Assembly (NCBI GenBank): GCA_007125125.1
Contig: SLDT01000269.1
Location: 1 to 33,366, forward strand
Source of the DNA: Gemmatimonadota bacterium
GTDB taxonomy: Bacteria; Gemmatimonadota; Gemmatimonadetes; Longimicrobiales; Gaopeijiaceae
Direction: 5' to 3'
DNA: 33,366 nt
The notes beneath the pieces were generated by a model that saw nothing but the letters and a program-made list of their open reading frames with translations, was not told where the DNA came from and searched no databases. Below are positions 1 to 33,366 of the stretch, piece after piece. Both the position numbers and the translations under genes were made by a program. Numbering within the stretch: the first letter of the stretch is position 1; every line of letters starts with the position of its first letter.

Positions 1-1427
1 ACGAGCCCACCGCCGCCGCCCTGGCCTACGGGTTGGACAAGGACAAGGACGAGAAGATCGCGGTCTTCGACCTCGGGGGCGGGACCTATGACATCTCGGT
101 GCTCGAACTCGGGGATGGCGTCTTCGAGGTGAAGTCGACGAACGGGGACACGCACCTCGGCGGGGACGACTTCGACCAGCGGATCATCGACTGGCTCGTC
201 GAGGAGTTCAAGCGGGACCAGGGGATTGATCTCTCGAAGGATGCGATGGCGCTTCAGCGGCTGAAGGAGGCGGCGGAGAAGGCGAAGATGGAGCTCAGCT
301 CCACGATGCAGACCGACATCAACCTCCCCTTCATCACCGCGACGCAGGAGGGGCCGAAGCACCTGAACGTCTCCCTTTCGCGGGCGAAGTTCGAACAGCT
401 CGTCGAGGATCTGGTCGAGCGGACGATCGCGCCGATGAAGGCTGCGCTGAGAGACGCCGACCTCGACCCCTCGGAGGTTGACGAGGTGATCCTCGTGGGC
501 GGCTCCACCCGGATTCCGAAGATCCAGGAGGTCGTGCGCGAGTTCTTTGGCAAGGAGCCGCACCGGGGAGTGAACCCGGACGAGGTCGTGGCGATCGGGG
601 CCGCGATCCAGGGCGGCGTGCTCGCCGGTGATGTGAAGGACGTGCTCCTCCTCGACGTGATCCCCCTCTCCCTCGGCATCGAAACCCTGGGCGGGGTGAT
701 GACCCCGCTGATCGAGCGCAACACGACGATCCCGACGAAGAAGACCGAGGTGTTCTCGACCGCCGAGGACAATCAGACCACGGTCGAGATCCATGTCCTG
801 CAGGGCGAGCGGAAGATGGCGCTCGACAACAAGACGATCGGGAAGTTCCAGCTCACGGGCATTCCTCCGGCGCCACGCGGCGTACCCCAGGTCGAGGTGA
901 CGTTCGACATCGATGCGAACGGGATCCTGGAGGTCTCGGCCAAGGATCGCGCAACGGGCAAGGAGCAGACGATCCGAATCGAGGCGTCTTCCGGACTCAC
1001 GGAAGAAGAGATCGACCGCATGGTCCGCGACGCGGAGGTCCACGCCTCCGAAGACGAGGAGCGGCGCAAGCAGGTCGAGTCCCGCAACACGCTGGACACG
1101 CTCATCTACCAGGTCGAGAAGGATTCGGCGGAGTGGGGCGACAAGGTCGACCCTGAGATGAAGTCCCGTCTGGACGAAGCGCTGGAGCGCGCGAAGACTG
1201 CGCTCAAGGGAGACAATTCCGAAGCGATGAACTCTGCCCGCGACGAACTCATGCAGGCGTTCAGTGCCGCGGGCCAGCAGGTCTACCAGGCGCAGGCCGA
1301 AGCGGCTGGATCGGGGGCCGGAGAGCCTGCCGGACCCACGGTCGAAGAGGAGCCGGCCTCCGCGGGTCAGGACGACGATGATGTCGTCGAGGCCGACTAC
1401 GAGATCGTCGAGGACGAGAAGAGCTGA
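1..1427 (+). CDS. dnaK: Chaperone DnaK (Hsp70), 3' part
   Basis: ATP-dependent Hsp70 chaperone that binds unfolded polypeptides in the cytoplasm with DnaJ and GrpE. The reading frame is open from base 3 and the 5' end lies outside the window; roughly the first 170 residues of the nucleotide-binding domain are missing, judged against E. coli DnaK (638 aa). Visible landmarks are [11 protein letters not shown] at the very start, the phosphate-binding DLGGGTYD, the adenosine motif [11 protein letters not shown], the interdomain linker [16 protein letters not shown], the beta-sandwich substrate domain, the helical lid, and an acidic tail with [16 protein letters not shown], typical of DnaK. A strong intrinsic terminator follows the stop, so dnaK ends its transcription unit. 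Neither grpE nor dnaJ is visible downstream. Identity is certain. Confidence 0.98.
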
Positions 1428-1458
1428 TCCCGGTCATCGGAAGGCTGTTGAAGAGGTG

Positions 1459-1520
1459 GAGGGGGGCGGTGCAGGCCGGGTCCGGGTGACCGGTCGACGC
1501 ACCGCCCCCCTCGCGTTTTT
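1459..1520 (+). terminator. Rho-independent terminator after dnaK
   Basis: A perfect 14-bp inverted repeat (1459-1472, GAGGGGGGCGGTGC, with 1499-1512) is followed by GCGTTTTT at 1513-1520. It lies 32 bases after the dnaK stop and separates dnaK from htrA. Confidence 0.93.
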
Positions 1521-1657
1521 CGGTGCCGGGCGGGGACCGCGGGAAGGCTGAAGGTGTAGGAGTGTTCGTCCTACGTGGCTGGCGGGCGCGCCGGCCATGG
1601 AGGGTTCGTGAAACGGTCTCATGTCCTCCGATGTCTTCCGAACCTCAGGAGAAGGCA
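1521..1657 (+). promoter_or_regulatory. Leader region of htrA, promoter not resolved
   Basis: Non-coding stretch between the dnaK terminator and the htrA start. It must hold the htrA promoter if the terminator is efficient, but I see no convincing -35/-10 pair. It contains a short inverted repeat, GTAGGA (1556-1561) and TCCTAC (1569-1574), with a 7-base spacer, which could be an operator or a small hairpin in the 5' leader. No heat-shock CIRCE repeat is visible. Confidence 0.35.
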
Positions 1658-3241
1658 ATGCGCATACTCGATCCTCTCGCTTTCAAGACAAGGGTCCTGC
1701 TTCTCGCGGCGGCGATCGGCGGTGCCGGTCTCGTCGGCTCGTCGCTCATGGGATGGACCACGCTCTCGATCGCCGGCCCTTCCATCACCGAGCGCCCCCA
1801 GGTCGACTCGCTGCTCGTTCAGCCCGCCGTCGACCTGAGTGCGGCTTTCATCAACATCGCCGAGGCAGTCACGCCCGGGGTGGTCCGAATCGAAGTGGAG
1901 CGTCCCGCCCGGACTGCCGCGGCGGGGGGAGTCCCCCCGGGATTCCTGCCACCGGGATTCGAGGACCTCTTCGGCCCCGGACCGCAGCGGGAACGCGAAG
2001 GCGAGCGTGAACGCGAGCCGCGTCTGCAGACCTCCGGGGGCAGCGGATTCATCGTGACGCCGGACGGCTACATTCTCACGAACGACCATGTCGTCTCGGG
2101 CGCCCAGGCGATCCGGGTCTTCCTGCCCGACGGGCGGGAGTTCTCCGCCGAACTCGTGGGCTCCGACCCGACCACGGACGTGGCGGTCGTGCGAATCCGG
2201 GATCGGGACCTTCCCACCCTCTCCTTCGGCGTCTCTCGCGACACGCGGGTAGGTGAATGGGTCCTGGCGATCGGCAACCCGGGCTTCGGCGGGGGCTCGT
2301 CGCTCGACTACACGGTGACCGCAGGAATCGTGAGCGCGATTGGTCGCCCACTCCAGCTCATCCAGGGCGAGCTTCGGAGCCAGGAGGAGTTCCAGGCCAT
2401 CGCCGGCTTCGCGATCGAGGACTTCATCCAGACCGATGCCGCGATCAACCCCGGGAACTCGGGAGGGCCCCTCGTGAACGTCCGCGGGCAGGTGATCGGG
2501 ATCAACTCCGCGATCGCCTCCCGGTCGGGGCGCTACGAGGGCTACGGCTTCGCGATCCCGATTGATCTCGCCCGGCGCATCATGGAAGACCTGATCGAGT
2601 TCGGTCAGGTCCGGCGACCCCTCCTCGGGATCGAAATGGACGCGATCTCGAGCGTCGACGCCGAGTACTACGGACTCCCGCGCACGACCGGTGTTCTCGT
2701 GGTGGGGCTCTCACCCGATGGGCCGGCCTACCGCGCCGGTCTGCGCGAAGAGGATGTCGTGGTCGCGATCGATGGCGAGCCCGTCGACCGGCCCGGCCAG
2801 CTCCAGCTCCTGATTGCCCAGCGCCGCCCGGGAGACCAGGTGACCGTCCGGTTCTTCCGGGACGGCGAGCCGCGCGAACTCCGCGTTCGGCTGGGCGAAG
2901 CCGACCTCGCCCCCCGCAGCCGCCCGGTCGAGCAGGCACAGACCCGTGCCGAAGAGCGCATCGGGATTGAGCTCGGCACGATCGATGACCGAATGGCGGG
3001 CGAACTCGGTCTCGAGTCCACGGAAGGCGTGTTCGTGATGCGGGTCACGCCGTCCGGCCCCGCCTCGCGCACGATCATCCGTCCGGGGCATCGGATCCTT
3101 CAGGTGAACCGCCAGGATGTCTCGACGGTCGAAGAGGCCTCGAGTGCCATGGCCGGGATCGAGCCGGGGGGAATCATCTCGCTGCGAATCCAGACTCCCC
3201 AGGGTGACAGCCGCGTCGTGAACATCCGGGTTCCGGACTGA
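1658..3241 (+). CDS. htrA: HtrA/DegP-family serine protease with two PDZ domains
   Basis: Envelope serine protease and chaperone of the HtrA/DegP family that degrades misfolded exported proteins. The 527-residue protein starts at ATG 1658, chosen because AGGAG lies 5 bases upstream; an upstream in-frame ATG at 1631 lacks this. Residues about 11-38 form a hydrophobic export or anchor segment. The trypsin-like domain carries the triad His144 (TNDHVV), Asp174 (PTTDVAVV) and Ser268 (NPGNSGGPL). Two PDZ domains follow, at about 320-412 and 433-525. Between the first strand and the catalytic His is a Pro/Gly-rich loop ending in an unusual Arg/Glu run (about 111-122), in the position of the regulatory LA loop. 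The gene stands alone between two terminators. Periplasmic location is inferred from the family. Confidence 0.95.
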   Translation: MRILDPLAFKTRVLLLAAAIGGAGLVGSSLMGWTTLSIAGPSITERPQVDSLLVQPAVDLSAAFINIAEAVTPGVVRIEVERPARTAAAGGVPPGFLPPGFEDLFGPGPQREREGEREREPRLQTSGGSGFIVTPDGYILTNDHVVSGAQAIRVFLPDGREFSAELVGSDPTTDVAVVRIRDRDLPTLSFGVSRDTRVGEWVLAIGNPGFGGGSSLDYTVTAGIVSAIGRPLQLIQGELRSQEEFQAIAGFAIEDFIQTDAAINPGNSGGPLVNVRGQVIGINSAIASRSGRYEGYGFAIPIDLARRIMEDLIEFGQVRRPLLGIEMDAISSVDAEYYGLPRTTGVLVVGLSPDGPAYRAGLREEDVVVAIDGEPVDRPGQLQLLIAQRRPGDQVTVRFFRDGEPRELRVRLGEADLAPRSRPVEQAQTRAEERIGIELGTIDDRMAGELGLESTEGVFVMRVTPSGPASRTIIRPGHRILQVNRQDVSTVEEASSAMAGIEPGGIISLRIQTPQGDSRVVNIRVPD

Positions 3242-3282
3242 TCCTGTCGGGGCCGGGATCCGGCCCTGACCTTCGTCCTGCG

Positions 3283-3325
3283 CACCCGCGTCCGCCGGCT
3301 CCGGCGGGCGCGGGTGTTCTTGTTG
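3283..3325 (+). terminator. Rho-independent terminator after htrA
   Basis: A long GC-rich hairpin pairs 3283-3297 with 3302-3316 (about 15 bp including one T-G wobble; outer arm CACCCGCG/CGCGGGTG), followed by TTCTTGTTG. Its T-rich tail overlaps the promoter proposed for the next gene. Confidence 0.88.
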
Positions 3326-3351
3326 ATGCTCCTCCCCCCCTCGGTTATGTT
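3323..3351 (+). promoter_or_regulatory. Sigma-70-type promoter for tRNA-Leu and probably tig
   Basis: TTGATG (3323-3328) and TATGTT (3346-3351) are separated by exactly 17 bases, each matching consensus at 4 of 6 positions. Transcription would start near 3358, leaving a leader of about 10 bases before the tRNA. No terminator is visible between the tRNA and tig, so the promoter may also serve the tig-clpP-clpX-lon series. Confidence 0.55.
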
Positions 3352-3368
3352 TCCGGGCGGTCCGAGGC

Positions 3369-3451
3369 GCGAAAGTGGCGGAACTGGTAGACGCGCGAGA
3401 CTTAGGATCTCGTGGCCTCGTGCCGTGGGGGTTCGAGTCCCCCCTTTCGCA
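3369..3451 (+). tRNA. tRNA-Leu, anticodon UAG
   Basis: The acceptor stem GCGAAAG (3369-3375) pairs with CTTTCGC (3444-3450), with discriminator A at 3451. The anticodon stem CGAGA/TCTCG encloses the loop CTTAGGA, giving anticodon UAG at 3403-3405, which reads CUN leucine codons. The T arm is GGGGG-TTCGAGT-CCCCC (3427-3443), and the extra arm between is long, as expected for a class II tRNA. The CCA end is not encoded; the base after the discriminator begins CTG. The gene sits 37 bases upstream of trigger factor. Confidence 0.97.
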
Positions 3452-3488
3452 CTGATTCCCGAGCCCTTCTCACTTCCCGAGCGAACGC

Positions 3489-4769
3489 ATGTCCATCGAA
3501 GTCTCCCGCCTGCAGGTCTCCCTGGAAGAGGGTGAACGCTGGCGCCGCACCCTGAGCATCACGATCCCCCGCGAGCTCGTCGACAAGGAGCGTCAGGCGG
3601 CGATCCGTCGCCTGAGCCGCGACCTCTCGCTCCCGGGGTTCCGGAAGGGGAAGATCCCGGCCGCGGTCGTGGAGCGGCGCTTCGGCCCCGCAGTCAACGA
3701 GGAGGTGCTCGACCGGGTCATCGGAGAGAGCTATCGGAGCGTGCTCCAGGACCGCGAGCTCATCCCGATCAACCGGGGAGAGGTCGACGAGGTGAACTTC
3801 GATCCCGCCTCCGACGCCGACCTCTCCTTCCGGATCTCCTTCGACGTGCAGCCGAGGCCGGAACTCGCCCGCGTCGAGGGCTTCAAGGCCGAGGTTCCTT
3901 CGGCGGCCGTGACCGACGAACAGGTCGACCGGGTGGTCGAAGGCCTCCGGCGTCGGGAGGGCACCTGGCACCCCGTCGAGGAGGGCCAGCCCGTCGAGGG
4001 CGAAAGGGTCGCCGTGCGCATCGAGCGGCTCGACGAGGGAGGTTCCGCGGAGCCCCGCAAGTACGAACTCACGCTCGGAGAAGGCGAGGCGATCCCGGAC
4101 GTCGAAGAGGCGATCCGCTCCCTCGCGGTGGGAACCGAGGGCACATTCACGATCACCTTCCCCGAGGGAGTGCGAGGAGCCGAGGAGGCGGGCGAGGCTC
4201 AGGAAGTGCGCATCCATCTCGATGAACGGAGTCAGATCGAACTCCCCGAACTGGATGACGACTTCGCCCGGTCCGTCGGGTCCTTCGAGTCGCTCGAAGA
4301 ACTGCGGTCGAAGATCCGTGAAGACATGGAGGCCGATCTCGCCGAACGGATCGAGGCAGGCGTCCGCGATGCCCTGCTCGACCAGGTGATCTCGGCGAAT
4401 GCGTTCGACGTGCCCCAGTCCATGGTCGACCACTACATCCGCATGGTCATCTCGGACGGGAAGGATCCGGACGAAGTGCCGGACGAGCAGATCGAGTTTG
4501 CGCGCGGCGAGATCGGGAACCAGGCCGAACAACAGGTGAAACGTCACATTGTGATCGAGGAGATCGCCCGGGCCCGGGAGTTGCACGCAACACCCGAAGA
4601 CCTCGACCGTGAACTCGAAGAGCGTGCAGAGAAGCTCGACATGCCGGTGGAGCGCCTCTACTCCCTCTTTCAGAGCTCGGGGCGCCTCGAACAGATCGAG
4701 AGCCGCATCACCGAACGAAAGGTGATCGAGTTCCTGAAGGGCGGATCGACCCTTGTCCCGGTCGACTGA
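3489..4769 (+). CDS. tig: Trigger factor
   Basis: Ribosome-associated chaperone and peptidyl-prolyl isomerase that meets nascent chains at the exit tunnel. The 426-residue length is normal for the family. The N-terminal ribosome-binding domain has the signature GFRKGKIP at residues 50-57. A shorter FKBP-like segment follows (about 150-240), then the helical SurA-like C-terminal arms. The ATG at 3489 was chosen because the preceding frame runs into the tRNA; the ribosome-binding site is weak. It heads the common tig-clpP-clpX-lon order, with clpP 49 bases downstream. The FKBP segment should be compared for its aromatic active-site residues before assuming full isomerase activity. Confidence 0.96.
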   Translation: MSIEVSRLQVSLEEGERWRRTLSITIPRELVDKERQAAIRRLSRDLSLPGFRKGKIPAAVVERRFGPAVNEEVLDRVIGESYRSVLQDRELIPINRGEVDEVNFDPASDADLSFRISFDVQPRPELARVEGFKAEVPSAAVTDEQVDRVVEGLRRREGTWHPVEEGQPVEGERVAVRIERLDEGGSAEPRKYELTLGEGEAIPDVEEAIRSLAVGTEGTFTITFPEGVRGAEEAGEAQEVRIHLDERSQIELPELDDDFARSVGSFESLEELRSKIREDMEADLAERIEAGVRDALLDQVISANAFDVPQSMVDHYIRMVISDGKDPDEVPDEQIEFARGEIGNQAEQQVKRHIVIEEIARARELHATPEDLDRELEERAEKLDMPVERLYSLFQSSGRLEQIESRITERKVIEFLKGGSTLVPVD

Positions 4770-4818
4770 CCCGACCTCCTGTACCCTCTGAAGCGACACA
4801 CCCGGGAGCCTACCACCG

Positions 4819-5472
4819 ATGCCGATCTATCCTCCCTACGTCATCGAACGCACGAGTCGGGGCGAGCGAAGCTACGACATCTTCTCTCGCCTTCTCATGG
4901 ACCGGATCGTCTTCCTCGGAAGCCCGGTCGATGACACGGTCGCGAACATCATCGTGGCCCAGCTCCTCTTCCTCGATGCCGAAGACCCCGAGAGAGACAT
5001 CTACCTCTACATCAACTCTCCGGGCGGAAGCGTTTACGCCGGGCTCGCCATCTATGACACGATGCAGCACCTCCGGGCCCCCGTCGCCACCTTCTGCGTC
5101 GGGATGGCCGCCTCGATGGGGGCGGTGCTTCTCGCGGGTGGGGCCCCGGGAAAGCGAAGCGCACTCCCGAACTCCCGGATCATGATCCACCAGCCTTCCT
5201 CGGGGTACCAGGGTACGGCAGCGGACATCGAAGTGGCTGCCAGGGAAGTCCTCGGAATCCGGGAGCGGCTGAACCGGATCCTCGCGCGGCACACGGGACA
5301 GTCCGAGGAGCGGATCGCTGTCGATGTCGACCGCGACTACTTCATGGGTCCCCAGGAAGCCCGTGAATACGGACTCATCGACCGCGTCCTGGAGCACCGG
5401 GAGCCGGTGGCGCCCCCCAAGGACTCCGACGACGCTGCATCGACTCCCACGGCCCCGGACAAGAAGTCCTGA
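4819..5472 (+). CDS. clpP: ATP-dependent Clp protease proteolytic subunit ClpP
   Basis: Serine peptidase that forms the barrel-shaped ClpP 14-mer and degrades substrates fed by ClpX or ClpA. The protein has 217 residues. The catalytic residues are Ser99 ([11 protein letters not shown]), His124 (MIHQPSSG) and Asp173 (DRDYFMG). Their spacing of 25 and 49 residues is the same as in E. coli ClpP. The N terminus [17 protein letters not shown] is the typical axial-loop sequence, and there is little or no propeptide. The partner clpX begins 19 bases after the stop, so the two are almost certainly co-transcribed and co-translated. A GGGAG lies about 12 bases upstream of the ATG. Confidence 0.98.
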
Positions 5473-5491
5473 CCGGAAAGCGAGACCCGAC

Positions 5492-6754
5492 ATGGCGAGT
5501 GACAAGCATCTGCGCTGCAGCTTTTGCGGAAAGTCCAAGGACTCGGTCCGCAAGTTCATCTCGGGCCCGAGTGTGTACATCTGCAACGAGTGCGTGGCAC
5601 TCTGCAACGAAATCCTCGCCGAGGAAGAGGAGCGGGAAACTCAGACGAGTTCCGTGCCCACCCTGACTCCGCAGGAGATCAAGGAGGTCCTCGACCAGTA
5701 CGTCATCGGACAGGAAGAGGCGAAGAAGACACTGTCCGTGGCGGTCTACAACCACTACAAGCGGGTGAACAATCAGGGTGCGCTCGACGACGTCGAAGTC
5801 GAGAAGGCGAACATCCTCCTCATGGGTCCCACCGGTGTCGGGAAGACGCTCCTCGCCCAGACGCTCGCCCGCACCCTCAACGTCCCCTTCACGATCGCGG
5901 ACGCCACGACCCTCACCGAGGCGGGATACGTCGGAGAGGACGTGGAGAACATCCTCGTTCGGCTCCTCCAGGCTGCCGACTACAACGTGACGGATTGCGA
6001 GCGGGGGATCATCTACATCGACGAGATCGACAAGATCTCCCGCAAGTCGGAGAATCCGTCGATCACCCGGGACGTCTCGGGCGAGGGGGTGCAGCAGGCC
6101 CTCCTCAAGATCCTCGAAGGAACAATCGCCTCGGTTCCGCCGCAGGGAGGTCGGAAGCACCCCCAGCAGGAATACATCCAGATCGACACCCGCAACATCC
6201 TTTTCATCTGCGGTGGTGCCTTCGATGGCCTCGAGAAGATCATCGAGTCGAGAATCGGCAAGCGTCGGATCGGCTTCGAAGAGCTGGACGCCACGGTGGA
6301 CGGAGACTTCGAGGCCCCGGGCGACGACGTCGCGAAGCTCCTGTCGCGCGCCGAGCCGGAAGATCTCCAGCGCTTCGGACTCATCCCCGAGCTGGTCGGC
6401 CGGCTCCCGGTCATGGTGGCCCTTGAAGATCTTGACGAAGACGCGCTCGTGCGCATCCTGCAGGAGCCTCGCAACGCCCTGATCAAGCAGTATACACGAA
6501 TGTTCGACCTCGAGGATGTCGGACTCACCTTCGACCCCAAGGCCGTTCGCGCCATCGCGAGCCGGGCCCTGAAGCGGGGAACGGGCGCGCGGGGGCTGCG
6601 AGCCATCCTCGAAGCAGTCATGCGTGACATCATGTATGATCTCCCATCCCGCAATGATGTGCGGGAGGTCGTGATCACCCCGGAGAGTGTCGACAAGGGC
6701 GTGCCACCCCTCCTCCTCCTGCACCCCGAGGACCGCAAGAAGAAGGAGGCGTGA
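5492..6754 (+). CDS. clpX: ClpX unfoldase, ATP-binding subunit of Clp protease
   Basis: AAA+ hexameric unfoldase that recognises tagged or specific substrates and threads them into ClpP. The 420-residue protein begins at ATG 5492; the longer open frame upstream overlaps clpP and was rejected. The N-terminal zinc-binding domain has Cys9, Cys12, Cys31 and Cys34. Walker A is GPTGVGKT (112-119), the pore loop GYVGED follows at 145-150, and Walker B is IIYIDEID with Asp177/Glu178. The ClpP-docking region is within the later large domain. It sits between clpP and lon, as in many bacteria. Confidence 0.98.
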
Positions 6755-6779
6755 CCGGCAACGGCACGGTGACGATGCG

Positions 6780-9188
6780 ATGAGGGAAGCCCCCCGGGAC
6801 TTTGACGCAGGGCGCCCGGAGCGCCTTCCCGTCCTTCCCCTCCGGGATCTCGTCTTCTTTCCGGGGATGACCCTCCCCCTTCTCGTGGGGAGGCCTGCGT
6901 CACTTCGAGCGCTCGACCTCGCCCGGGAGCGGGGCAACCTCATTCTGCTCGTCGCCCAGCTCGACCCCGAGATCGAGGAGCCCGGCCCGGCCGAACTCCA
7001 TCGCATCGGAACCCTGACCCGCGTCGTGCAGCGCTCCCCTCTGGGCGATGGAACGAGTCGGGTCATCTTCGAGGGAATCGAACGGATCAGCCTCGAAGAG
7101 CTCGCGGTCCCGGGAGAGGGACCACTCGAGGCCCGACCGGCAAGCCTCGCCTGGTCGGACGCACGGTCGCCGGACTCTCCGGAGCTCCTCGCGCTCGTGC
7201 GGCGCCTGGAGCGGGCGGCCCGTGAGTACGCCCACCTCCACCCGGACCTTCCGAGCGATCCGGCCGCGACCTTTGCCCTCCCGGACGATCCCGCACGTTC
7301 GATCTTCCTGATCGCGGGCCACCTCCTCGTTCCTGCGGGAGACAAGCAAGGGGTGCTCGAGGCGCCAACCCTGGAGGCGGCGGCCGGCGTGACCCTGGAA
7401 GTCCTCGAGCGGGAGCTCGAGATCCTGCGGATCGAGGAGAAGCTCGATCGCGAGATGCGGACACAGATCGACGAGGAGCGCCGGCAGGTCTACCTGCAGG
7501 AGCAGTTGCGGGCGATCCATCGGGAGCTGGGGGACGAGGACGACGAGTGGGTCGAGCTCGAACGACGGATCGCCGCGGCCTCCCTTCCTCCGGATGCCCT
7601 CCGGCGAGCGGAGCGGGAGCTGGGCCGGCTGCGGAAGCTCAGCCCGGTGTCCCCCGAAGCGGGGGTGATTCGCGGGTACCTCGACTGGATCCTCGAACTC
7701 CCCTGGGGAGTGCACACCGAGGACAACGCGGAGCTGGCCCATGCACGCGACGTGCTCGAGGGGGCCCATCACGGACTGGACGAGGTGAAGGATCGAATCC
7801 TCGATCACATTGCGGTGCTCTCGCTCGTTTCCGAGATGAAGGGCCCGGTCCTGTGCCTGGTCGGCCCCCCCGGGGTAGGCAAGACATCACTCGGTCGAAG
7901 CATCGCGCGCGCCCTCGGACGAAAGTTCGTCCGCGTCTCCCTTGGCGGGGTCCGGGACGAAGCCGAGATCCGGGGTCACCGGCGCACGTACATCGGAAGC
8001 CTTCCGGGGCGAATCGTGCAGGGGCTCAGACAGGCTGGCTCGTCGAACCCCGTCTTCCTCCTGGACGAGATCGACAAGCTCGCCCGCGACGGTCATGGCG
8101 ACCCCACGGCAGCTCTCCTCGAGGTGCTGGACCCGGAGCAGAACACCGGTTTTCGCGACCACTACCTCGAACTGGAGATCGACCTGAGCAGGGTCCTCTT
8201 CCTCGCCACGGCGAATACCCTGTCGGGGATCCCGGTTGCACTCCGAGACCGCATGGAGGTGATCCGCATCCCCGGCTACCTCGAGACCGAGAAGCAGGCG
8301 ATCGCCCGTGCCTTTCTGCTCCCGAGCCAGCTCCGGCGTCACGGGATCGATCCATCGGACATCGAGCTCCCCGACTCGGCGCTCTCCGGCATCATCCGTG
8401 AGCACACCCGGGAGGCCGGTGTGCGCGAGCTCGACCGCGTTCTGGCGCGACTCGCACGCAAGCTTGCCCGGCGCCGTGCGGCAGGAGACGACGACCCTCT
8501 CCGACCCCTCACCCCCCCGGAGCTTCGCACGCTGCTCGGCCCGCCACCCCACCCCGAGTCGGCCCGGATGCTCGAGGACCGCATCGGGATCGCCACCGGG
8601 CTCGCCTGGACGAGCGCAGGCGGCGAAACCCTCGATGTGGAAGTCGCCGTCGTACCGGGGAACGGCCAGATCCGGCTCACCGGCACCCTTGGCGATGTGA
8701 TGAAGGAGTCGGCCATCGCCGCCTTCACCTTTGCCCGCTCCCGGGCAAGGCTTCTCGGGCTCCGACCGGACTTCCATCGCGAGGTCGACATCCACATCCA
8801 CATCCCCGAGGGTGCCACGCCGAAGGACGGCCCTTCGGCGGGGATCACGATCGCGACGGCCCTCGTGTCGGCCCTCACGGGCGCCCCGGTTCGCTCCGGG
8901 GTCGCGCTCACCGGCGAGATCACACTCCGGGGCCGCATCCTCCCCGTTGGAGGGATCCGGGAAAAGACGGTGGCCGCCCTGCGCGTCGGTGTCCGGACCG
9001 TGGTGCTCCCGGCCGGGAACCGCAACGAACTCGAACGCCTCCCTCCCGAGGTCCGCAACGGCCTCTCGATCCGATGCGCGGAGCAGATGGACGAGGTGCT
9101 CGCACTCGCACTCGACGGGTTCAACCGACTGGAGCGCAGCGGGACCTCCGAGGGTACATTCGTCCACACTCCACCCCTCTCGCAATGA
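6780..9188 (+). CDS. lon: ATP-dependent protease Lon
   Basis: Cytoplasmic AAA+ protease that degrades damaged and regulatory proteins. The 802-residue length is close to E. coli Lon. The N-terminal substrate-binding domain starts with LPVLPLRDLVFFPGM and leads into a charged coiled region near 205-260. Walker A is GPPGVGKT (362-369), Walker B FLLDEID (426-432). The peptidase dyad is Ser686 (PKDGPSAGIT) and Lys729 (GGIREK), 43 residues apart as in E. coli (679/722). I placed the start at ATG 6780, 25 bases after clpX, because the domain begins right after it; the ribosome-binding site is weak. The last bases of the gene contribute the Shine-Dalgarno sequence of engB. Confidence 0.97.
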   Translation: MREAPRDFDAGRPERLPVLPLRDLVFFPGMTLPLLVGRPASLRALDLARERGNLILLVAQLDPEIEEPGPAELHRIGTLTRVVQRSPLGDGTSRVIFEGIERISLEELAVPGEGPLEARPASLAWSDARSPDSPELLALVRRLERAAREYAHLHPDLPSDPAATFALPDDPARSIFLIAGHLLVPAGDKQGVLEAPTLEAAAGVTLEVLERELEILRIEEKLDREMRTQIDEERRQVYLQEQLRAIHRELGDEDDEWVELERRIAAASLPPDALRRAERELGRLRKLSPVSPEAGVIRGYLDWILELPWGVHTEDNAELAHARDVLEGAHHGLDEVKDRILDHIAVLSLVSEMKGPVLCLVGPPGVGKTSLGRSIARALGRKFVRVSLGGVRDEAEIRGHRRTYIGSLPGRIVQGLRQAGSSNPVFLLDEIDKLARDGHGDPTAALLEVLDPEQNTGFRDHYLELEIDLSRVLFLATANTLSGIPVALRDRMEVIRIPGYLETEKQAIARAFLLPSQLRRHGIDPSDIELPDSALSGIIREHTREAGVRELDRVLARLARKLARRRAAGDDDPLRPLTPPELRTLLGPPPHPESARMLEDRIGIATGLAWTSAGGETLDVEVAVVPGNGQIRLTGTLGDVMKESAIAAFTFARSRARLLGLRPDFHREVDIHIHIPEGATPKDGPSAGITIATALVSALTGAPVRSGVALTGEITLRGRILPVGGIREKTVAALRVGVRTVVLPAGNRNELERLPPEVRNGLSIRCAEQMDEVLALALDGFNRLERSGTSEGTFVHTPPLSQ

Positions 9189-9195
9189 GGTTTCC

Positions 9196-9819
9196 GTGAA
9201 GATCCGCTCCGTCGAGTACGCCGGTACCCTCGTCGATCCGAAGGCCCCCTTCCCGGGCGATCTCCCGCAGGTCGCCTTTTCGGGCCGCTCGAACGTGGGG
9301 AAGAGCTCCCTGATCAACACCCTCCTGCGCCGCACCCGCCGCCGAATCGCGCGCGTCTCGGGCGAGCCTGGAAAGACGCGGGCACTCAACTTCTTCCGGG
9401 TCAACGACGCCTTCTTCCTCGTGGACCTCCCCGGCTACGGGTACGCGAAGGTCCCCGCCTCGATGCGGGAGGGCTGGCGCACCCTTGTCGAGGGCTACCT
9501 CGCGCGTCCCGACGGCCCCGCCGCGGTGGTCCAACTCATCGATGCGCGGCATCCTCCCCAGAAAGACGACCTCCGGATGCTCGCCTACCTCGCCTCCGCG
9601 GGTGTCCCGACCCTCGTGGCCTTCACGAAGGTCGACAAGCTGAAGAACACGGAGCGCGCTCGCCGGCTCCCCGCCCTCCTCGAAGAGACCGGGCTCATCG
9701 AGGAGCAGGTCATCCCCTTCTCTTCCCGGACGGGTGAGGGGCGAGAGACCCTCCTGGCCGCGATCGAGTCCCTCCTCCAGCCGGACCCCGGGGAGGCCGG
9801 CGACCTCGACGAGGGATGA
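9196..9819 (+). CDS. engB: GTP-binding protein EngB/YsxC (YihA family), 50S ribosome assembly
   Basis: Small TRAFAC-class GTPase required for maturation of the large ribosomal subunit. The protein has 207 residues. Start is GTG 9196, preceded by GAGG with 5-base spacing inside the end of lon; the open frame continues upstream but only through lon. G1 is GRSNVGKSS, G3 DLPGYGYA, G4 TKVDK, and the SSRTGEG near the C terminus fits G5. It follows lon after seven bases and overlaps the next gene by four bases (ATGA). The lon-engB pairing is common in bacteria. Confidence 0.95.
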   Translation: MKIRSVEYAGTLVDPKAPFPGDLPQVAFSGRSNVGKSSLINTLLRRTRRRIARVSGEPGKTRALNFFRVNDAFFLVDLPGYGYAKVPASMREGWRTLVEGYLARPDGPAAVVQLIDARHPPQKDDLRMLAYLASAGVPTLVAFTKVDKLKNTERARRLPALLEETGLIEEQVIPFSSRTGEGRETLLAAIESLLQPDPGEAGDLDEG

Positions 9820-10481
9820 CGATCCGACGCCCTCGCGCCGGTCCGGGGAGCTCGGTTGCCTGTGTTCTCCTCCTCGCTGCCCTTGGTGCGGGGTGCGGAC
9901 TGATCTTCGAGGAAGACCCCGACCGCCCCGCCCCGGCCCGACCTCTCGCCACACCGGAGCCGGCTGCCGACACGGCGGGGATCCCGGGTGGCCTCGGAAC
10001 GCTGCGCCTCGACCAGATTTCGGTCTACCTCCGACGTGGCGAACTCCAGATGCGCATCACCCCCCTGACGGAGTCCGTCTCTCGCACGGCCCTCCCCGAG
10101 GTCTGGCAGCATCTCACCGGGCTGCGAAGCAGCCACCAGGTGATCTTCCGTGAACAGACCGGCTCGGCCGTCGACTTCCAGCTCGTCCTCGTCGCCGTGC
10201 ACGCCGAGTCGGTCCCCGCCGGCTTCGAGCCCGAGGAGGTGACGCTCGTGAGCCGGGGACTTCGCTACCGACCCGTGAACATTCGCCCCGTGTCGAGTGC
10301 CTGGACGCGGAGGGTGGTGTTCCCTCGAGAGACCCTGCTCGCGGTCTACGCCTTCCCCCCGGAAGTCACCCTCGATCCCTCGCTCGAGATCGAGTACCAG
10401 GAGGTTCGGATGCGCAACTGGGGAGAGACCCTCACACGAGTCGAGGCCGAGCGGGAACGGATCCGCGCCCGCCTCCCCTGA
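9816..10481 (+). CDS. Putative lipoprotein, family not recognised
   Basis: A 221-residue protein whose start ATG overlaps the engB stop (ATGA), so it is translationally coupled. The N terminus has basic residues, a hydrophobic stretch and LGAGC with Cys27, resembling a signal-peptidase II lipobox, although Gly rather than Leu stands at -3. A Pro/Ala-rich linker follows (about 30-60), then a mixed alpha/beta region without known motifs. The C terminus is a charged helix (TRVEAERERIR). I do not recognise a function. The context at the end of the proteostasis series may simply reflect read-through; export to the cell envelope is the only supported inference. Confidence 0.72.
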   Translation: MTIRRPRAGPGSSVACVLLLAALGAGCGLIFEEDPDRPAPARPLATPEPAADTAGIPGGLGTLRLDQISVYLRRGELQMRITPLTESVSRTALPEVWQHLTGLRSSHQVIFREQTGSAVDFQLVLVAVHAESVPAGFEPEEVTLVSRGLRYRPVNIRPVSSAWTRRVVFPRETLLAVYAFPPEVTLDPSLEIEYQEVRMRNWGETLTRVEAERERIRARLP

Positions 10482-10502
10482 GCCGCGACCCCCGACCGAC
10501 CC

Positions 10503-12131
10503 TCAGACCTCGATCCCGTACTTCCGGATCTTCCGGTACAGCGTTCGCTCGCCGATCCCGAGGCTCTCGGCCGCCCGACGACGATTGCCGTCTACCTCGC
10601 GAAGCACCACCCGGATCGCTTCTTCCTCGAGTTCGTCCATCGTCATCCCCGCCTGGAAGCGGATCGCGCCCTCGTCCCCGACCCGCTCCTCGTGGCCCTC
10701 CGCCGACCCCTCCCCTGTCGTGGGGGGCTCGACGGCCGCAATCTCGATTCCCGCCGCCACGGGAGGAAGGGCCCATCCCTCCGGGCCATCCTCCAGGCGG
10801 TCATCCACCTCTTCCCGGTAGAGCTCGAACTCCCGCCGCAACTCGTCCATGTCGACCCTCAGGTCGACCAGGGTCCGGAAGACGAACTCGAGCTGTGGCC
10901 TGAGGTCGGTCGCGGCCGCATCGCGCGCAGGGGCAGGAGGCCCCTCGACGGGCAGGGGAACGGGCGAGGTGACGGTGCCGCTGCCCCCTCCTCCCGCCGT
11001 GTTCGCGGGGGGCGGAAGGAGCCGGTTCATCGCTCGGGGCAGGCGAATCTCACGCGGGATGTCGTCGGGACGAATCTCGCGCCCGGGTGAGAGCACGACC
11101 ATGCTCTCGACGAGGTTGCGAAGCTCCCGGATGTTCCCGGGCCAGTCATAGTCCACGAGGAGCTGCATCGCCTCGTCCGTGATCCCGGGAAAGGGTCGAT
11201 CCATTCGGCGGGAGAGTTCATCCGTGAAGTGCCGCACGAGCACCGGGATGTCATGGCGCCGCTCTCTGAGAGGAGGGAGCTCGACCTGGAGGATGTTGAG
11301 CCGGTAGTAGAGGTCTCGCCGGAATTCGCCGACGGCGACCTGCTCCCGGAGGTCCCGGTTCGTGGCGGCAATGATCCGGACATCGACCTCGATCGGCTGC
11401 TCTCCGCCGACACGAAGGAACTCCCGCTGCTCGAGGACCCGCAGGAGCTTGGTCTGGGTCTGGAGGGGCATTTCGCCGATCTCGTCGAGGAAGAGACTTC
11501 CTCGGTGCGCGAGTTCGAAGAAGCCCCTGCGCGAATCGATCGCTCCCGTGAAGGCCCCCTTCTCATGGCCGAACAGCTCGCTCTCGAGGAGGGTCTCGGA
11601 GACGGCCGCCACGTTCACGCCGAGGAAGGCCCGGGAGCGGCGCGGCGAGAGCTGGTGAATTCCCCGGGCGACGAGCTCCTTCCCGGTTCCCGACTCGCCC
11701 GTGATGAGAACGGTCGAGGGAAAGGGAGCGATCTGCACGACCCGCTCGAGCACCTCGACGATCGACTCCGACTCCCCGATGATTCCCGTCGTCGCTTGCA
11801 GGCGCCGGCGCTCCATCGTGCGATGCCCCTGCAGCGCGACCTCCTGCGCATCGATCTCGCCGGTGAAGACGGTCTCGGCGCCGGCGGCACGCAGCGCCCG
11901 CAGTCCTTCGCGGGTCTCGGCCACCGCGAGGACGGGGACCCCGAGTCGCTCGCGACCCGCGCTCGTCCATGCACTGGCCCCCTCCGCTCCGGTCAGTACG
12001 AGGAGCAGGGGGTCATCCGCGAGGTCCAGGTGCTCCACGGAGGGCATGAGGTCGACCGCGTAGCCCTCCCCTGCAAAGGCATCGCGAAGTCGCCCGGCGA
12101 GTTCCAGGCGATGGGTCGAGACGAGGACCAT
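10503..12131 (-). CDS. Sigma-54-dependent activator with degenerate receiver domain
   Basis: NtrC-type bacterial enhancer-binding protein of 542 residues. The first 105 residues look like a response-regulator fold but lack the key residues: the acidic pair after strand 1 is replaced (VLVSTHR), the phosphorylated Asp position reads LLLVLTGAE, and no strand-5 Lys is evident. The AAA+ domain is intact: Walker A GESGTGKE (145-152), GAFTGA loop (192-197) for sigma-54 contact, Walker B GSLFLDE (211-217), ATNRD sensor. An atypical 110-residue linker, Pro/Gly-rich then coiled-coil-like (about 410-447), precedes a Fis-type helix-turn-helix (505-538). Start ATG 12131 has AGGGTGA upstream, 22 bases after gcvT. 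It is the last gene of its series and meets the lipoprotein gene head-on. It may control the pilin genes, but this is unproven. Confidence 0.9.
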   Translation of the reverse strand: MVLVSTHRLELAGRLRDAFAGEGYAVDLMPSVEHLDLADDPLLLVLTGAEGASAWTSAGRERLGVPVLAVAETREGLRALRAAGAETVFTGEIDAQEVALQGHRTMERRRLQATTGIIGESESIVEVLERVVQIAPFPSTVLITGESGTGKELVARGIHQLSPRRSRAFLGVNVAAVSETLLESELFGHEKGAFTGAIDSRRGFFELAHRGSLFLDEIGEMPLQTQTKLLRVLEQREFLRVGGEQPIEVDVRIIAATNRDLREQVAVGEFRRDLYYRLNILQVELPPLRERRHDIPVLVRHFTDELSRRMDRPFPGITDEAMQLLVDYDWPGNIRELRNLVESMVVLSPGREIRPDDIPREIRLPRAMNRLLPPPANTAGGGGSGTVTSPVPLPVEGPPAPARDAAATDLRPQLEFVFRTLVDLRVDMDELRREFELYREEVDDRLEDGPEGWALPPVAAGIEIAAVEPPTTGEGSAEGHEERVGDEGAIRFQAGMTMDELEEEAIRVVLREVDGNRRRAAESLGIGERTLYRKIRKYGIEV

Positions 12132-12153
12132 GCCGCTCACCCTTTCGCCCCCT

Positions 12154-13266
12154 TCAGCGCCGGAGCGACCCGTCCCGGTAGAAGGGGGGACGAACGACCG
12201 TCCCCTCCAGATCGCGGCCCCGGATCCGTACCGCGACCCTCGTGCCGGGCTCGGCATGTTCGAGGGGGAGGTAGGCCAGCGCGATTCCTTCTCCGAGCGA
12301 AGGACTCATCGTTCCGGAGGTCACGACCCCGACCTCCTCGTCGCCCACGACGACCGGATAGCCCGAACGTGGGAAACCCTTGCCCTCGAGCCGTATCCCG
12401 ACGAGCCGGCGGGTGACCCCCTCTTCCTTCTGCCGAAGGAGGGCATCGCGGCCGATGAAGGGCTCACGGTCGAGCTTCACGACCCAGCCCAGTCCGCTCT
12501 CGAGGGCAGAGTGCTCCCGATCGAGGTCGTTCCCGTAGAGCGGGTACCCAACCTCCAGGCGCAGCGTGTCGCGCGCACCAAGGCCGGCGGGAATGAGTCC
12601 ATCGGGGGCCCCCGCCTCGAGAAGGGCTCGCCAGAGCCCCGGAGCATCACCCGCGTCATGGTAGAGCTCGAACCCGTCCTCGCCGGTGTAGCCCGTCCGG
12701 GCGATGAGGCAGGGAACCCCGGCCACCTCGCCCCTGGCGAAGCGGTAGAAACCGATCGAGTCGAGGTCGACCTCCGTCAGCCGGGCGACGATCCCGGACG
12801 AGGCCGGACCCTGGATCGCGAGCAGGGCCGTCTCGTCGGAACGATCGTCGAAGGTGAGTTCGAGCCCTTCGGCATGCGAGAGGATCCAGGTCCGGTCGAC
12901 CTCGAGGTTCGAGGCGTTCACGACGAGGAGCCACGCTTCGTCGCCCGTCCGGTAGACGAGGAGGTCGTCGATGAGGGCGCCCTCGTCGGTCAGGAGTGCC
13001 GAGTACTGCGCCTGGCCGACCTCGAGGGCAGCGGCGTCGTTCGCGCAGACGGTGCGGAGGAGTGCGAGGGCCTCGGGCCCCTCGATGTGGAACTCGCCCA
13101 TATGGGACACATCGAAGAGGCCGGCCGCCCCCCGCACGGCCTCGTGCTCGGCCCGGATTCCGGAGGGATACTGAACCGGCATCGCCCATCCGGCAAAGGG
13201 AACGATCTTCGCGTCGAGCCGAAGGTGCTCCTCATGGAGGGGGGTGTGTTTGAGGTTGTCGCTCAT
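12154..13266 (-). CDS. gcvT: Aminomethyltransferase, glycine cleavage system T protein
   Basis: Transfers the aminomethyl carbon of glycine from lipoyl-GcvH to tetrahydrofolate, giving 5,10-methylene-THF and ammonia. The 370-residue length is typical. The N terminus has TPLHEEHLRLDAKIVPFAGW, and the folate-site Asp101 lies in LIDDLLVYR, at the same number as in E. coli GcvT. RTGYTGEDGFELY and the C-terminal barrel-domain segment TSGTMSPSLGEGIALAYL follow. No gcvH or gcvP is in the window. It starts 14 bases after argF. Nearby trmFO consumes the same folate product, which gives the operon a one-carbon theme (inference). No glycine riboswitch could fit in the 14-base gap. Confidence 0.97.
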   Translation of the reverse strand: MSDNLKHTPLHEEHLRLDAKIVPFAGWAMPVQYPSGIRAEHEAVRGAAGLFDVSHMGEFHIEGPEALALLRTVCANDAAALEVGQAQYSALLTDEGALIDDLLVYRTGDEAWLLVVNASNLEVDRTWILSHAEGLELTFDDRSDETALLAIQGPASSGIVARLTEVDLDSIGFYRFARGEVAGVPCLIARTGYTGEDGFELYHDAGDAPGLWRALLEAGAPDGLIPAGLGARDTLRLEVGYPLYGNDLDREHSALESGLGWVVKLDREPFIGRDALLRQKEEGVTRRLVGIRLEGKGFPRSGYPVVVGDEEVGVVTSGTMSPSLGEGIALAYLPLEHAEPGTRVAVRIRGRDLEGTVVRPPFYRDGSLRR

Positions 13267-13280
13267 CGGATCGCTCGCGC

Positions 13281-14198
13281 TCAGGTCAGGAGGTGCAGGA
13301 GGAGTGCCTTCTGGGCATGGAGCCGGTTTCCGGCCTCCTGGAAGATGAGGGATCTCGGACCGTCAACAACCTCCGCCGTCACCTCCTCGCCTCGGTGCGC
13401 GGGGAGACAGTGCAGGAATACCGCCCGGTCCGAAGCCCGATCCATGAGCTCGGCGTCCACCCGGTACCCTGCGAAGGCGCGAAGCCGCTCCTGAGCCTCC
13501 TCTTCCTGGCCCATCGAAGCCCACACGTCGGTCGTGACCACGTCGACTCCCTCGACCGCCTCGGCAGGTTCGCGGACGAGGTGCACCGAGGCGCGGTCAC
13601 GCGCTCGTGCGAGCGTCTCCCGGTCGGGGTCGTACCCCTCGGGGACTGCGAGCCGCAGCTCGAAGCCGAGAATCGCCGCCGCGTTCAGCCAGGAGTTCGC
13701 CATGTTGTTCCCGTCACCGACCCACGCGACCCGAAGTCCCTCGAGCCAGTCCTTCCCGAAGTGCTGTCGGAGGGTCAGGAGATCGGCGAGGAGCTGGCAG
13801 GGGTGCACGAGGTCGGTCAGCCCGTTGATGACCGGGATCGAGCTCCAGCGGGCGAGCTCCTCCACATCCGCATGGTCGAAGGTCCGAATCATGATCGCAT
13901 CCACGTACTCGGACAGTACGCGAGCCGTGTCGGGCGCGGGTTCTCCCCGCCCGATCTGCGTGTCGCGGGGCGAGAGGAAGATGCCCGCTCCCCCGAGCTG
14001 TGTCATCCCCGCCTCGAAGGACACACGGGTCCGGGTCGAGCTCTTCTGGAAGATCATCGCGAGCGTGCGGCCCTCGAGGGGCCTGCCCCTCCCGTCCTCG
14101 CCGGTACGCACCCGCTCACCGCGCTCGAGAAGCTCGAGGAGCTCGTCCCGACCGAGGTCGTGGAGGGTCAGGAAGTGACGGTTCCTGTTCGAGGACAT
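13281..14198 (-). CDS. argF: Ornithine carbamoyltransferase
   Basis: Makes citrulline from ornithine and carbamoyl phosphate in arginine biosynthesis. The protein has 305 residues. The carbamoyl-phosphate motif is STRTR (54-58), followed by VHPCQ (131-135). The ornithine-binding loop HCLPAHRG (263-270) distinguishes it from aspartate and N-acetylornithine transcarbamylases. The start ATG 14198 has an excellent Shine-Dalgarno, AAGGAGGT, 8 bases upstream. It lies 21 bases after hslU and 14 bases before gcvT in the same orientation. No other arg gene is in the window, so it appears to have been added to the topA-hslVU operon. Confidence 0.96.
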   Translation of the reverse strand: MSSNRNRHFLTLHDLGRDELLELLERGERVRTGEDGRGRPLEGRTLAMIFQKSSTRTRVSFEAGMTQLGGAGIFLSPRDTQIGRGEPAPDTARVLSEYVDAIMIRTFDHADVEELARWSSIPVINGLTDLVHPCQLLADLLTLRQHFGKDWLEGLRVAWVGDGNNMANSWLNAAAILGFELRLAVPEGYDPDRETLARARDRASVHLVREPAEAVEGVDVVTTDVWASMGQEEEAQERLRAFAGYRVDAELMDRASDRAVFLHCLPAHRGEEVTAEVVDGPRSLIFQEAGNRLHAQKALLLHLLT

Positions 14199-14206
14199 GG
14201 CGATTG

Positions 14207-14214
14207 ACCTCCTT
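14207..14214 (-). promoter_or_regulatory. Strong ribosome-binding site of argF
   Basis: AAGGAGGT on the minus strand, 8 bases before the argF ATG and directly after the hslU stop. It is the best Shine-Dalgarno sequence seen in the minus-strand housekeeping series and fixes the argF start. Confidence 0.85.
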
Positions 14215-14219
14215 CCTGG

Positions 14220-15746
14220 TCAGAGGATGTAACGGCGCAGGTCCTCGTCCTCGACGACCGAGGCGAGGTGCTCCCTCACGAAGTCCGCATCGATCCGGTT
14301 GTCTCCCGCATGCTCGTCCGGGAGTCCGAAGAGGATCCCCTCGAGAAGGGTCGTCATGACCGTCTGCAGGCGGCGCGCCCCGATGTTCTCCATTCGGGCG
14401 TTCAGGGTCGCCGCGATCCGAGCGATCTCGCCGACCGCCTCGTCCGTGAACTCCAGCTTCGCGCCCTCGGTCTCGACCAGGGCACGGTACTGCTCGAGGA
14501 GTGCGTTCCTCGGCTCACGCAGGATACGCACGAAGTCGGCCTCGGTCAGGGCTCGGAGTTCCACCCGGATCGGGAAGCGGCCCTGGAGCTCGGGGATCAG
14601 GTCCGAAGGCTTCGAGACGTGGAAGGCGCCGGCCGCGATGAAGAGGATGTGGTCGGTCCGGACGAGACCGTACTTCGTCTGCACGTTCGATCCCTCGACG
14701 ATCGGGAGGAGGTCGCGCTGGACCCCCTCACGGCTGACGTCCGGACCCTGGGTGGCCCGTTCCCCTGCGACCTTGTCGATCTCGTCGAGGAAGATGATCC
14801 CGGACTCCTCGGTCCGATCGAGCGCTTCGTTCACGACCTCGTCCATGTCGACCAGGCGGTCGAGCTCTTCCTGGACGAGGATCCGCCGCCCCTCGGACAC
14901 CTTCAGCGTTCGCCGTTTCGTCCGCTTCGGGAGCATGTCCTGAAGCATTTCCGTGAAGTTGTGGTCCATTCCCTCGACCCCCATCGGGATCATCATGCTG
15001 TCGAGGTTGGGACTCTGCTGGACCTCGAGCTCGATCATCCGGTCTTCGAGCTTTCCGTCGCGCAGCAGGGTGCGCAGCTTCTCTCGGGTCCGCCGCCGCC
15101 GCTCGGCCAGCGTCAGTTCCTCCTCATCGGCACGGGGCGAGCCGCCCTCGGCCGGGTCGGAAGCCTGCACGCCGGAGGGTCCGGCCACGAAGATCTTCGG
15201 ACCTGTGGGTACGTCCCCGCTCCCGCTCTCCCCTCTTGGCGGACCGCGCCGGGGCTCCTCCACGGGCGGGAGGAGCAGGTCGAGGAGCCGCTCCTCCGCA
15301 AGCTCCTCCGCGAGGTCTTGGACCTCGTCTTCGCGGTCGGCACGAACCAGGTTCACTGCCGTGTCGACGAGGTCGCGGACCATCGACTCGACATCGCGCC
15401 CCACGTAACCCACCTCCGTGAACTTCGAGGCCTCGACCTTCACGAAGGGGGCCCCTGCCAGCCGAGCGAGGCGGCGAGCGATCTCGGTCTTCCCGACACC
15501 TGTCGGCCCGATCAGGATGAGGTTGTTCGGAACAATCTCGTCGCGCATCTCGGCATCGACCCGCTGGCGACGCCACCGGTTGCGAAGGGCGATTGCGACC
15601 GCCTTCTTCGCCGCCTTCTGGCCGATGATGTAACGATCGAGCTCGGCCACGATCTGCTTCGGTGTCAGTTCGTCAAGCCAGAGTTCGGAGGTGTCCTCGG
15701 CACTTCCTCCGGCGACGTCGCCCGGCTCACCCGTGACCCTCGTCAT
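14220..15746 (-). CDS. hslU: HslU (ClpY), ATPase subunit of HslUV protease
   Basis: AAA+ unfoldase that feeds substrates to the HslV peptidase. The 508-residue protein is longer than E. coli HslU (443) because of an N-terminal extension of about 20 residues and a Gly/Pro-rich insertion at about 165-210 in the intermediate domain. Walker A is GPTGVGKT (80-87); the pore motif GYVGRD is at 113-118. Walker B IIFLDEID is near 317-324. The C terminus ends in RRYIL, the conserved tail that docks into HslV. Its ATG overlaps the hslV stop (ATGA), so the subunits are translated together. Confidence 0.97.
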
Positions 15747-16306
15747 GCACCCTCCAGTTCGAGCACCGTGATCCTCTCGTTCGTGTAGATGCAGATCTCG
15801 GCGGCGATCCTGAGCGCATCCCTCGCGATCTCGGCGGGCGCAAGCTCGGTGCGGGCCCTCAGCGCACGTGCCGCCGCGAGGGCAAAGGCTCCTCCCGAAC
15901 CGATCGCCGCCACATCCTCGTCGGGCTCGAGAACGTTCCCGTCGCCACTCACCAGGAAGAGATGGTCGGGGTCTGCCACGAGGAGAAGCGCATCGAGCCG
16001 GCGCAGGTACCGGTCCATGCGCCAGTCCTTCGCGAGCTCCACGCAGGCCCGGGTCAGGTTCCCGGGATAGCGCTCGAGCTTCTCCTCGAGCTTCTCGAAA
16101 AGGGTGAAGGCATCGGCCACCCCGCCGGCGAACCCCGCGAGGATCGTCCCGTCCTTCAGCTTCCGCACCTTTGTCGCACTCATCTTCACGACAGTATCGC
16201 CCATCGTGACCTGACCATCCGCGGCCATGGCCACCGAGCCTCCGGCGCGCACGGCCACGACTGTCGTGGCTCGCACCCGCCGCTCATTCGCGTTCGTTCG
16301 AGTCAT
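15743..16306 (-). CDS. hslV: HslV (ClpQ), threonine peptidase subunit of HslUV protease
   Basis: Proteasome-beta-like peptidase forming a double ring with HslU. I chose ATG 16306 (187 residues) because GGAAGG lies just upstream; an in-frame GTG at 16330 is possible but has poorer context. The catalytic N-terminal Thr should be the first Thr of ATTVVAVR, Thr14 from this start, so about 13 residues must be removed. GTG 16274-16276 would leave only three residues before Thr but has no visible ribosome-binding site. The GDGQ-type segment [11 protein letters not shown] and [12 protein letters not shown] are typical. The stop overlaps the hslU start by four bases. Confidence 0.95.
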
Positions 16307-16336
16307 TCGCCTTCCATCGCTTCGGCCCACCCCGGC

Positions 16337-17272
16337 TCAGGGTCGGGGATGGGCGTCGTGGTAGACCCTCCGGAGACGTTCCCTGGAGGTGTGTGTGTAG
16401 ATCTGGGTCGTCGAGAGCGAGGCGTGCCCCAGCAGCTCCTTCACCGACATGAGATCGGCTCCTCCGTCGAGCAGGTGCGTGGCGAAGGAGTGTCGGAGCG
16501 AGTGGACGCCGACCTTTCCAGCCTCTCCAGCCTCCCGCAGCCGTGCCCGCACGATCGTCTGGATCGAGCGCCGGGAAAGCCGTCCGCCCCTGGCATTCAC
16601 GAGGAGCGGTCCCTGCCCCGCGGGTGCTCCCGTCTCTTCGCGCCTCGGAAGATAACCCCGCATGGCCCGTATTGCCTTCCCTGTGACGGGAACGATCCGC
16701 TCCTTGCGACCCTTCCCGAGCACGCGCGCCTGCCGCTCGGACTCTTCGATCGCCTCGAGATCGAGAGAGGCGAGCTCGGCGAGCCGCAGCCCGCTTCCGT
16801 AGAGGAACTCGAGAATCACGAGGGCACGGTGGTCCGCGAGGGTGTTCGAAGTGGAAGCGCGCTCCTCCGCGTTCCTGAAGAGCAGCCGGATGCCTTCTTC
16901 CCGGACGAACTCCGGCAGGTGGTGCTCGCGGCGAGGGGTGCGCAGGGTGCCGGCGGGGTTCGTCTCGAGGATCCCCTCCGCATGCAGGAAGCCCAGGAGG
17001 GTGCGGATCGCCGAGAGCTTTCGGGCCATCGTGCGCCGGGTCAGCCCCCGTCCCCTTCCCCACCCCAGGAAGCTGCGGAGGTCGAGGCGCTCCACCCGGC
17101 CCCACTGCCAGTCCGGGGTACCGAAGTGTTCCGTGAGGAAGGCTTCGAGGTCTGCGACATCCCGTCGGTAGGCAACCACCGTGTTGGGCGAGAGCTGCCG
17201 CTCGTCGGTGAGATGACGGAAGAAGGCAGCGACGGGCGCGCTCCGCTCCCGGGGTCCGGGGGCACCGCTCAT
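16337..17272 (-). CDS. xerC: Tyrosine recombinase XerC
   Basis: Site-specific recombinase of the XerC/D type that resolves chromosome dimers at dif. The protein has 311 residues. After the SAM-like N-terminal core-binding domain (11-105), all catalytic residues are visible: Arg163 (YGSGLRLAEL), Lys187 (GKGRKER), His257 and Arg260 (HSLRHSFATHLL), His283 (LGHASLSTTQIY) and the nucleophile Tyr292. Its ATG overlaps the trmFO stop (ATGA). The place between trmFO and hslV matches Bacillus codV, so this is a housekeeping Xer and not an integron or phage integrase. A second Xer partner is not in the window. Confidence 0.95.
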   Translation of the reverse strand: MSGAPGPRERSAPVAAFFRHLTDERQLSPNTVVAYRRDVADLEAFLTEHFGTPDWQWGRVERLDLRSFLGWGRGRGLTRRTMARKLSAIRTLLGFLHAEGILETNPAGTLRTPRREHHLPEFVREEGIRLLFRNAEERASTSNTLADHRALVILEFLYGSGLRLAELASLDLEAIEESERQARVLGKGRKERIVPVTGKAIRAMRGYLPRREETGAPAGQGPLLVNARGGRLSRRSIQTIVRARLREAGEAGKVGVHSLRHSFATHLLDGGADLMSVKELLGHASLSTTQIYTHTSRERLRRVYHDAHPRP

Positions 17273-18615
17273 CCGGCCACCCTCGCGTCCTCCGGGGCCT
17301 CGATCCCGACACTCTCGCGCCAGCGCTCGAAGTCGGCTAAGGCGCGCTCCCCGAGGAGTTCGCGCTTGCGCCGCTTGTCCCGGATCCGGCGGTCGAGCGG
17401 GTCCACGAGCCCCCAGTTCGAGTTCATCGGCTGGAAGTGGGCGGGGTCGGCCTCACGCATGTACCGGTAGAGGGCGCCGAGCATCGTCGTGGGTGGAGGC
17501 ACGACGGGCTCCTCGTCACGCAGGATCCGGCTCAGGTTGATCCCGGCCAGGATCCCCGACGAAGCCGACTCGGTGTACCCCTCGACTCCGGTCAGCTGTC
17601 CGGCGAAGATGAGATCGGATCGGTCCCGGAGCGAGCCGTGGGGGGTCAGGGCCGCGGGAAAGTTGAGGTAGGAGTTCCGGTGGATCGAGCCGAAGCGAAG
17701 GAACTCCGCCTCCTCTAGCCCCGGAATCATGCGAAACACGCGCTTCTGCTCGCCGATCCGCAGGCGGGTCTGGAATCCGACGAGGTTCCACATCTGGCCC
17801 GCCCGGTCCTCGCGGCGGAGCTGGACCACGGCCCAGGGGCGCTCGCCCGTGCGCGGGTCGGTCAGGCCGACGGGCTTCATGGGGCCGAATCGAAGGGTGT
17901 CGGGACCGCGAGAAACCATGACCTCGATCGGGAGGCACCCTTCGAAGTAGGGGACCTGATCCCAGTCGTGCCCGCCCTCGTGCACATCGGCGGCTGCGAC
18001 CTCCGCGACGAAGCGGTCATACTCCCCGCGCGTCATGGGGCAGTTGAGGTAGTCCGGGTCCTGGTCCCAGCGCCCCTGCGCAAAGACGGTGGACTCGTCG
18101 ATCGAGTCCCGCTCCACGATCGGGGCGATCGCGTCGAAGAAGGCGAGGCCCTCCTCGCCGAGCCGAGCCCGTATCGCCTCGGAGAGGGCGTCCGAGGTGA
18201 GGGGCCCGGTCGCGATGATCGCCGGCCCATCGGGGAGTTCGGTGACCTCCCTGCGCTCGACTTGGATGCGGGGGTGCGACTCGACGGCACGCGTCATCGC
18301 CGCGGAGAAGAGGGTGCGGTCGACGGCGAGGGCCCCCCCGGCCGGCACGCGGGCCTCCGCGGCCGAGGCGAGGAGGACCGAGCCGAGGGCCCGCATCTCC
18401 TGCTTGAGGGCCCCGTGTGCGTTTGCGGGGTCCTCGCTCTTGAAGGAGTTCGTGCAGACGAGTTCCCCGAGCCCGTCGGTCTGGTGGGCCGGGGTCGAGC
18501 GAACGGGGCGCATCTCGACGAGGGTGACCTCGTGACCACGATTCGCGAGCTGCAGGGCGGCCTCGCAGCCGGCGAGCCCTCCGCCGACGACGACGGGGTG
18601 AGAAGACTCAGCCAC
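17269..18615 (-). CDS. trmFO: Folate/FAD-dependent tRNA (uracil-54) C5-methyltransferase TrmFO
   Basis: Makes ribothymidine-54 in the tRNA T loop, using 5,10-methylene-THF as carbon donor and FAD/NAD(P)H for reduction. The 448-residue protein starts at GTG 18615, preceded by GAGGGGAGG about 11 bases upstream; this start overlaps the end of topA by eight bases. The FAD-binding motif VVVGGGLAGCEAALQLANRG is at the N terminus. TNSFKSED and ALKQEMRALGS are family signatures. It lies between topA and xerC, as in Firmicutes. An S-adenosylmethionine-using TrmA is expected to be absent. The folate-producing gcvT is in the same series. Confidence 0.96.
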   Translation of the reverse strand: MAESSHPVVVGGGLAGCEAALQLANRGHEVTLVEMRPVRSTPAHQTDGLGELVCTNSFKSEDPANAHGALKQEMRALGSVLLASAAEARVPAGGALAVDRTLFSAAMTRAVESHPRIQVERREVTELPDGPAIIATGPLTSDALSEAIRARLGEEGLAFFDAIAPIVERDSIDESTVFAQGRWDQDPDYLNCPMTRGEYDRFVAEVAAADVHEGGHDWDQVPYFEGCLPIEVMVSRGPDTLRFGPMKPVGLTDPRTGERPWAVVQLRREDRAGQMWNLVGFQTRLRIGEQKRVFRMIPGLEEAEFLRFGSIHRNSYLNFPAALTPHGSLRDRSDLIFAGQLTGVEGYTESASSGILAGINLSRILRDEEPVVPPPTTMLGALYRYMREADPAHFQPMNSNWGLVDPLDRRIRDKRRKRELLGERALADFERWRESVGIEAPEDARVAG

Positions 18616-21169
18616 GCTTCTTTCCTCCCCTCGAGCTTCCGGAGCTCTTCGCAGTGCTCTTCGAGCCCTTCGCACCCTTGCGAGCGGTTGTGCGGCCGCG
18701 GCGGGAACGGGGCTTCTTGCCTGACTCCTCGAGGAGCGTCACTGCCATCTCGAGGTTCCAATCGGCCGGATCGGCACCCTTCGGAAGGGAAGCGTTCTTC
18801 TCGCCGTCCGTGACGTAGGGACCGTAGCGGCCGTCCAGCAGGACCAGCTCGGCGCCGGACTCGGGGTGGACACCGAACGTCTTCAGCACCGCGGGCCCCT
18901 GGTCCTTTGCGAGGAGCTCGAGTGCCTCCTCGAGGGTGACCGAGAAGAGCTGCTCCCAGGACCCGAGGTTACGGTAGGTCCGCTCTCGATTCACGTAGGG
19001 CCCGTAGCGGCCGAGGCCCGCCCTGACGGGCTTTCCCGTCGCGGGGTCGGTCCCGAGGTCGCGCGGAAGAGAGAGGAGGCGAACGGCCGTCTCGAGGGTC
19101 ACGTCGGCCGGCTCGAGTCCCTTCGGGAGGGAAGAACGACGCGGCTTCTCTCCTTCTGGCGCGCTCTCGCCCGCCTGCACGTAGGGGCCATACGGACCGG
19201 ACTTGAGGAGGACCGGCAGGCCGGTACCGGGCTCTTCCCCGAGCCTCTGGTCATCCGCCAGCTCTTCGGGTCCGTCGAGGGAGCGGGTGTTTCGACACTC
19301 GGGGTAGGCCGCGCAGCCAAGGAATCGCCCGAACTTGTTCCACTTCACAAGCATCGGCCCCCCGCACTTGTCACAGGTCTCGCCCTCGGCTGCCAGGATT
19401 TCCCGGACGATGTCCTCGGACTCGGACTTGCCCTGCTCGAGCCGGTCCCGGAAGGGCGGATAGAACCCCTTGAGCAGCTCTCGCCACTCCACCTCACCCT
19501 CCTCGACACGGTCAAGCTCCCCCTCCATGCGGGAGGTGAAGGCGACATCGAAGAGATTCGGGAAGACGCGCACGAGGAGCTTCGCGACGGTGTCCCCGAG
19601 CGGGGTGGGCAGGAAGCGGCGCTCTTCCATTTCGACGTACCCCCGCTCGCGGATCGTCGAGAGGATCTGGGCATAGGTCGAAGGGCGCCCGATCCCGAGC
19701 TTTTCGAGCTCCTTCACGAGCGAGGCCTCGGAGAAGCGCGGGGGCGGCTGCGTGAAGTGCTGCCTCGGCTCCAGCCGGAGGAGCTCCGCGCGATCGCCCC
19801 GGTCGAGCGGGGGCAGGGGTTCGAGGTCATCGAGCCGGCGGTGCTCACCGGACTCCGTGGCTTCCCGGTAGAGGCGCGTGAACCCGTCGAACTTCACGAC
19901 CGAGCCGGTTGCCCGGAAGGTGAAGAGGCGCCCGTCGCTCCCCGGAAGGTCGAAGTCCGCGGTCGTGGTGTCGTAGATCGTGGGAGACATCTGGCCCGCG
20001 ACAAAGCGAAGCCAGATGAGCTCGTAGAGGCGCGCATCTCCCTCGTCGAGCCAGCGGCGGGCCTCATCGGGGTGAAGGTTGGGATCGGTGGGGCGGATCG
20101 CCTCGTGGGCCTCCTGTGCGCCTTTCTGCTTCTTCCCGGCCCAGGCTCGGGGTGCTGCCGGGGTGTAGCGTTCGCCCATCTCCCGATGCACCCACCTCCG
20201 TGCGACTTCCGCGGCCTCGAGCGAGACACGAGTCGAGTCGGTTCGCATGTACGTGATGAGCCCGACGGTTCCCCGCGACCCGAGGTCGACCCCCTCGTAG
20301 AGTCGCTGCGCCGAGGTCATCGTGCGCTTCGCGGAGTACCGAAGACGCTTCGCCGCCTCCTGCTGGAGGGTCGAGGTCGTAAAGGGCGGTGGCGGGTTCT
20401 TGCGCCGCTCCCGACGTCGAACCTCCGTGGCCTCGAAGGGCAACCCCGTGACGGCATCGAGAACGCCTTTCGAAGCCGCTTCATCGGGCAGGGTGAAGCT
20501 CTTGTTGTCGATCTTGTGCAGCTTCGCCTCGAAGGACTGGTCATCCTTCGACAGATGTGCGAGGATCGACCAGTATTCCTGGGCCTCGAAAGCCTGGATC
20601 TCGTCTTCCCGCTCGCAGATGAGGCGGAGCGCCACGGTTTGGACGCGTCCCGCGGAGAGCCCCGGGCGAATGGGCTTCCAGAGAAAGGGCGAGACCTGGT
20701 AGCCAACGATCCGGTCCAGGATCCGGCGTGCCTGCTGGGCCTCGACCTTCTTCAGGTCGAGCTCGCCCGGGGACTCGAGTGCGGCCTGAACTGCCCGCTT
20801 CGTGATCTCGCGAAACTCGATCCGCCGGAATCGAGAGGGGTCCCGGGCCCAGCCGAGCTGCTCCGCGACGTGCCAGGCTATGGCCTCTCCCTCCCGGTCC
20901 GGGTCGGTGGCGAGAAGCACGGAGTCGGCAGAGCGCGCCTTCTTCTTCAGCTCCGCGAGCACCTTGCCCTTTCCGCGAATCGTCACGTACCGGGGCTCGA
21001 AGTCGGCCTCGACGTCAACCCCCAGCTCCTTCGTGGGGAGGTCCCGCACGTGACCGACCGACGCGGCCACCTCGAAGTCGCGCCCGAGGTACTTTCCGAT
21101 CGTGCGCGCCTTCGCGGGCGACTCCACGATCACGAGATGTCGACTCCGGTCTCCGTTTCCCTTCGTCAT
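18608..21169 (-). CDS. topA: DNA topoisomerase I (type IA)
   Basis: Relaxes negative supercoils by passing one strand through a transient break. The 853-residue protein has the Toprim domain with Glu16 (VIVESPAK) and the acidic triad Asp89, Asp91, Glu93 (ATDPDREGE). The active-site Tyr307 lies in GLITYMRTDS. After the core comes one four-Cys zinc finger (Cys599, 602, 619, 625). Three C-terminal modules follow, each with an exact YGPYV (659-663, 722-726, 782-786), and a Lys/Arg/Ser-rich tail (818-853). The start is uncertain: ATG 21169 has AAGGA very close by, while GTG 21211 would add 14 residues directly after aroK. trmFO starts inside its last codons. Confidence 0.95.
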   Translation of the reverse strand: MTKGNGDRSRHLVIVESPAKARTIGKYLGRDFEVAASVGHVRDLPTKELGVDVEADFEPRYVTIRGKGKVLAELKKKARSADSVLLATDPDREGEAIAWHVAEQLGWARDPSRFRRIEFREITKRAVQAALESPGELDLKKVEAQQARRILDRIVGYQVSPFLWKPIRPGLSAGRVQTVALRLICEREDEIQAFEAQEYWSILAHLSKDDQSFEAKLHKIDNKSFTLPDEAASKGVLDAVTGLPFEATEVRRRERRKNPPPPFTTSTLQQEAAKRLRYSAKRTMTSAQRLYEGVDLGSRGTVGLITYMRTDSTRVSLEAAEVARRWVHREMGERYTPAAPRAWAGKKQKGAQEAHEAIRPTDPNLHPDEARRWLDEGDARLYELIWLRFVAGQMSPTIYDTTTADFDLPGSDGRLFTFRATGSVVKFDGFTRLYREATESGEHRRLDDLEPLPPLDRGDRAELLRLEPRQHFTQPPPRFSEASLVKELEKLGIGRPSTYAQILSTIRERGYVEMEERRFLPTPLGDTVAKLLVRVFPNLFDVAFTSRMEGELDRVEEGEVEWRELLKGFYPPFRDRLEQGKSESEDIVREILAAEGETCDKCGGPMLVKWNKFGRFLGCAAYPECRNTRSLDGPEELADDQRLGEEPGTGLPVLLKSGPYGPYVQAGESAPEGEKPRRSSLPKGLEPADVTLETAVRLLSLPRDLGTDPATGKPVRAGLGRYGPYVNRERTYRNLGSWEQLFSVTLEEALELLAKDQGPAVLKTFGVHPESGAELVLLDGRYGPYVTDGEKNASLPKGADPADWNLEMAVTLLEESGKKPRSRRGRTTARKGAKGSKSTAKSSGSSRGGKKRG

Positions 21170-21213
21170 GTCCTTGCGTCGGTTCAATGAAGCAGAATCA
21201 GTCGATTGCACCT

Positions 21214-21735
21214 TCAGCCTGTCGCACCGAAGGCTGCAAGCCGGTCGCGGATCTCCTCCGCGATCACCCGAGCGGTGCGTCCATCCGTGTCCAGATGCCA
21301 GAGAGCCTCGCGATAGTGTGGCTCACGCTCCTCGAGCAGTACCCGGATCCGGCCGAGCGGGTCATCCACCTCGAGGAGAGGACGACGGACCCGGCTCCCC
21401 TCCAGGCGGCGCCACGCCTCGCCTGCAGAGACCCGCAACCAGACCGAGAGTGTCCCGGGGGCAAGGGACTCGAGTCGGCCGGGAACGCAGGCCCATCCTC
21501 CACCACTCGAAATCACGACGCCGCTCAGGCGCTGAAGCCGTTCGCCCACGGCGGCTTCGCGTGCCCGGAAGCCCTCCTCTCCCTCGGAGCGAAAGATCGC
21601 CGCGATGGAACGCCCCGCCTCGCGAACCACCTCCCGGTCCATGTCGATGAACCGCCACTCCAGGCCGCGCGCGAGACGCCTCCCGACCGCGCTCTTCCCA
21701 CTTCCCATGAATCCGACGAGGACGATCCGCCTCAG
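21214..21735 (-). CDS. aroK: Shikimate kinase, probably with a CTG start
   Basis: Phosphorylates shikimate at the 3-hydroxyl in the chorismate pathway. The P-loop GFMGSGKS, the shikimate-binding DMD, the Arg of IFRSEGE, SSGGGW and the lid RRPLLE are all present. The only ATG in frame (21708) falls inside the P-loop and would remove strand 1 and its first Gly. The upstream frame has no ATG, GTG or TTG. CTG 21735 gives 173 residues beginning LRRIVLVGFMGSGKS, matching the usual length. A second candidate, CTG 21771, overlaps the aroC stop by four bases, has GGGGGGAG just upstream and gives 185 residues. The pair aroC-aroK is adjacent, fitting one pathway. Confidence 0.88.
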   Translation of the reverse strand: MRRIVLVGFMGSGKSAVGRRLARGLEWRFIDMDREVVREAGRSIAAIFRSEGEEGFRAREAAVGERLQRLSGVVISSGGGWACVPGRLESLAPGTLSVWLRVSAGEAWRRLEGSRVRRPLLEVDDPLGRIRVLLEEREPHYREALWHLDTDGRTARVIAEEIRDRLAAFGATG

Positions 21736-21767
21736 GGGCTTCGGTGGCGTGGAGAGGGCGCTCCCGT

Positions 21768-22988
21768 TCAGCGCTCCCCCCAGCCGCGCTCGCCGAGGTG
21801 GGAGAGGTACCCCTCGAAGTTGCGTCGGATTTCGTGGATCGAATCCCCCCCGAACTTCTCGAGGAAGGCATCGGCCATGACAAGCGCGACCATCGCCTCG
21901 GCGACCACGGCGGCCGCGGGAACGGCACAGACGTCGCTCCGCTCCGTTGCTGCCTCTCGCGCGCTGCCGTCACGCAGGTCGACGGAGGGAAGCCGGCGAC
22001 GCAGGAGGGTCGAGATCGGCTTCATGGCTCCTCGCACGACGAGGGGCTCGCCGGTCGTCACCCCGCCCTCGAGTCCTCCGGCACCATTCGAGGAACGCGC
22101 GAACCCACCGCGTCGCCCCTCCTCGTCGTCTCGGAGAATCGGGTCATGGACCTGCGAACCCAGGCGACGTCCGGCCTCGAATCCCAGTCCGATCTCGACC
22201 CCCTTGATCGCCTGGATCGACATCATGGCGCCAGCGAGGCGGCTGTCGAGCTTGCGGTCCCAGCTGATGTGGCTTCCGAGACCGACCGGGAGGCCGGTGA
22301 CAATGACCTCGAAGATCCCCCCGAGGGTGTCGCCAGCCTCGCGCGCCGCGTCGATCGCACCGATCATTCGCTCCGCGGCCTCCGGGTCGAAGGTCCGGAC
22401 CGGGGAGTCGTCGACCGCCGCGTTGATGTCGTCCGGGAGATCCTCGGGCGCCGTGGCCTCGACGTCCCCGATCGAACGGACCCAGCTCCCGACTCGGACC
22501 CCGAACTCGTCGAGGAGGCGGCGGGCAACGGCCCCGCAGGCCACCCGCGCCGCGGTCTCCCTTGCACTCGCCCGCTCGAGGATGTCGCGCGTGTCGCGTC
22601 GGTCGTACTTGAGCACGCCCACGAGGTCCGCGTGGCCCGGGCGCGGGAGATACATCGCCCTGAGCGCCTTGGGATTCTCCTCCTCGTCAGGCGGAAGGTG
22701 GCTCATCGCCTTGGTCCAGTTCTCCCAGTCCCTGTTCCAGATCACCATGCTGAGGGGTGATCCCAGCGTCTCGCCCAGGCGCACGCCGCTCAGGAGGTCG
22801 GCGCGGTCCGACTCGATCTGCATCCTACGACCGCGACCGTATCCTCCCTGCCGACGCCTCAGTTCGGGGTCCACGTCGCGCGCCATCTCGAGGGACAGCC
22901 CTGCAGGGAGCCCCTCCATGAGGGCGGTCAGGCCGCGCCCATGGGATTCGCCGGCGGTGTGGAAGGAAAGGATTCGAAGAAGAGACAT
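21768..22988 (-). CDS. aroC: Chorismate synthase
   Basis: Converts 5-enolpyruvylshikimate-3-phosphate to chorismate using reduced FMN. The 406-residue protein has the N-terminal FHTAGESHGRGLTALMEG signature, RRRQGGYGRGRRM, RPGHADLVGVLKY and RASARETAARVA, all standard. The C-terminal part contains RSSNGAGGLEGGVTTGEP, the usual SNxxGGxEGG-type motif. ATG 22988 opens the frame; only a weak GAG lies upstream. It is the first gene after pilQ, separated by 121 bases with a strong hairpin, so it probably starts a new transcription unit or receives attenuated read-through. aroK follows directly. Confidence 0.97.
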   Translation of the reverse strand: MSLLRILSFHTAGESHGRGLTALMEGLPAGLSLEMARDVDPELRRRQGGYGRGRRMQIESDRADLLSGVRLGETLGSPLSMVIWNRDWENWTKAMSHLPPDEEENPKALRAMYLPRPGHADLVGVLKYDRRDTRDILERASARETAARVACGAVARRLLDEFGVRVGSWVRSIGDVEATAPEDLPDDINAAVDDSPVRTFDPEAAERMIGAIDAAREAGDTLGGIFEVIVTGLPVGLGSHISWDRKLDSRLAGAMMSIQAIKGVEIGLGFEAGRRLGSQVHDPILRDDEEGRRGGFARSSNGAGGLEGGVTTGEPLVVRGAMKPISTLLRRRLPSVDLRDGSAREAATERSDVCAVPAAAVVAEAMVALVMADAFLEKFGGDSIHEIRRNFEGYLSHLGERGWGER

Positions 22989-23029
22989 CGGCTCGAAGGT
23001 TCGGAGGTCGGATGCTGGGTCCGAAAGCT

Positions 23030-23064
23030 GACGCCCGGTCCGGAGCCTGTCCAGACCGGGCGTC
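23030..23064 (-). terminator. Terminator-like or attenuator hairpin between pilQ and aroC
   Basis: An 11-bp perfect inverted repeat (GACGCCCGGTC at 23030-23040 with 23054-23064) is extended inward by a T-G pair and GGA/TCC, leaving a 5-base loop. On the minus strand it is followed by AGCTTTC, a weak T tract. It lies 45 bases after the pilQ stop. It may end the pilMNOPQ transcript or act on read-through into aroC. Confidence 0.6.
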
Positions 23065-23109
23065 GAACCGTGTGTGTCACGGCAGCGGACCGGGTGCCCT
23101 CCCGGAGGC

Positions 23110-24912
23110 TCAGCGGCGAACGATCTCCGGCGTGACGAGGATGATCAGGTCCTGCTGGTTCCTCGACTCGGTGGTCGTCCGGAAGAAGCGGCCCAGGAAA
23201 GGGAGCCGCATCAGGACGGGGATCCCGCTCCGCACTTCGTCGATCTCGGTCACGGTGAGCCCACCGATCACCACCGTTTCGCCGTCCTCCACGAGCACGT
23301 GGGTGTTGGCCTCCTGCGTGTTGAAGCGATAGCCCAGCTCCGGGCTGACCACCTCGACACCCGAGCGCTCGGCCCGAAGCGTCATGAAGATGAGGTCACC
23401 GGCCGTCACGGTCGGCGTCACCTCGAGGATGATCCCGGTTTCGACCAGCTCGACCGGGGCCGGGCCGAGGAAGAGGCCTTCGCCCTGCTGTGCCCCCGTA
23501 CCCGTCTGAACGCCCGCCACCGGCGTGCGTTCGCCGACCTGGATCTTCGCGAGCCGATTCTCCAGAACTCGAACCTGGGGCGAGGCCTGGATGTCGCTCA
23601 TGTTCATCTGCTCGAGCGCCTGGACGAAGGCGATCAGGCTCATCCGGCGAAGCACGAGCGTCGTCAGGAACTCGATCGAGGCCCCCGAGAACACCTGGTT
23701 TGCATTCCCGAGAGCCGCGATCGAGTTGCCCCGGAGGGTGATCCCGAAGTCGTCCGTGACGATCTCGTCGATGTTCCCGTCGCCATCGAAGTCGAACCCA
23801 CCGGGAAAGGCGCGGTTGATCTGGTTCCCCTGGGTGTCCTTGAGGTCGTAGACGACCCCGAAACGCTCGAGGTCAGTCCTGTTCACGAAGATGATCTTCG
23901 CGGAAATCGTGATCTCCGGCGTCTGCATGTCAAGACCGGAGAGCAACTCCTCGACAGCCTCGAGAACCCCGGGGACGTCGGTGACCACGAGCGAGTTCGT
24001 CGCCGCACTCACCGCAACCTGCCCACGGTCGCTCAGGAGGCTCTGAACCGCCGCGACCATGTCCTGCGCACTGCCGAAGCTGATGCGAAAGGGCCGGGTC
24101 ACGAGCTGCTCCACGTCCCGGCGCTCGGTCAGGTCCTGGAGCCGGTCGACCCGGATGATCCCGGACTCGGTCTCCCGGGCCGCGAGTGCGTAGGACTCGA
24201 GGATCGTCTGGAGTGCGATGTCCCAGGGCTGGTTCTGGATCGTCGCATTCACCGACCCTCCCACGTTCGCACCGGGCACGATCGAGCGCCCGGACCACTC
24301 CGCGAAAGTGAAGAGGACGTCGCGCATCGGGGTGTCCGTGAAGGAAACCGTGATCGGGCGCGCCTGACCCTGGGTCTGAAGCCCGCTCCACCCCGACGCC
24401 CGGCGACGGACCTCGGGGGCCGGCGCCGCCACCACCGCCGTCGCCGACGGGCGCTCGTTCGTGGCGGTGGCCACGGAGGCCCATGGCTCGAAGGACGCCG
24501 CTCCGGTGTCGAGCGACACGCGCACGTACCCGTCGCCGGTCAGGACCTGGTACCCGGAAGGAACGTCGAGCTCCAGGACCACCCGCACGACGTCTTCCGC
24601 GTACTGGGACGCGCGAATCGCGCGGACTCCTCCGCGCTCCACCGGGGCGAAGGCTCCCTCGCCGAGGGCATACTTCGCGCCAAGGAGGTCGACAACGAGC
24701 CGGTAGGGCCCCTCCATCGTGAAGTCCCGGGTCTCGACCGCTCCGGACACCCCGATGACGAGCTCGGTCCGCTCTGCCGCCGGTAGAATCTGAAGCGCCG
24801 TTACTTCCCCATTCGGGGACCCGTGCGCCGCAAGAGCGCCAGGGCCCGAGAGAAGCACGAGGCCGAGAAGGGCCGCCAGCCGGCAGGGCCCGCGGAGCAT
24901 CCTGGTGATCAT
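23110..24912 (-). CDS. pilQ: Type IV pilus secretin PilQ
   Basis: Outer-membrane gated channel through which the pilus emerges. The 600-residue protein has a signal peptide (1-29), an AMIN domain (about 36-135) of the peptidoglycan-binding type, and a linker. A secretin/TonB short N-terminal domain lies at about 188-258, a secretin N domain at about 270-345, and the C-terminal secretin barrel at about 410-600. The barrel has VETGIILEVTPTV and GIPVLMRLPFLGRFFR. Only one AMIN domain is evident. A loop at 374-383, DFDGDGNIDE, resembles a calcium-binding DxDxDG motif. The start ATG overlaps the pilP stop (ATGA). It is the last gene of pilMNOPQ. Confidence 0.96.
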   Translation of the reverse strand: MITRMLRGPCRLAALLGLVLLSGPGALAAHGSPNGEVTALQILPAAERTELVIGVSGAVETRDFTMEGPYRLVVDLLGAKYALGEGAFAPVERGGVRAIRASQYAEDVVRVVLELDVPSGYQVLTGDGYVRVSLDTGAASFEPWASVATATNERPSATAVVAAPAPEVRRRASGWSGLQTQGQARPITVSFTDTPMRDVLFTFAEWSGRSIVPGANVGGSVNATIQNQPWDIALQTILESYALAARETESGIIRVDRLQDLTERRDVEQLVTRPFRISFGSAQDMVAAVQSLLSDRGQVAVSAATNSLVVTDVPGVLEAVEELLSGLDMQTPEITISAKIIFVNRTDLERFGVVYDLKDTQGNQINRAFPGGFDFDGDGNIDEIVTDDFGITLRGNSIAALGNANQVFSGASIEFLTTLVLRRMSLIAFVQALEQMNMSDIQASPQVRVLENRLAKIQVGERTPVAGVQTGTGAQQGEGLFLGPAPVELVETGIILEVTPTVTAGDLIFMTLRAERSGVEVVSPELGYRFNTQEANTHVLVEDGETVVIGGLTVTEIDEVRSGIPVLMRLPFLGRFFRTTTESRNQQDLIILVTPEIVRR

Positions 24913-25517
24913 CGGTTTCCTCCGGTCCCGTTCAGGTCCGCCTCGTACCCGCTTCCGCCCGGAGGCGGGATCGTATCGGGTGGCGGGGTTGTGGTATCTG
25001 CCTGGTCGTCGCGCGCCGGTGGATCCGCAGGAGGCGCATCCCCCCCGGTGGCCTGGGGCGCGGTGCGCCGCTGCTCGAGCGTGCGGCGTTCGCGCATGCC
25101 GAACTCCTCGACCTCGACGATGATCTCGCGATTCCGGATCTCCACGACCCGGACGTTCCCGATTCGTTCGCCCACCCGGAGCCGATACGTCGTCCCGCCC
25201 GCTGCCCCGCCAGCCCCGATTCGTCCCAGGAGGGCTACGGACGCCCCCGGGGCCGGATCGACCATCGTTCCCATGAGCCAGAGCTCCTCGAACCGAGGAC
25301 CCGTGTCTGCTGCTCCGGTCAGGGGCCGGAAGGGGTTGCGGCGTGCATGGCCCGGATACGCGAACACCTCGCGCTCGAAGACCAGCTGCACCGTGTCGTT
25401 TCGCACCGCAGGCGGCGGCGCCTCCTGCGCCAGCGGCTCGATTCCCGACGAGAGTGCGATCGCCGGAAGACCGATCCCCACGGCCACACCGATGGGGAGA
25501 AGACGTCGTCTGGTCAT
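24909..25517 (-). CDS. pilP: PilP-like type IV pilus assembly protein
   Basis: Periplasmic linker between the PilNO inner-membrane complex and the PilQ secretin. The protein has 202 residues. Position in the pilMNOPQ order and the segment ARRNPFRPL identify it, followed by a beta-rich HR domain (WLMGTM, ALLGRIG, YRLRVGERIG, VRVVEIRNREIIVEV). The N terminus (1-31) is a signal peptide or anchor but has no lipobox Cys; classical PilP is a lipoprotein, so membrane attachment may differ here. The C-terminal 45 residues are Pro/Thr/Asp-rich and probably disordered. It overlaps pilO and pilQ by ATGA at both ends. Confidence 0.88.
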   Translation of the reverse strand: MTRRRLLPIGVAVGIGLPAIALSSGIEPLAQEAPPPAVRNDTVQLVFEREVFAYPGHARRNPFRPLTGAADTGPRFEELWLMGTMVDPAPGASVALLGRIGAGGAAGGTTYRLRVGERIGNVRVVEIRNREIIVEVEEFGMRERRTLEQRRTAPQATGGDAPPADPPARDDQADTTTPPPDTIPPPGGSGYEADLNGTGGNR

Positions 25518-26122
25518 CTCGATTCCTCCGCCTGGGTCGCGATCGTGCGCGGGGCCTCGGGCAGCACGTAGGTCAGGATCCGGAAGCGCACGACGACCGG
25601 ATTCTCGACTCCCGGCCTCGGTGGTGGCCCGGAAAAGGGCTGGATCTCCAGGTCGACCGGAGTGACGATCCGTGGCAATGAGGCGATCGAGGTGAGAAAA
25701 CGCCCGACATCATGGTACTCGCCAACCGCGGCCATGTCGTAGCTTCGCCGAGTGTAGAACTCTCCCGGTGAAGCCGGCTCCGGGCGCAGCGAACCAAGTT
25801 CGACGCGGGCCCGCCTGGCCTCCATTGCAATCGTGTTCAGGAGGGCCGGAACCTCTTCCGAGGCGGGAATCAGCTCCTCGAGCCGCCGCACATGACGCTC
25901 GTACACCACGAGGCGCTCTTCCAGCTCAGCCTCTCCCTGCAGGGCGACGATGTTTGCTCGTCGGTTCCGGTCCTGAATCTGTTCGAGTCGCGAGGTGAGC
26001 TCCTCGATTTCGAGGGAGCGTGGGGTGTAGATGTATTCGAACCATCCGTAGATGGCCGCGAGCGCGACGAACCCGATGAGCAGGCAGACCTGCTTGTGCC
26101 TTTCCTGGGGAATCAAGGCCAT
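25514..26122 (-). CDS. pilO: PilO-like type IV pilus inner-membrane protein
   Basis: Partner of PilN in the inner-membrane alignment complex. The 202-residue protein has a short cytoplasmic N terminus and one transmembrane helix (about 12-30). A periplasmic coiled coil (about 36-90; EELTSRLEQIQDRNRR) follows, then a ferredoxin-like domain with SYDMAAVGEYHDVGRFLTSI, which is characteristic of PilO. It starts three bases after pilN and overlaps pilP by four bases. Length and layout agree with the family. Confidence 0.92.
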   Translation of the reverse strand: MALIPQERHKQVCLLIGFVALAAIYGWFEYIYTPRSLEIEELTSRLEQIQDRNRRANIVALQGEAELEERLVVYERHVRRLEELIPASEEVPALLNTIAMEARRARVELGSLRPEPASPGEFYTRRSYDMAAVGEYHDVGRFLTSIASLPRIVTPVDLEIQPFSGPPPRPGVENPVVVRFRILTYVLPEAPRTIATQAEESR

Positions 26123-26125
26123 GGC

Positions 26126-26809
26126 TCAGCCCCCCTCCCCGGAGAACATGTCGATCTGTGGACCGAAGAGTGGCTCCGTCACGATCACCTCGGGGGGTGG
26201 GTCCCGGTACTCGGCCTCCAGCACGAAGTTGTAGACGAGACGCTGGGCTCCACCACCCACCGCAACCGAGGCCTGGTCGGACGAGATGAGCCCGACCCCG
26301 CGGATGAAGGGCGACGCCTCGAGCGCCTCCATGAACGAGGTCAGGGCGAAGTACGTTCCGGCCTGACCGCGCACCTCGAAGACGACGGGAGGCCCGCCGG
26401 AGATCTGCTGGATGCGCGTGAGCCAGGTGAAGTCGGGGAGGGCGCGGGCCACCTCGTCCATCACGTGGGGCCAGAGATACCGGTGGATGTCGATCTCCTG
26501 GATCACGGAGACCCGGCCCACGATCGAGTCACGCCGGGCCTGCAGCCCGGCCGTGCGTTCGATCACGCCCGAGAGCCGCACCGAGTCCGCCTCCGCAGCC
26601 CGGATCTCGAGACCGAGCTCGTCCGCCTCGCCCGCCACCTGGAGGTGCATCCATCCGATCGACGCAAAGGCAACGAGCACAAGGAGCGCGGCGCCGACCA
26701 CCCACCGGTCGCCGGGAAGCTGCGGGGCCCTCGGCATCGAAACGGCACGACGACGCCGTCGTGCGGCCGCCTTCTTCTGCCCCCCTGGAAGGAGGTTTAC
26801 CTCGATCAC
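26126..26809 (-). CDS. pilN: PilN-like type IV pilus inner-membrane protein
   Basis: Inner-membrane protein that binds PilM through its cytoplasmic N terminus and PilO through its periplasmic part. I chose GTG 26809 (227 residues) because it gives MIEVNLLPGG, matching the conserved INLLP that inserts into PilM, and GGAGGGG lies just upstream; an in-frame GTG at 26821 would put extra residues before it. A basic run (12-21) is followed by a membrane helix (about 36-55), a coiled coil and a ferredoxin-like periplasmic domain. It lies 19 bases after pilM. Confidence 0.92.
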   Translation of the reverse strand: MIEVNLLPGGQKKAAARRRRRAVSMPRAPQLPGDRWVVGAALLVLVAFASIGWMHLQVAGEADELGLEIRAAEADSVRLSGVIERTAGLQARRDSIVGRVSVIQEIDIHRYLWPHVMDEVARALPDFTWLTRIQQISGGPPVVFEVRGQAGTYFALTSFMEALEASPFIRGVGLISSDQASVAVGGGAQRLVYNFVLEAEYRDPPPEVIVTEPLFGPQIDMFSGEGG

Positions 26810-26812
26810 AGA

Positions 26813-26819
26813 CCCCTCC
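26813..26819 (-). promoter_or_regulatory. Ribosome-binding site deciding the pilN start
   Basis: GGAGGGG on the minus strand with its GGAGG core 5 bases before GTG 26809. It favours this GTG over the in-frame GTG four codons upstream. Confidence 0.7.
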
Positions 26820-26828
26820 ACGTCATCG

Positions 26829-27866
26829 TCATGGCTTCCTGAGCGCGAGTCCCACGGAAAGCTGCATCATCGGGGAACTTTGGTCCAGATCGATCCCCGA
26901 TGCGGCCCCCGCACGCACGGGCAGCCGGGCAAAGGCATTCGCGACCTGCGTCTCGACGCCCATGCGGGCTCCCAGCACCTCCGCGAGTCCCGGAATCCTG
27001 GCCCCCCCACCACTCAGGAACACCCGACCGAGTTGTTCTCCGCTTTCGCGCGTCAGGAGGAAGGCAGCCGCGCGCTCGACACCCATGGCCACGTCCTCGA
27101 CCCCTCGCTCCACGAAGATGCGCAAGTCGGGCAGGGTCTTCCTTCCCTGCACGACCTCCTCGGCTTCTTCGGCGGTGAGGCCCCGCTCCCGTTGCAGGTC
27201 TTCCCGGATGCTCCGGGAACCGAAGGGAATGTCGCGTGTCAGGATCGGGGTGCCCTCGACCAGAATGTTCACGTTCGTCATCTCGTGGCCAACGTGAACG
27301 AGGGCGACGATACCCTGCCTCACCTCCGGATGGTTGTGCTCGAAGGCGTTGTGGAGCGCGAAGGCATCGACATCGACCACCCTCGGTTGCACACCCGCTT
27401 CGCCCAGGAGCGAGAGCCGATCGTCGATCAGGTCCCGCTTCGCGGCCACCAGGAGCACCTCCATCTTCGGATCCGTCCCTTCGGGATCAAGAATCTGGAG
27501 ATCGAGCTGCACGCTCTGGATGTCGAATGGGACGTGACGCTCCGCCTCGAAGGGCAACACCTGGCGTGCGTCGGACTCGGGCATCCGGTCCATCTCGATC
27601 TTCTTGATGATCACGGCGTGCCCGCCCACCCCCGTCACGACCGAAGCCGACTTCAGGGCGGTCAGCTCGATCACGTCGCGCACGGTGTCGGCAACGGCCC
27701 CGGAGTCCATGACCTCACCCTCGACGATGGCGTCGGGGACCAAGGGGCGCATGGCCACACGCACCACCTCGGGCTGGTCACCGGAGTGGTCCACCTCCAC
27801 GAGCTTCACGAAGCCGCTGCCGATGTCGAGCCCGATGGAACTTTTCTTGCGGCCGAAGAAGACCAT
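26829..27866 (-). CDS. pilM: PilM, actin-like ATPase of type IV pilus assembly
   Basis: Cytoplasmic actin-fold protein that binds the PilN N terminus and couples the motor to the alignment complex. The protein has 345 residues. SSIGLDIGSGFVKLVEV at the N terminus is the phosphate-1 loop. VDAFALHNAF, the phosphate-2-like LVHVGHEMTNVNIL, and the adenosine motif VFLSGGGARIPGL follow. All are typical of PilM/FtsA-type proteins. AGGA precedes ATG 27866. It is the first gene of pilMNOPQ and has its own promoter candidate in the 114-base gap upstream. Confidence 0.96.
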   Translation of the reverse strand: MVFFGRKKSSIGLDIGSGFVKLVEVDHSGDQPEVVRVAMRPLVPDAIVEGEVMDSGAVADTVRDVIELTALKSASVVTGVGGHAVIIKKIEMDRMPESDARQVLPFEAERHVPFDIQSVQLDLQILDPEGTDPKMEVLLVAAKRDLIDDRLSLLGEAGVQPRVVDVDAFALHNAFEHNHPEVRQGIVALVHVGHEMTNVNILVEGTPILTRDIPFGSRSIREDLQRERGLTAEEAEEVVQGRKTLPDLRIFVERGVEDVAMGVERAAAFLLTRESGEQLGRVFLSGGGARIPGLAEVLGARMGVETQVANAFARLPVRAGAASGIDLDQSSPMMQLSVGLALRKP

Positions 27867-27919
27867 GGCATCCTGTCCGGGGTGAGGGGGGAAACAGATA
27901 CTTCCAGCCCCGTCGCTTC

Positions 27920-27948
27920 ACCTTACAGCGAGGGGCTAATGGCGTCAA
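27920..27948 (-). promoter_or_regulatory. Sigma-70-type promoter for pilMNOPQ
   Basis: On the minus strand TTGACG (27948-27943) and TAAGGT (27925-27920) are 17 bases apart. The -35 box matches 5 of 6 positions; the -10 box keeps the three most conserved (T1, A2, T6). The start point would lie near 27913, giving a leader of about 45 bases to pilM. Confidence 0.55.
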
Positions 27949-27980
27949 GCAAAAGATGACTCTCGGGGATCAGCATCCGC

Positions 27981-29240
27981 TCAGAATGCCGCCCCGGAGA
28001 GGTCGACCCAACTTCTCCGAGCCAGCGGTTCGGTCCAGCTCAGTCCCTGCGCGTGCGTCATCGTCTGTCCTACCACGCAGGACGAGTACTGGATCACGGA
28101 GGCCCCGACGTAGGTCTGGAGGTCGAGGTCCGCATTCCTGGCAATCGCGCCGCCGACGATTCGGGGGTTGTTTCCTCCTTGAGTCTGAAGCTGACCCTGT
28201 GCGATGATGATCCCGAAGAAGTTGAAGTTCCCCCGGAGGTCCACGTCTCCCTCGACCAGGAGAATTCCCTGCGCATAGCCATTGGACTGGATCCGGGCAT
28301 TGCCACGCACGTGGACGATCGGGAAGTGGTCGTGACAAGGGGCAAGCGTCGCGGTCGGGTCCCCCCGTTCGTAGGGGTATCCCCAGTTCCACATGTCTCC
28401 CGTGCTTGTCGCCAGGTCCCAGATGTCGCAGTCACCGTCGGCATTCAGGCTCGCGGCCGTGTTGTTGATCGTGTGCGTCCCGCCGTAGCTTCCGTCCGCC
28501 GGAACGATGACGTTCGCACGGGCAACGAGATCGGCCCACCCGAGATCCCCAAACGTCGTGAAGGTCTCGTCGGTCACGGACTCGTCTTCGGTCCAGGGCG
28601 GATCACCGGTGAGCCGGTTCGCCTGATTCCCCCCCCGGATCCCGACGCTTCCGCCACTTCCAACGACAACACCCGGAACCGAGTCGGTCGCGGGCGGACA
28701 ATCGTCCCACCCGGTAGGGACCCGATCCACTCCATGGATCTCGGAGTTCCCTCGGAGCTCCACGCTTCCCTGCGTAGTCAGGGCGGCGTTCACATTCAGG
28801 TCCGCGGTGCTTCGGCGCACGATCATCCCGAGGGTGCGCCGCGCCGGCGCCGGAAAGGCCCCGCCCGTCACCTGCCCGGTGCTCTCGATGTAGTAGAGCT
28901 GCTCGTCGACCCGCATCGCCTGGATCGTATAGCTCCCGTGCGGCTCGTTCACCGTCATCGGAGTCCCGAAGCCCCAGTTCCCGGCCATCGAGGGCGAGAA
29001 GGCCGCGAGCGCCTGCCCGAGGCCGTGCTCGGCCATGTAGAAGGCCCGAGTCGCCCGGTCGCTCGACATCCCCACGCGCTGTTCCTGGTTCGCGAAGTGG
29101 AACCCCCCGGTCAGGAGGATCGCCACCACGGCGATCGCCAGGATCGCCGCCGGGAGGGCAAACCCCTCGTCTCCTCCGGCCTCCGGTGTCGGCATGTGAG
29201 TCTTCATTGCTCCACGTTCTCCCGCTAGAGTCTCGTTCAT
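27981..29240 (-). CDS. PilX/GspK-like minor pilin with repetitive, probably beta-helical C-terminal region
   Basis: A 419-residue protein, last of the complete minor-pilin operon. The N terminus has EG/FALPAAILAIAVVAILL, a pilin-like helix with Pro4 and no Glu5, as in the tip subunits GspK and PilX. After the helical stalk (to about 80) comes a beta-rich part with repeated short strands such as VELRGNSEIHG, VHVRGNARIQSNG and GDVDLRGNFNFFG, suggesting a small beta-helix (about 148-172 and 308-385). Between them is NADGDCDIWD, a calcium-loop-like motif. Four Cys (181, 271, 302, 388) could form disulfides. The start is uncertain: ATG 29240 follows the previous stop by six bases, while ATG 29207 has GGAG. 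A role in pilus tip adhesion or initiation is inference. Confidence 0.75.
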   Translation of the reverse strand: MNETLAGERGAMKTHMPTPEAGGDEGFALPAAILAIAVVAILLTGGFHFANQEQRVGMSSDRATRAFYMAEHGLGQALAAFSPSMAGNWGFGTPMTVNEPHGSYTIQAMRVDEQLYYIESTGQVTGGAFPAPARRTLGMIVRRSTADLNVNAALTTQGSVELRGNSEIHGVDRVPTGWDDCPPATDSVPGVVVGSGGSVGIRGGNQANRLTGDPPWTEDESVTDETFTTFGDLGWADLVARANVIVPADGSYGGTHTINNTAASLNADGDCDIWDLATSTGDMWNWGYPYERGDPTATLAPCHDHFPIVHVRGNARIQSNGYAQGILLVEGDVDLRGNFNFFGIIIAQGQLQTQGGNNPRIVGGAIARNADLDLQTYVGASVIQYSSCVVGQTMTHAQGLSWTEPLARRSWVDLSGAAF

Positions 29241-29246
29241 CTGCTC

Positions 29247-30077
29247 TCAGTTCCGCACAAAGACGTCGGCCGAAAGGGCGTCCGCGATCGGATTCCCCTG
29301 GGCGTCCCGCGCATCGGAGCGGGTCCGGATCGTGACCCGGATCCGCCGAACGTCGGACGGAGTCGTCGTCGCGCTCCCGGCGCCGTCGAAGTATTCGAAG
29401 CTCACCCCGCCCGAGCCATCGACGGGCCCGACGAGGGGAACCCACGACTCCGTCCCCCGCCGCCGCCCGAGGTACCACTCCCCACCCATCTGCATCACCC
29501 CGTAGGTGAAGTCCTCGAAGGCGCGGATCGGGGCTCCGGTGCGCATTCCCCCGTAGTCCCCGCTTGCCAGGCCGGAGGCGGTGATCGTCTGGATCGTCCC
29601 CGCGAGGGGGCAGGCCCCCGCATCCTCGCTTGCATTCTGGATCGACGCGAGCGCCCACTCGTCGTCCGACGAGATCTCCGGATCGTCGTCGATGAAGACG
29701 GCGATCCCCTGCCCTGCCTCGAAGTCGTCGCCCCGAACCCAGATCGAAAGGCGCGACTGCGAGGGGTTGATCGCGCAGACGAGCCCGAAGGAGCGCATCG
29801 CACGGAACCCGATCTCCTGCGCCCCGATCGCGAGGAGGTCCCCCTCGGGCGCGCTCACCTCGCGCAACTCCGAGAAGAGGAGGTCGAGCCCCGCCCGCAC
29901 CGTCTGGTGTCCCGCCACCTGCTCCCGCTGGACGGTGAAGACCCTCTGGCTCGTGATCATCACCTGGTAGATCGCGACCATGAGCGCACCCGCAACGACC
30001 ATCGCCACGAGGAGCTCCACGAGGGTCATCCCCCGACGATCCGCGACCCGCACCCCTTCGAACCCATGCCTCTTCAT
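29247..30077 (-). CDS. PilW/GspJ-like minor prepilin
   Basis: A 276-residue type IV pilin-like protein. The leader MKRHGFEGVRVADRRG ends in Gly16, followed by MTLVELLVAMVVAGA, so prepilin peptidase would cut at G/M and leave Glu at +5. The rest is a beta-rich soluble domain with GIAVFIDDDPEISSDDEWALA and a C-terminal strand pair, as in PilW. GGAGGG precedes ATG 30077 by 5 bases, and this ATG shares one base with the stop of the previous gene (TGATG). It is third in the order GspH, GspI, GspJ, GspK. Confidence 0.86.
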   Translation of the reverse strand: MKRHGFEGVRVADRRGMTLVELLVAMVVAGALMVAIYQVMITSQRVFTVQREQVAGHQTVRAGLDLLFSELREVSAPEGDLLAIGAQEIGFRAMRSFGLVCAINPSQSRLSIWVRGDDFEAGQGIAVFIDDDPEISSDDEWALASIQNASEDAGACPLAGTIQTITASGLASGDYGGMRTGAPIRAFEDFTYGVMQMGGEWYLGRRRGTESWVPLVGPVDGSGGVSFEYFDGAGSATTTPSDVRRIRVTIRTRSDARDAQGNPIADALSADVFVRN

Positions 30078-30577
30078 CAGTCCCTCCGCATGAGCCGGTA
30101 GGTGAAGGTGTCGACCGCATTCGGGGTCACCTCGGGCATCCCGCCTCCGGCCGATGCCTGCCGGCCGGGGCCGGTCACGATGAAGCGAACGACGCGTGAC
30201 TGCTGTCCGGTCGCGGTCACCTCCCAGGCGACGGTGTGATCCCCGAAGGCCTCGGAGCCATCGACCACGGACCCGTAGGGCATCGCACGGACCGACTCGA
30301 CCGCAGACTGGAGCGCCGTGCTTCGCGCCGTCTCGACCTGCCCGAAGTGCACCGTCCGGATCATCCATCCCGTCCCCGCGGCGAGCCCGAGGAGTCCGAT
30401 CGTCAGGACGAGGAGCGCCACGATGACCTCCACGAGCGAGAACCCCGCACGCCCGCGTGGCCCGGCACCCCTGGCACCGTTGACCCCTGCACCGCCCTTG
30501 ACCGGGGCCACGACGCCCCCCGCGGTCACGTCTCCGAGGGTCATCCTCTCGACTCCCGCAGCATCCCGGCCCATCAT
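30077..30577 (-). CDS. PilV/GspI-like minor prepilin
   Basis: A 166-residue prepilin. The hydrophobic helix begins at AG/FSLVEVIVALLVLTIGLLGLA with Glu at +5. The leader is unusually long, about 45 residues from ATG 30577; ATG 30544 (GGGAG 8 bases upstream) would shorten it to about 34. AGGAGG lies just before ATG 30577 and the adjoining ATG 30574. The soluble part is short, with VAWEVTATGQQSRVVRFIVTG, typical of PilV/GspI. It overlaps the preceding gene by ATGA. Confidence 0.84.
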   Translation of the reverse strand: MMGRDAAGVERMTLGDVTAGGVVAPVKGGAGVNGARGAGPRGRAGFSLVEVIVALLVLTIGLLGLAAGTGWMIRTVHFGQVETARSTALQSAVESVRAMPYGSVVDGSEAFGDHTVAWEVTATGQQSRVVRFIVTGPGRQASAGGGMPEVTPNAVDTFTYRLMRRD

Positions 30578-31035
30578 GCCTCCTGGAGCTGCCCGAGGGG
30601 AAGGAGTGCGACGCGCCGGGTCCGCGCACCCCGGGTGAAGACGATCTCCGTGCGCGTCGTCACGTTCCCGCAGCGGGTGTCTGCGTACCCCCGGGGCGTC
30701 ATGCAGAGCTCGACCACCCCTCCGGGCGTCGTCACCGCAACCTCGTAGTCCTGCGCGAAGTTCCGGCTCTGGATCACGGTCCCCCCTTCGGTCGTGACCG
30801 AGACCACCCCGGAGGCGGGGTCGACGCGGAGGACGATCGCCTCGCCCCGCTCGACCGCGAGCGCCCGCGTCTGGGCATGGATCGTCATGAAGGTCGTCTG
30901 GGCGGTCCGTGCCCCGAGCGCCCCGTGCACCTGGCTGAAGCTGCGGATCGCGATCATGCTCATGAGGCCGCCGACCACGACCACGATGAGCATCTCGATC
31001 AGGGTGAAGCCGGCTGTGCGTCGGGGTCGAGACAT
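30574..31035 (-). CDS. FimT/GspH-like minor prepilin
   Basis: A 153-residue prepilin, first gene of the complete minor-pilin operon. The short leader MSRPRRTAG is followed by FTLIEMLIVVVVGGLMSM with Glu at +5, the classic class-III-like signal. The soluble domain has the GspH pattern (ALAVERGEAIVLRVDP and, near the end, EIVFTRGARTRRVALLPLGQL). Cys residues in ELCMTPRGYADTRCG could form a disulfide loop. A sigma-54-like promoter candidate lies about 42 bases upstream. The ribosome-binding site before ATG 31035 is weak. Confidence 0.87.
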   Translation of the reverse strand: MSRPRRTAGFTLIEMLIVVVVGGLMSMIAIRSFSQVHGALGARTAQTTFMTIHAQTRALAVERGEAIVLRVDPASGVVSVTTEGGTVIQSRNFAQDYEVAVTTPGGVVELCMTPRGYADTRCGNVTTRTEIVFTRGARTRRVALLPLGQLQEA

Positions 31036-31076
31036 CGGAACTCTGGAAAGAGGGGAACGTCGTCCCTCACTTTCCT

Positions 31077-31093
31077 TTCCAGAACCGTGCCAG
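31077..31093 (-). promoter_or_regulatory. Sigma-54-like promoter candidate for minor-pilin operon
   Basis: Minus strand reads CTGGCACGGTTCTGGAA. The -24 element TGGCACG is a perfect match with correct position of the -12 element, but that element reads TGGA instead of TTGC, so the match is partial. It lies 41 bases before the GspH-like ATG, after the terminator of the upstream operon. An NtrC-type activator is encoded in the same window. Confidence 0.35.
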
Positions 31094-31146
31094 CTCGGGG
31101 GACTCCGAAACCCCTTGATTTTCCTGGACTGCCTTCTCCGATTCGG

Positions 31147-31170
31147 AAAAAAGTTCCGCTATCTGGAACT
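31147..31170 (-). terminator. Intrinsic terminator after the upstream minor-pilin operon
   Basis: On the minus strand AGTTCC and GGAACT enclose a 7-base loop and are followed by TTTTT (stem arms 31152-31157 and 31165-31170, A-run on the plus strand at 31147-31152). It is 54 bases after the stop of the PilX/GspK-like gene. The stem is short but the T tract is clear. Confidence 0.6.
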
Positions 31171-31224
31171 CCTGTCCGGACCGTTCTTGCAGGATGCGGG
31201 AGCCGTCCCCCGGGGTTCGGCGGC

Positions 31225-32184
31225 TCAGAAGCGCCCGAGGAACCCGCCCCCGGGCACGGCAAAGGGTACCCCGAGGACCGCGACCCCGTCGCCGGCACCC
31301 GCCACCAGGGAGCGGCATCCGACGAGGCGGGCACCTCCCGTGATCCGGACCTCGCCGCCGGCCTCGACCGCGCCCCGGACCCCGGCCCCGTCACGCAGGA
31401 CGAGGGTGCCCCGGACCAGGACGAGTCCCTCGAAGCGGGCCCCTCCCTCGAGCACGAGGTCCCCGGCCGACACGAGGAGACCGCCACCCCCTCCCCCCGC
31501 GATCCGGCCGGGCCCCGGAGGCCCCCCGGGCCCGGCCGGGCCGGTCGCACCGACGAGGGCGCGCCCTCCATCGTCGCCCCAGCCGGCCCACCCGCCGGGC
31601 AGCTCCGCGCCGGGAAGAAGGACCGGGTCGGCCCGCTCGAGGAGCGCCTCGAGGGAGACGGGCCCGAGACGGGGCCGGCCCGGGAGCGAGGGCTCCGGGA
31701 AGGGTGGGAGGGGTGCACTTCGCCGGCGGTGGAGGGCGAAGGGGTCGAGGGGATCCGTACCCGCGCACCCTTCGGCGGGGCCCCCTGCGAGGAGATCTCC
31801 CCCATCCACCTCGAGCCCCTCGCCCGTGACGGCCGCCGCGGAGAGCTCCGCGGCGAGCCGCGCCATCCCGGGAACCCATCCGACGCTCCAGAGCCTCCAC
31901 CCCACCCCTTCGACCGGCTCCTCGACGAGGTGGAACCCATCTCCAAGGGCGTGCACCGCCACCGCCTCGCCCCCCTCCTCGAGCGCCCCCGCGAGCCCCT
32001 CCGGCGAGAGCGGGCGCCGCGCCAGTGCCTCGGCCAGCCGGCGGTCCCCGTCCGAGAGGATCAGGCTGACCCGGGCCGTCGCGAGGAGCGAGGCCCCGAG
32101 GAGGGTCCCCGCGAGGAGGATGAAGAGGGCCGCGGGAAGGATCACCCCGGCGCGGCCGCCGAGCCTTCCTGACGCCGCGCTCAT
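31225..32184 (-). CDS. PilX/GspK-like minor pilin with collagen-like tract
   Basis: A 319-residue protein, last of the right-hand minor-pilin operon. The N terminus has GRAG/VILPAALFILLAGTLLG, a pilin-like helix with Pro4 and no Glu5, as in the PilX/GspK-like protein of the left-hand operon. The middle is Gly/Pro-rich and includes five Gly-X-Y triplets (GATGPAGPGGPPGPG, 212-226) then a Gly run. The C-terminal 80 residues consist of short repeated strands (GDLVLEGGARFEG, LVLRDGAGVRG, GEVRITGGARLVG), suggesting a small beta-helix. ATG 32184 overlaps the previous stop (ATGA). A tip-adhesin role is only inferred. Confidence 0.72.
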   Translation of the reverse strand: MSAASGRLGGRAGVILPAALFILLAGTLLGASLLATARVSLILSDGDRRLAEALARRPLSPEGLAGALEEGGEAVAVHALGDGFHLVEEPVEGVGWRLWSVGWVPGMARLAAELSAAAVTGEGLEVDGGDLLAGGPAEGCAGTDPLDPFALHRRRSAPLPPFPEPSLPGRPRLGPVSLEALLERADPVLLPGAELPGGWAGWGDDGGRALVGATGPAGPGGPPGPGRIAGGGGGGLLVSAGDLVLEGGARFEGLVLVRGTLVLRDGAGVRGAVEAGGEVRITGGARLVGCRSLVAGAGDGVAVLGVPFAVPGGGFLGRF

Positions 32185-32921
32185 GGGTCGATCCTGAAGG
32201 GGAAGGCGATCACACCCCCGCCCCCGGCCACGCCGGGGAGGGCGGTGAACTCGGCTCGCAGCATGAACTCGCCCGCGCCGAGGAGTTCGAAACGGCTCCC
32301 GCCGGCGAAGAGCTCGGGGGTCAGGGGCTGGCGCCCGCCCTGTCCCCGTTCCCAGCGGAATGCCCGGTTGTGGAAGGAGTAGCTCCCCTGCTCGAAGAGG
32401 CGCACGAGGACGGGGCGCCCCGGGATCGTGCCCTCGATCCGGATCCGCGCGTCCCGCTCCCCGGGGACCGGCACGCAGGGCGCCCACCCCTCCCACCACC
32501 CGGTGAGCGCCGCGGGGTACCAGCCCCCGTCCCCGGCAAGGACGAGGAGGGAGTCCCGCCCCGGCACGGGAAGTCGATCTCCGGTCCAGAGGATCCCCCA
32601 GACCCCGGGCTCCGGCTCCCCGGGGCAGACCCTCCCGATTCCCCGGAACCCCCGCAGCTCGAGGGCCCCGTCGGGGGTGAGGTGCCAGTCCCGGCCGGGA
32701 AGCCCGGGACGGACCTCCCGCTCGACGGTGATCCATGCGGTGCGCAGGGCATCCATCCGGTCGCTTCGGACGATCCCCGCCTCGACAGCTCGAGAGAGGC
32801 TGCCGAAGAGCTGGATCGCGGCACCGAGGAGGAGCACCCCGAGGACGAGCGCAACGAGGAGCTCCACCAGGGTGAAGCCCTCCCCGCGCTGCCGCCCTCC
32901 GGGCCTGCCTCCGGTTGTCAT
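32181..32921 (-). CDS. PilW/GspJ-like minor prepilin (second set)
   Basis: A 246-residue prepilin. The leader ends RQRGEG, followed by FTLVELLVALVLGVLLLG with Glu at +5. The soluble domain has two Cys (CPGEPEPG and WAPCVPV), possibly bonded. It ends in GGVIAFPFRIDP. It has the same place in its operon as the GspJ-like gene of the left-hand set but shows little obvious similarity outside the N-terminal helix. GAGGT lies about 10 bases before ATG 32921. It overlaps its neighbours by ATGA on both sides. Confidence 0.84.
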   Translation of the reverse strand: MTTGGRPGGRQRGEGFTLVELLVALVLGVLLLGAAIQLFGSLSRAVEAGIVRSDRMDALRTAWITVEREVRPGLPGRDWHLTPDGALELRGFRGIGRVCPGEPEPGVWGILWTGDRLPVPGRDSLLVLAGDGGWYPAALTGWWEGWAPCVPVPGERDARIRIEGTIPGRPVLVRLFEQGSYSFHNRAFRWERGQGGRQPLTPELFAGGSRFELLGAGEFMLRAEFTALPGVAGGGGVIAFPFRIDP

Positions 32922-33250
32922 GGCTCGACCTCGCGGCCCCGGATCAGCCGCCAGGGCTCGACGGCCGGCTCCGGGAGGTGGAGCTCGAGCCCGCCCGCGC
33001 CGTCCCAGCTCCAGGGGACCGCGCGCCCCCCCGCCTCGAAGGCGCCGGAGAGGGTGTCGCCCGGGGTCGCGGCGGCGAGGGAGTCGAGGAGGGCGAGCCC
33101 CCGGCCGGCCGTCTCGAGGCGACGCTCCGACTCGAGGAGGAGCGACGCGCTCAGCAGGATGAACCCGGTCACCGCGGCACCTGCGATCCCGAGTATCGGG
33201 ATCGCGATGACGAGCTCCATCAGCGCATGCCCTTCCCTCCCCCGTCTCAC
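32918..33250 (-). CDS. PilV/GspI-like short minor prepilin (second set)
   Basis: A 110-residue protein starting at GTG 33250, which overlaps the preceding stop (GTGA). The N terminus MRRGREG is followed by HALMELVIAIPILGIAGAAV: cleavage after Gly7 would leave His at +1, rare for pilins, and Glu at +5. After the helix there are only about 80 residues, small even for PilV/GspI. The order and overlaps place it second in the operon. The assignment rests on the signal and context more than on the soluble part. Confidence 0.75.
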   Translation of the reverse strand: MRRGREGHALMELVIAIPILGIAGAAVTGFILLSASLLLESERRLETAGRGLALLDSLAAATPGDTLSGAFEAGGRAVPWSWDGAGGLELHLPEPAVEPWRLIRGREVEP

Positions 33251-33366
33251 CGTCGCACCCTCCCGTACGACGAGATCACGATCCGCACCTCCTCCCGCCC
33301 CCTGCTGAGGACGAGGGTACTGTTCGCGAAGCGCCCGGTCCCGCTCGGGCCGAAGGCGATCTCGGC
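33247..33366 (-). CDS. FimT/GspH-like minor prepilin, 3' end only
   Basis: The last 39 codons of a gene cut by the window edge. The residues EIAFGPSGTGRF and VRIVISSYGRVRR match the C-terminal pattern of GspH/FimT proteins (I-x-F-x-P-x-G and a final V-x-S-x-x-G-R-V-R). The stop overlaps the start of the next gene (GTGA). It is the first of the H-I-J-K series, mirroring the gene at 30574-31035. The pilin signal lies outside the window. Confidence 0.7.
   Translation of the reverse strand, partial: AEIAFGPSGTGRFANSTLVLSRGREEVRIVISSYGRVRR

Follow-up and report, generated by a model that had tools for sequence, protein, structure and literature searches.

This locus raises the question of why two series of minor pilin genes, each in the order H-I-J-K, should lie side by side next to a pilMNOPQ operon, and whether they serve one pilus machine or different ones. 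The window, by which we mean the whole stretch of DNA analysed (33,366 bases), is the entire contig C82 of a 3.5 Mb metagenome-assembled genome, and its right end (33246-33366) repeats, without a mismatch over 121 bp, the first bases (1-121) of another contig of this genome, C68, as is typical of an assembly overlap. On one strand, C68 encodes first a histidine kinase, then a response regulator of the PilR type that activates sigma-54 (Sigma54_activat 9.8e-67, Fis HTH) and then the complete version of the H gene that is cut at the edge of the window, placing a PilS/PilR-type two-component pair just upstream of the right-hand set. The join of the two contigs is supported by the identical gene order in relatives. 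By its PilM relatives the genome falls in Gemmatimonadota, the closest named record being L026 (PilM 77%). Judging from the relatives, pilA would be expected upstream of pilS; no pilA-like N_methyl match was found in the genome, and the end of C68 beyond position 3440 is without it, which probably reflects an assembly gap.

Two sets of minor pilin genes

An earlier note on this DNA had described two H-I-J-K series that correspond member by member and are strongly diverged outside the N-terminal helix, here called the L (left) and R (right) sets. The relevant features, all on the minus strand, are as follows.

23110..26821, minus strand: pilN, pilO, pilP and pilQ, in the same operon direction as pilM; profiles conserved in relatives
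26829..27866, minus strand: pilM, which opens the pilMNOPQ operon immediately after the L set
27981..29240, minus strand: L-set K, PilX/GspK-type tip pilin with a predicted beta-solenoid insertion, 408-419 aa (AF2, Foldseek); alternative possible start at 29207
29247..30077, minus strand: L-set J, PilW/GspJ-type minor pilin, 276 aa (N_methyl)
30077..30577, minus strand: L-set I, PilV/GspI-type minor pilin, 166 aa (N_methyl; PilV TIGR02523 partial)
30574..31035, minus strand: L-set H, FimT/GspH-type minor pilin, 153 aa (N_methyl 30.7 bits; TIGR GspH partial)
31225..32184, minus strand: R-set K, PilX/GspK-type tip pilin with a predicted beta-solenoid domain, 319 aa (profile match to L-set K; AF2)
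32181..32921, minus strand: R-set J, PilW/GspJ-type minor pilin, 246 aa (N_methyl 27.4 bits)
32918..33250, minus strand: R-set I, PilV/GspI-type minor pilin, 110 aa (class III signal G|HALME)
33247..33366, minus strand: R-set H, FimT/GspH-type, 3' end only in the window; complete on C68 (L013:2-475, 157 aa)

Both series stand as the earlier note had placed them: all of these genes are intact open reading frames with codon use of the coding type, most neighbours within each set overlap by 1-4 bases, and the truncated R-set H gene is completed by C68. Class III prepilin signals are present in all four members of both sets, in the H-I-J-K order, those of R-set I and R-set K being recognised by eye in proteins with no significant N_methyl match. 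The H, I and J proteins of both sets have the Gly-1 of the cleavage site and Glu5; Glu5 is absent from both K proteins, as it is from the GspK family.

Family profile searches, which the note had suggested, were informative mainly in a second form. Since the Pfam and NCBIfam models of minor pilins score mainly the N-terminal helix, we built alignments of orthologs from the relatives and compared the resulting profiles with each other. In these profile-profile comparisons the R and L proteins matched in all four pairs: H with E 1.8e-18 over 138 columns, I with 3.6e-16 over 101, J with 4.5e-17 over 189 and K with 1.3e-41 over 342. Based on these matches, the R and L genes are paralogues in one-to-one correspondence, and the aligned pairs share 16-23% identity, with the K pair at 16%, in keeping with the strong divergence that had been claimed. 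The PilX_N domain (PF14341) is absent from the window's own K proteins and was detected in 5 of 23 L-type and 2 of 17 R-type proteins of relatives.

Age and distribution of the sets

We then placed the locus among 29 PilM loci of named relatives and 80 loci from whole genomes. Across the order the genes are arranged as pilA (often two), pilS, pilR, the R set, in some loci the L set, and pilMNOPQ. A tree of the concatenated sets (36 rows, 856 columns) recovered R and L as one clade each (SH-aLRT 100 for both), with the split between the families f1 and f2 recurring inside both, so that the duplication must be older than these families. As read from this topology the duplication is ancient, both sets having been kept since before the f1/f2 split, and a recent tandem duplication is rejected by the same tree. 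A grouping of R and L to the exclusion of other Gemmatimonadota sets, which bears on whether the duplication predates the class, was not rejected (p-AU 0.24). Outside the order a single set is usual and is closer to L; tandem sets were nevertheless also seen there in L101 and L110 (two sets each), and L086 has two PilX genes. As the two sets of L110 are sisters in the tree, minor-pilin sets seem to have been duplicated in tandem on more than one occasion.

In a hand count of the f1 and f2 loci with enough upstream DNA, for which gene calling had missed some short or fast-evolving genes, both sets were present in about 19 loci and R alone in about 18; 2 had neither and none had L only. A profile search with the L-set PilX revealed that in two R-only genomes, G114 and G134, the L set has been relocated intact elsewhere, which makes it a separable unit; the same search found no full-length L-type PilX in the single-contig R-only genomes G068 and G016. 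The presence of R alone with pilMNOPQ in the roughly 18 loci, these two genomes included, suggests that the R set appears able to prime pili by itself.

Two further genes or gene sets were observed in these surveys. A divergent gene of about 1,020-1,050 aa, by eye a spermidine-synthase-like membrane protein (L036:2841-5903, L033:460-3612, L136:7913-11029), separates the R set from the L set in two loci and lies beside the relocated L set in G134, where its persistence suggests that the L set takes this left neighbour along when it moves. Separately, a third minor-pilin set occurs elsewhere in three relatives, at L140:5738-8491 (G188:C95), L139:3678-6377 (G134:C68) and L138:4839-8319 (G114:C21), and in two of the three it adjoins, by eye, a large NAD-glutamate dehydrogenase-like gene; the window's own genome gave no sign of such a set.

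The two sets differ in tempo, with R evolving about 1.9 times faster than L (path from the window's set to that of L026 1.13 versus 0.60), and with dN of 0.34-0.51 for R versus 0.32-0.38 for L, higher in most R genes. Such figures might be expected if R were a decaying or repurposed copy with no role in pilus assembly. However, its frames are all open and have the codon-position patterns of selected genes, dN is below dS in every gene of both sets (dS being near saturation), and at the pil loci where L has been lost it is R that is kept. Hence, we regard decay of R as very improbable.

The neighbouring machine and the boundary between the sets

The earlier note had left it undecided whether two sets serve one PilMNOPQ machine or whether one of them belongs to another filament or to a secretion system. 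The second possibility draws some appeal from the strong divergence of R and from the two pilA genes that often lie upstream in relatives, which might point to a second pilus built from a major pilin of its own. The type II pseudopilins GspH-I-J-K share the four-member order and the signal peptides, and R-set H scores above the Pfam GspH cut-off (PF12019, 31 bits versus 21). Against this, the only other pilin-type clusters in the genome are a GspG on contig C144 (T2SSG 1e-39) and, on contig C248, a GspF-H-I-J-K-L-M series followed by a GspE. As the type II secretion system of this genome thus has GspH-K proteins of its own, neither minor-pilin set belongs to it. The T2SSK domain is found in the C248 GspK and in neither the R-set nor the L-set K, whose alignments with that GspK are limited to the leader helix. 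No type II secretion genes lie beside either set; both sets adjoin pilMNOPQ and pilSR, in the window and in relatives, and the genome has one pilM. We therefore reject membership of one set in the type II system. We likewise reject the idea that each set is matched to its own pilA gene where there are two: no such correlation exists among the relatives' loci, and two pilA genes are common in R-only loci too, so that the number of pilA genes does not follow the presence of either set. Service of one set to any other machine is in our estimate distinctly unlikely, and the note's first option, two sets on one machine, is the one which the single pilM, the four homologous pairs and the linkage to pilSR and pilMNOPQ across relatives uphold.

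Two elements at the boundary between the sets bear on how they might be expressed.

31079..31092, minus strand: sigma-54-type -24/-12 element TGGCACGGTTCTGG, 57 bases upstream of where the L set starts
31147..31172, minus strand: terminator-like hairpin GAGTTCC-agatagc-GGAACTT with a T run, after the R set (fold)

The hairpin, which the note had taken to separate the sets, is indeed present, with a stem at 31152-31172, a T run to 31147 and a 49-nt fold of -20.7 kcal/mol (z -3.4), but it recurs at the R/L boundary in only 1 of 15 relatives. A conserved terminator as the boundary of the sets is thus rejected.

The sigma-54-type element has a different distribution. Using the pattern TGGCAYG-N4-NNG, and also a scoring-matrix version and a wide scan, we found it to be the sole match in the window, and to lie within 250 bases upstream of the L-set FimT in 16 of 21 loci, versus 0.27 expected, usually about 60 bases from the L-set start. 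It was present upstream of the R set in none of 29 loci and just upstream of pilM in none of 20 L-bearing loci. In 5 of 17 R-only loci it stands before pilM (L034, L045, L051, L052, L060), as expected if an L set that once stood between promoter and pilM had been lost, or if in other lineages one had been inserted at that place. The window's own site has a poor -12 part (TGGA), and because several loci, this one included, deviate in the -12 half, the promoter is assigned by comparison rather than by mapping. On these strong comparative grounds a sigma-54-type promoter before the L set would be the conserved boundary between the sets. RpoN is encoded in the genome, and a scan for sigma-70 promoters gave no match. 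The L set and pilMNOPQ thus appear to form one sigma-54-driven unit that begins with the L set, and R appears to belong to the pilSR unit.

Based on this organisation we consider it reasonably probable that the sets form two priming or tip complexes for one type IVa pilus machine, R going with pilSR and L with pilMNOPQ. An old duplication would have left two complete minor-pilin sets on one PilMNOPQ machine; the R set, behind pilSR, would be expressed together with it, and the L set would head the pilMNOPQ operon from a sigma-54-type promoter presumably activated by PilR. The K protein of each set, with its putative beta-solenoid head, would sit at the tip as the first point of contact, and the one machine would thereby probably be given two kinds of tip, which may recognise different ligands. 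The assembly of two separate tips, the control of the L promoter by PilR and the difference in ligands are what we infer from this arrangement.

The same regulatory scheme also accommodates a composite tip, in which both sets supply subunits to one enlarged priming complex. Active PilR would probably lead to both sets being made and present together, R and L pilins could then mix in one tip, and the loci are adjacent, share one machine and are both kept in two families. Yet each set is a complete H-I-J-K series, and the occurrence of R without L in the R-only loci and in the two single-contig genomes argues that L is not an obligate partner, leaving a composite tip rather unlikely. Alternative tips from the two sets are the likeliest reading, based on precedent and on genomic logic.

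Putative tip pilins and comparison with known systems

AlphaFold2 models of the two K proteins (mean pLDDT 78 for R and 82 for L) both combine the extended helix of pilins with a small sheet and a region rich in beta strands, which we read as a beta-solenoid. The best Foldseek match of L-set K is ComZ (6qvi, E 3.8e-7, probability 1.0, with a low TM of 0.27), and R-set K gave only weak matches to ice-binding beta-solenoids (E 4e-3); a search of the L-set K profile against PDB sequences matched no solved chain. PilY1 was found in neither operon, nor in the window's own genome or 60 genomes of the order, in a search that lacked a working positive control. From the models, the beta-solenoid of K may take the role of the tip, and the presence of ComEC in the genome makes DNA uptake possible. 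More speculatively, and with low expectation, we suggest that in this order the usual PilY1 tip adhesin might have been replaced by two beta-solenoid tip pilins, one per set, which would split functions between them (for example, DNA capture by a ComZ-like L and adhesion or movement by R), the sigma-54 promoter setting the number of machines with an L tip.

A structural parallel is PilA1-PilA2-PilA3-ComZ of Thermus thermophilus, in which ComZ, a GspK-like tip pilin whose fold contains a beta-solenoid insertion, binds DNA and lies by a GspI/PilV-like partner (PMC6561018). The L-set K with its putative beta-solenoid may resemble ComZ, its best structural match; however, the TM-score is low, no sequence similarity to a solved chain was found, and the Thermus genes form a competence locus, whereas ours are a tandem pair beside pilMNOPQ.

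Our search of the literature found no study on minor pilins in Gemmatimonadota, and the locus touches two open questions, namely how one pilus machine may carry different tips and how a pilus may be capped without PilY1. The relatives with both sets, R only or a moved L constitute a natural experiment that makes a division of labour directly testable.

Precedents for several sets on one machine exist. In Myxococcus xanthus a single PilA and a single machine are served by three minor-pilin/PilY1 clusters, of which either cluster 1 or cluster 3 is enough without the others (Treuner-Lange 2020, PMC7541494). It thus offers several complete FimU-PilV-PilW-PilX sets for one major pilin and machine, which its authors suggest form tips with different properties; there, each cluster includes PilY1 (PMC7541494), whereas none was found here, where the sets follow one another between pilSR and pilMNOPQ, divided by a putative sigma-54-type promoter and equipped with putative beta-solenoid K heads. 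Xylella fastidiosa has duplicated pilEVWX/fimT/pilY1 sets whose mutants mostly show opposite phenotypes, which has been interpreted as neofunctionalisation (PMC9956873). Its genome thus holds, like ours, two paralogous minor-pilin operons, but these occupy separate regions of the genome and contain PilY1, and one receptor is FimT3 (PMC9956873), whereas the sets described here are adjacent and their divergence predates family-level splits. Multiple minor-pilin sets are therefore already known from Myxococcus and Xylella, and what this locus adds is predicted beta-solenoid tips with no PilY1 detected, a partition of the sets by a putative promoter, their tandem placement and the great age of their duplication.
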